DNA from: Thermoplasmata archaeon
GTDB lineage: Archaea > Thermoplasmatota > Thermoplasmata > Thermoplasmatales > Thermoplasmataceae
Length of the DNA: 45,156 nt
Assembly: GCA_021794355.1 (NCBI GenBank)
Contig: JAJYRA010000033.1
Span: 1-45,156 of the forward strand
Direction: 5' to 3'
The translations under genes and the position numbers were made by a program. Positions 1 to 45,156 of this stretch are shown here, piece by piece; position 1 is the stretch's first letter, and every line of letters starts with the position of its first letter. The notes beneath the pieces were generated by a model that was not told where the DNA came from, searched no databases, and saw only the letters and a list, made by a program, of their open reading frames with translations.

Positions 1-312
1 CTATGGCGGAAATTGATGGTTGATTCTTTCAGACCTTTCTAACTGGCATTACTCAAATTTCGCAAAGCATAGGCTTTATCCATCATTTCGTTATTGTACG
101 TATTCTCAGCCAATGAATTACTGAGCTTTGTTTCTATTGCTTTATCAATCAGATTCAGAATATTCTTTCTCACTTTTACTCTTATGTTTTCTTGCAGTTG
201 TTAGCGTAACTGGTAATTACGTAATACATTTTGATTGCTTCTGAATGCGGTATTATCCGTAAGAAATGAGGCAAAATATAATTATAGCGTCAACTGCATA
301 TAACCGCCATAG
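1..312 (-). repeat. 312-bp repeat, copy 1 (MITE-like, transposase-derived)
   Basis: Bounded by the 9-bp inverted ends ctatggcgg (1-9) and ccgccatag (304-312). It is followed by 8 bp (gtttaaca) and then a second copy of the same length. The minus strand carries an open C-terminal-like stretch that includes NNEMMDKAYALRNLSNAS and then a stop, so the unit looks like the 3' relic of a transposase gene kept between terminal repeats. The family of the parent element is not recognised. The copy starts exactly at the window edge, so more of it may lie outside. Confidence 0.7.
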
Positions 313-320
313 GTTTAACA

Positions 321-632
321 CTATGGCGGAAATTGTTGGTTGATTCTACCGGACCTTCCTAACTGGCATTACTCAAATTTCACAATGCATAGGCTTTATT
401 CATCAGTTCATCATTGTATGCATTATCAGACAATAAATTACTGAGCTTTGTTTCTATTGCTTTATCTACCGGATTCAGAGTGTTCTTTCTCACTCTTGCT
501 CTTATGTTTTCTTGCAGTTGTTAGTGTAACTGGTAATTACATAATACATTTTGATTACTTCTAAATCCGGTGTTTTCCATAAGAAATGCTACAAAATATA
601 ATTATAGTGTCAACTGTATATAACCGCCATAG
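321..632 (-). repeat. 312-bp repeat, copy 2
   Basis: Same length and same inverted ends (321-329 and 624-632) as copy 1, clearly alignable end to end with scattered substitutions. Its minus-strand reading frame carries an extra stop where copy 1 reads ALRNL, so it no longer encodes even the short peptide. The two copies form a direct tandem pair. Confidence 0.7.
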
Positions 633-639
633 GATTCCA

Positions 640-855
640 GAAGCCGTGAAACACTGTATTCAATAATTTTTACACAGTCTCGATCACCTGCACTTCCAGA
701 TATTGAACATGATCGATGGGAAGTACACTGTAAGAGATGTTCTCCTGATCCTGTTAAGAATCAAGGTCTATCGTATGGAAAAGGGAGAGATCATAAGTGA
801 AATACCAAAGAAGGCAAACGTGAAGATAGATCTGGACATATTACGTAGAAAGTGA
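640..855 (+). pseudogene. IS1634-like transposase, C-terminal fragment
   Basis: A plus-strand frame ending in TGA at 853-855 reads LNMIDGKYTVRDVLLILLRI and then EKGEIISEIPKK. This pattern (a helix, then 'KYTVRDVL', a lysine-rich strand, then 'xISEIPKKA') is what I associate with the extreme C-terminus of IS1634-type transposases, and the relic at 40081-40353 has the same layout. There is an in-frame TAA at 664-666 and no start codon, and the fragment abuts repeat copy 2. It is a dead remnant, not a gene. Confidence 0.5.
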
Positions 856-873
856 TGAGTTAAAGATTAAGTA

Positions 874-1059
874 TTAAAGAGTGAAGCGCAGTGCTTCCTT
901 GAATAAATAGACACCAAGGCGTATAAAAAAAAGGTACGTTTTCATAAATTGTGACCGGTGCGAATAAATAATCGATTGATTGTCGCGAATGGGTTCTAGT
1001 TCCGTGACCTTTTCAAACCCTCTTTTTCTAATCCACTCTGAAAAGATTATTTGCTTCAT
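874..1059 (-). CDS. Small hypothetical protein (61 aa), last gene of the 874-2833 cassette
   Basis: A 61-residue ORF that begins inside the stop codon of the preceding gene (ATGA overlap, 1056-1059), an arrangement that suggests translational coupling and is the main reason to believe it is real. The protein is basic at the N-terminus (MKQIIFSEWIRKRGFEKV) and ends with a weakly hydrophobic segment (TYLFFIRLGVYLFKEAL) that could be an amphipathic or membrane-contacting helix. I do not recognise a family. It is the last of four co-oriented genes lying between copies of the 312-bp repeat. It could be spurious; no independent evidence of expression can be seen. Confidence 0.4.
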   Translation of the reverse strand: MKQIIFSEWIRKRGFEKVTELEPIRDNQSIIYSHRSQFMKTYLFFIRLGVYLFKEALRFTL

Positions 1060-1622
1060 GGGGGAATTTTATGAAATTCCTTATAACCAATAAATCTGTT
1101 GAGTTCATAATATATTGTAAAGTGTATAAATCTATCTGCTACCTGACTATTACTATCAAATTTGTATGCTATGTTTATATAAAGATCCGAACCAAAAGAC
1201 TCAGAAATTTGGCAAGTATTCGTTTTATTAGCCCCATGAGCTAAATCATAGGACTTCCCATATATTGCAACCCTTTCTATAGAATAACAGTTAGCAGTTG
1301 TAAAAATTATCTTTTCTAATTTGAGATGAGATCGCCTATTTTTATTCATTAGATATGGAAAAATGCTTAGGTCATTTGATTTGTTTGAAGTCAAATATTG
1401 GGGATTAGCAACAAAAAGTTGCCTGTATGAAGCAGAAATGGTCAACCCATAACTTGTTATTAATAATACAACGCTTAAAGCAAAGGAAACCAAAGTGACA
1501 AACGAATTATATTCTGGAATTAACAGGTAAAGAGAGATTAAGTAAAGAACAATTGAACCCATTGAGCCAAAGAGTATAAATTGATTGATATGTTTCAACC
1601 ATTTAACGTCTAAGAATTTCAA
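1056..1622 (-). CDS. Hypothetical membrane protein (188 aa), two N-terminal TM helices
   Basis: Residues about 13-35 (FILFGSMGSIVLYLISLYLL) and 40-60 (FVTLVSFALSVVLLITSYGL) form two hydrophobic helices, followed by a soluble, strand-rich C-terminal region of about 120 residues with no motif I recognise. The layout '2 TM + soluble domain' resembles small membrane effectors of antiviral systems as well as many plain orphan proteins, so a function cannot be assigned. It is the third of four minus-strand genes: 19 bp after the 122-aa gene and overlapping the 61-aa gene by 4 nt. The gene is AT-rich, and its position inside a repeat-bounded patch suggests acquired DNA. Confidence 0.6.
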   Translation of the reverse strand: MKFLDVKWLKHINQFILFGSMGSIVLYLISLYLLIPEYNSFVTLVSFALSVVLLITSYGLTISASYRQLFVANPQYLTSNKSNDLSIFPYLMNKNRRSHLKLEKIIFTTANCYSIERVAIYGKSYDLAHGANKTNTCQISESFGSDLYINIAYKFDSNSQVADRFIHFTIYYELNRFIGYKEFHKIPP

Positions 1623-1641
1623 AGAAAATCACTTCCAGAGA

Positions 1642-2010
1642 TTAATCCACAGATTGTAGTAATTCAGAATAAAGTAGATTTACTTTTCCTAGATCGCGAG
1701 ATGGACTTATAAATACACTATATCCGCTGTCATCTTTCTCCAATTTCAATTCTGTAATATAATTTTCATCTAAGCCTACAATATCGAAAACCATAAGATC
1801 TATTTTATTTAAATCCGCTTCTTTTGATATTGCAGTTAACCTTAGCTTTTCTGGAAATACATCTCCTATATCAATCTCACAATATCTAAAAATAACTTTA
1901 AATTTTATATTTTCAGAAGACACGTCAAATGACTTAATGTTATTTGGAAAATTCTGTACCTTCCTAGATAATATCTCAAAAATTTTCTGTTTGGAAATTG
2001 CTTCGTCCAT
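1642..2010 (-). CDS. Hypothetical protein (122 aa)
   Basis: Small acidic soluble protein without signal peptide or membrane helix. The N-terminus (MDEAISKQKIFEILSRKV) looks helical and the rest alternates short hydrophobic strands with charged residues, compatible with one compact alpha/beta domain. No family recognised. It sits 37 bp downstream of the 261-aa gene and 19 bp upstream of the membrane-protein gene, all on the minus strand, so it is probably co-transcribed. In such a cassette it could be an adaptor, immunity or regulatory partner, but that is inference from context only. Confidence 0.55.
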   Translation of the reverse strand: MDEAISKQKIFEILSRKVQNFPNNIKSFDVSSENIKFKVIFRYCEIDIGDVFPEKLRLTAISKEADLNKIDLMVFDIVGLDENYITELKLEKDDSGYSVFISPSRDLGKVNLLYSELLQSVD

Positions 2011-2047
2011 TTAACTCATCCTCTTTTACATACAATTCAAAAAGAGT

Positions 2048-2833
2048 TTATAAACTTTTAAAATTATTAAAAGCTTTTTCAACTCTATTATATGCATGCA
2101 AGGTAGCCTCATAATATAAAATCCCCTGATCGCTTCTTTTTGGGTTGATTATATCAATCCAATCTCTATATAAAGCTAGATCTGTGGTGGGAATGCTAGA
2201 AACCAGATTAGCATCCGGTGTTATCTTTAAGATTGCCGCTTCTCTAAAATCTTCATCGCTTCTATCAGACCTTTTGATAATATCCCTATCCATACTCTCA
2301 TAACTTTCCTTCATACTATGACCAGGTCTCTTAGACTTTCTTCCGGTAGATAGCATGTCCTTTTCAAATACCAACGAATATCCAGAATGATTTTTGTCCG
2401 CAGTATTCAAGAATTCTATGAATTCTTCGCTAAAGGTAATCTTTTTACGCATTGTCGTAGCTATCCCCAATTTTGAACTTAATTGTGAGATGGCAAAACT
2501 TGTTCCCTGCTGTACCAGAATAGAGGTATCGTCAGAACCATATTTATTAGAAAGTTTAACAAAAATGATCTCATGATCATCATATTGGAAATAATTATAA
2601 ATTTTTGAAGTGAGTCTGTCTATACCTTGCTCTTTTTTTCTTGAAACAAAGCTTAAGCCTTGAATTTTTGAGATATAATTACCATTATCAGGAAAATTAG
2701 TTCGTTCATACCAGTATGTGTGCTCCTTTTCTGGGTTGACACTTTTTATCCCCTTCTCTTCTTCTATTTTTCTAGTAGCCTCTTCTATTCTTTCCCAGTT
2801 GATTTCTTTCAAATCTATTTTTCCAAATCTCAT
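2048..2833 (-). CDS. Hypothetical protein (261 aa), first gene of the repeat-bounded cassette
   Basis: Soluble, highly charged protein with no signal peptide, no TM segment and no motif I can assign. Features visible: a charged N-terminal helix (residues about 8-27), a stretch YDDHEIIFVKL near the middle, a basic and polar segment STGRKSKRPGHSMKES around residues 165-180, and a C-terminal region ending in helices. It could be a nuclease-like or nucleic-acid-binding protein, but no catalytic pattern is convincing. It is the first gene of the four-gene minus-strand unit, with about 90 bp of AT-rich DNA upstream before a partial repeat end. The patch is bracketed by 312-bp repeat copies, which suggests lateral acquisition. 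Confidence 0.6.
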   Translation of the reverse strand: MRFGKIDLKEINWERIEEATRKIEEEKGIKSVNPEKEHTYWYERTNFPDNGNYISKIQGLSFVSRKKEQGIDRLTSKIYNYFQYDDHEIIFVKLSNKYGSDDTSILVQQGTSFAISQLSSKLGIATTMRKKITFSEEFIEFLNTADKNHSGYSLVFEKDMLSTGRKSKRPGHSMKESYESMDRDIIKRSDRSDEDFREAAILKITPDANLVSSIPTTDLALYRDWIDIINPKRSDQGILYYEATLHAYNRVEKAFNNFKSL

Positions 2834-2925
2834 TTTCTCACCCTTCTATTTAATTTACAAAAATTATTCAGAATTGCTTCGCAAGATCAAGAGCCCATAT
2901 ACCCTTTTATAGTTTGCCCTAAGAT

Positions 2926-2955
2926 CTATGGTGGAAATATATAGCGTCAGAATAG
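2926..2955. repeat. Possible truncated left end of the 312-bp repeat
   Basis: ctatggtgg (2926-2934) matches the 9-bp end of the repeat with one change and is followed within about 10 bp by tatagcgtca, which in the full copies lies near the opposite end. This looks like a copy with a large internal deletion. The DNA between here and 3176 is AT-rich and shows no gene. Confidence 0.3.
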
Positions 2956-3175
2956 TCTTAGAATTTTCACTACATTTCAGATAGTCATATCACAATTTAT
3001 CCCTTAATTCTTATGTTTTTTCGCTGATTGAATAACTGATCGATATCTTAATGCCATAGTGAAACACTTTTTTCTTTTTCCACTACAAGAAAAATGATAT
3101 ATGCTATGAAAAAGAACCCTGTACACCTCTTAGGCGTAATATGTATCTTTGAAAACCTTAAGTATATTTTGACCC

Positions 3176-3489
3176 CATATGTGGAAATTGTCCGGTAGAT
3201 TTATTGACACATACCATCACATGGCGATGGAATTTCACAAAGCATTGGCTTTGTTCATCAAATCATCATTGAAAACACTGAGGCGATATCCTGTTTTCCA
3301 AAAAAGATCTCAACACATTTTAAATTCGCTATGTTCTGGAACTTTGCCATGGTTACCCCACGATTTGCAAATATTCTCCTTGTAGTACCCATATGGGTAC
3401 TACACTATTAAATCTTCCCAGACATCGTATTTTCTTCAAGAAACGATACAAAAATTGATAGTTTTCACAACGTTAGATTACCGTCATAG
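3176..3489 (-). repeat. Diverged third copy of the 312-bp repeat
   Basis: The right end ccgtcatag (3481-3489) plus the following gtttaaca match the end of copy 1 plus its spacer. Internally, the stretch around 3228-3265 (aatttcacaaagcattggct and the flanking bases) aligns with the same interior segment in copies 1 and 2. The left end catatgtggaaattgt is a diverged form of ctatggcggaaattgt. The length, about 314 bp, fits. With copies 1 and 2 it brackets the 874-2833 cassette. No protein-coding potential is kept. Confidence 0.55.
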
Positions 3490-3508
3490 GTTTAACATAG
3501 AATACTTT

Positions 3509-4138
3509 TCATTCCATCTCCTTCAAACCTTTCAGAGACTTTGAAAATCTTTCTACTGACGTGATGTAACCGGCAATGAGGAACCACAGGAGCATTAAAT
3601 TAACAGGTGTTATTTGAATTAAGAATTTTAAATTGAAGGGGAAGGCCAGCTCCACCAGAATTATAACAAGCATTATGGCAAGTCTGTCCGCCCTTCCCAG
3701 TAAGCCACCATAATTTCTCTTCAGCCCCAGTGCCTGGGACTGTGTCCCGAGATAACTGGTCATGAAAACTCCCCCAAGGGCCAGCATTCCAAGATACACA
3801 TTTCCAAATATGGAAAACGAAAATCCCGTAATCAGTGCAATATCAGAGTATCTATCGAATGTGTGATCAAGCATATCTCCAGATCTTGAACTGATATTCC
3901 TCTTTCTGGCCACAAAGCCATCAACAGCATCTAGGGTGGACGAAAGGAGTATTAGAGCGAAGGCAAGGCCATCGTAATAGAAGGAAAAAAGTCTTCCAGC
4001 CAGTGCAATTACAATACCCGCAAGAAGTGCCAGAATAAAGGACACTATGGTTATGCTGTTGGGGTTGAACCTCATGAAAGGTTTGCTGATTTTTTCCAGC
4101 AGCGGTGTAGCATTGTTCCTATAGGAATCCAGAGCCAT
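3509..4138 (-). CDS. CDP-alcohol phosphatidyltransferase (archaetidylinositol-phosphate-synthase-like)
   Basis: Integral membrane enzyme of the CDP-alcohol phosphotransferase family, which joins a CDP-activated lipid to a polar alcohol in phospholipid synthesis. The diagnostic motif D-x2-DG-x2-AR-x8-G-x3-D-x3-D is intact: DAVDGFVAR at residues 70-78, followed by G, D and D in SGDMLDHTFDRYSD. Hydrophobic helices surround it, and at about 209 aa the length is normal. In archaea this family makes archaetidylinositol phosphate or archaetidylglycerol-type lipids; the substrate cannot be read from sequence, though inositol phosphate is common in this order. It is the last gene of the hel308-to-here operon and overlaps the kinase gene by 20 nt. 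Confidence 0.85.
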   Translation of the reverse strand: MALDSYRNNATPLLEKISKPFMRFNPNSITIVSFILALLAGIVIALAGRLFSFYYDGLAFALILLSSTLDAVDGFVARKRNISSRSGDMLDHTFDRYSDIALITGFSFSIFGNVYLGMLALGGVFMTSYLGTQSQALGLKRNYGGLLGRADRLAIMLVIILVELAFPFNLKFLIQITPVNLMLLWFLIAGYITSVERFSKSLKGLKEME

Positions 4139-4601
4139 TGTGTTTTGCCTCCATTTTTTCTATAAAGCTTACTGCCTTATTTAGGTTGGCTGTACCATCA
4201 TCCTGTTCACTGTTCAGTCTCAGTATCCTGTTTTGTGGAAAATTTTCGATGCATTCTGAACCTATGCAGTCAATCATAAGGCAATCCATATTCTCCTCGA
4301 TCTTTGCTCTCTCATATCCCCTTTCATCCAGTCTCTCTTGAAGCGTTTCCGGGGAGCAGTACATCTCTATTACGGCATAACAGCTCAGGAGGTGTGAGTA
4401 ATGGGAGTCAAGAATTTTTCCCCAGTTTTCCTTCACAATGGAGTTCAGGCAGTCAATATCCACATCATCTCCATGGGTGCACCCATTCTCCATGGAAAAT
4501 AAATTCATATCAACAATTTCATATCCCCTTTCTTCAAGCATTCTGCAAATGGTGGTCTTTCCTGTGCCCGGAACCCCTGTGATCCCAATGTTAAAATTCA
4601 T
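4119..4601 (-). CDS. Adenylate-kinase-like P-loop NTPase (AK6/Fap7 family)
   Basis: 160-residue P-loop kinase. The Walker A motif GVPGTGKTT lies at residues 9-17, followed by the short AK6-like lid and core rather than the full bacterial adenylate kinase layout; ERLDERGYERAKIEEN matches the family's lid region. Members are called adenylate kinase 6 or Fap7; in eukaryotes Fap7 acts in late 18S rRNA processing, and archaeal homologues bind ribosomal protein uS11. Role here: nucleotide interconversion and/or ribosome biogenesis. The gene overlaps tiaS by 11 nt upstream and the phosphatidyltransferase by 20 nt downstream, so translation is probably coupled. Confidence 0.85.
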   Translation of the reverse strand: MNFNIGITGVPGTGKTTICRMLEERGYEIVDMNLFSMENGCTHGDDVDIDCLNSIVKENWGKILDSHYSHLLSCYAVIEMYCSPETLQERLDERGYERAKIEENMDCLMIDCIGSECIENFPQNRILRLNSEQDDGTANLNKAVSFIEKMEAKHNGSGFL

Positions 4602-5928
4602 GGTCTTCCCCTGGAAAATTTACTTTTTCCAATTTCCATGGCATGGAAAGATGTCTTCTGGCATAAACAGGAGGTTCCATTCTAATACATCCACTTTCTG
4701 TAACAATTCTCACATAATCCGGGTCCTGAAGAAATCCGCATTCTGTACATTTATATTTAAGAGACCCCACGTTGAGTGTTTTCTCCCCACATATTTTGCA
4801 CTTAGGTACCCTTCTTTCATAAACCAACGCCCTGGCCAGAACTTCCAGTTTTTCTATTTTTATGGCACCTCTTGATAGGGAACCAAAAATTCTAACAAAA
4901 TCATTTACCCGGAGAGTTTCAAGTCTATCCCTGAATCCCTTTGACGGTTCAAAGGCTATGGCATCTACGGTTCTCTTCCCACTTTTCACAGTAAAAAATA
5001 GATGTCCACCTGCTCTCCTTCCTGGTGGTGACACAACATAACCCTCAATCACATAGGATGCCATTTCCTCCAGAGTTTTTCCCTCGCTGGGTTTAATGAT
5101 ATGATCATCGGTTCCCTGGTTTGTCTCAAAGATCATGAAATTTTTACCAAATTCTGGATAAACTTCAGAAATCTCTTGCTGTATACTCATCAAATCTTCA
5201 GGATCCATTCCTCGTATTCCATATATTACCGGTGTTCTATCCCTTGGGAAAAGGCATACCTTTCCATCCGTTTCTTCCATATTGTTGAATGTGCTTCCGT
5301 AGGACTCTGCTATCCTCCCTATCCTCAGTTTTACCGTTTCATCGATGTACCCACCATTGGGATATTTATAATTCAGAAGTTCGTAGGTAATCCTTTTTCT
5401 GTCCCATGCTATGGATGCCGTAGCACCTATTATACCCCTACCATTCCCCTCCTTTCTGTAAAATGATCCTGTGTCAATCAAAACGCTTTCAATATATTCC
5501 AGTGGTATCTCTCTTTCCAGGGCCATTCTGTAAATTCCACTGTCAAATTTATTTTTTGACACAACGACTCCTGGATTGGTATCCGGTTGGTTTCTTACGT
5601 AATATTTCTCAACAATGGAGTATATCCTTTCAAGAAGCTCTCTCCCATCAAGATCTGGTTCACCGTATTCCACAATTTCCCCTGAAACTTCTATCCTTTT
5701 CCCTTCATGACTGCCTATCTTCAGGTTGGATTCTGGATCTTTGAGATTCTCAGAAAAATTAAGGCTGAGTGCCCCATTGCCCCTGGTCTTGTACTTAAGG
5801 TTTGGATTCAGTCTAACAAGTCTTGGGTAACCCCTCATCATTTGTGAAAACCCTGCTGCCATTTCATAGGCTATGAAGGTTGTGCAACCTTCGTTTCTTG
5901 AATCCGTATCATCTATACCAATCCACAT
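4591..5928 (-). CDS. tiaS: tRNA(Ile2) 2-agmatinylcytidine synthetase TiaS
   Basis: TiaS attaches agmatine to C34 of the CAU-anticodon tRNA-Ile using ATP, so that archaea can read AUA. The protein starts with the family hallmark MWIGIDDTDSRNEGCTTFIA, continues through the kinase-like and ferredoxin-like regions, has an OB-like segment (YVVSPPGRRAGGHLFFTV onward) and ends with a zinc ribbon, CKICG at about 377 and CTECG at about 394. A length of 445 aa is usual. The start codon lies directly after the uppS stop (0 nt gap), and the end overlaps the kinase gene. Every archaeon that uses AUA needs this enzyme, or the bacterial-like TilS instead, so it is probably essential. Confidence 0.93.
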   Translation of the reverse strand: MWIGIDDTDSRNEGCTTFIAYEMAAGFSQMMRGYPRLVRLNPNLKYKTRGNGALSLNFSENLKDPESNLKIGSHEGKRIEVSGEIVEYGEPDLDGRELLERIYSIVEKYYVRNQPDTNPGVVVSKNKFDSGIYRMALEREIPLEYIESVLIDTGSFYRKEGNGRGIIGATASIAWDRKRITYELLNYKYPNGGYIDETVKLRIGRIAESYGSTFNNMEETDGKVCLFPRDRTPVIYGIRGMDPEDLMSIQQEISEVYPEFGKNFMIFETNQGTDDHIIKPSEGKTLEEMASYVIEGYVVSPPGRRAGGHLFFTVKSGKRTVDAIAFEPSKGFRDRLETLRVNDFVRIFGSLSRGAIKIEKLEVLARALVYERRVPKCKICGEKTLNVGSLKYKCTECGFLQDPDYVRIVTESGCIRMEPPVYARRHLSMPWKLEKVNFPGEDHEF

Positions 5929-6708
5929 TCAGGTGCCAAACCTCCTTTTCCTGGTCTGGTACGATCTGACTGCCCGAAGGAAATCTATTTTTCTCAGTTC
6001 AGGCCAATAAACATCGGAAAAATAGAGCTCGGAATATGCACCCTGCCACAGTAAAAAATTGGATATCCTCTCCTCACCGCTTGTTCTCAATATGAGATCC
6101 GGATCTGGAATTGTTCCATCATAGAGATATTTTCTGAAATTCTCCTCCGTAATATCCTCCATGCTTATTTTTCCATCCTTATATTCCTCTGCAATCTTTT
6201 TTATGGCCTCAATAATCTCTTCCCTTCCCCCATAGGCAACAGCTATGTTCAGCTTATAACCATCATAATCCTTTGTGGCCGCCTCCACCTTTTTTATGGA
6301 TTCCTGAAGGAACTGAGGAAGCGATGCAAGACTTCCTATGACCTTTACCTTTATCCTGTTCCTGATCACCCTTTCATCCTTCATCAGGTTCAGGAGAGAA
6401 TTGCTTATGAGGGTGAACAGAAACTTTACCTCCTCATCATTCCTCTTGAAATTTTCAGTGGAAAAGGCGTAAACCGTAACGACACGGGTCCCAATTTCCA
6501 TGCACCATTCCAGCACCTCTTCAAGTTTCTCCTTTCCTTTCACATGTCCCAGATTTGAATCCATCCCATGATCACTTGCATATCTCCTGTTTCCGTCCGT
6601 AATGATACCCACGTGGTAGGGGACACCACCCTCCTTCTTGATCTGCTCAGTCAACACCTTTTCGTAAATTTCTTCTGTAAAATCCCCTATTTTCCTGCTC
6701 AGGCTCAT
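5929..6708 (-). CDS. uppS: cis-Polyprenyl diphosphate synthase (UppS family)
   Basis: Adds isopentenyl units in cis to an allylic diphosphate to build the long polyprenol that serves as lipid carrier for surface glycosylation. Visible signatures: GIITDGNRRYA with the catalytic Asp at about residue 38, the VTVYAFSTENFKR motif, and the C-terminal substrate-binding block LILRTSGEERISNFLLWQGA and SELYFSDVYWPE. A length of 259 aa is typical for archaeal members, which usually prime with geranylgeranyl diphosphate. Its ATGA start overlaps the upstream methyltransferase by 4 nt. The carrier lipid links functionally to the glycosyltransferase and GlmM-like genes at 13079-15548. Confidence 0.93.
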   Translation of the reverse strand: MSLSRKIGDFTEEIYEKVLTEQIKKEGGVPYHVGIITDGNRRYASDHGMDSNLGHVKGKEKLEEVLEWCMEIGTRVVTVYAFSTENFKRNDEEVKFLFTLISNSLLNLMKDERVIRNRIKVKVIGSLASLPQFLQESIKKVEAATKDYDGYKLNIAVAYGGREEIIEAIKKIAEEYKDGKISMEDITEENFRKYLYDGTIPDPDLILRTSGEERISNFLLWQGAYSELYFSDVYWPELRKIDFLRAVRSYQTRKRRFGT

Positions 6709-7664
6709 GGAACTATCCTCCTGTACTGCAGGCTGTACATGGATTTGTTTCTTGAATACCCATGGACAACCCTCTTTGATTCAAGAATCATGTTCTTATT
6801 AATGAAATACTCCATGTATTCCTCTATGCTCTCCTGATCTTCCACAAGATATATATTTAACCTGCCACCCTCCTTAAGGGCCCCAATCACCTCATCAAGG
6901 GATTCATATTGATTCACTGGATTGTTCATAATTATTCTGTGGAAGGGTTCTCTCTCTTTCAAGCGTTTATATGAGTCCCCTTCATATATTTCTATTTCCG
7001 ATTGAAGCCTGTTTATGGATATATTATACCTGAGTAATGCTACGGCCTCTGGGTTTATGTCACAGGCTATTATCCTGCATTTTTTTGTTTTTCCAATATT
7101 CAATGAAAAGGGGCCTATTCCTGCAAACATGTCAAGAATCCTTTCATTATCCTGAATATTCCTGGATACCAGATACCTCTCAGTTGAAAGTCGGGGAGAG
7201 AAATATGCCCTTTTTACGTCCACCTTCATAACAATGTTATTTTCCCTATACATAGAAATAGGTTCGTCCGGTCCGTAGAGTAGCTCCAGGTCTCTCAACC
7301 TTTCCTCACCCTTAACACCCTTGTCAAGATATATGGTCCTTATATTCCCCTTTGATCTTGTTATGAATCCGATCATGAAATCAAGATCAAGGTGCTTTCT
7401 GGAGTGGATAATGGCAATATCTCCCACAAGATCGAAGGACCCCGCATGGCCCTGGGGCATTACCTTCAACTCTCTTGGTTCACTTTCAATGATCATGTGA
7501 TCCTCATTTTCAACATTGTGTTTAACAGGTATCATTACGTAATTCTCGTCTCTCCTGATTTCATATTCCATCAGGAAATTATCTTCTTTTTTCAGTTTTT
7601 CAATGGCCTTCTGGGCTCTCCCTTTTTCAACCTTCAAGTGAAGTACCTCATTCAGATGAACCAC
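6705..7664 (-). CDS. Trm5/Taw2-family tRNA methyltransferase
   Basis: Class I SAM-dependent methyltransferase of the Trm5 group, which makes m1G37 next to the anticodon or, in the Taw2 branch, transfers the aminocarboxypropyl group in wyosine synthesis. The sequence shows the family entry motif SPRLSTERYLV, the SAM loop MFAGIGPFSLNIG, the acidic ACDINPEAV and the motif IV region RIIMNNPVNQ. Trm5 proper usually reads NLP at the last position, while here it is NNP, so which branch it belongs to is uncertain. A length of 319 aa fits. It overlaps hel308 by 17 nt upstream and uppS by 4 nt. Confidence 0.82.
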   Translation of the reverse strand: MVHLNEVLHLKVEKGRAQKAIEKLKKEDNFLMEYEIRRDENYVMIPVKHNVENEDHMIIESEPRELKVMPQGHAGSFDLVGDIAIIHSRKHLDLDFMIGFITRSKGNIRTIYLDKGVKGEERLRDLELLYGPDEPISMYRENNIVMKVDVKRAYFSPRLSTERYLVSRNIQDNERILDMFAGIGPFSLNIGKTKKCRIIACDINPEAVALLRYNISINRLQSEIEIYEGDSYKRLKEREPFHRIIMNNPVNQYESLDEVIGALKEGGRLNIYLVEDQESIEEYMEYFINKNMILESKRVVHGYSRNKSMYSLQYRRIVP

Positions 7665-9705
7665 CCATGAGTTTGGAATTTCTTATCATACTCTCAGCAA
7701 GGGTTTTTGAAAAGCCCCTGATCATTGCAATTTTTTGAACCGTTGATGAGGCTATATCCGATGGTTTCTTTAATCCTGCATTATACAGTCTCCTTGCCCT
7801 GACCCTTCCAGCACCGGGTATGGCGATCAGTGCCATGATTTCTTCCCTAACACCTTCCTTGAGTCTCAGGCTTAATACGTCAAGGGGATAGGACATATCC
7901 CTTCTGAATTCTGCTGCAAGTCTTGAGGCTGCCATGGCTATCCATTCAGCAGAAGATTTCTTTGACTCCACATCCCCCGATCCCACAGAATATTTCTCCT
8001 CTATTTCATAAATGGGAACCTCATTAATCCAATCCATGAGTAGAAGAGCTGTTTTTCCTGCAGCCATGTCACTTTCATCCTCTGGTGTCTCACCTATTTC
8101 AGTGAAATAATCGCTCAAGAGAGGGTAATCATCCCTACCCACGAAAAGGGGAAAAATATCAGGTGTTCTGCAGATATGATATAATACCCTGGCAACGGAC
8201 ATTTCATTCTCATTTTCCTCAAGCATGTCCATTAATATCCTGGCCGTTTCTGGATCTATATAAAGGTTGGCGGTAATCGTGCCCAGCTTCTCTGCTTTCA
8301 AAAAATCGTTCTTGCTTTCTATGAAACCATAATTCTTGAGGTGTCCTATAACCTGATCAACATAGTCTTTCAGCGTACCCTCACCGTTCTGCCATGAAAA
8401 AAGTGTGGAATCAAAGAAGTTGTAGAGCAAATCCGTTGTGTTACAAAGCTGGTTGCTTATAAGTGCAAGGGTGTTGAAACGGACAATCTTCTCCTTGCCC
8501 ATTGCTGAATTTACGGGCTCAACCCCATTTTCGAAGAGATCCTTCACCTTGTCAATGGCACCCTGGGATGGACAGTAGATATATGCCTCCCCGTGGTCAT
8601 CGTATTTGGGTCTTCCAGCCCTTCCAAGCATCTGCTCAATCTCCATATTTGATATATAGGAACTGTAACCGTCAGAAAATCGTGTCAGATCCCTTATAAT
8701 TACTGCCCTTGCCGGGAGGTTTATACCTGCGGCAAGGGTTGGCGTAGCCGTTATGACGCGGATTTTTCCCTCCTTAAAATTATCCTCTATAAATGCCCTT
8801 ACCCTTGAGTTCAGACCTGCATGATGGAATGCCACCCCTTTCTTTGCAGTCCTGTTTATGATCTCTGTGTTCCTGTCTCCATCTTCATTCAAAATTTCAA
8901 TGCCCGTGGGATATAACCTTTCATCCATCTGCTCGCTGAGATCAACACAAAATTTCTCTGCTCTTTTCCTTGAGTTCAGGAAGAGCAAAACCTGTCCCCC
9001 ATCACTCAGAACCCTTTTCACAAGTTCGTATATGTCCCTTTTAAGGGAATCTATCTGCTTGAATTCATCATCCAGGAGCTTATCCTTAAACACCACATAT
9101 TTAGACAATGGAACAGGCCTGAAATCACTCTTAATTACAGAAGCATCAAGCCATTCGCCAATCTGGGATGCATTCTGAAGGGTTGCAGAAAGAGCCACAA
9201 CCTGTATATCTGGATTGACAGTCCTTGCAGTGGTACAGAGTATTTCAAGGGTGGGTCCCCTGGTCTGGTCACCCATGTTATGAATCTCGTCCACCACCAG
9301 GACTGCGATCTGGTTAAAGTAATCCGGATCATGGTGCATGAGTGAATCTGCCTTCTCTGATGTGCATACTATTACCTGAAACCTGTTTATGATATCGGTG
9401 CCCCCATCAAGATCCCCAACGCTGAGGACAACTGAAAACATGCCTTTACCAAGCTCCCTGAGTTCCTCATATTTCTCCCTTGCCAGCGCTTTCAGGGGAC
9501 ATATATACATTGATTTTAACCCACTTCTTGCAGCCCTGACTATGGCATAATAGGCAATCATTGACTTTCCCGCTGCAGTCGGTACGGATACAAGAACACT
9601 CCTACCCTTTTCTATCTCGTCGATGGATTGTTTTTGATGGTCATATAAGTTTATGTCCTTACCAGCAAAGTAATAATTCTTTATAATTTCCATCGAACTT
9701 TCCAT
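7648..9705 (-). CDS. hel308: Hel308-type superfamily 2 DNA helicase
   Basis: Ski2-like 3'-5' helicase that acts on stalled replication forks. Q-motif-like entry LYDHQKQSIDEIEKG, Walker A VPTAAGKSM (residues 41-49), Walker B DEIH in VVDEIHNMGDQTRGP, motif III ALSATL, motif V ATPTLAAGINLPARAVII and motif VI EQMLGRAGRPKYD are all present. The C-terminus has the winged-helix and ratchet region and ends in a helix-hairpin-helix-like segment (LIAIPGAGRVRARRLYNAGL). At 685 aa it is a normal length. It is the first gene of the six-gene minus-strand operon running to 3509, so its promoter, somewhere in 9706-9760, probably drives all of it. Confidence 0.94.
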   Translation of the reverse strand: MESSMEIIKNYYFAGKDINLYDHQKQSIDEIEKGRSVLVSVPTAAGKSMIAYYAIVRAARSGLKSMYICPLKALAREKYEELRELGKGMFSVVLSVGDLDGGTDIINRFQVIVCTSEKADSLMHHDPDYFNQIAVLVVDEIHNMGDQTRGPTLEILCTTARTVNPDIQVVALSATLQNASQIGEWLDASVIKSDFRPVPLSKYVVFKDKLLDDEFKQIDSLKRDIYELVKRVLSDGGQVLLFLNSRKRAEKFCVDLSEQMDERLYPTGIEILNEDGDRNTEIINRTAKKGVAFHHAGLNSRVRAFIEDNFKEGKIRVITATPTLAAGINLPARAVIIRDLTRFSDGYSSYISNMEIEQMLGRAGRPKYDDHGEAYIYCPSQGAIDKVKDLFENGVEPVNSAMGKEKIVRFNTLALISNQLCNTTDLLYNFFDSTLFSWQNGEGTLKDYVDQVIGHLKNYGFIESKNDFLKAEKLGTITANLYIDPETARILMDMLEENENEMSVARVLYHICRTPDIFPLFVGRDDYPLLSDYFTEIGETPEDESDMAAGKTALLLMDWINEVPIYEIEEKYSVGSGDVESKKSSAEWIAMAASRLAAEFRRDMSYPLDVLSLRLKEGVREEIMALIAIPGAGRVRARRLYNAGLKKPSDIASSTVQKIAMIRGFSKTLAESMIRNSKLMGGSSE

Positions 9706-9978
9706 CTGTCATAGGATTTTAAAAGTGTTAATTAACATTTATGATCAATGGCTTAAAAACTCTTTCTATTGAAGATTCTTTCCCCCTGGGGGTCAGGATG
9801 AATTCATGATCTGGTGTTTAACATGGTATTTTGATTATTGTTTAATCCCTTTCCGTGATTAAAACGATTGGGAAATTCCTTAAAAAAATGAAGTTTCTGG
9901 AAAGATTCAAGGGTGAAAATTGAGATAGTATGTACATTTGTCGCATTCACCTAAATTAAGAATGAAAAAAAAGATTAG
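9706..9978. promoter_or_regulatory. Divergent intergenic region between hel308 and the pyrimidine reductase
   Basis: 273 bp of AT-rich DNA between two divergently transcribed operons, with no gene seen. It contains a short GC palindrome, ccccctggggg, around 9781-9791. A TATA-like stretch, ctaaattaag (9951-9960), lies about 24 nt before the TTG at 9979, which fits leaderless transcription of the rightward operon. AT-rich boxes around 9715-9750 could serve hel308. Exact elements are inferred by spacing only. Confidence 0.4.
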
Positions 9979-10614
9979 TTGGAAAGATATGGGAATATAT
10001 TGAAAAGACCCTACATAACATTGAACATGGCCCAGAGCATAAACGGATACATATCCAAAGGGTCGGGAGAAAGAGCCTTCATATCCAGCCAGGAGGATAG
10101 GGAAAGGTTCATGGAACTGAGAAATCAATCAGACGGAGTTCTTGTTGGTGTAAACACTGTTCTTAAGGACAATCCTTACCTTGACGCTCCTAAAAACAGG
10201 GAAACCGCAAGGATAGTTATTGATCCAAAGTGCAGGTTAAAGGGATCATTTAACGTACTTGACGGATCAAGAACAACTATTATTCTAAACAGTTTGAAAA
10301 ATGATAGTTATAAAGAAAATCTGGAATACGTGAAATGCGGCTCCCCCCTTGATCTTGATCTCGCCATGGAAAAACTTGCAGAAAGGGGAATGAAAAAAAT
10401 TCTTGTTGAAGGGGGAAAATTTACGGCTGAAAGTTTCCTGAAAAAGGGTTTAATTGACAGTATGTTCCTTTTTGTGGGGGATCTTTTTTTAGAGGAGGGA
10501 TCAATCCAATCTCCGATCCCCCTGAGGGAGATAAGAAATGTTATACTTGATGTAAGAATAATGAAAGGTGGGGTTCTCTATGCACTGGATCCCAGAAAAT
10601 TTAAGGTGGAATAG
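9979..10614 (+). CDS. arfC: 2,5-diamino-6-(ribosylamino)pyrimidinone 5'-phosphate reductase (RibD C-terminal type)
   Basis: Stand-alone RibD reductase domain. In archaeal riboflavin/F420 synthesis it reduces the ribosyl side chain of the pyrimidine intermediate with NAD(P)H. Signatures: RPYITLNMAQSINGYIS at the N-terminus, SDGVLVGVNTVLKDNPYL, ARIVIDPK and ILVEGGKFTAESFLKKGLID. A length of 211 aa is usual. The reading frame opens with TTG at 9979; a second TTG at 10000, just before RPYIT, is an alternative, and the nearby ATG at 9989 is out of frame. No clear ribosome binding site is visible, in line with a leaderless mRNA. Only 2 nt separate it from ahcY. Confidence 0.9.
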   Translation: MERYGNILKRPYITLNMAQSINGYISKGSGERAFISSQEDRERFMELRNQSDGVLVGVNTVLKDNPYLDAPKNRETARIVIDPKCRLKGSFNVLDGSRTTIILNSLKNDSYKENLEYVKCGSPLDLDLAMEKLAERGMKKILVEGGKFTAESFLKKGLIDSMFLFVGDLFLEEGSIQSPIPLREIRNVILDVRIMKGGVLYALDPRKFKVE

Positions 10615-10616
10615 AT

Positions 10617-11846
10617 ATGAAAAGTAGTGGATATATGAGACTGGATTGGGCAAGAACCCACATGCCGGTTGTAAGCAGTATAAGGGAGAGAATGATCAGG
10701 GAAAAGCCTTTCAAAGGCATAAGGGTTGGAATGGCCCTTCACGTGGAGGCAAAGACCGGAATTCTTGCTCTCCTAATGCAGGAGGGTGGAGCAGATGTAA
10801 CCATGTCGTCATGCAATCCATTGAGCACTGATGATGCGGTGGTGAAGTCCCTGAAGGAAGACTATGGGATGAAGGTATATGCAAGAAAGGGGGAGACGGA
10901 GGAAGAATATTATGAATACCTGAACAAGGTCATTGACAGTAAGCCCCAGATTGTTGTGGATGATGGCGGAGATCTTGTGAAGCTTCTGCATACAAGCAGG
11001 TCCGAAATGAGGGAATATGTTCTGGGAGGAAATGAGGAAACCACCACTGGTGTTAACAGATTGAGAAACATGGAAAAGAAAGGCGATCTGAAGTTTCCAA
11101 TGTTTGACGTGAACGATGCCTCAATGAAGCACCTTTTTGATAACAGGTATGGTACGGGCCAGAGTGCACTTGACGGAATCATGAATGCAACAAACATCCT
11201 GATTGCCGGAAAAAGGGTCTCCGTGGTGGGCTATGGATTCTGCGGTAAGGGCGTCGCCCTGAGAATGAAGGGAATGGGGGCAAGAGTTATCGTGAGCGAG
11301 ATAGATCCAGTAAAGGCAAACGAAGCTCTAATGGAGGGATACGACGTAATGCCCGTTAGGGAAGCCCTGAAGGTTTCAGATATGGTGGTTACGGTCACAG
11401 GAATGAAATCCGTGGTAGATTACGATTCAATCAAGAATGCAAAGGACGGAATCATTCTTTCAAATGCGGGGCATTTCAATAATGAACTTGATCTGGATAA
11501 ACTTGAAAAAATGAGCAAGCACAGTGAACAGGTGAGAGACCTTGTAAAAAGTTATACCTTTGATGATGGAAAGAAGGTTTATGTCATAGCCGACGGAAGA
11601 CTGGTGAATCTTGCTGCAGGACAGGGTCATCCCGTGGAAATCATGGACATGAGTTTTGCAATTCAGGCACTGACTGCAGAGCACCTTTTCAGGAATTATA
11701 AAGAACTTGAAAACAAGGTCTACCCTGTGCCCTTTGAAGTTGATCAAGACGTTGCAAAGATAAGGCTTGAAAGTTTAGGAATCCAGATAGATCAATCCAC
11801 GGAAGAACAGGTAAGGTACAGTGAATCATGGGAGGAAGGAACGTGA
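10617..11846 (+). CDS. ahcY: S-adenosylhomocysteine hydrolase
   Basis: Splits (and can re-form) S-adenosylhomocysteine to adenosine and homocysteine with tightly bound NAD, keeping the cell's SAM-dependent methylases active. Recognisable blocks: GIRVGMALHVEAKTGILA near the N-terminus, TTGVNRLRNM in the substrate region, the Rossmann motif GYGFCGKGVALRMKGMGARV and the C-terminal NLAAGQGHPVEIMDMSFA that precedes the NAD-binding tail. At 409 aa it is the compact archaeal/thermophile form. It follows arfC by 2 nt and overlaps apgM by the 4-nt GTGA, so the three genes form one unit. Many methyltransferases in this window (Trm5 family, fibrillarin) depend on this activity. Confidence 0.95.
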   Translation: MKSSGYMRLDWARTHMPVVSSIRERMIREKPFKGIRVGMALHVEAKTGILALLMQEGGADVTMSSCNPLSTDDAVVKSLKEDYGMKVYARKGETEEEYYEYLNKVIDSKPQIVVDDGGDLVKLLHTSRSEMREYVLGGNEETTTGVNRLRNMEKKGDLKFPMFDVNDASMKHLFDNRYGTGQSALDGIMNATNILIAGKRVSVVGYGFCGKGVALRMKGMGARVIVSEIDPVKANEALMEGYDVMPVREALKVSDMVVTVTGMKSVVDYDSIKNAKDGIILSNAGHFNNELDLDKLEKMSKHSEQVRDLVKSYTFDDGKKVYVIADGRLVNLAAGQGHPVEIMDMSFAIQALTAEHLFRNYKELENKVYPVPFEVDQDVAKIRLESLGIQIDQSTEEQVRYSESWEEGT

Positions 11847-13063
11847 TTGGAAAAAAATCAATCGTTCTTATAATTATGGATGGGTTGGGAGATAGACCAT
11901 CGCCCATCCTTGGCGGCAGGACACCAATGGACTCATCCTACATGCCAAATATGAACCGCATGGCCCGAAAATCCATAGGTGGGCTGATGCATCCGTTCAA
12001 GAAAGGCATAGTATGTGGTTCAGATACCTCCCATCTGTCCATTCTGGGTTACGATCCGGAAAAATATTATACCGGTCGGGGACCCTTTGAAGCACTGGGC
12101 CTTGGAATGAAGGTTGAACCGGGTGATGTTGCGTTCAGGGCCAATTATGCCACAAGGGATGGAAATATTATAAAGGACAGAAGGGCCGGGCGCATCAGGG
12201 ATAGTACCTCTTCTCTGAGCAGGGATATTTCCTTCAAGGTTGATGATGTACAGATTGAGGTGGCATCAGGTGTGGAACATCGCGCTGCTCTTCTTATGAA
12301 GGGTTCAGGTCTTTCCGACAAAATCAAGGATACAGATCCCCATGAAGTGGGAAAGGTCTATGAGCAACCTGAATTTACTGAGGAAGAGGGAAGGAAGACA
12401 TCCTACATACTGAAAAATTACATGGAAAAGGCAAGGAAAATACTTGAAAATCACTCATTCAACCAGAATCTTTTAAGAAATGGCCACTTGCCAGCCAATG
12501 AACTCCTGCTCAGGGGGGCGGGAAGAGCACCTATGCTGGAGAATTTCGGAAAGAAATATGGGTTGAATGCAGGATATATCATAGGCATACCCATGATAAG
12601 GGGCTTGGCGGAAATGGTGGGAATGGAAAAAATTAAAGTGAGTGGGATGACGGGAAGTACTGATACCAATTACAGGGGAAAGATAGAAGCAGTGGCAAAT
12701 AACATGGGTAAATACGATTTCATTCTTGTAAATATAAAGGCAACGGATGTTGCTGCCCATGATAAAAATCCGGTTCTTAAAAGAGAGGTTATGGAAAAGA
12801 TTGACGAGGCAATGGAACTCCTTGTTGAACTGAAGGACAGAGCGCTGTTCATACTCACGGGAGACCACTCAACATCCTCAACCAGTGGGGAGCACACGGG
12901 AGATCCCGTCCCCATACTATTTTACACATCTGGAATCAACACTTTACCGGCGGAATCCTTCACAGAAAGATCATGTGGAAAAACTGGATTCACTCTGCGT
13001 GGACTGAACGTGATGGACTATGCACTTCAATTGACCGAAAGACTGGAGAAATATGGTGCCTGA
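11843..13063 (+). CDS. apgM: 2,3-bisphosphoglycerate-independent phosphoglycerate mutase, archaeal type
   Basis: Alkaline-phosphatase-fold enzyme interconverting 3- and 2-phosphoglycerate with metal ions. Motifs: IIMDGLGDRP at the N-terminus (first metal Asp), GSDTSHLSILGYDP (nucleophile Ser region), TDVAAHDKNP and TGDHSTSS with GEHTGDPVP near the C-terminus (metal ligands). I chose GTG 11843 rather than ATG 11828: a good Shine-Dalgarno, ggaggaagga at 11831-11840, precedes it, it gives the usual N-terminus just before the KxSIVLIIMDG strand, and it produces a GTGA overlap with the ahcY stop. From this start the protein is 406 aa, normal for the family. It ends 15 bp before the converging glmM-like gene. 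Confidence 0.93.
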   Translation: MIGKKSIVLIIMDGLGDRPSPILGGRTPMDSSYMPNMNRMARKSIGGLMHPFKKGIVCGSDTSHLSILGYDPEKYYTGRGPFEALGLGMKVEPGDVAFRANYATRDGNIIKDRRAGRIRDSTSSLSRDISFKVDDVQIEVASGVEHRAALLMKGSGLSDKIKDTDPHEVGKVYEQPEFTEEEGRKTSYILKNYMEKARKILENHSFNQNLLRNGHLPANELLLRGAGRAPMLENFGKKYGLNAGYIIGIPMIRGLAEMVGMEKIKVSGMTGSTDTNYRGKIEAVANNMGKYDFILVNIKATDVAAHDKNPVLKREVMEKIDEAMELLVELKDRALFILTGDHSTSSTSGEHTGDPVPILFYTSGINTLPAESFTERSCGKTGFTLRGLNVMDYALQLTERLEKYGA

Positions 13064-13078
13064 CAGGAAATCAGAATG

Positions 13079-14425
13079 TTATTTTAAAATTTTTTGAACC
13101 TGCTCTGACATTTCTTCCGATCTCTTTAAACTGGTAGAATGGGTGAACAGCCTGATTATGGGTTCTGTTCCAGAGGGTCTTGCCAGTATCCAGTCGTGCC
13201 CCTTCCTCAACTTAATCCCATCCATTGTTGAGATTTCCCATCCCTTGAAACCATCCTTCAAAGCCTTTGCAATCTCCTCAAAACCGGAGGATGCGGGTAT
13301 TGTTTTCCTTGTTATATAGAACTCAGGCAGTTCTTCTATGAGTGATGACAGAGTCCTCTTCTCTCCTGCCATTATATCCATGATTATTCCAAGTGTCATG
13401 GCTCCATCCCTGCAATACTGGTGATCTCCAAATATGATCCCCCCATTTTCTTCACCACCGAGCCTTGCCTTCTCCTCTATCATTGTCCTGGAAACCACCG
13501 GAGCACCAACTCTTGTTCTTATGACTCTGGCTCCCCTGGGTTCACATATTTCCTCAAGGGAATCTGATGAACTCACCGGGGTTACAACCTTTTCCCCCTT
13601 CTTTATGTAATATTTTACAAAGAGAGCAAGTGTCCTGTCCCCGTCTATGAAATCACCCTTTTCATCTATGAACACGGCCCTGTCTGCATCCCCATCATGA
13701 GCTATTCCAAAATCAAAACCGCCACTTTTGACAAGATCAATGAGATATTTCAAATTAGCAGGCTTTGGCTCAGACTCCCTGGAGGTAAAAAGTCCATCTG
13801 GATTTGCATTGAGTGATACAACTGTTGCCCCCAGCCTTGACAGTAACTCTGGAGTGGTCAGGTATGCAGCACCATTTCCAGTATCCACGGCAACCCTGAA
13901 TTTCCTGTTCCTTATCTTTTCCCTGTTTATTTTATCCATAACACCATTCAGGTATAGTTCAAAGGCCGAATTATCAGAAAAGCTCCTGCCGATTTTCTCC
14001 CAGCTGGAAATCTTGAAATTCCTTGAATAGTAAATATCCTCTATCTTTTCTTCCCTGGATCTTTCAAGCTCCGTACCATCACTGTCAATACATTTTATTC
14101 CATTGAACTGTGGGGGGTTATGGGAAGCCGTGATCATGACTCCGGGCATATTATGTTTCTTGCAATAGTACTGTATGGCTGGCGTGGGAAGCACTCCTAT
14201 GTAAACGGTTTCTGACCCTGTAGATAAAATGCCCGAATTTACTGCATCCAGCGTCATGTCTTTGGACAGTCTGTTGTCCGATCCAAGGACAATTTTACCA
14301 TTGAAAAAAGTTCCAATGGCCTTTCCCACAGTCATGCAGAAATCAACGTTAAGATCATCATTTGGAATCCCTCTTATTCCATTGGTTCCAAAAAGTCTTT
14401 TATGCTTTTGATTGGATGTCATCAT
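13079..14425 (-). CDS. glmM: Phosphoglucosamine/phosphomannomutase family protein (GlmM-like)
   Basis: Alpha-D-phosphohexomutase that moves phosphate between C6 and C1 of a hexose or hexosamine, supplying sugar nucleotides for glycans. Visible: LFGTNGIRG at the N-terminus, catalytic serine loop TASHNPPQFNGIK, metal loop DGDADRAVF, sugar loop GGEENGGIIFGDH and phosphate loop RPSGTEPIIRLF. Substrate choice (glucosamine versus mannose or glucose) cannot be read. The frame opens with TTG at 14440, but ATG at 14425 or 14422 gives the usual short lead before LFGTNG, so I use 14425. It follows the glycosyltransferase gene on the same strand, consistent with a shared role in surface glycan synthesis. 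Confidence 0.88.
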   Translation of the reverse strand: MMTSNQKHKRLFGTNGIRGIPNDDLNVDFCMTVGKAIGTFFNGKIVLGSDNRLSKDMTLDAVNSGILSTGSETVYIGVLPTPAIQYYCKKHNMPGVMITASHNPPQFNGIKCIDSDGTELERSREEKIEDIYYSRNFKISSWEKIGRSFSDNSAFELYLNGVMDKINREKIRNRKFRVAVDTGNGAAYLTTPELLSRLGATVVSLNANPDGLFTSRESEPKPANLKYLIDLVKSGGFDFGIAHDGDADRAVFIDEKGDFIDGDRTLALFVKYYIKKGEKVVTPVSSSDSLEEICEPRGARVIRTRVGAPVVSRTMIEEKARLGGEENGGIIFGDHQYCRDGAMTLGIIMDIMAGEKRTLSSLIEELPEFYITRKTIPASSGFEEIAKALKDGFKGWEISTMDGIKLRKGHDWILARPSGTEPIIRLFTHSTSLKRSEEMSEQVQKILK

Positions 14426-14456
14426 TAACCATATGGGCAATGGCTATTTTAAAATT

Positions 14457-15548
14457 TTATCTTTCATAGAGATCGTAAATGTTTCCTCTCCATGCAATGG
14501 TTCTATTCCTTGATCCTTTCACAAGATTCCAGACATAAAAAAAGGGTAGAATAATTTGAATTAAAATAAAAATTGGTTCTTTTCTCCTGAGTCTTTTAAA
14601 CATCTTTATCTCGTTGAGAATAAGCGGTAGGAACAGTATTATAAAATAAGGTGACACAAGTATGGATAGCAATAAAGCTCCAATCATGAGAAGTGCTTCT
14701 GATCCGTAAAGCAGAATCCCAATGGTAAAAGCTTTTTTAGTCTTGCTTAGCAGGAGGGAAGTCTGCCTGATTGACCATTCACTGAATGTCTCCCAGCTGT
14801 CTGGAGAATTTATTGTGACCACACTTTCAGGAACGAAAGCAACCCTTTTACCCTTCATCCTGCAGATATCAGTCAGTGCCATATCATCTGAAATGGATTG
14901 TGAAAATTTTTCAAGCTCTTCCGGGCCTATAAGATCCTTTTTGAATGCCAGTGAGCCACCCCAGCCAAAAACAGTCAGTTCCGATTGCATCATGCCTGTA
15001 CCCACGAATCCCCATGCAGTCTTGAATCTTGACCAGAATCCTCCCCTTGGTTCAAAATATGGGAAGGTGGTTGCTATACCGTAGGTATCTTCAGTTAGAG
15101 GCTTGAGGAGTTCCTCAAGCCACGTCATGTCAGCCTTCACATCAGAGTCTGCTATGACATATGCCTCATAGTCGTGGAAATCTCGCAGAGCGGTGGCTAT
15201 GGCCCTAACCTTTCCACTACCACTGGAATTGTAATCGGATAAGATGTAATCAATCTGATTATTTTTAATATATTCAAGGGCAAGATCATCATCGGAATCA
15301 ACAACTGCTATTAACTTATAGTGTTTATAGGATTGGTTTTTAAGGCTCTTTAAGTTCTCGTCAAATGTAAAATCTATTCCCTTGCAGGGTAAAATTATAA
15401 GCGTTTCAAGGGATGGACTTCCAGAGTATATCTTTTTTACTCTCCTTGGAAAGGAAAGAAAAAGCTGTCCAACGAATATTACAAGCAATATTGCAATTAT
15501 AAAATAGTAGAATGCTACAAACAGAAGTTCTAAAAAGTTACCTGGCAT
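14457..15548 (-). CDS. Membrane glycosyltransferase, family 2 / ceramide-glucosyltransferase-like
   Basis: 363 aa. An N-terminal membrane helix (residues about 8-30), a cytoplasmic GT-A domain and two to three C-terminal membrane helices. The catalytic pattern resembles GT21/GT2 enzymes: LIILPCKG, VDSDDDLA, VIADSDVKADMTWLEEL (DxD-like), the acidic SDDMALTDICRMKG and a final WSIRQTSLL in place of the (Q/R)xxRW box. It would transfer a nucleotide-activated sugar to a lipid or polyprenol acceptor; the acceptor is unknown. The gene starts 5 nt after the aEF1-beta stop and is followed by the glmM-like gene, giving the pair a plausible precursor-transferase relation. Confidence 0.8.
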   Translation of the reverse strand: MPGNFLELLFVAFYYFIIAILLVIFVGQLFLSFPRRVKKIYSGSPSLETLIILPCKGIDFTFDENLKSLKNQSYKHYKLIAVVDSDDDLALEYIKNNQIDYILSDYNSSGSGKVRAIATALRDFHDYEAYVIADSDVKADMTWLEELLKPLTEDTYGIATTFPYFEPRGGFWSRFKTAWGFVGTGMMQSELTVFGWGGSLAFKKDLIGPEELEKFSQSISDDMALTDICRMKGKRVAFVPESVVTINSPDSWETFSEWSIRQTSLLLSKTKKAFTIGILLYGSEALLMIGALLLSILVSPYFIILFLPLILNEIKMFKRLRRKEPIFILIQIILPFFYVWNLVKGSRNRTIAWRGNIYDLYER

Positions 15549-15553
15549 AAATG

Positions 15554-15820
15554 TTAGACGAGGCTCATGTCCTCGGCATCTACCTGCCCAACACCCTTTA
15601 TGCCTCTGAGAAGTTCTTCTATTCTGTCCTGCTGTCCCTCATCATCCTTAACAACGATTTCAAGGCTTATTTTCATAAGGCCAAAGGCTATTTCCTTCTT
15701 CTCAATGTTTGATATCCTACATTGATCCTTTAAAACATTTTTAATCTCAGCTATCATTGTATCCATATTGGAATCTGAATCTTCAGGAAGCACTGAAAAT
15801 GTAATTGCCACATCCGCCAT
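15554..15820 (-). CDS. ef1b: Translation elongation factor aEF1-beta
   Basis: 88-residue archaeal guanine-nucleotide exchange factor for aEF1-alpha. The compact ferredoxin-like domain begins MADVAITFSVLPEDSDSNMD and ends EELLRGIKGVGQVDAEDMSL, which matches the family's characteristic N-terminal strand and C-terminal 'G-V-G-x-V-(D/E)' turn. Length is exactly in range. It lies 9 nt downstream of a zinc-ribbon gene, the conserved archaeal pairing, and 5 nt upstream of the glycosyltransferase. Confidence 0.92.
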   Translation of the reverse strand: MADVAITFSVLPEDSDSNMDTMIAEIKNVLKDQCRISNIEKKEIAFGLMKISLEIVVKDDEGQQDRIEELLRGIKGVGQVDAEDMSLV

Positions 15821-15829
15821 TTAATCACC

Positions 15830-15997
15830 CTATGGTCCCGTGAAATTGCATTTTTCGCATGTATAGGGGGTCGCGTGCTCCCTGCAGTTCCTGCATCTTC
15901 CAATAATACTTTCTCCGCACTCAGGGCAGTCAAATATGGAATATCCCTCCCCTATCAATCCCTTGCCACATGAGCTGCAATCTTCCTTGTTTCCCAT
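15830..15997 (-). CDS. Small zinc-ribbon protein, translation-associated (55 aa)
   Basis: A 55-residue gene: MGNKEDCSSCGKGL at the start, then four CxxC knuckles in all (Cys 7/10, 24/27, 35/38 and 47/50), giving two zinc ribbons. It ends CEKCNFTGP and stops at 15830-15832. This pattern and its place directly before aEF1-beta match the archaeal 'Zn-ribbon RNA-binding protein involved in translation' family (COG2888). It is the first gene of the operon leading through aEF1-beta to the glycosyltransferase. The biochemical role of the family is not settled. Confidence 0.88.
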   Translation of the reverse strand: MGNKEDCSSCGKGLIGEGYSIFDCPECGESIIGRCRNCREHATPYTCEKCNFTGP

Positions 15998-16087
15998 CAA
16001 TTATCCTCTCAGTCGCCTACTATTTCAATTTCTTATATACATTTATTGTTTGAAACTACGATTCAAGGATATGGTATCAAAATCCGA

Positions 16088-16630
16088 TTAGATCTTTGTT
16101 GATTCTATCCAAACTTTCAGTTCCTTTGCAGGAAAATCGTCACTCGCTTCAAGTATCTTTATGAGAACTTCCAGAATATGCCTCCTTTCCCCATCTCTCC
16201 GTATGATCCATGTGAGGTTCTGATTGTTCTTTTGTCGGTGTAATATTCATTCAGTCTTTTCCTGCATCCGATAGATCTTTTTGCTTTCTTGGCGATCTCC
16301 TCCGGTACAATGAAAGGGAGAAGGAGTTTTCTTCAAAATCGTAATAAAGGCTTATCCTCCCAAGACCATCCCTGTTCACAGGATGACCCATTCCCTCGAT
16401 CATGTCCAGGAGCTCATTAGGTGAAATATCACCCTGCATTAGCCTTGTTGCAATGTATTCGAAATGCATAATTTCCAAGGGGAAACTATCAGGCTTGTCC
16501 TTATCTCTCAAAGCGATCGTATGTGCCTCTGCCTGACCTTCCCATAGATCCTGTATGATTCAACTTCTTTACAATATTTCACCGCACTGCCATCCTTGTT
16601 TTTTCTTACAATTTCCCGCACGAAAGACAT
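16088..16630 (-). pseudogene. Frameshifted transposase-like gene (IS1634-type N-terminus)
   Basis: Starting at ATG 16628-16630 the minus strand reads MSFVREIVRKNKDG and then EVESYRIYGKVRQRHIRSL before a TGA. The V-ESYR-GKVRQR pattern is the N-terminal signature I know from IS1634-family transposases. Reading continues one frame over as an 86-residue open stretch (16251-16511), then in further frames to ELKVWIESTKI and a stop at 16088. Each segment picks up where the last stops, so this is one gene broken by at least two frameshifts and shortened to about 180 codons, far below a full transposase. The 86-residue piece alone could be miscalled as a hypothetical gene. Confidence 0.6.
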
Positions 16631-16802
16631 TTGTATCGTGGTTGATTGTTCCACTACATAATTAGTATATCAATCAGTTAGTGACATCAATGAAAAACCA
16701 TAAGAATTACGGCATAAATTGAAAAAAACCTATCAGGGATGTAGCAGAAGTTCCAAGACTATTTTGATTCTATATTCAACTATATAATTTATCAAGAAAA
16801 CA

Positions 16803-16813
16803 TTTTTATAAAA
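16803..16813 (+). promoter_or_regulatory. TATA-like box before the 618-aa secreted protein
   Basis: tttttataaaa, centred about 30 nt before the TTG start at 16839. Archaeal transcription normally begins about 25 nt after the box, so the mRNA would have a leader of only a few bases or none. Inferred from spacing. Confidence 0.45.
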
Positions 16814-16838
16814 TGAAAACATAAAAATTTTGATTTGA

Positions 16839-18695
16839 TTGACTTATCTCGTCTATGCGAACCTGAATAAATCCAGAGAGATATTTCGTATTTTTGTAAC
16901 CGTTGGAATTGCAATGATCATGTTATTTCCCGCAATACAATATATTAAGAATTATCAGGCACCTTCCAGTACCGTTTACAGTTATGGGAATGAATTCGTT
17001 CAGTTTACCGGACAGAATGCGATCCTTGGATTCCAAACAGGCAATTATCCTGTTGCGTGGAACGTGTACCGTTTCACTCCGAAATCGGCGATCAACCAGC
17101 CCTTTGTATCGTCCAGCAACTCAAGTTGCCAGAGCGGTCTCACTCAGGAAACATTTTCCAGTATAAGCAACTCGAGGATATGGAATTCACAGCAGAACTC
17201 TGCGGTGATGATAGAATCAAACAACAATATGAAAATGGCTGAGATATTCTCCTACATGAATAATTCCATTGATTCCAGTGCAGCCTTGGAATACACCGGC
17301 AATGGAACCGCATCGTTTGTAATCGGTTTTACCATTGCAATGAACAGGACTTCCAGTGCACAGATCGGTGGAATCAATCCACAAACCATATACTCACCGC
17401 AGGGAATGAGTCCGAGAACCTTCTTAATCAACAGAAACGACTGGCAGATAGACACTAGCTCTCTTTCCATATCTTGGCAGAATGATCAGACGGTGTTCAG
17501 AGGAGGCATACTTACCATTGGATACACGTCTGATTCCCTAACACTTATCTTCGGGCCTGTTGAAATGCATCACAACGAAACATACAGCATTGATCCAATT
17601 GTCCATTCAACGCCGTTCCGCCCTCCTATCCGCCGCATTCCTCCGGGTGGTGGAGGGGGAGGAGTCTGTTCGTCGCCTTCGGTCAGCAATTCCGTAACCT
17701 CAAACATCTCTCAGAACGGGATCTATTACGGAGCAGAAGGTCTTCCAATAACCCTCAATGCAGATGTCACTTCGCTTGGAGGCGCAGGTTCTGCAACTCT
17801 GATGTTCGACATTAACGCTGGTGGTTATTATCATTATGTGCAGTCGGAACAGATCTATTCCACTGGTCAAAAGAGCTTCACATGGTATCCGCCTTGGTAC
17901 GAGTCAGTTGGATATTTCAACTACGAAGCATATGTGAGGAATCCACAATATACAAGTCATGGAAGTCCTGTAACTCTTGGAATATTCCAGTCATCTCCAT
18001 CTGCACAGAATTCTTCCGCATACGACAGTTCCGGTGCCATTGTGGGTCAGTATTCATTGAGTGCTGTAATTAGTGGGACTACAGTTGTAAAAGTTAGATC
18101 AGTTCCTGACCCTCGCTCCTCCTACTATATCGAATTCGGTACAATAGCAGGTTGGACATCACCGTCTCTCGGGGTGTGGTCAATTGATCAGAAGATAGAA
18201 AACTACGCCTCACCAGGATGCAATGGAGACAATTCGCCATTGAAATATGGGCATGTTCAGGTGAGTCAGCAAACCAACGCTAACCAGCAATTCATGGGAG
18301 CATTGGATTCATACCTCATAGGGATAGCGAACTCTTTCACGCACAATATAATACCTTCCCCCTCACTTCTTAATTCGATTTTTTTCAACCAACCGCCGAG
18401 CAACACCGGTTGGTACAGTTCTGATCCATATTCTTATACTCAAAAAGGATCTGCTTTCCCTCCCATTTGTTGGCCGGAAACTTGGACATATTATCCGATC
18501 GAGGCTACCAACGGATCTGCTTCTCACATTTTTGGAATACAAACATATAACGATGACTTTGGAGCAAACAGTCTCACGGAGTGGATGGATATCTTTGAAT
18601 ACAGTGTGACATTAAGCATCCTGACCGATTCATTGGGGTCGACTTATTCATCAAGCACATCGCTGATGACGGGGGTTTACGTTGCGCCTGTATAA
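16839..18695 (+). CDS. Large secreted or membrane-anchored protein (618 aa), family unknown
   Basis: Start TTG at 16839; it puts Lys and Arg before a hydrophobic helix (IFVTVGIAMIMLFPAIQYI, residues about 17-35) that would act as signal or anchor. The rest is Ser/Thr/Asn/Tyr-rich, as in extracellular proteins of acidophilic archaea, with a proline-glycine hinge (PPIRRIPPGGGGGG) near residue 265 splitting it into two strand-rich regions. No catalytic motif recognised; a thermopsin-like protease was considered but its signatures are not evident. The last 75 or so residues (from TYYPIEATNGSASHIFGI) recur in the fragment at 19458-19708. The next gene follows directly, so a secreted-protein operon is likely. 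Confidence 0.75.
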   Translation: MTYLVYANLNKSREIFRIFVTVGIAMIMLFPAIQYIKNYQAPSSTVYSYGNEFVQFTGQNAILGFQTGNYPVAWNVYRFTPKSAINQPFVSSSNSSCQSGLTQETFSSISNSRIWNSQQNSAVMIESNNNMKMAEIFSYMNNSIDSSAALEYTGNGTASFVIGFTIAMNRTSSAQIGGINPQTIYSPQGMSPRTFLINRNDWQIDTSSLSISWQNDQTVFRGGILTIGYTSDSLTLIFGPVEMHHNETYSIDPIVHSTPFRPPIRRIPPGGGGGGVCSSPSVSNSVTSNISQNGIYYGAEGLPITLNADVTSLGGAGSATLMFDINAGGYYHYVQSEQIYSTGQKSFTWYPPWYESVGYFNYEAYVRNPQYTSHGSPVTLGIFQSSPSAQNSSAYDSSGAIVGQYSLSAVISGTTVVKVRSVPDPRSSYYIEFGTIAGWTSPSLGVWSIDQKIENYASPGCNGDNSPLKYGHVQVSQQTNANQQFMGALDSYLIGIANSFTHNIIPSPSLLNSIFFNQPPSNTGWYSSDPYSYTQKGSAFPPICWPETWTYYPIEATNGSASHIFGIQTYNDDFGANSLTEWMDIFEYSVTLSILTDSLGSTYSSSTSLMTGVYVAPV

Positions 18696-19390
18696 ATGTA
18701 CGGAACTGGAGGGGAAGACATGAGAAGGAAGATTAAGATAATCTTGGCAATTCTTACAGTTGCGATATTGCTCAGTGTTGCAGTTCCACTGGTCTACGAA
18801 AAGGATCAGTCCATAATGCCACTCATTCTGAATCATCAATATATTTCAATGCGTGATCATAACCTGACTACCCTGGACAAAGAATGTTTCCGTGGCTCTC
18901 CCCTTCAGGCATACTATCCCGTCAATGTGACTTATAACGGCTTTGGCACCTTCCAGATAGCAATGACGATGAATGCCATTGGGGCTCATCCAAACTGTTC
19001 CTTCAATGCCTCTCATTTTAGCAAATATCCTTATTTTTTTAATAATTACTACTCAACCATGATTATGCTTCTAAAAGCGAATTATACGGGCCTGGGATCA
19101 ATTGGAGTCAATTTCGTGAGCTCATCTTTGTACAACAGTAATGCAAGGCAATATGCTAATACAGATCAAAATTCGGTTCTCAGGGAGGGGTCATATTACA
19201 AGATTGGTCCTTATGTATCTCTTTATCCAAATTTCCAAGGTTCCAACAATTTAGGCATATTTGACGGAACATATTATATATCTTTGACAGTAGCCTTATA
19301 CCGAACTGTGCTTGGAATTCCATTTCATCTTGGGGATATCACACTTAAAGCGCCAATGTTTACTGTTGTAAATGCCACATCCACCACGGG
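18452..19390 (+). repeat. Tandem duplication, unit 1
   Basis: About 940 bp covering the last ~240 bp of the 618-aa gene and all of the protein A gene. It is repeated as unit 2 at about 19458-20395, the boundary being read where the similarity starts (tgctttccctcccatttgt versus tgctttccatcccgtttgt). Confidence 0.7.
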
Positions 19391-19394
19391 GTGA
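18720..19394 (+). CDS. Secreted/anchored protein A of a duplicated pair (224 aa)
   Basis: I use ATG 18720, preceded by the Shine-Dalgarno ggaggggaag (18708-18717), rather than ATG 18696. The product starts MRRKIKIILAILTVAILLSV, a signal or anchor helix, and then an extracellular domain rich in Tyr, Asn and Ser with several N-glycosylation sequons. No family recognised. It has a close paralogue at 19727-20395: shared blocks include VYEKDQSIMPLI/IYEKDQSIIPLI, HQYISMRDHNLT, AYYPVNVTYNGFGTFQIAMT and an identical C-terminal region. It follows the 618-aa gene closely, so the two products may act together on the cell surface. Confidence 0.75.
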   Translation: MRRKIKIILAILTVAILLSVAVPLVYEKDQSIMPLILNHQYISMRDHNLTTLDKECFRGSPLQAYYPVNVTYNGFGTFQIAMTMNAIGAHPNCSFNASHFSKYPYFFNNYYSTMIMLLKANYTGLGSIGVNFVSSSLYNSNARQYANTDQNSVLREGSYYKIGPYVSLYPNFQGSNNLGIFDGTYYISLTVALYRTVLGIPFHLGDITLKAPMFTVVNATSTTG

Positions 19395-19457
19395 TGCATT
19401 ATATGAAGCATTTCTTAATAGATTCTTGTGAGAATTTTTCCCATAAACGAAGAGGTT

Positions 19458-19708
19458 TTGCTTTCCATCCCGTTTGTGCGCAGGAAGGATCTTACACTTA
19501 CTACCCGATCGAAGCTACCAACGGATCTGCATCTCACATATTCGGGATACACACACTCAATGATAATTTCGGTGCAAACAGTGCCACCCTCTGGATGGAT
19601 ATCTTTGAATACAGTGTGACATTAAATTTCATGGCTTACTCGCCTGAATCGACCTATTCATCAAGCGCATCGTTAATGACGGGGGTTTATGTGGAACCCA
19701 GTATATGA
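19458..19708 (+). pseudogene. Duplicated 3' fragment of the 618-aa gene
   Basis: From about 19458 the DNA repeats the end of the 618-aa gene (from about 18452 on). The peptide YYPIEATNGSASHIFGI, then NDNFGAN, WMDIFEYSVTL and a final SLMTGVYVEPSI match the parent's C-terminus almost residue for residue. There is no signal sequence, and the only upstream start gives an unrelated 35-residue lead, so it is most likely a non-functional by-product of a tandem duplication that copied the end of the large gene plus the whole small gene. Confidence 0.75.
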
Positions 19709-19726
19709 GATAATGGAGGGATAAAA

Positions 19727-20395
19727 ATGAAAAGAAAAACGAAGATTGTGTTTACGATTCTTGTGGTATTGATATTGCTAAGTGTTGCAGTTCCACTGAT
19801 TTACGAAAAGGATCAATCCATCATTCCTCTCATTCCGAACCACCAATATATTTCCATGCGTGATCATAACCTAACCAATCTGGACAAAGAGGGTTTCTAT
19901 GCTCCCCTTCAGGCATACTATCCCGTTAATGTGACTTATAACGGCTTTGGCACATTTCAGATAGCAATGACGGGGCGCCCCATTGGGCTCTATCCAAACG
20001 AAACCTTCAACGCTTCTTATTTTAACAATTCTCCTTATATTATTGATTTTGACTACTCAACTATAATTATGCTTCTGAAAGCGAATTATACGGGGGTGGG
20101 ATCAATTGGATTGAGTTTCGTGAGTTCATCTTTATACAACAGTAAATCAGGTCAATATACTAATACAGATCAAAACTTCGTTCTTAGGGAAGGGTCATAT
20201 CACAAAATTGGTCCTTATGTATCACTTTGGCCGAATTTCCAGGGTTCCCACAATATAGGTATATTTAACGGGACATATTATATGTCTTTGACAGTAGCCT
20301 TATACCGAACTGTGCTTGGAATTCCATTTCATCTTGGGGATATCACACTTAAAGCGCCAATGTTTACTGTTGTAAATGCTACATCAACTGTATGA
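19727..20395 (+). CDS. Secreted/anchored protein B, paralogue of the 18720-19394 gene (222 aa)
   Basis: ATG 19727 follows a good Shine-Dalgarno, ggagggataaa. The product begins MKRKTKIVFTILVVLILLSV (basic residues plus a signal helix) and then runs in parallel with protein A to the end. The middle has diverged (for example around GRPIGLYPNETFNASYF), whereas the last roughly 95 nt (20285-20379) are identical to 19281-19375, which suggests either a recent event or gene conversion. Sequons suggest glycosylation outside the cell. Function unknown. It ends 204 bp before the transposase relic at 20601. Confidence 0.75.
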   Translation: MKRKTKIVFTILVVLILLSVAVPLIYEKDQSIIPLIPNHQYISMRDHNLTNLDKEGFYAPLQAYYPVNVTYNGFGTFQIAMTGRPIGLYPNETFNASYFNNSPYIIDFDYSTIIMLLKANYTGVGSIGLSFVSSSLYNSKSGQYTNTDQNFVLREGSYHKIGPYVSLWPNFQGSHNIGIFNGTYYMSLTVALYRTVLGIPFHLGDITLKAPMFTVVNATSTV

Positions 20396-20600
20396 CAATG
20401 CCCCTTTTTGCCTTCTCAATATGATCCTCTTGTTAAACCAGAGCAAAAGAGATATATTTAACGGAAATTCCACTTCACTTTTCCGTTCTGAAGCAAAATT
20501 CCAACAGAAATATCCCTAATCAGCCTATTTAATTTCCCCATAAATATCTGGTTGATTAAAAAAATGTTTTTTGGTTAATGTGTGAAAATACGTAAGCTCT

Positions 20601-20993
20601 ATGCACATAGATGTGATCAAATCGACGCAGAAGGGGAAGACATATTTCAGTTACCTTCTCATGTAATCCTACCATGACAACGGAAAGGTGAAGCAGTGAA
20701 TCATTGGAAACATTTGCTGCTGTTCTCCTGAAGAGGTAAATGCCTTGAGGTTTACACTGAAACAAAAGAACAACCTCGCAGGCATTCTCAATGATGGGAA
20801 TGGGATATAGTAATCACAAGGATTTTCGGTTGACACTTCGTCCTCATTGCACAGAACAGCACATGATCTTGGTATCATAAAAGTGTTGGGCCACACTGAA
20901 GAGGCAAAACATGAATTATTGATGATCCTAGCAAGACTTATTGGATCAGGATCAAATGGCAAGCACTGTTTGAGGCGGAAGGGGGTGGAGTAA
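20601..20993 (+). pseudogene. IS1634-family transposase, N-terminal remnant
   Basis: Frame from ATG 20601: MHIDVIKSTQKGKTYFSYLL, then M-stop, SYHDNGKVKQ-stop, IIGNICCCSPEEVNALRFTL. The layout 'MxIxVIKS..KGKTYxxYLLxESY..NGKVKQRxIxNLG' is the recognisable start of IS1634-type transposases. Two codons that should be in 'LLRESY' and 'KQRII' are now stops. After a shift the frame continues TAHDLGIIKVLGHTEEAKHE and MILARLIGSGSN before ending at 20991. Only about the first quarter of a transposase is left and it is heavily decayed. The intron-like RNA begins a few bases later. Confidence 0.65.
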
Positions 20994-21456
20994 TTCAGTC
21001 CTTTACCGTGCAGCCTGTAACCCTATAAGACCAGCTGGAGGTAAACCAACCTATGGAAAAACCTGAAAACATAGTAGCAAATCGGATGCACCGGTTGAGT
21101 AATCACCAATGTGAAAGCTCCGAGGATAAAGCATCTGCCGGCGCAAGCTGGGGGGCTGTACAGAGATGCGAGCAAGCAACCTGGCCATAGCATTAAGTCA
21201 ATTCTGCAGCATCGTTACTGGATCCACAAGAATACGGTTCAAGTGGGGAATTAAGTGCGACGAGCCTGTGGTAAAGAGGCGAAGTCAATACATTCAGGCA
21301 AGACGGGTGTGTGCACCTGAATGGCACTTCGGTGTAGGGGAAGTAGCAAGGTTGCAAGGTCTTATGGGTAAAGCAGGGAAGGACCTTGAACAGAGAAGGT
21401 TGATGGGGGAATGCGTAATGCCAACCTCATTGATCATTCAAGGCCTGGCGGATGTG

Positions 21457-21492
21457 GTAGTAGTAGCAGTGAAGCCTCTGATAATAAGGAGG
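21457..21492 (+). repeat. 36-nt direct repeat, copy 1 (inside the intron-like RNA)
   Basis: Identical over 36 nt to 21529-21564; the two copies are separated by exactly 36 nt. The sequence begins gtagtagtagcagtgaag and ends ataataaggagg. It corresponds to the domain-III-like block. Confidence 0.85.
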
Positions 21493-21528
21493 GGTATTTT
21501 CTCTTAGGGTCTCCTCGGCTTCTTTCCA

Positions 21529-21564
21529 GTAGTAGTAGCAGTGAAGCCTCTGATAATAAGGAGG
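21529..21564 (+). repeat. 36-nt direct repeat, copy 2
   Basis: The second identical copy, followed by aagagcaaagg, which continues the domain-III-like pattern; copy 1 lacks that continuation. Copy 2 is therefore probably the ancestral one. Confidence 0.85.
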
Positions 21565-21835
21565 AAGAGCAAAGGACCACTGGATACGATGGCTCCAAGG
21601 AGGATAGAGCACAGGATACTACCCGAAAGGGTTATTTGGTCCCGCATCAAGGGGTTCTGAGTTAATCTCGACATGCATGTGCATCTAGAATTTGAAGAGC
21701 GAAGTGTATCCTAAACCGAAAGGGAAGGGGATACATGATCAATAAGGCGTCGTATTTGAAGCCGGATGCTCGAAATGAGCCAGTCCGGAATTTTAGAGGG
21801 GGAGCTGGAAACGGATCTTCGGAGAGCTGTCTCAA

Positions 21836-22076
21836 CGGGATGTTGAGATACAGTCAAGCTGTCTGAAGGAACTGCGCTTGCTCTCTACTCGAGACTGTAG
21901 ACAGGGATGCACACAAGGGGAACACTGATATCCCCACAGAGAGGCAACTCCATGAACGATGGAGACCTTAGAACCTTCAATCCGTTAGGATGGAGAGTAT
22001 GTCAGAAGGGTCCAAACAATAAGGGGGCAGACCAATTCTTTGGGAGATTATTTAATTCACCAATACATATAGACTC
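21836..22076. other. Intergenic DNA after the intron-like element, no gene seen
   Basis: About 240 bp with small hairpins (for example ctccatgaacgatggag near 21949-21965) but no convincing ORF. The true intron 3' end could lie in here. ttatttaat near 22048-22056 may be the TATA-like box for the ATG at 22077, about 25 nt away. Confidence 0.35.
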
Positions 22077-22358
22077 ATGTTCATTAAGGTATCAAGCTCA
22101 AGAAACCACAAGGAACCTCTAAATGCAACAGCATATGTTGTCAGTCAGGAACCACTGTACCTGGCAGTCATAATAAAACCCCAACCAGGTATCTGGGACG
22201 AACTGATGGATCAGGATGTAATGTTTATAAGAGATAGTTCTGGTATGGACGTGGAATCCAACATTAAGCAACGCATAGAGGTTGGAGAAAACTCCATATT
22301 CTTTGTAACTTCTCAGGACGAAAGGTTTAGGAAAATTTGCGGTGAAATTTCTCGATGA
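22077..22358 (+). CDS. Hypothetical protein coupled to fibrillarin (93 aa)
   Basis: A 93-residue soluble protein whose stop overlaps the fibrillarin start (ATGA, 22355-22358), implying translational coupling. It contains YVVSQEPLYLAVIIKPQPGI followed by DELMDQDVMFIRD and a charged C-terminal helix (SQDERFRKICGEI). No family recognised. In most archaea the gene before fibrillarin is Nop5, about 400 aa; this product is far too short and shows no Nop-domain motif, so it is not an intact Nop5. It may be an unrelated lineage-specific protein or the end of something lost when the upstream mobile DNA arrived. There is no Shine-Dalgarno, so the ATG would be leaderless. Confidence 0.55.
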   Translation: MFIKVSSSRNHKEPLNATAYVVSQEPLYLAVIIKPQPGIWDELMDQDVMFIRDSSGMDVESNIKQRIEVGENSIFFVTSQDERFRKICGEISR

Positions 22359-23023
22359 TCCCAAAAAAGTTCTTGAACGATAATATTAAATCAATTAAGG
22401 GTAGAATTTACACAAGGTCCCCCAATAGTAAAAGTGTTTATGGGGAGAAAATTATGAGGTTCAATGGGGGAAGCTACAGGATGTGGGACCCAAAGAGAAG
22501 TAAACTGAGCGCTGCGATTTATAATGGCTTCTCAGGTACACCCATATTGGAAGATTCCACGGTTCTTTATCTTGGGGCATCCTTCGGAACAACCGTAAGT
22601 CATATTTCAGATATAATTCCAGATGGGCAGATTTTCCCTGTTGAATTTTCTCCAGAACCCTTTTCTGGTCTGTTAAAGCTTGCTGAGGAAAGGTCTAACA
22701 TTTATCCCATCCTGGAAAATGCCAGAAACCCAGAAAGGTATTCCTTTTTTCTTGAGAGAGATCCAGAAATCATTTATCAGGATATTTCCCAGAGAGATCA
22801 GTTAGGGATTCTTTTCAATAATCTGGATGAATTTCCTCAGTGGCAATACACAATTTTTGTCCTTAAGGCAACTTCCATAGACTCTTCCATAAAATCCCAG
22901 GAAGTGTTAGATCAGATATTGTTAAAAATAAAGGGTAGAAAGACAATCACCGTAATTTCCGTGACGGATATATCAAACTTCCACAGAGGTCACTACCTGA
23001 TCCTTATGGAAAACAGGTCGTAA
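22355..23023 (+). CDS. flpA: Fibrillarin-like rRNA/tRNA 2'-O-methyltransferase
   Basis: The catalytic subunit of the box C/D sRNP, which methylates rRNA and tRNA at the ribose 2'-OH under guide-RNA control. Blocks: GGSYRMWDPKRSKLSAAI, the SAM loop VLYLGASFGTTVSHISDI, PVEFSP, IIYQDISQ, FVLKATSID and a C-terminal HRGHYLILM. The catalytic K-D-K-H set appears present (Lys50, Asp143, Lys171, His213). The position that is normally Asp in the SAM pocket motif 'I-L-(A/G)-D-A' reads I-L-E-N-A (Asn122). A length of 222 aa is normal. The gene is coupled to the preceding 93-aa gene and not to a visible Nop5. Confidence 0.88.
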   Translation: MIPKKFLNDNIKSIKGRIYTRSPNSKSVYGEKIMRFNGGSYRMWDPKRSKLSAAIYNGFSGTPILEDSTVLYLGASFGTTVSHISDIIPDGQIFPVEFSPEPFSGLLKLAEERSNIYPILENARNPERYSFFLERDPEIIYQDISQRDQLGILFNNLDEFPQWQYTIFVLKATSIDSSIKSQEVLDQILLKIKGRKTITVISVTDISNFHRGHYLILMENRS

Positions 23024-23034
23024 TAGAGAACTGA

Positions 23035-23193
23035 ATGATTATAATTGATCTGGTAACTTCAGCTGAGGAATTGGGATCGAAAAATAGTATTTTCTTGGAG
23101 CAGGAATCCATGATTCATAGGAAAGCTCAAAAAACCATTGGAAAAGTAAACCTATTTCAATTTCTGTGTGAACATTCCACAGAAACAGTTTAA
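23035..23193 (+). CDS. Possible small protein between flpA and alaS (52 aa)
   Basis: A 52-codon frame starting ATG 23035, 11 nt after the flpA stop, and ending 3 nt before the alaS start. The product begins MIIIDLVTSAEELGSK and ends LFQFLCEHSTETV. No family recognised and no Shine-Dalgarno is obvious. It fills the gap almost exactly, which is what a real operon gene would do, but an intergenic stretch of this size can be open by chance. Confidence 0.35.
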   Translation: MIIIDLVTSAEELGSKNSIFLEQESMIHRKAQKTIGKVNLFQFLCEHSTETV

Positions 23194-23196
23194 CAC

Positions 23197-25860
23197 ATGA
23201 AAGGAATTACTGAGCATATGGCTACGGAGGAAATGGATGTAGGTCCTTTTCAATTGTCCTTTTTCATTGAAAACGGATTTAGGAGAAAGAAGTGTATTAA
23301 CTGCAAAAAATTCTTTTGGGCTCAGAGCAGTGAAAGAAATACATGCGGCGATCCTCCATGTGATTCCTATAGCTTCATAGGAAATCCAGCGGGTAAGAAA
23401 CCAATGAGTACTGATGAGGTAAGAGAAGCTTTCATTCAACATTTTTCAATGGATCACAAGTACATAAAGCCCTATCCAGTTGTTCCCAGATGGAGAGATG
23501 ATGTTCTTCTGGTAAACGCATCCATATATGATTTCCAGCCACACGTAACTTCGGGCATGGTACCTCCTCCTGGAAACCCTCTGGTAATGTCACAGCCATC
23601 CATAAGAATGAACGATCTTGATCTGGTAGGAATATCTGGAAGACATCTGACATCCTTTGAGATGCTATGCCATGACGCCTTTAACAGAAATAACCAGCAA
23701 TATTACTGGAAGGAAGGCACTGTGTCAAGATGCCACACATTCTTCTCTGAAATAGTGGGCATAAAGGGGGAAGAAATTACCTATAAGGAAAACCCATGGT
23801 TTGGAGGAGGAAATGCTGGAAACGCGCTGGAAGTTTTTATAAGGGGACTGGAAGTGGGAACGCTTGTATTCATGGATCTGAAGGAAGACCCGGACGGGGA
23901 GATCATTCTGGAAGGCACAAAATATTCACAGATGGATCTTCAGGTTGTGGACACAGGTTATGGACTGGAAAGAATAAGCTGGGTAACCCAGGGTTCCCCA
24001 ACAGTTTACGACTCCACATACGGTAATGTTGTTTCTCATATTCTTGAAAAATCTGGAGTGGAAACTGAAAACATTTCTGAAATGGGGGCAATAACCCAAA
24101 TATACTCTGCCGATCCGGACAGATCCATATCTGAGATCGAAAGGGAGGTGGGGAATCTGGTAAAGGGTGAACTCAGTATTAACTGGGAACATGTGGAAAA
24201 AATAAGGCAGGCGTACATTTTAGGGGATCATGCAAGATCAATTATTCACCTTTCCAGGGACTACGTGATTCCAAGCAACGTGAAAGTTGGATACCTTTTC
24301 AGATTACTACTGAGGCGTTCATTCAGGGCCATGGATTACCTGAAATACAGTGGAACGCTTATGGATATCATAAGGATTCAGGCCGAAAACCTCAAAGGAA
24401 TCATTGATGGTTTTCCTGAGGAGTTTCTCTCCCAAATCATTGAAGAAGAGAGGGAGAAATATTACAAATCCCTGGAAAGGGGTACAGATGTTATAAAAAA
24501 GATCCTTAAAAAGAAGGATAAACTGGACGATGACGATCTGGAACTGCTCTATGATTCTTATGGTCTTGTTCCAGATTTTGTGTCACAGATCCTTAAGGAA
24601 CAGAATATTGTCTTGAAAATACCTGCAAATTTTCACTCAAGAATAGTTGATAAACATTCAGGTAAAAGGGAAGCTCAGATTAAGAATCAGGAATCATCAA
24701 AATTCAGGGGAATGGAGACCAGGACTCTTTACTACGATGATCCCAGGATGCTAGAATTTACGGCACTTGTACTGGAATCTGTGGATGATCTGATTGTGGT
24801 AAATCAGACTGCGTTCTATCCCACAGGAGGTGGACAACCCTTTGATTTGGGATACTTCCAGTTGGGTTCAAGGAAATATAAGGTCATCAATGTTTTCAAG
24901 GAAGGAAATGCCATAGTCCACCAGATAGATGGACATATTGAAAAGGGATCAAGGCTCAAGGGATTTGTTGATGGTAAAAGAAGAAAACAACTCATGATAC
25001 ATCACACATCCACCCACCTCCTGCTCGGTACAATGAGGCGTTTACTTGGGGATCAGGTCTGGCAGGCAGGTGCGCAAAAGGGGATTGAATCTTCAAGAAT
25101 AGATGTAACTTACAACAGGAAGATTTCTGATGAAATGATCAGACACATTGAACATGAGTGCCTGAAGACCATAATGGAAAACAGAAAGGTCACAGCTCGA
25201 TTCATGGACTGGAATCAGGCCATAGAAAAATATGGGTTCAGGCTATTTGAAGGTGGAGTACCACTGGCAAAAAAACTGAGAATTGTTGAAATAGAAGGGG
25301 TTGATGTGGAAGGTTGCGGAGGAACACACCTTTCCAGCACAGGCGAGATTGGTTTTTTGAAGATCCTTAGGGTTGATAGCATTCAGGAGGGCATTTACCG
25401 GATAACCTTTGCATCTGGGGAAGCAGCCCTGGATCATGTGGAAAAAATAGAGGAGGATCTTAATGCCATCAGGATCATGACAAGATCAACAGAGGATACG
25501 GTGGTAAAGGTAGAAAAAACTATTTCCGAAATGATCAAATTGAGGGAGGAATTGTCCAGTGCAAACAGGGAAATATTATCCAGTTCAATGGAACATTCTA
25601 AAAATACATCCCTGTGTGGTTATGAAGTTATGTTGCTGAATCTCCAGAGGGAAGAACTGGTGAAACTTGCCATACCAATGGCCATTGCCTCAGGCAGGAT
25701 ATACCTGATCACAGAGGATAGAAGAAAAACCCTAATCTGCAGGGACAGGAAGGTAATGGGTCAAATTCTTAAATGTATTTCAACGGCTGATTGGGATGGA
25801 AAGAGCCAGGTGGTTGTTATTTCGGAAGAATCCATAAAAAATGATAAATTAATAAACTAA
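23197..25860 (+). CDS. alaS: Alanyl-tRNA synthetase, archaeal type
   Basis: Charges tRNA-Ala. The protein opens with the archaeal-specific N-terminal zinc segment (CINCKKFFWAQSSERNTCGD), then the class II catalytic core with RNNQQYYWKEGTVSRCHTFF and the QMDLQVVDTGYGLERISW motif, the tRNA-recognition helices, an editing domain with HHTSTHLLLG (HxxxH) and VEGCGGTHLSSTGEIG, and a C-terminal tail. The ORF is 887 residues, normal for archaeal AlaRS. ATG 23197 is used; an internal ATG at 23218 (MATEEMDVGPF) is an alternative. A 22-nt gap leads into the M50-like gene. Confidence 0.96.
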   Translation: MKGITEHMATEEMDVGPFQLSFFIENGFRRKKCINCKKFFWAQSSERNTCGDPPCDSYSFIGNPAGKKPMSTDEVREAFIQHFSMDHKYIKPYPVVPRWRDDVLLVNASIYDFQPHVTSGMVPPPGNPLVMSQPSIRMNDLDLVGISGRHLTSFEMLCHDAFNRNNQQYYWKEGTVSRCHTFFSEIVGIKGEEITYKENPWFGGGNAGNALEVFIRGLEVGTLVFMDLKEDPDGEIILEGTKYSQMDLQVVDTGYGLERISWVTQGSPTVYDSTYGNVVSHILEKSGVETENISEMGAITQIYSADPDRSISEIEREVGNLVKGELSINWEHVEKIRQAYILGDHARSIIHLSRDYVIPSNVKVGYLFRLLLRRSFRAMDYLKYSGTLMDIIRIQAENLKGIIDGFPEEFLSQIIEEEREKYYKSLERGTDVIKKILKKKDKLDDDDLELLYDSYGLVPDFVSQILKEQNIVLKIPANFHSRIVDKHSGKREAQIKNQESSKFRGMETRTLYYDDPRMLEFTALVLESVDDLIVVNQTAFYPTGGGQPFDLGYFQLGSRKYKVINVFKEGNAIVHQIDGHIEKGSRLKGFVDGKRRKQLMIHHTSTHLLLGTMRRLLGDQVWQAGAQKGIESSRIDVTYNRKISDEMIRHIEHECLKTIMENRKVTARFMDWNQAIEKYGFRLFEGGVPLAKKLRIVEIEGVDVEGCGGTHLSSTGEIGFLKILRVDSIQEGIYRITFASGEAALDHVEKIEEDLNAIRIMTRSTEDTVVKVEKTISEMIKLREELSSANREILSSSMEHSKNTSLCGYEVMLLNLQREELVKLAIPMAIASGRIYLITEDRRKTLICRDRKVMGQILKCISTADWDGKSQVVVISEESIKNDKLIN

Positions 25861-25882
25861 ATTTATCATTACCAAAGAATAC

Positions 25883-27616
25883 ATGACAGGAACAAGGAAG
25901 TTTGAATCGGACGATGTTAGGGAAACATTTTCAAAATTTTTCACCATTCTAAAGGTGGAAAATGAGAATGATATACTTTCTTTCAAGATTCCTGAAAATG
26001 AGTATAACAAGGAAAAATTCGAGGAACTATATTTCCAGCTGAAGAAGCTTGGCTACTATTCTTATACGAACGGGAAGGGGGAGATTATAACATTCAGGAA
26101 GGAAGAAAACCCCAACAGAAGAAACCTGAAACTCCTCCTTATGTTACTGACAATTCTATCAATGATATACGCAGGCTACGCCTATTCCTTCGGATACTAC
26201 CCGGGAATGAACTCCTATGTCATACTGGCATTGGATCTCACATATTTTGTTTTTCCCCTGATCTTAATTCTTTTTCTTAGAGAACTACCAAAATTTATAA
26301 TTCGAAAGAAGAGAAAACAGAAATATTCCCTACCACTTTTTATACCAAACCCATTCCTCATGGGGACCATGGGCATAATAAACGCCCCAGATGAACCCTA
26401 TCTAAATTCAGATGATGAGATCCTTGCGGGGTTCTTTTCCCTCATTCTGGGTTTTGTTGCCTCCGCCTCAATTCTTATTCTTGGGTACATGGGGTTGTCC
26501 CTCTATAATGGTGGTAGTTACGTGACAAACGGTAGCAGCAGTATAATTAACATTCCTTTACTCATACAGTTGTTTGCAGGTCACGTAATCCCCAGTTCCG
26601 GGTTTCTTGATCCACTGAGTCTTGCCGGGTGGTCAGGGCTCATATTCACATCGTTCAATGCCTTCCCCATAGGACTTCTGGACGGAGGAATGGTCCTTTC
26701 TGGTTTCAACCGTACATTGAGGAAAAACGTATCCTATATTTTTATAACTATAATGATATTCATAGCATTCACCTTTCTTGCATGGTTGATCCTGCCGTTG
26801 TTCCTGGCATTTCTTGGTATGGGAACCATAGAGCCCGTGGATAGCAACTACCTGAGGGCCAATAAGAGGGCTTTCCTGGCCATAGGCATAGCCATGGCTC
26901 TCGCCATTATCGGGCTCACCCCCTATCCTGTGCATATAGGTACGCCACAGATGGAGGTTTTTTATAATGGTCAATGGGACGTGGCAGTTAACGGATCCAG
27001 GAATATAGACACATACAACATCATGGTAAGAAATTACGGTCAGAACAATATCATTCCTGGGTTCTCCCTATCGCCTACCCTGAGTTATGATGTATCCACA
27101 AATAATTCCGTAATACATCCCGGAACGGTAAACACCTTTACCATTGCGATCAACACCACTAGGGCAAACATGGGAATGAACAATCCACTGTTAAAAATAT
27201 ATGTGGGGAGCACAGAAAAAACACTGAATCTTGCATTTTTCAAGATAAATCCAACAAGCAGCATTGAAATGGAAACGACAAACCAGACCAATTCAACCAA
27301 GGGCAGCTCTTTTTTAGTTAATATTACGCTGTTCAACACCGCGGCGGTCAATGCGACAGAAAAATTTCTCATAGGAGTACCAAATCAGTGGAGCTATGAT
27401 ATTACTGTAGGAAACTCAACCAATAAACCAGGTTCCGTTCCACTGGAAGATAACGGTTCTTACATCTTTGGGCCATATCCCATACTGAAGGCGGATAATA
27501 GTGGACTGAATGCCATATATATTGAAATAAAATCAATAGAGAGACCGACCTCGAATATTTACTTTGCCGCATACAATAATACTAACTACGGGCAAATGCT
27601 AACCATAGGGGGATGA
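25883..27616 (+). CDS. M50 site-2-protease-like membrane protein lacking the HExxH motif
   Basis: 577 aa. An N-terminal soluble domain (about 1-80), a membrane domain of several helices (about 82-345) and a large extracytoplasmic, strand-rich C-terminal domain (about 350-577) with many sequons. The membrane domain matches M50 proteases, including SLPLFIPNPFLMGTMGIINA and the second metal motif FNAFPIGLLDGG (Asn259, Asp267). Where the zinc-binding HExxH should stand, just before the SLPLFIPxP block, the sequence reads RELPK (133-137): both histidines are absent. This predicts a protein without protease activity that may bind or hold membrane substrates. It lies between alaS and the NAD kinase, 4 nt before the likely start of the latter. 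Confidence 0.82.
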   Translation: MTGTRKFESDDVRETFSKFFTILKVENENDILSFKIPENEYNKEKFEELYFQLKKLGYYSYTNGKGEIITFRKEENPNRRNLKLLLMLLTILSMIYAGYAYSFGYYPGMNSYVILALDLTYFVFPLILILFLRELPKFIIRKKRKQKYSLPLFIPNPFLMGTMGIINAPDEPYLNSDDEILAGFFSLILGFVASASILILGYMGLSLYNGGSYVTNGSSSIINIPLLIQLFAGHVIPSSGFLDPLSLAGWSGLIFTSFNAFPIGLLDGGMVLSGFNRTLRKNVSYIFITIMIFIAFTFLAWLILPLFLAFLGMGTIEPVDSNYLRANKRAFLAIGIAMALAIIGLTPYPVHIGTPQMEVFYNGQWDVAVNGSRNIDTYNIMVRNYGQNNIIPGFSLSPTLSYDVSTNNSVIHPGTVNTFTIAINTTRANMGMNNPLLKIYVGSTEKTLNLAFFKINPTSSIEMETTNQTNSTKGSSFLVNITLFNTAAVNATEKFLIGVPNQWSYDITVGNSTNKPGSVPLEDNGSYIFGPYPILKADNSGLNAIYIEIKSIERPTSNIYFAAYNNTNYGQMLTIGG

Positions 27617-27620
27617 TCAT

Positions 27621-28676
27621 ACGCGAATAGGTTTCATTATAAATCCTCGGGCCGGTGAGGGACTGAGCCAAAGGGTAAATGGATCCGATAGTCTGGTGGA
27701 AAATGATGGGGACAATTATTCAGCTCAAAGATCCCATAAGTTCCTTGAAAACCTGAACAGGTACTACACTTTCTGTACAGCATCGGGAAAAATGGGGGAG
27801 GATGTGCTTAAAGAAGCCAGCTTTGACAACGTTGAAATTATATATAATGCACCGGAACATAGCAATAAAGAAGACACTGTAAATTTCGTAAGGGAAGCGG
27901 ATAAAAAATGTGACATCATTCTATTTGCCGGAGGAGATGGCACTGCCGTGGACATCCTCAATGCAAATCCGCACATCCCCGTTCTGGGGATTCCCTCAGG
28001 GATGAAGATGTACAGTTCTATTTTCGCCATGAACCCAGAAGAGGCGGCTTCCCTGCTTGATGATTTCGATAGGGGAAAGGCAATAGTTGTGGAATCCATA
28101 GTGGAAGATGCTGACGAGGAGAAAATGATCAGAGGGGAACTTATCATAAAAACAAGGGGAAAACTCAAGTCCATAGGATCAGCAGATCAATATCACAATC
28201 CAAAAATCGTGACTCAGGAATGGGCGGAAGACAGCATATCTGAATTTATAACAGACACCATGGACTCCTCATATTACCTCATAGGAACAGGCTCCACATG
28301 CAAGAGCATCATGGATAGATTGGGCATAAAAACCTCCATATTTTCCGTAGATCTCATAAGGAATGGGAAAATATTAAAGAGCAATTACTACCCGCAGGAT
28401 CTGGATGAATATATCAAGGAAGACGCAGGATTAAAAATAATAGTTTCTCCCTACGCGGGAAGTGGATTTTTCCTGGGCAGGGGGAACAGGCAGATTGACG
28501 AGAGGGCAGTCAGGAGAGCGGGTAAAGGGAATATAATTGTTGTATCCTCTGAACAGAAACTGTCAAGCATAAGAGGGTTGGCCTTTGATGTGGATGGAAT
28601 TGACCATTCTTTCTTTGGAAAATACATGAAAGTGATAGTCGGTTACGAAAGATTCAAAATGATACCCTTACTTTAA
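27621..28676 (+). CDS. ATP-NAD kinase (archaeal COG3199 type) with a non-standard start
   Basis: Phosphorylates NAD to NADP. Motifs: IGFIINPRAGEG at the N-terminus, the nucleotide-binding FAGGDGTAVDIL, GIPSGMKMYSS and GTGSTCKSIMDRLG. The conserved N-terminal strand and glycine loop begin at 27627 in the same frame, yet the open frame between the TAG at 27606 and the GTG at 27696 has no ATG, GTG or TTG. The expected 'M-R-I-G-F' position carries ACG (27621-27623). Starting at GTG 27696 would delete the glycine loop. I therefore place the start at ACG 27621, flagged as unusual; an ATG-to-ACG base error or mutation is the alternative. The length from there, 351 aa, is in range. Confidence 0.82.
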   Translation, partial: TRIGFIINPRAGEGLSQRVNGSDSLVENDGDNYSAQRSHKFLENLNRYYTFCTASGKMGEDVLKEASFDNVEIIYNAPEHSNKEDTVNFVREADKKCDIILFAGGDGTAVDILNANPHIPVLGIPSGMKMYSSIFAMNPEEAASLLDDFDRGKAIVVESIVEDADEEKMIRGELIIKTRGKLKSIGSADQYHNPKIVTQEWAEDSISEFITDTMDSSYYLIGTGSTCKSIMDRLGIKTSIFSVDLIRNGKILKSNYYPQDLDEYIKEDAGLKIIVSPYAGSGFFLGRGNRQIDERAVRRAGKGNIIVVSSEQKLSSIRGLAFDVDGIDHSFFGKYMKVIVGYERFKMIPLL

Positions 28677-28683
28677 TAATAGG

Positions 28684-28691
28684 GTTTAAAT
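28684..28691 (+). promoter_or_regulatory. TATA-like box before the DUF2070 gene
   Basis: tttaaatg lies about 30 nt before ATG 28719, with no Shine-Dalgarno in between, the spacing expected for a leaderless archaeal transcript. Inferred from spacing only. Confidence 0.4.
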
Positions 28692-28718
28692 GTTGATTTC
28701 ACATAACTCGTGAGTTAA

Positions 28719-30449
28719 ATGGAAAAAACATTCTCTGATCTATCCAAGTATGTGAAAAAATCCCCACCTTCTTGGATGTTAGTTTTCATTTTACTTGTTT
28801 TATATGTTATAGAATTACTTAAATCAAGGAGCCTTGAGTTTGCCTCGCTCATGATCCCGCTGACGGCTATCATTACCATAACCATAGATCAATCCCTTTC
28901 CAGATATTTCAAGTCCAACCTAAATCTAAAAAAGAACCTTTTCCTGTATACAATCTCATTTTTCATGTTCTTCATAATATATATCATATTGAGCCTGACC
29001 TTTCCATTTTTCGAGACTCAAAATATAGCTATTTCCCTATCTTTCACGGCATTTTTCAGGTTTCTGGTCTTCTATGTGTATCTGTCAGATAATGACAGGG
29101 TCAATTATCTCAATTCCCTGAGCTTCACTCTTTCCTTCATTCCATTCTTTCTGGTGCTGGTGGATTATACAGTTCTTTCAGAATCCATAATTTACAGTCT
29201 AATATCTGCATATCTCTCCTATTATTTTGTCATTAAGGCCACTGGTACATTCAAGAGGGAATTCAATGAAGAACCGAGAAACCTGATAAAATTCTTTCTA
29301 TATAGCGCTACCAACAGGAAATATTTTGAGGCAGGGGACAGGTTTTTTAAGAGAATGTATTCTCAGGATAGGGAGATTCCGGTAAATTTCATAAGGATTG
29401 TAAATGACAGGGAACAAAATCTCACAACCATGGTTTTTCCCTATATACATCCCGGACCCTTTGGACTCATTGGAACCAGTGATCTTCCGAGGAGGCTTGA
29501 AGAAAGACTGAAAGATCTTGATTCAGATTTCATGGTTTTTCATACAAGTACCACAAACAACAACAACTGTTCAGGAGACGAGGATATTGATGCCATAGCC
29601 TCTTCCATAAGGCAATCATGGAACGGATTGTATCAGTCAAAAAACATGTCCCGGATTATATCGGCTAAATCCTCTGGTTTAGTCTTGGATGGAATGAAAT
29701 TCGGGAATTTTGGTTTCCTTGCCCTGAACCCGGAAAAGGAAAGTTTTGATGATATCCTCCTTACAGAGGGTGAGAGGTTATGGAAGCACATCGAGAAGGA
29801 AATGAATCTTCAGTTTTCCATACTGGATGGGCAGAACAATTATTCTCACGGATCAAAGGAACTGACGGATTTGGGACCATATATGCATTCGGCCACAAAA
29901 TTAATATCCAGGATGAACGACAGATATAAGGGAAGGGTGGGTTATGCCAAAAGGACACTCAACCTGAAATCCATGGGAAGTGAGGGCATTCAGGCACTTT
30001 CTTTCGACTATGGGGATCACAGGATGGCAATCTTGCTTACGGACTCAAATAATATAACCGGAGATCTGATGAAGGAGATCAGCAAAAGGTCAAAAAGCAT
30101 CGTAAGCTACGTTGCCATATATACCACAGATAACCACATAGTGAATCAGGGTTCCCTGGATATGAATCCACTGGGTGAAAAGGATGATAAGGATCTCATA
30201 GCAAGTGCTGCCATAGAGGCACTTCAAGAAGCCACAAATAATATTCAGGATGTATCATTTATATATGGGCATTCTGATGTGAAAGTGAAGATGGGGTCTG
30301 AGGACTCTTACAGAACTCTCATGAGCACAGTATTCTCATCTCTTCACAAAGCAAAATATTACGCTGCCCTTTGTGTAACCTTAACTTTTCTCATACCCTT
30401 CGTTCTTTCCATAACTGGAGTCGTTTATAAAATTCCCTTTATAAGATGA
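28719..30449 (+). CDS. DUF2070 family integral membrane protein
   Basis: 576 aa. Six or so hydrophobic helices in the first ~190 residues, then a large soluble domain of about 340 residues and a C-terminal hydrophobic helix (ALCVTLTFLIPFVLSITGVV). The soluble domain carries the conserved blocks of this archaeal family: VFPYIHPGPFGLIGTSDLPRR, HTSTTNNNNCSG and LSFDYGDHRMAILLTDSNN. The His, Asp and Asn residues in those blocks suggest a metal or ligand site, but the family has no known function. The 3' end overlaps the converging aroC gene by 69 nt. Confidence 0.85.
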   Translation: MEKTFSDLSKYVKKSPPSWMLVFILLVLYVIELLKSRSLEFASLMIPLTAIITITIDQSLSRYFKSNLNLKKNLFLYTISFFMFFIIYIILSLTFPFFETQNIAISLSFTAFFRFLVFYVYLSDNDRVNYLNSLSFTLSFIPFFLVLVDYTVLSESIIYSLISAYLSYYFVIKATGTFKREFNEEPRNLIKFFLYSATNRKYFEAGDRFFKRMYSQDREIPVNFIRIVNDREQNLTTMVFPYIHPGPFGLIGTSDLPRRLEERLKDLDSDFMVFHTSTTNNNNCSGDEDIDAIASSIRQSWNGLYQSKNMSRIISAKSSGLVLDGMKFGNFGFLALNPEKESFDDILLTEGERLWKHIEKEMNLQFSILDGQNNYSHGSKELTDLGPYMHSATKLISRMNDRYKGRVGYAKRTLNLKSMGSEGIQALSFDYGDHRMAILLTDSNNITGDLMKEISKRSKSIVSYVAIYTTDNHIVNQGSLDMNPLGEKDDKDLIASAAIEALQEATNNIQDVSFIYGHSDVKVKMGSEDSYRTLMSTVFSSLHKAKYYAALCVTLTFLIPFVLSITGVVYKIPFIR

Positions 30450-31514
30450 CTGTCTTCTCAAATAAAGGTCCAGTAGACCAATGGCAGTAACACATTTGAT
30501 AACGGGAACTGCCCGGATGGCAATACAGGGATCGTGTCTGCCCTGAACCCTTATTTTATCATCTTCTCCTGTACCTAGATTGACAGTATCCTGTTCCTTT
30601 CTCACAGAGGAGGTTGCCTTCATTGCTGTCCTGAATTCCAGATCGTTCCCGAACGTGATACCACCAAGTATCCCTCCGTTATGATTGCTTCTAGTTCTGA
30701 TCCTTTTCCCATTCATATAGAAGGAATCGTTTGATTCGGTCCCTTTCATTTTGGAAAGTTTGAATCCGTCCCCAAATTCCAGGCCCTTTACACCTGGCAC
30801 AGAAAAGATCAGGTGGGAAATTATGGACTCCACCGAGTCAAAAAATGGTTCACCCATGGCCTCCGGAACATTCCTAACCCTTGTCTTAATGATTCCACCC
30901 ACACTGTCACCCTGGGACTGAAGTTCCCTTATGTATGATTTTGCCTCCATATCCTTGGAATTATCTGGAATCCTGCTTTCATTGGAATAAATTTCATCGT
31001 CATCGAAAAATCTATCAGTTTCCATTGCTATATCACCCATTGACTGAAGATAGGATGATATTTCCATACCAGTCCCTTCCAGTACCTGAAGGGCCAAGGA
31101 TCCAGCTGCAACGAGGGGTGCAGTCATTCTTCCTGAAAGGAAACCTCCACCTTCATAATTCCTGTAAGGTCCGTACTTAAGGAAAAGGCTCAGATCACCG
31201 TGGCCCGGTCTTGGCCTTTCAAAGAGATCATCGTAATGCTTTCCGATGGCATTCTCATTCCTTATCAGCATTGTAATGGAACCTCCATCTGTTATGTCCT
31301 TTGTAAGACCTGAGACAAACTCTATTCTATCAGTCTCCTTTCTCTGCGTGGTCAGGGAGCTCTGTCCTGGGGATCTGCGCATCATCCAGGTCATTATTTT
31401 ATTTTGATCAATGGAAAAACCAGCCGGTATACCGTCAACCACACACCCTATGCCGTTACCGTGGGAAGAACCGAAAATGGTGATTGATATCCTATCCCTG
31501 AAAACAAAGCTCAT
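30381..31514 (-). CDS. aroC: Chorismate synthase
   Basis: Last step of the shikimate pathway: elimination of phosphate from EPSP, with reduced FMN as cofactor. Signatures: IFGSSHGNGIGCVVDGIPAG at the N-terminus (family: FGxSHG), MRRSPGQSSLTTQRKETD, GHGDLSLFLKYGPYRNYEGG with GRMTAPLVAAGSLA, and RGRHDPCIAIRAVPVIK-like VQGRHDPCIAIRAVPVIK near the end. A length of 377 aa is normal. The last about 22 codons run antisense over the 3' end of the DUF2070 gene, giving a hydrophilic tail (SSYGKNEGYEKS) beyond the conserved core. No other aromatic-pathway genes are near. Confidence 0.95.
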   Translation of the reverse strand: MSFVFRDRISITIFGSSHGNGIGCVVDGIPAGFSIDQNKIMTWMMRRSPGQSSLTTQRKETDRIEFVSGLTKDITDGGSITMLIRNENAIGKHYDDLFERPRPGHGDLSLFLKYGPYRNYEGGGFLSGRMTAPLVAAGSLALQVLEGTGMEISSYLQSMGDIAMETDRFFDDDEIYSNESRIPDNSKDMEAKSYIRELQSQGDSVGGIIKTRVRNVPEAMGEPFFDSVESIISHLIFSVPGVKGLEFGDGFKLSKMKGTESNDSFYMNGKRIRTRSNHNGGILGGITFGNDLEFRTAMKATSSVRKEQDTVNLGTGEDDKIRVQGRHDPCIAIRAVPVIKCVTAIGLLDLYLRRQSSYKGNFINDSSYGKNEGYEKS

Positions 31515-31579
31515 TGATAAATGAAATGCGTGTAATCATAATACATTTTCTATGCGTCCCTTATTTTCTGTCATCCAGT

Positions 31580-32488
31580 TCAAGAACTGCTGGGCAATCT
31601 CTTTCTCTCAACTGTTGATATTAGCATTTCTATTATTTTCCCCCTGATGATGGAAGGATCGTTTGTGTCAAACTGGGCCTTTATCAATATGATATATGTG
31701 TTAAGGGTTGTTTCATCAATGGCCAGAAAGGGGTCTCCAGTCATCTCCTTAAAGCCCTTTAATTCTTTCACTATCTCATCCCTGACCAAATCAAATTTGA
31801 GATATTTTGGGATCTCATACCTAACCTGAACCACAGGAGTTTTCGAGGTGACCCTGTAGGCTCCCTGGGTAAGGACATTGTTGGCTATTTTTACAACTTC
31901 TCCCCCATCAGTTACAAGGGTTGTATAATTTATGCTTATATCCTTTACCTTTCCCACAAAACCGTTGTTATAAAGAAAATCGCTTGAGAAGTATTTTGGT
32001 ATGACAACCGCGTAGGTTATGCTGAACTGCCAGGCATGAATCCACACGCGATCCCCTATTTTGAAAGGCCTGGTAACTATCAATAGAAGTCCCGCAAACT
32101 GGTTAGCCAGAACGCTCTGGGAAGCAAGGCCAATAACTGCCGCAAGAAATGTACTTCCCAATATTATGGAGGAGACATTAATCCCAAGTGAGGCAATCAC
32201 GGCAAGTACGATTATGAAATAACCCACCATCCTGACCATGAAGATAATGGGATGCAGCGTATTGTTATCCAGAAATTTCCCCAGTACTAACCTGATATAC
32301 GTTAGGACCATTCTCACGACCAGAAAGGCTATTATTGCTATGACGGCAGCGTCGAGAAACTTGGAGTATGATGGAGGTATGGCCTTCAGAACTTCAGTTA
32401 CTATGTACACAACTACAAGAAGTCCTGCGAGTAGGGCCAGTAAGGCTCCTATGGCCATGAATCTCTGCTTTCTCCTCTCATTTCCCAT
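31580..32488 (-). CDS. Small-conductance mechanosensitive channel (MscS family)
   Basis: Membrane tension valve that releases solutes on osmotic downshock. Residues about 11-115 give three or four TM helices; the pore-lining helix and its continuation GSTFLAAVIGLASQSVLANQ and FAGLLLIVTRPFKIGDRVWI match the MscS core, followed by the beta domain with VKDISINYTTLVTDGGEVVKIANN and a C-terminal alpha/beta tail ending DETTLNTYIILIKAQFDTND. A length of 302 aa is usual. A diverged paralogue sits at 40350-41267 with the same ending motif (DETTLNTYLIDIRFPF). It appears to be transcribed alone. Confidence 0.88.
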   Translation of the reverse strand: MGNERRKQRFMAIGALLALLAGLLVVVYIVTEVLKAIPPSYSKFLDAAVIAIIAFLVVRMVLTYIRLVLGKFLDNNTLHPIIFMVRMVGYFIIVLAVIASLGINVSSIILGSTFLAAVIGLASQSVLANQFAGLLLIVTRPFKIGDRVWIHAWQFSITYAVVIPKYFSSDFLYNNGFVGKVKDISINYTTLVTDGGEVVKIANNVLTQGAYRVTSKTPVVQVRYEIPKYLKFDLVRDEIVKELKGFKEMTGDPFLAIDETTLNTYIILIKAQFDTNDPSIIRGKIIEMLISTVERKRLPSSS

Positions 32489-32650
32489 GTTTCAGCAATA
32501 CAGAATGGTTTAAAAAGTTTTTAAATTGAAAACACTGTCAAATCTTTGTTGATAATTTGAAAATTGAAAATACTCTGTAATTGTTACTTTGAGCAAAAAC
32601 TGCATCATTCTCCAGTTAGAACGAATGCTCATAAATTGATAGAGGAGAGA

Positions 32651-35287
32651 TTATTTCTTCCTCCGGATCATGAACAATACTGAACCCGCAACAGCTAAGG
32701 CAGCCACGATTCCTATTATGCCATATATCTCTATGCCTGATATAGCTGAATGAGAACTCTTGGATGGTGAAGAAGAAGCGGTGAATGTAGTTGATACTAC
32801 CTTGGAGTGACCGTTTATTATTACCGTACTGCCATTAGCATTGTAATTTGTATTGTTGGTTCCCAAGGTGTAAGTATACGTTCCATTTGTTAACATTACA
32901 GAATAAGTTGATCCTGTGATTTCACCGGAATCATGGTCTGTTATGTTCACATACCATTTTGTCCCTGTGGGTAATCCTGTTTCGGTGAATGTTACTGTGT
33001 ATTTAACCAGTGAGAATGTTACCGTTTCAGGAAGTGCTTTTCCATTGACTGTGAAACTGCTTCCAGATGAGGACCATAGTTTGTTGGAAGAAGCAATGCT
33101 GTAGGAGTAGGTTCCGTTTATCAGCGAGAAGGAATATGATGTTCCTGTACCGCTGAAAGATTGTCCGTTGCTCAGGTTTACATACCATGTTGTTCCTGTA
33201 GGAATACCTGATTCTGTGAATGTGATAAGATACAGCTTATCGAAGCTTGCAATCTCCGTTATTGGGGATCTAATTGTAATTGTGTGAGAGGCACTTGTGC
33301 CTGTATAACTGCCCGTGCCGATACTCGTCCAGGACATGAATGTATAGCTCGAGTTAACAGTCTCGGATATGGTGACAGTTGAACCTGCATTGTACCAACC
33401 TGACAATGGTGATGTTACCCCTCCGACTGATGGGCTTGATGACATTGCCAGATAGTATTGTGTAGTATAAAGCACTGATACCACCGGATTGTTATCATTG
33501 ACAGGAACTGAACCTGAACCAACAGTAACGTACCTGACTCCTGTTACACCGGAGATGGGTGTGGAAACCGTGTAACTATATGTGCCGTTCGTTTCCGTGA
33601 ATGTTATGCTGGAACCGGTGGACGTTTCTGTGGCTCCGTTCAGTGTGATAGACCATGATGTACCTGAGGGCAATCCTGTTTCAGTCAGTGTCACGGTGTA
33701 TGTAACCTCCGTGAATGTGATCGACTGGGATGCTATTGGTCCATTTACTGTAAATGAATTTATGTATGAAGGTTCGTAGATTTTATTGGAAGTTTGTACA
33801 CTGTAGGAATATGAACCATTGGAAAGGTAGATTGAGTATAATGTTCCGGTGATTGGACCGGATGAGGTTTGTCCTGTTATGTTCACGTACCATGTTGTTC
33901 CTGCAGGAAGACCTGTTTCTGTGAATGTTACTGCGTATTTAACTAACGAGAATATCACGGATACAGACTTTGAACCACCGTTAACCGGGACTGAACCGGA
34001 GGATGGGGAAGGTTCATAGATCTTGTTGCTTGTCTGTATTGTGTATGCATATGTACCATTTGTTAGCATTACAAAATAAGTTGATCCTGTTATTGCTCCA
34101 GAATCATGACCTGTTATGTTCACATACCATGTTGTTCCTGATGGGAGACCTGTTTCTGTGAATGTTACTGCGTATTTAACCAAGGAGAATGCCACGGATA
34201 CAGACTTTGAACCACCGTTAACCGGGACTGAACCGGAGGATGGGGAAGGTTCATAGATCTTGTTGCTTGTCTGTATCGTGTAAGTATACGTTCCGTTTAT
34301 CAGCGAGAAGGAATAGGATGTTCCTGTTATCGCTCCGGAATAATGCCCTGTTATGTTCACGTACCATGTTGTCCCTGCGAGTAATCCTGTTTCTGTGAAT
34401 GTGACCTCATAAGGGACAGGAGAGAATGTGACGGTGTTCAGGTTCAATGATGTGCCTTTAACTGTTAATGAACCAGAATAAGATGATGGGGCGTAGGTCT
34501 TGTCTGATGTTGAGTTCGTAAAAGAATAGGTGCCGTTTGGGAGAGAAAAACCAATCAAGTTGGTTGCAGAGTTGTTCGAGTAAACATATCCATTAACGTT
34601 GGTTATGTTTACATACCATGTATCCCCGGACGGGAGACCCATTTCCTTGAATGTAATTGAGTATGTCACAAGCAAGAAGTTAATTGTTTTCGAAACTGGT
34701 GAGCCTGAGACTGTGAAGTTGCCCGAGGAGGGAGAAGGTTTGAAATTCTTATTCGCAGATGCAATTGTGTAAGTATACGTATCATTTGACAGGTTAAAGG
34801 TGATTGTACTCGTTGTAGAGCTGTTCGTGATCTCATGACCTGTAGAGTCAGTTACGTTGACGTACCACATCATGCCTCGTGGTAACGTGGATTGAGAGAA
34901 GATTACGGAATCTGTGTGCAGTGAAAAATTGACCTGTATGTTAGAATGGTCAGCCCAGTCAATGCTGAACGTTCCCCTGCCTGGACTGTTGAAGTATTCC
35001 TTGTCCGTGGTGGATACAGTGTAACTGTAGCTACCGTTTATCAGATTCAGGTTTATTGCAGATCCGGATGAAGCGGATTCAGGAGATTGCCCGGTAACAT
35101 TCACATACCATGTGTATCCCCCTGGCAAACCTGATTCTGTGAACGACATACTGTATTGGTTCTGAACGAATGTTAAGTATTCTATCGTGTAACCGGTTAC
35201 ACGCACTGCACCGGAGGAGTATCTTGCGTGATAGTGCCCATTGGAAGTGCTGACGGTATAATCGTATGTCCCATTTGTAACTGACAA
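32651..35287 (-). CDS. Adhesin-like repeat protein, 3' part of a gene split by an in-frame TAG (878 aa)
   Basis: Nine or so repeats of about 80 residues, each opening FTETGLPSGTTWYVNITG-like, passing through NGTYTYTIQTSNKIYEPS-like strands and closing on SVSVAFSLVKY-like sequence. One interposed domain (YLAMSSSPSVGGVTSPLSG) resembles 'bacterial repeat' cell-surface modules. The C-terminus has a membrane helix and positive tail (IYGIIGIVAALAVAGSVLFM then IRRKK), i.e. a surface anchor. The ATG at 35287 is in the middle of a repeat; the true gene begins at 36790 and is interrupted by TAG at 35363-35365 in the same frame. This part is likely untranslated unless there is readthrough or re-initiation. 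Confidence 0.75.
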   Translation of the reverse strand: MSVTNGTYDYTVSTSNGHYHARYSSGAVRVTGYTIEYLTFVQNQYSMSFTESGLPGGYTWYVNVTGQSPESASSGSAINLNLINGSYSYTVSTTDKEYFNSPGRGTFSIDWADHSNIQVNFSLHTDSVIFSQSTLPRGMMWYVNVTDSTGHEITNSSTTSTITFNLSNDTYTYTIASANKNFKPSPSSGNFTVSGSPVSKTINFLLVTYSITFKEMGLPSGDTWYVNITNVNGYVYSNNSATNLIGFSLPNGTYSFTNSTSDKTYAPSSYSGSLTVKGTSLNLNTVTFSPVPYEVTFTETGLLAGTTWYVNITGHYSGAITGTSYSFSLINGTYTYTIQTSNKIYEPSPSSGSVPVNGGSKSVSVAFSLVKYAVTFTETGLPSGTTWYVNITGHDSGAITGSTYFVMLTNGTYAYTIQTSNKIYEPSPSSGSVPVNGGSKSVSVIFSLVKYAVTFTETGLPAGTTWYVNITGQTSSGPITGTLYSIYLSNGSYSYSVQTSNKIYEPSYINSFTVNGPIASQSITFTEVTYTVTLTETGLPSGTSWSITLNGATETSTGSSITFTETNGTYSYTVSTPISGVTGVRYVTVGSGSVPVNDNNPVVSVLYTTQYYLAMSSSPSVGGVTSPLSGWYNAGSTVTISETVNSSYTFMSWTSIGTGSYTGTSASHTITIRSPITEIASFDKLYLITFTESGIPTGTTWYVNLSNGQSFSGTGTSYSFSLINGTYSYSIASSNKLWSSSGSSFTVNGKALPETVTFSLVKYTVTFTETGLPTGTKWYVNITDHDSGEITGSTYSVMLTNGTYTYTLGTNNTNYNANGSTVIINGHSKVVSTTFTASSSPSKSSHSAISGIEIYGIIGIVAALAVAGSVLFMIRRKK
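33956..34039 (-). repeat. 84-nt intragenic identical repeat, copy A
   Basis: Identical at the DNA level to 34193-34276, with a period of 237 nt (79 codons, one protein repeat). Neighbouring repeats are less alike, so this pair points to recent copying or conversion within the adhesin gene. Confidence 0.85.
34193..34276 (-). repeat. 84-nt intragenic identical repeat, copy B
   Basis: The partner of 33956-34039. Such perfect in-phase repeats allow repeat number to change by recombination. Confidence 0.85.
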
Positions 35288-35362
35288 TAGTATATCATTG
35301 CTATAACTGGCAGTACCAGAGTTTGACCCGATAATATAAGAACCGCCTGAAAGTGAGACCGT

Positions 35363-36790
35363 CTATGTGCCATTTGGAAGACCGATCTCCCTAAATCTTA
35401 TGGTTTCGTTAACAGGATAAAACCGTATGTGGATGGTTACGTTCGAGCCGCTAACCAAGAACCATCCTGTGGCTGGTTTAGGGTATGTTGTAGTGTTTGA
35501 ATGACCTATAGAGTAGGTGTAATTACCATTTGAGAGCAGGAATGTATGTGAGGATCCGCTGAGCCAGTTTCCTGGAACGGGACCAGAAGAACTTCTAAAA
35601 TTACCGGTCAGGTTGACGTACCAGTTACCTGGGCAGAACCCCTCTTCGATAAACGTTGCCCTCTGGCCTAGGGGTGATACCACAGAAATGTTGCCGGACC
35701 CCTGGTTCATTATATAGGTTAATCCATTGGATCCATCAAAGACCCCTCCCATAGGGTGAGATCCTACATTCACATTAGCTGTAACCATGTAGGTGGCCTT
35801 ATTCAGGATTGAAATATTGTCTGAGTTCAAGTTCGTTACTAGCATGTTCCCAGTTTGTTTGTCAAATATCGCATATTCCGGTGTACTTCCCACATTGATG
35901 TTAGCAACGTTTCTGTTATTTGCAGTGTTGAATACCGTTACATTGTTTGAATTCGCGTTTTCAACGTAGATAAGCCCGTTTAGAGAGTCCCACGCCAGCG
36001 ACTGTGGGTTCAAGCCTACCGTTGCAATTGGATGGATACACACGGGGGAACTCGTCTCATTGTTTATTTTATAAATATATCCGGTGTAATTACCACTACA
36101 AGAGAAACCGTCGCCTGTAACATAGACGTTCCCGTTTTCAGAATCAAAGGTAATTCCCAGTGGAGTGAAAGTGGGGGGTTCACCACTTGTGAAGTTCGCC
36201 AGGCTTGGTCCGGCGCTAACTAACGTGTTTTTAGTAGCATTTATCACCGAAACATCGTTGCTGTTGCTGATTGTGGCGTATATGAGGTGATTCCAGGTGT
36301 CGTAGACGATCATATCTGGGGTTGCGCTTCCGCCACCATGAAACCAAACTGGAATGTTTGCAATTACTGAATCATCACTTCCATTTATTACGGAAACATT
36401 GCCTGAAACTGAATCTGCAACATATAAGTATCCATTCCTTGGGTCAAAAGCAATCCCTCTCGGATCAGATTGGACCGTAATATTTCCCACAAACTGATTC
36501 GTTTTGCTATTGATCACGGATACACTACTATGCCCGCTATCAGAAATGTAGATGTACCCGTTGTTTGAATCATATGCCGCAAAGCTTGGATTGATGGAAC
36601 CAGTAGGTATCGTGTTCACCACTCCCCAGTTGGAGGCGGTTGTTCCATTCGGCTTTTCAGGGTTTGCAGCTATGGGATGGTTGGAGCTCGTGTGGATTCC
36701 TGAAACCAGTATTCCCGATGCTAATAGCATGATCACAATTGCCATAAGATATACCTTGCCAGATATTTGAGAAGACGTAGATTTACGCAT
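35363..36790 (-). CDS. YVTN beta-propeller surface protein, 5' part of the split adhesin gene (475 aa)
   Basis: The N-terminus MRKSTSSQISGKVYLMAIVI, followed by a hydrophobic run, is a signal sequence. Residues about 50-375 are a beta-propeller of YVTN/NHL type, repeating 'N-G-Y-I-Y-(I/V)-(S/A)-D-S...S-V-S-V-I-N...V-I-A-N-I-x-V-G'. A first GLP-repeat follows (FIEEGFCPGNWYVNLTGN), and the second starts FREIGLPNGT and then hits TAG. Downstream in the same frame the DNA reads TVSLSGGSYIIGSNSG and joins the 878-aa part without shift. The other repeats have Trp near this place, so TGG to TAG is the simplest history. An IS element lies 29 bp upstream of the ATG. Confidence 0.8.
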   Translation of the reverse strand: MRKSTSSQISGKVYLMAIVIMLLASGILVSGIHTSSNHPIAANPEKPNGTTASNWGVVNTIPTGSINPSFAAYDSNNGYIYISDSGHSSVSVINSKTNQFVGNITVQSDPRGIAFDPRNGYLYVADSVSGNVSVINGSDDSVIANIPVWFHGGGSATPDMIVYDTWNHLIYATISNSNDVSVINATKNTLVSAGPSLANFTSGEPPTFTPLGITFDSENGNVYVTGDGFSCSGNYTGYIYKINNETSSPVCIHPIATVGLNPQSLAWDSLNGLIYVENANSNNVTVFNTANNRNVANINVGSTPEYAIFDKQTGNMLVTNLNSDNISILNKATYMVTANVNVGSHPMGGVFDGSNGLTYIMNQGSGNISVVSPLGQRATFIEEGFCPGNWYVNLTGNFRSSSGPVPGNWLSGSSHTFLLSNGNYTYSIGHSNTTTYPKPATGWFLVSGSNVTIHIRFYPVNETIRFREIGLPNGT

Positions 36791-36819
36791 GACACGGAGA
36801 TTAGTCGTAAGTTCTTAAG

Positions 36820-38119
36820 GCGTTGCGTAAAAATAATACAGCAAAGATTAAAACATTGTATCTGATTTGTACACGTGGAAAAAAAGGTTTATTATGACTA
36901 TCTCGTGAAGATACTCAAAGATGCTGATGAGGTACAGGCAAGAAGGTTTGCAGCTGCAATAGCGTTAGGTATCGGTTGGGGTGGCATCTCCAGAATCGTG
37001 GAACTCACCGGCATGTCACATTCCACCATTGAAAAGGGGATTCGGGAGATACAGGATGAGGGGATGATTGAAAAACTCGAAAAACTCCGGGCAGAGGGTG
37101 GCGGGAGAAAGAAGGTTGAATTGAAGGATCAGAAAATCATTACCGATCTAGAGTTCATCATGGACGAAAACACTGCGGGCGATCCCAAGAGTTTTCTCAG
37201 GTGGTCATCCAAATCTACCAGGAAGATTTCTGATGAGTTGAAGAGCCTGGGACACAAAGTTGAACCGAACACAGTTGCAAGGCTTCTGAAGGAGAAGGGC
37301 TATTCTCTCCAGGTCAAAGTTAAGAGTTTCGAAAGACTCTCCGTTGAGAAGGGGGATGCACAGTTCCGACACATAAATGAAGAGGTGAAGAGTTTTGCCA
37401 AAGACGGAGATCCGGTTATCTCTGTCGGCACAAAGAAGAAGGAACTGGTAGGAGACTTCAAGAATGCAGAAAGGACAAGGATAAAACCTGGAGACCCCAG
37501 AGAGGCGAATGCATACGATTTCCGATCCATGGCCATCGAAATGGCAATTCCATGTGGCATATATAACGAGACGGAAAATGACGGCTTGGTAAACATAGGC
37601 AATGATCAGAATACTTCTGAATTCTCTGTAGAAACAGTAAGGCAGTGGTGGTCAATGATCGGAAAGCATCTTTATCCGGATGCAAAGAAACTCTTGATAT
37701 GTGCTGAAGGAGACGGTTCTAACGGATCACGCGACAGAGGATGGAAGATTCATCTGCAGGAACTTGCGAATCAGATTGACATACCCATAACGGTATGCCA
37801 CTATCCTCCGTGGACAAGCAAATGGAACAGGATAGAACATAGCATGTTTTCATTCATAAGCATGAACTGGAAGGGAAAACCTCCTGTGAATTATGAGACT
37901 ATCGTAAAACTCATAGGTTCTACTGAAACAAAAAACGGTCTTAAAGTGGCTGTAAGTGAGGCTAAAAACAAATGTCCCATTGGAACAAAATTCTCAGACG
38001 AGGATCTGGCAAAGGTAAATCTGGAACCTAATTCATTGCATCCGAAATGGAACTATACCTTACTGCCTGGTAGTAACATTCCGATTGCCTGACTTGGATA
38101 TGTTATTATTACGCAACCC
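36820..38119 (+). mobile_element. ISAzo13-like insertion sequence, 1300 bp
   Basis: Complete-looking element. The left end gcgttgcgtaaaaataata (36820 on) is the inverted counterpart of tattattacgcaaccc (38104-38119), imperfectly. A 3-bp direct repeat AAG flanks it (36817-36819 and 38120-38122), consistent with a target duplication. It contains one full-length transposase gene with no visible damage. It inserted next to the start of the adhesin gene. Confidence 0.75.
36875..38092 (+). CDS. ISAzo13-family transposase (405 aa)
   Basis: DDE transposase. An N-terminal winged-helix region (GIGWGGISRIVELTGMSHST) binds the ends; the next part has KVEPNTVARLLKEKGYSLQV. The catalytic core shows DPVISVGTKKKELVGDFKN (family hallmark, first Asp), LLICAEGDGSNGSRDRGW (second Asp) and WTSKWNRIEHSMFSFISMNW (Glu). 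The start is GTG 36875; the length of 405 aa is typical and the frame is intact, so the element may be active. Its base composition is somewhat richer in G+C than the flanking intergenic DNA. Confidence 0.85.
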   Translation: MEKKVYYDYLVKILKDADEVQARRFAAAIALGIGWGGISRIVELTGMSHSTIEKGIREIQDEGMIEKLEKLRAEGGGRKKVELKDQKIITDLEFIMDENTAGDPKSFLRWSSKSTRKISDELKSLGHKVEPNTVARLLKEKGYSLQVKVKSFERLSVEKGDAQFRHINEEVKSFAKDGDPVISVGTKKKELVGDFKNAERTRIKPGDPREANAYDFRSMAIEMAIPCGIYNETENDGLVNIGNDQNTSEFSVETVRQWWSMIGKHLYPDAKKLLICAEGDGSNGSRDRGWKIHLQELANQIDIPITVCHYPPWTSKWNRIEHSMFSFISMNWKGKPPVNYETIVKLIGSTETKNGLKVAVSEAKNKCPIGTKFSDEDLAKVNLEPNSLHPKWNYTLLPGSNIPIA

Positions 38120-38197
38120 AAGTGATACTATGTACTACATGGATGGAAAATATACTCGGGCGAGGAATTCACTGTGTTTGTATTACTAAATTAAGAC

Positions 38198-38365
38198 ATG
38201 TTTCTGATGAAAAGTATGAATGAGAGAGATCTTGACTTAGAAGATGTGGCGTTGATTGCAAGATCTGGTATGAACTACGGCCGGGTTCTTGAAGAATGCA
38301 TGAACCAATCCAAAAGATCGAAGATATGGTGGAATTATTCTGGGATCATATCCATTTGGACTAAA
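38198..38365 (+). pseudogene. Fragment of a second nucleotidyltransferase-like gene
   Basis: A plus-strand stretch reading MKSMNERDLDLEDVALIARS and GMNYGRVLEECMNQSKR. The 'RDLEDxxLIxxSGxxYxxVxEEC' pattern resembles the C-terminal part of DUF6036/AbiEii-like nucleotidyltransferases. The frame stays open to 38608 only because it then runs antisense through the real AbiEii gene. No start or catalytic motif remains. It is likely the tail of a second toxin-like gene lost here; low certainty. Confidence 0.35.
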
Positions 38366-38451
38366 TCGAGGGGGTTTAAGTTTCTAATACTCGGTTATCT
38401 TAGCAAAACCAACCTCAGATCATTTGGTCTACAATATCTACCTCTAACCTG

Positions 38452-39237
38452 TCAATTTCCGTTCCTGGAAACTATATTCCTCATAAATTCAGCTACTTCC
38501 TTCACTACCATGTCGACATCGGGAATTTTACCAATTATGACCGGATTTAGCTCACTTCTCCAGGAAGATTGTTTATTCTCCATTGCCCCAATGAATTCAG
38601 AGTGGTAGTATTCAGTTGAATAATAACTGAGTTTTGAATTTATCATTCCCAAATTGCAAAATTCACCATTTGAACGTTTGAAAATAAACCAGAGATCATA
38701 CAGGTCTCGTGCCTTATTTCTTGTCAATATTGCCCTTATCTTTTCTGACTGTATTTCACGTCTATTCATAACTGTGCAGGCATATGGAAGAATGTCCGGG
38801 TAAACCGGATCCAAGGCCAACAAATCTGGTTCAAGAAGAGTCTCCTCTCTGGTGCTGATTTCAACTTTTACGGTGACTCTTGACACCTCAGTGGTGTAGA
38901 GGGGTCCCTCACAAGAGAACTTGAAAGATAGTGAATTGCCCGTGTTTGAAAGAGGTTTGTACATACCTCTGGCACCAATGATTTGAAGGTCTTTTAGCGT
39001 CTCATTCATCACTTCATCAACTTTAGTGGGCCCTACAAGCGTGAAGTCCAGATCCTCCGAAAATCTGTTCAAACCGTGGAAGAGATACAGTGCGGTACCG
39101 CCCTTGAATACCAAATCCTTTGTCACTCTAAGGTATATCGATCGAAGTATCAGATTCTGAATGTAGGTCTTTTCCTCCTGAAATGGTTTCACACCATGCA
39201 GTCTAGCTAACCTTGTAATTGTATTGCGGTCAATCAT
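38452..39237 (-). CDS. AbiEii-type nucleotidyltransferase toxin
   Basis: DUF1814/AbiEii family (PF08843) nucleotidyltransferase, the toxin of type IV AbiE toxin-antitoxin systems, in which the toxin modifies a cellular target (tRNA in characterised relatives) and stops growth. Motif I, FKGGTALYLFHGLNRFSEDLDFTL-like, is intact: GGT at 46-48 and Asp62/Asp64 of RFSEDLDF. Motif III is NKARDLYDLWFI near residue 190. A length of 261 aa fits. Its start overlaps the upstream antitoxin-like gene by 4 nt (39234-39237). Location between an IS and transposase relics fits a horizontally moving defence or addiction pair. Confidence 0.87.
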   Translation of the reverse strand: MIDRNTITRLARLHGVKPFQEEKTYIQNLILRSIYLRVTKDLVFKGGTALYLFHGLNRFSEDLDFTLVGPTKVDEVMNETLKDLQIIGARGMYKPLSNTGNSLSFKFSCEGPLYTTEVSRVTVKVEISTREETLLEPDLLALDPVYPDILPYACTVMNRREIQSEKIRAILTRNKARDLYDLWFIFKRSNGEFCNLGMINSKLSYYSTEYYHSEFIGAMENKQSSWRSELNPVIIGKIPDVDMVVKEVAEFMRNIVSRNGN

Positions 39238-39935
39238 TCGATCACCTCATTCACCATTAACTTCCATTTCTGATCAAATTTACCTTTCTGCATTGATTGC
39301 GGGTTCAACCTGTATCGCGTATTGGTTTTCCTCTGAAAATTGACTTCAAATCCCAGTCTTTCGAGCAAATAACCGGCCCTTGCAAGGACAGCCTCTCTTC
39401 GAATTCTTTTAAGATATGCATCAAGTTTTTGGACATTTATATCATCCTTCATAGCATCTATTGCGTAGGTTATTCCAAAGATACCTGGTTTATACAAGAA
39501 ATCCAGAATTATCTTCTCCAGTTCGCCGACCATTATGTAAGAATTTTCCTTCTTTATTTTCCTGTAGCCGAACATAAGATCTGGAGGGAGGTTAATGAAA
39601 TCTATTGCAGTACCCTCAAAAACTATTCCCTGTCTCCTCCTCGAAGAAACTACCTGTATCCTGTTGACTACCTGATCGGTGGCGTTCAGAACGTATAATC
39701 CCGAAAGGAACGATATGTATGCCGGTTGCTGAATCTGTGATGCCACAATGAAAGGATCCCGGGTAACTGAGTATTTTCCCTTCTCCACGCTAAAAACTAA
39801 CTCCTCCTGAATTAGCCTTCGTATGACGGAATATACCCCACTGCTCTTCAGCTTTGTATTTCGCTTTATGTCAATAGGTGAAAAGACAGACCGCCCACTT
39901 CCCTGAAGGAGATTGAGGAGCCTGTATTTGTTCAT
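39234..39935 (-). CDS. AbiEi-type antitoxin / transcriptional regulator
   Basis: 233 aa. An N-terminal winged helix-turn-helix (residues about 5-60: LLQGSGRSVFSPIDIKRNTK, SSGVYSVIRRLIQEELVF, EKGKYSVT), then a C-terminal domain with GIVFEGTAIDFINLPPDLMF and EKIILDFLYKPGIFG, the layout of AbiEi antitoxins, which repress the operon and neutralise the toxin. It precedes the toxin gene with a 4-nt overlap, the standard order. The TATA-like box at 39956-39967 lies about 26 nt before its ATG, so the pair has its own promoter, which the protein probably autoregulates (family knowledge, not seen directly). Confidence 0.83.
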   Translation of the reverse strand: MNKYRLLNLLQGSGRSVFSPIDIKRNTKLKSSGVYSVIRRLIQEELVFSVEKGKYSVTRDPFIVASQIQQPAYISFLSGLYVLNATDQVVNRIQVVSSRRRQGIVFEGTAIDFINLPPDLMFGYRKIKKENSYIMVGELEKIILDFLYKPGIFGITYAIDAMKDDINVQKLDAYLKRIRREAVLARAGYLLERLGFEVNFQRKTNTRYRLNPQSMQKGKFDQKWKLMVNEVIE

Positions 39936-39955
39936 TCCATGACATATCGATCGTT

Positions 39956-39967
39956 GCTATTTATTTT
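39956..39967 (-). promoter_or_regulatory. TATA-like box of the AbiE operon
   Basis: On the minus strand aaaaataaatag lies 21-32 nt before the antitoxin ATG at 39935. A small palindrome, atcgat/cgatcg (about 39946-39953), sits between box and start and could be an operator for autoregulation. Inferred. Confidence 0.4.
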
Positions 39968-40080
39968 TTGTCATCAATTAAGTCAAAATTAACATAATCA
40001 CGCACATAAAGTGTAATGATGTAAGTTAGTTCCGTGAACTCATTGTCAGATAAGGGTGGAGATTCAGCCACAGTATTGAT

Positions 40081-40353
40081 AATGGCAAATCAAAACTGGC
40101 TGATGGCGCTTTGCTCAGAGGATATTTCTTCATATCCTTCTTTTCCCTCTATAAATATTACAGTATATTCGTGCTGATCAGGGCTCCAGATCTCACCAGC
40201 AAATTACCAGTGAAAGACTGGCTCCTGAAATTCTTAAATGTATACAAGATAGTCAGGAGCAACGAGAAAACTCTGAGCGAGGCACCTTCAAGCGTTGAAA
40301 CGATAGAAAGGATATCTGGAACCAATATATCCTCAAACAGATTGTGGTGTTAA
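40081..40353 (+). pseudogene. IS1634-like transposase, C-terminal fragment
   Basis: The open frame runs from about 40081 and ends at TAA 40351-40353: ADGALLRGYFFISFFSLYKY, then IRAPDLTSKLPVKDWLLKFL, NVYKIVRSNEKTLSEAPSS and VETIERISGTN. The order (RGY-F-FISF-LY helix, 'DLTxK..V.DxL', 'K.LSE.P.S...IE') is the C-terminal end of IS1634-type transposases, and the 640-855 relic shares it. The catalytic core is missing, so it is a fragment. Its stop overlaps the stop of the converging MscS gene. Confidence 0.5.
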
Positions 40354-41267
40354 GGTTTTAAATTTATAATTCTCATGGGTTCCAATCTTTCTGCAAGTTT
40401 GTTAATAATTCCAGTTCTGGTTCCGGAATCACTTAAGAATGGAAAGCGTATATCTATAAGATAGGTGTTCAGGGTCGTCTCGTCAACTGTAAATATATAG
40501 GTAGAGTCACTTATGTTCATTGTTTTCAAGACCTCATTCACAGTTTTTCTTATGACATCAGGTTCAACGTTTTTTGGTACCTCATATCGAAGGGAAAAAC
40601 TGCCGCTTTGAGGTCCTATCTGAAACGCACCCAGAGCCACAAGGACATTGGGCACGCTGGTAACACTACCTTCATCTGTTTCCAGTTTTACGAAGTTCAG
40701 TGTGATATCCATCACCTTACCCCTGATTCCCTGGGCATAGAGGATATCCTTTGAGTAATATTTTTGTGAAAACACTGCCATCTGTAGACTCATAAGGGCA
40801 CTGGAACTACTCCAGGGAAATATCCACACATATTGTCCTGGCCTTAAGGGCTTGGAGATTTCCATAATCAAGCCTCCAAGTATGTTTCCTATGACACTCT
40901 GTCCCGCCAAACCTATTATGGCTGCCAAAAAAATGCTTCCTGTGATTAGTGAATCCACATTAATTTTAAAAAATGAAAGTACAACTAAAAATATAATAAA
41001 GTAAACCAGGGTATTAATTATATAATTAACAAAGACAATTTTATGAATATTTCCCTTTATATTGCTTTTCAAGGTTAAAAATTTCTTGATCTCAGAGGCG
41101 ACCAGATATATGACAATGGCTGAAAGAGATGCATTCACAATTTCCTCATAAATCCCTCCGATCTTTAAAACGTAGGTGCCTAAAAAATAGACAACTGCAT
41201 AAATTCCAGCAAATATGAATATTATGGTAAATATGAATTCAATTCTCTTTGATCTAACTTGATTCAT
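40350..41267 (-). CDS. MscS-family mechanosensitive channel, second paralogue
   Basis: The start is placed at ATG 41267 (MNQVRSKRIEFIFTIIFIFA), 2 nt after the LSm-like gene's stop, giving 305 aa; a longer frame from 41312 would overlap that gene and add an atypical lead. TM helices occupy about 8-130; the pore region reads GSIFLAAIIGLAGQSVIGNI and GGLIMEISKPLRPGQYVWIF, followed by the beta domain (VMDITLNFVKLETDEGSVTS) and the ending DETTLNTYLIDIRFPFLSDS. It is the same family as the channel at 31580-32488 but clearly diverged. Likely role: osmotic safety valve. Confidence 0.85.
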   Translation of the reverse strand: MNQVRSKRIEFIFTIIFIFAGIYAVVYFLGTYVLKIGGIYEEIVNASLSAIVIYLVASEIKKFLTLKSNIKGNIHKIVFVNYIINTLVYFIIFLVVLSFFKINVDSLITGSIFLAAIIGLAGQSVIGNILGGLIMEISKPLRPGQYVWIFPWSSSSALMSLQMAVFSQKYYSKDILYAQGIRGKVMDITLNFVKLETDEGSVTSVPNVLVALGAFQIGPQSGSFSLRYEVPKNVEPDVIRKTVNEVLKTMNISDSTYIFTVDETTLNTYLIDIRFPFLSDSGTRTGIINKLAERLEPMRIINLKP

Positions 41268-41269
41268 TT

Positions 41270-41485
41270 TTAATCCGTCGTGGAGAGAAGACACTGGCTC
41301 ATGGGAACACAAAATGTCTGTTTTTTCCCCTTTTCGTTGGCTTCAGACTCAATTATATAAACAGCTTGATCTACTCCAACCAGTGTCCCCTTCATATACA
41401 ATTCAGGGGTCAAACTCTCCTGGTACTGCCCAAGAATTATAAATTTGATATTTTTACCTATGAGATCGGCGACATTCATGATCAT
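41270..41485 (-). CDS. Small LSm/Sm-like protein (71 aa), tentative
   Basis: 71 residues. LIGKNIKFIILGQYQESLTP then MKGTLVGVDQAVYIIESEAN and a last strand FCVPMSQCLLS. The spacing 'G-K-x-I-x-F...x-G-T-L-x-G-V-D-x-x-x-x-I' is reminiscent of the Sm1 motif of LSm proteins, and the size fits, but the Sm2 motif (I-R-G-x-x-I) is not visible. It would be an RNA-binding ring protein if the call is right; otherwise it is an unknown small beta-barrel. It is directly followed by the MscS gene (2 nt), so the two are co-transcribed. Confidence 0.45.
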   Translation of the reverse strand: MIMNVADLIGKNIKFIILGQYQESLTPELYMKGTLVGVDQAVYIIESEANEKGKKQTFCVPMSQCLLSTTD

Positions 41486-41566
41486 TGATTAAATCCTATT
41501 ATAAAAGCTGTTCAGCCCAAAATATATCTTAAACTTATTTATGGAATCAAAAAAATGTTTAAAAAA

Positions 41567-41737
41567 TTATGGTGTTATGAGGGAAACAAGAAATATTACA
41601 AACCCTACAACAACGAAATATTCTGTGTTTGTAATGTTGCTCGCGATAAACTTATAATACAGACCTCCCAGCTCAATTATGAACAGACCCAGAAAGAAAA
41701 GGGGATACCTCCAGGCTGATTTCATGTATTTTCCCAT
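41567..41737 (-). CDS. Small membrane protein at the end of the sdh operon (56 aa), possible SdhD
   Basis: A 56-residue gene starting ATG 41737, 5 nt after the sdhC stop. The product starts MGKYMKSAWRYPLFFLGLFI and has two hydrophobic helices (about 11-28 and 39-55) with positive residues at the N-terminus. Succinate dehydrogenases usually have a second small membrane subunit, and this position, size and hydrophobicity fit. There is no histidine, so it would not supply a heme ligand. The function is inferred from context only. Confidence 0.6.
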   Translation of the reverse strand: MGKYMKSAWRYPLFFLGLFIIELGGLYYKFIASNITNTEYFVVVGFVIFLVSLITP

Positions 41738-41742
41738 TCAAA

Positions 41743-42492
41743 TCACAACCTGAACAGCAGTATATTTAAGCCGAGTCCCGCTGCAACTCCTCTTATGTAC
41801 AGGTCTACCAGGAAAAATGATGCAAGGCTCATCCATGCAAATATTTCATGGTGTTCATTCAGTTTACTTATTCTATTGAAGACAGACCTCCTAGCACTTT
41901 TCTTGTTTACAGGGCAACTGTAACAATCTACATTCCCACCAATTACATGCCTGAAGAAGTGGCATGAGAACGTATATACGGTTGCAAGTGTGGTATTTAT
42001 TATGAGCAAAAGGACTCCAAGTGTAAACGTTCCCTTGTAATCCATGGCCACATATATGTCATAATAGAAGAATGGTAGGATTGCCACGGCCGCGTACCAG
42101 AAATATCTGTGAAGGTTCTCAAGCCTGAATATGTTTGTTTCTCCAGAATATAACCTTCCTCTTTTCTCTCCAACGAGGTCTGTTTTCTTGGAAACATCCT
42201 TGAAAGCAGAAACCTCACAGGCCACCGGATGCCTGAACAGATGCCTGTGATAATCCTTTCTGTATGCATAGCATGTGGCCCTGAATCCCGCAACCAGAGG
42301 TAAAACCAGTATAGTTGGGGAATAGAAAGGATCCGTTAAACCCTGAACAGGTTTAGGCAATGCGAATTCATACATAAGATAAATCGCGAGCAGGGCAAGC
42401 AGTACGAAGGACCAGAACCTCAACTCCCCAAACTCTCTGGGAAACCTGGCGATCTTTTCCATTTTTGTTTCTTCCTTTGTGCTAAAAGACAT
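41743..42492 (-). CDS. sdhC: Succinate dehydrogenase membrane subunit (SdhC-like)
   Basis: 249 aa. Five hydrophobic helices by eye: about 28-47, 60-80, 128-148, 155-178 and 215-237. It carries clusters of His and Cys at the membrane edges: CYAYRKDYHRHLFRHPVAC after the second helix and CHFFRHVIGGNVDCYSCPV after the fourth, which could bind heme or a metal. That is unlike the short bacterial SdhC/SdhD proteins and points to the archaeal single large membrane subunit. The start directly follows the sdhB stop (TAAATG). It anchors SdhAB and passes electrons to quinone; the cofactor is an inference. Confidence 0.72.
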   Translation of the reverse strand: MSFSTKEETKMEKIARFPREFGELRFWSFVLLALLAIYLMYEFALPKPVQGLTDPFYSPTILVLPLVAGFRATCYAYRKDYHRHLFRHPVACEVSAFKDVSKKTDLVGEKRGRLYSGETNIFRLENLHRYFWYAAVAILPFFYYDIYVAMDYKGTFTLGVLLLIINTTLATVYTFSCHFFRHVIGGNVDCYSCPVNKKSARRSVFNRISKLNEHHEIFAWMSLASFFLVDLYIRGVAAGLGLNILLFRL

Positions 42493-43245
42493 TTATTTCA
42501 CCACCTTCTCTTTCTTTCTTCTGTTTTTTATAATCATTGCAATGGGGTCATACTGTCTGTCCACGGCCCTCTCCTTTTCCTGTATAATAGCGTTGTCTGT
42601 TATCTTGATGTGTTCAGGACATACTTCAGTACAGCACTTTGTTATATTACAGTATCCCATTCCGCCTTCAACATCTAGCATCTTTGATCTATCAAGGCCA
42701 TCAAGGGGATGCATATCCCAGGATGCGGCCTTTACAATGTGTCTTGGGCCAAAGTAAGGGGTGAAATGTTCTCTCACCACATGGCAGACATCCATGCACA
42801 GGAAACACTCGATGCATCTCTTAAATTCCTTCGATCTTTCCACATCCTTAGGGTTAATTCTCCATGGTTTTTCGAGACCCTCCTTGGGTGTGAACATGGG
42901 GATCTTCCTTGCTATTTCCCAGTTTTTTGACACATCTGTTACAAGATCCTTGATTAGGGGGAACGCAGCCATTGGGGCCACTGTTATATGTTTCCCAATC
43001 TCATCCACTCTTGTCTTGCACATAAGTGATGGCTTTCCATTAATTTCCGCACTACACGATCCACACTTTCCAGCCTTGCAGTTCCATCTTATGGATACGG
43101 TTGGATCAATTTTTTCTTCAACGTATCTAACAGTGTCAAGAACTACCATCCCATCCACATAAGGAACGTTGTACTCAACAAATTTTCCCTCTTTTTCTGT
43201 TTCAGGATCAAACCTGAAAACATTAATTTTAATATCCTCACTCAT
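42493..43245 (-). CDS. sdhB: Succinate dehydrogenase iron-sulfur subunit
   Basis: 250 aa. The N-terminal plant-type [2Fe-2S] domain has Cys56, Cys61, Cys64 and Cys76 (NCKAGKCGSCSAEINGKPSL then MC). The C-terminal domain has CIECFLCMDVC (Cys144, 147, 150, 154) and CNITKCCTEVCP (Cys199, 204, 205, 209), together ligating the [4Fe-4S] and third cluster. These pass electrons from the flavin to the membrane subunits. The start overlaps the sdhA stop by ATGA (43242-43245), with a gaggtg Shine-Dalgarno just before. Confidence 0.94.
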   Translation of the reverse strand: MSEDIKINVFRFDPETEKEGKFVEYNVPYVDGMVVLDTVRYVEEKIDPTVSIRWNCKAGKCGSCSAEINGKPSLMCKTRVDEIGKHITVAPMAAFPLIKDLVTDVSKNWEIARKIPMFTPKEGLEKPWRINPKDVERSKEFKRCIECFLCMDVCHVVREHFTPYFGPRHIVKAASWDMHPLDGLDRSKMLDVEGGMGYCNITKCCTEVCPEHIKITDNAIIQEKERAVDRQYDPIAMIIKNRRKKEKVVK

Positions 43246-44963
43246 TCATACACCTCGGGTTTTACGTAGGCTTTGTATTCTTCTGGCATCTCTTCGGCTG
43301 GCTTTACCTCAAATACCATATTCCCATCATCACCAAGGTAGGTGACTATGTTAACCTTCCAAGCTGGGTCTTTCTTGGGGAAATCCGATCTTGCGTGGGC
43401 ACCTCTACTCTCCTTCCTCATGGAAGCGCATGTGGCAATAGCTTCACATGAAACCAGCATATTTCCCAGCTCAAGACATCCAAGGAGTCCGTGGTTGTAT
43501 CTTAATCCTCCCTTAGTTCCCACTTCTTTGAACTCTTCCTTTAATCCCTCGATAATTTCCATTGCTTTCTGAAGATGTTCTTCATCTCTCATAATACCCA
43601 CATTCTCACTCATGCATGCGGTCAGCCTGTCTATGAGATCATAGGGATTCTTTCCATCATCCCTGAAGAAATGCATTACATAGGATTTTATTTTTTCAAT
43701 CTCTTCCGCTGGAATTTCCTCAATTTTGGAACTCCTGGCATAATTTACTGCAGCATCCCCTGCTCTTTTTCCGAAAACCAGTATATCTGCCAGTGAATTA
43801 CCTCCCAGTCTGTTTGCTCCGTGCAAGCCGGATGCTACCTCTCCAGCTGCAAATAGATTTTCAAGGTTGGTCTTTTCAGTTTCAGCATCCACCTGGATAC
43901 CGCCCATCATGTAGTGGACAGTGGGTGCAACCTCCATCTTCTCCTTTGTAATATCAACACCAGCAAATTCCAGGAACTGCTGGTACATTGCGGGTAATTT
44001 GTGCTTTATGAAATCAGGACCCTTGTTGGTTATATCAAGATAAACTCCACCGTGCTCTGTTCCCCTTCCTTCCATTATCTCTCTATAGTTCGCCCTCGCG
44101 ACCACATCCCTGGCGTCCAGTTCCTTTTTCTGTGGTGAATATTTGAGCATATATCTTTCTCCTTTGGAATTTAGGAGAATACCTCCTTCCCCCCTAACAC
44201 CTTCAGTAACAAGTAGACCTTTCACCCCAGGCGGATACACCATTCCAGTGGGATGAAACTGGATCATTTCCATATCCCTGAGTTTAACCCCAGCCCTATA
44301 TGCCATTCCAACTCCATCTCCTGTAGATTCCCAGGAGTTAGAAGTTACCTTGTAGACCCTTCCGGATCCTCCGGTTGCTATAACAACTGTTTTGGCCTTG
44401 AAGAGAAAGGTTTTACCTGTATCCATTTTTATTCCATAAGCACCAATTATTTTGTCCCCTTTCCTTATGAGGTCAACAATATACATTTCATCATAGAAGG
44501 GAATATTCCTGTGCAGAACCTGATCCTCAAGGGTCTTTATCAATTCAAGTCCCGTTCTGTCCCCAATATGGGCCAGTCTCCTGTATGTATGTGCTCCAAA
44601 GGCTCTCTGCATTATTCTTCCATCAGGAGTCCTGTCAAAAAGTGCTCCGTATTTTTCCAATTCCAGAACTCTTTCTGGGGCTTCTTTTCCAAGGATTTCG
44701 GCCATTTTCCAGTTGGATATATAAACGCCTTCCTCTATAATATCACCGTAATGAACCATCCAGTTATCCTTTGGGTCCACATTGCCTAGAGCTGCTGCGA
44801 TACCCCCCTCAGCCATAACTGTATGCGCCTTTCCCAGGAGAGATTTAGTAACCATAACGGGCTTAAGACCAGCATCATTCACCGATATTGCTGCCCTCAT
44901 TCCAGCACCGCCGGCCCCAATGATCAGAACATCAGTCTCGACGGTTTCAATTTCATTATTCAT
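43242..44963 (-). CDS. sdhA: Succinate dehydrogenase flavoprotein subunit
   Basis: 573 aa. The dinucleotide-binding loop is IIGAGGAGMRAAI (14-26), and the covalent FAD attachment site is KAHTVMAEGGIAAALG with His47. Substrate and catalytic blocks MEMIQFHPTGMVYPPGVKG, LVTEGVRGEGGILLNSKGER and HYMMGGIQVD, and the FAD-binding GEVASGLHGANRLGGNSLAD follow in the usual order. It oxidises succinate to fumarate at the inner face of the membrane. It is the first gene of the operon; a strong Shine-Dalgarno AGGTGG (complement of 44970-44975) lies 6 nt before the ATG, and a TATA-like box is further upstream. Confidence 0.96.
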   Translation of the reverse strand: MNNEIETVETDVLIIGAGGAGMRAAISVNDAGLKPVMVTKSLLGKAHTVMAEGGIAAALGNVDPKDNWMVHYGDIIEEGVYISNWKMAEILGKEAPERVLELEKYGALFDRTPDGRIMQRAFGAHTYRRLAHIGDRTGLELIKTLEDQVLHRNIPFYDEMYIVDLIRKGDKIIGAYGIKMDTGKTFLFKAKTVVIATGGSGRVYKVTSNSWESTGDGVGMAYRAGVKLRDMEMIQFHPTGMVYPPGVKGLLVTEGVRGEGGILLNSKGERYMLKYSPQKKELDARDVVARANYREIMEGRGTEHGGVYLDITNKGPDFIKHKLPAMYQQFLEFAGVDITKEKMEVAPTVHYMMGGIQVDAETEKTNLENLFAAGEVASGLHGANRLGGNSLADILVFGKRAGDAAVNYARSSKIEEIPAEEIEKIKSYVMHFFRDDGKNPYDLIDRLTACMSENVGIMRDEEHLQKAMEIIEGLKEEFKEVGTKGGLRYNHGLLGCLELGNMLVSCEAIATCASMRKESRGAHARSDFPKKDPAWKVNIVTYLGDDGNMVFEVKPAEEMPEEYKAYVKPEVYE

Positions 44964-45002
44964 TCAATTCCACCTAATCTATATGTGTATTATTTCATAG
45001 GT

Positions 45003-45018
45003 ATAAATTTTTTATAAT
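45003..45018 (-). promoter_or_regulatory. TATA-like box of the sdh operon
   Basis: On the minus strand, aattataaaaaatttat lies about 45-55 nt before the sdhA ATG, so the mRNA would have a leader of about 20-30 nt that includes the Shine-Dalgarno, unlike the leaderless genes elsewhere in this window. Confidence 0.5.
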
Positions 45019-45054
45019 TACTAAATAGTCAGGTTGTGATTTCTGTTAACCATG

Positions 45055-45156
45055 TTAACACAAACCTTTGGAAGTTATCATCTGTTTGATGCTTAAACTT
45101 CGTGGATACAACCCAGTACCCTCTATCCCGTTCACAAACGCTTCAGGGATTGCTTT
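45055..45156 (-). CDS. Possible 3' end of a gene continuing past the window edge
   Basis: A minus-strand frame open from the window edge to TAA 45055-45057, 33 codons: KAIPEAFVNGIEGTGLYPRS, then LSIKQMITSKGLC. The peptide has plausible amino-acid use, but the piece is too short to identify. It may be the tail of the gene upstream of sdhA or a chance opening. Confidence 0.25.
   Translation of the reverse strand, partial: KAIPEAFVNGIEGTGLYPRSLSIKQMITSKGLC

Follow-up and report, generated by a model that had tools for sequence, protein, structure and literature searches.

An ORF-less group II intron family with an altered domain V in an order of Thermoplasmata

We found that the window, the whole stretch of 45,156 nucleotides analysed here, carries a full-length group II intron without a reverse transcriptase (RT) at 21008-21893, a conclusion that covers its identity, its ends, the conservation of its structure and its EBS/IBS match. 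An earlier sequence-only reading had proposed an ORF-less archaeal group II intron at this place, and this proposal is strongly upheld by a D1-D4 covariance match, by covariation across domains I-VI, by pairing between EBS and IBS, and by an exact empty site. The intron belongs to a family, termed family C, and we consider it very probable that the whole is best explained by an ORF-less family that is mobilised in trans, with the window copy having decayed.

A group II intron without a reverse transcriptase

Rfam covariance models, which the sequence-only reading had named as a check, gave a divided answer. RF02003 (group-II-D1D4-4) matches 21032-21195 with 53.7 bits against a gathering score of 49 (Rfam), the sole Rfam match at gathering across the 45-kb window, while RF00029, which covers domains V and VI (DV and DVI), stayed below its threshold (24.0 bits against a cut-off of 40; E 0.0053 in a targeted 181-nt search) and gave no match at E ≤ 10 when 3.5 kb were searched. 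The intron is 886 nt long, including a private 72-nt insertion. Its 5' end, GTGCAGCC at 21008, is exact, since homology starts there in three copies of the same genome (contigs C26, C24 and C70) and in many copies elsewhere, in agreement with the GUGC-type 5' end proposed earlier. On the other hand, the 3' end had been placed at 21835, about 58 nt short; DVI runs about 95 nt beyond DV, and the consensus 3' end, CTCTACTCGAC, lies at 21883-21893. Most members have the form GUGC...GAC, i.e., GU...AY ends, and the window copy ends AG, with G as its last base.

We aligned 11 full-length copies of 805-886 nt each from 10 genomes, none of which carries an RT, and folded the alignment with RNAalifold. 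All six domains, whose folding the sequence-only reading had named as a check, were recovered and covary (Table 1): 199 pairs were predicted in domains I-VI, and 136 of them show at least one double-sided compensatory change in the 11-copy alignment. The gtagtag, cagtgaagc and agcaaagg series, described earlier as a domain-III-like block, falls within domain III. The absence of an RT also stood, as tblastn with two group II RTs revealed no RT similarity in the 11 family members (best E 0.09); an RT remnant in domain IV, considered as a candidate, was ruled out when the same search found nothing there.

Table 1. Positions of the intron, its parts and its immediate flanks in the window
Feature	Position	Strand	Basis
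3' fragment (half of DV and most of DVI) of X, a different RT-encoding group II intron type; 5' exon and target of the intron	20959-21007	+	90% identical to C89:1340-1388
IBS2 (TTCAG)	20994-20998	+	pairs with EBS2
IBS1 (CTTTACC)	21001-21007	+	7/7 Watson-Crick with EBS1
ORF-less group II intron, full length	21008-21893	+	ends from 11 full-length copies and the seamless empty site of C26
Domain I	21014-21377	+	RNAalifold on 11-copy alignment; RF02003 at 21032-21195
EBS2 (CTGGA)	21218-21222	+	pairing scan
EBS1 (GGTAAAG), in a hairpin loop	21270-21276	+	RNAalifold and pairing scan
Domain II	21381-21446	+	RNAalifold
Domain III, enlarged by insertion	21454-21580	+	RNAalifold
72-nt insertion private to the window copy: 36-nt filler, then second copy of 21457-21492	21493-21564	+	copy alignment
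Domain IV, structured	21582-21757	+	RNAalifold; no RT remnant by tblastn
Domain V; AGC triad 21760-21762, CA bulge 21781-21782, AA facing triad G 21789-21790	21758-21794	+	covarying hairpin
Domain VI with conserved internal insert, whole domain about 95 nt	21796-21890	+	RNAalifold, copy comparison
3' flank: fragment of an IS200/IS605 tnpB-like 3' end, with the sequence that follows it	21896-22007	+	about 90% identity to parts of C3 and C11

Pairing with flanking DNA was assessed by an unbiased scan in which each alignment column was scored against each offset of the copy's own 5' flank. The maximum fell at offset 0 and column 288 (EBS1-IBS1), with a second cluster at offset 9 and column 230 (EBS2-IBS2), which is the topology of group II introns. 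When exon labels were permuted 1000 times, the maximum was never reached and the second value was reached twice. EBS1 forms at least 6 of its 7 pairs in 9 of the 11 copies, if two copies are given a one-base shift in the alignment. The EBS/IBS pairing looked for on the basis of the sequence-only reading was found in the window copy, where EBS1 (7/7) and EBS2 (5/5, one pair being G-U) both match the 5' flank, and so this copy sits at its own target. Elsewhere, one family C copy (L031, G062:C60) has a 5' flank similar to an IS630-type transposase, while the sequence on its 3' side is similar to a group II RT C-terminus. The EBS1 of this copy fits the present 5' flank in only 3 of 7 positions, which suggests rearrangement.

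Domains V and VI and the distribution of family C

The DV-like hairpin with an AGC triad and a bulge had been correctly located (Table 1). The mismatch between the triad G and an A had been taken as a sign that this copy lost activity; however, two bases face the triad G in all 14 members compared (AA in 12, AG in one and GA in one), instead of the single U that is usual at that position in eight RT-encoding DV sequences inspected, and the mismatch is thus a family trait. Alignment of DV-DVI to RF00029 shows the same extra base facing the triad G. Since the triad G faces two bases, DV scores 24 bits against 40, which would hide family C from surveys keyed on DV, of which there are examples (PMC4424553).

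Across DV and the base of DVI, 90.5% of cells pair; shuffling lowers this share to 80.4%, and sliding lowers it to 52% or less. Of the 25 pairs, 13 show changes in both partners. The bulged DV register pairs and covaries, with A-U replaced by G-C in three copies. An unbulged register for the lower stem was ruled out, as two of its positions never pair in the 14 copies. DVI holds a conserved insert of about 90 nt, which is common to the family and to the RT-encoding Y intron of the same genome. The predicted branch point, A21887, is bulged between conserved pairs as the seventh base from the 3' end and is invariant in the 14 copies.

By DNA search, family C was detected in 15 of 151 genomes, comprising the genome of the window and its relatives. 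With a covariance model of the family's DV-DVI (R1), matches of at least 66 bits were obtained in 12 genomes among the 117 of the order; when 400 genomes of the class were sampled, no match of that strength fell outside the order. Across the class, R1 also gave weaker matches (up to 49 bits), which adjoin RT genes at the loci inspected, i.e., they are RT-encoding introns. Within the genomes searched, family C is restricted to one order of Thermoplasmata. Four contigs with the family 3'-end pattern are MAGs of Thermoplasmata archaeon, which fits the earlier description as Thermoplasmatales-like. Many truncated copies exist as well. A literature search, conducted largely among papers outside subscription, returned no description of this family.

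Only in the window copy does domain III contain two exact 36-nt copies flanking a unique 36-nt filler (21457-21564); even with up to 3 mismatches allowed, the filler was found at no second place in the genome, and an assembly fault is one possible origin of the arrangement. This private insertion, the altered last base and the flanks of element debris led us to judge the window copy inactive, and it is probably a relic without an intact host gene to splice. The earlier suggestion that the intron may have lost activity can therefore be kept on the strength of these signs, though not on that of the mismatch.

Insertion sites and a proposed helper in trans

Directly 5' of the window copy lie 49 bases with 90% identity to C89:1340-1388. 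In that contig of the same genome, this segment is the DV-DVI tail that follows a 434-aa group II RT (RF00029, 43.2 bits), which places the target inside the 3' end of another intron, of type X. The last bases of X are not clearly recovered downstream, and the nesting is incomplete. The C26 copy interrupts domain I of an X-like intron, i.e., it forms a twintron. When its flanks are joined, they align gap-free over the junction with an intron of another genome that is not interrupted (G019, 69%), and this empty site gives exact intron ends. At L075:2800-2990 (G019:C1), the end of an X-type intron abuts a DVI tail that resembles family C and is without its 5' part; either intron may have entered the other.

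Other copies are found in transposon genes, and several of the host transposases are broken. Joining the exons in G050 yields a single reading frame, which matches HTH_Tnp_1 (E 2.4e-9). In G031, G067 and G058, tnpB-like genes carry the insertion close to their 3' end; in G031, PF07282 matches the part upstream of it, and an IS200 TnpA (PF01797) precedes the insertion in G067. The C3 and C11 stretches that match the 3' flank of the window copy contain a frame reading ..DANASFNIALRPEFVEGMDQLRVDRDARKG.., and we call this flank tnpB-like by resemblance, with no family match. Upstream, a degenerate repeat occupies 20456-20958, and the genome holds two relatives of it (C1 and C28, 71-74%). A dead IS1634-type transposase had been reported next to the intron; this was not confirmed, as a stitched reading of the repeat matched no Pfam or NCBIfam transposase and gave a far sub-threshold match to an arCOG04150 KH protein (E 0.0018). 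Two closely similar secreted-protein genes, an apparent duplication, lie in tandem further upstream (18696-19394 and 19727-20395; 232 and 222 aa).

Covariation throughout domains I-VI, the retention of DV-DVI pairing in 90.5% of cells, where 13 pairs covary, and copy-specific EBS1 and EBS2 that fit different exons indicate that activity was needed after the family split, and the DV change, being common to all members, predates their spread. These points speak against the possibility that family C is a once RT-encoding family that lost its catalytic core, all copies being fossils spread by host DNA transposons. We regard this as improbable, even though DV is sub-threshold for RF00029, truncated copies are many, several hosts are broken transposases and some carrier genomes have no detectable group II RT.

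The search for an RT elsewhere in the genome, another check named in the sequence-only reading, uncovered three group II RT stretches outside the intron. The genome also holds several copies of Y, whose 5' ends are seen at the ends of contigs C15, C17 and C24 and whose 3' ends are seen at C74 and C3. In relatives, Y is of the D1D4-4 type (74 bits) and has a canonical DV; R1 scores its DV-DVI at 41-47 bits and recognises its DVI insert. The profile matches of family C to both Y and X are short, and its nucleotide kinship to Y is weak. In one genome, two near-identical RT-encoding Y introns (L062 and L074, G042:C37) lie head to tail, the second starting at the 3' end of the first (..CTACTCTAC).

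We propose that family C, whose members keep domains I-VI, chooses its DNA targets through EBS1 and EBS2, inserting precisely and often into other mobile elements such as transposase genes and RT-encoding group II introns. Its members would have lost the intron-encoded protein, and splicing and mobility would most likely occur in trans, by the RT of a related resident intron. Y, with the same D1D4-4 type and DVI insert, is the first candidate and a plausible helper; alternatively, the X protein may act. The window copy would have reached its place by retrohoming, with the DVI tail of a truncated X-type intron as its target, and would have decayed later.

An RT-encoding relative, which usually though not necessarily accompanies an ORF-less group II intron, is present in the genome of the window and was not detected in every carrier genome. 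G067, which is 99% complete, has a full-length copy and no group II RT match, and so a helper is not always present. This copy would fit an autonomous family with maturase-free self-splicing and mobility through unrelated host RTs, which is a distinctly unlikely alternative given the RT-encoding introns in other carriers, including the genome of the window, the incompleteness of draft genomes and the precedent for action in trans (PMC2882425). Lastly, the lack of an RT and the weak DV would also suit some other structured non-coding RNA, regulatory or sRNA, that merely resembles a group II intron, a reading that we dismiss almost entirely, as it is already contradicted by the exon-pairing scan and the precise empty site and is opposed by RF02003 above gathering, six domains, the EBS1/EBS2 topology, GU..AC ends and the bulged A that stands seventh from the 3' end.

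The group II catalytic triad corresponds to the core of spliceosomal U6. The naturally occurring, covarying variants that family C offers around the triad make the tolerance of the active site testable, and the family shows how an element made of RNA only, which is probably a parasite of RT-encoding introns, persists across archaeal genera. On the reading as an ORF-less family mobilised in trans, surveys that start from DV or RT would miss such lineages and ORF-less introns would be under-counted; with this implication, the reading as a whole is offered tentatively.

Comparison with known systems

In 2003, Dai and Zimmerly reportedly described group II introns of Methanosarcina acetivorans that are ORF-less and nested. 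These resemble family C in being archaeal, lacking an RT and being inserted into other group II introns. In contrast, family C occurs in a different archaeal order, its DV is changed at the bases that face the triad, its DVI is enlarged, and its targets also include tnpB-like and HTH_Tnp_1 transposase genes. The nesting of Methanosarcina group II introns has been described (PMC2882425). Group II introns of Thermoplasmatota were already counted in a survey (PMC8919778) and several RT-encoding ones exist in the genome of the window, so that the view of the sequence-only reading that an intron in this lineage would be notable is not supported as far as its presence in itself is concerned.

In Thermosynechococcus elongatus, ORF-less TeI3 introns are mobilised in trans by a driver IEP, as demonstrated experimentally, and share with family C the loss of the ORF, diversified EBS and insertion into IS elements and related introns (PMC2882425). 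However, TeI3 comprises relatives in one genome with discernible ORF remnants (PMC2882425), whereas family C is divergent over several genera, has no detected ORF remnant and would rely on a putative helper. The Y introns (L061 and L080; C15, C17, C24 and C74 in the genome of the window) share the D1D4-4 type and a related DVI insert, and their 3' end, ..CTACTCTAC, is similar to ..CTACTCGAC of family C; unlike family C, Y has a canonical DV (AGC facing GUU) and a 451-residue RT frame in domain IV. Finally, family C shares the overall DV/DVI layout of RF00029 (Intron_gpII) but differs from it in the extra base facing the triad G, a shorter upper stem with a GAAAN loop and an enlarged DVI.
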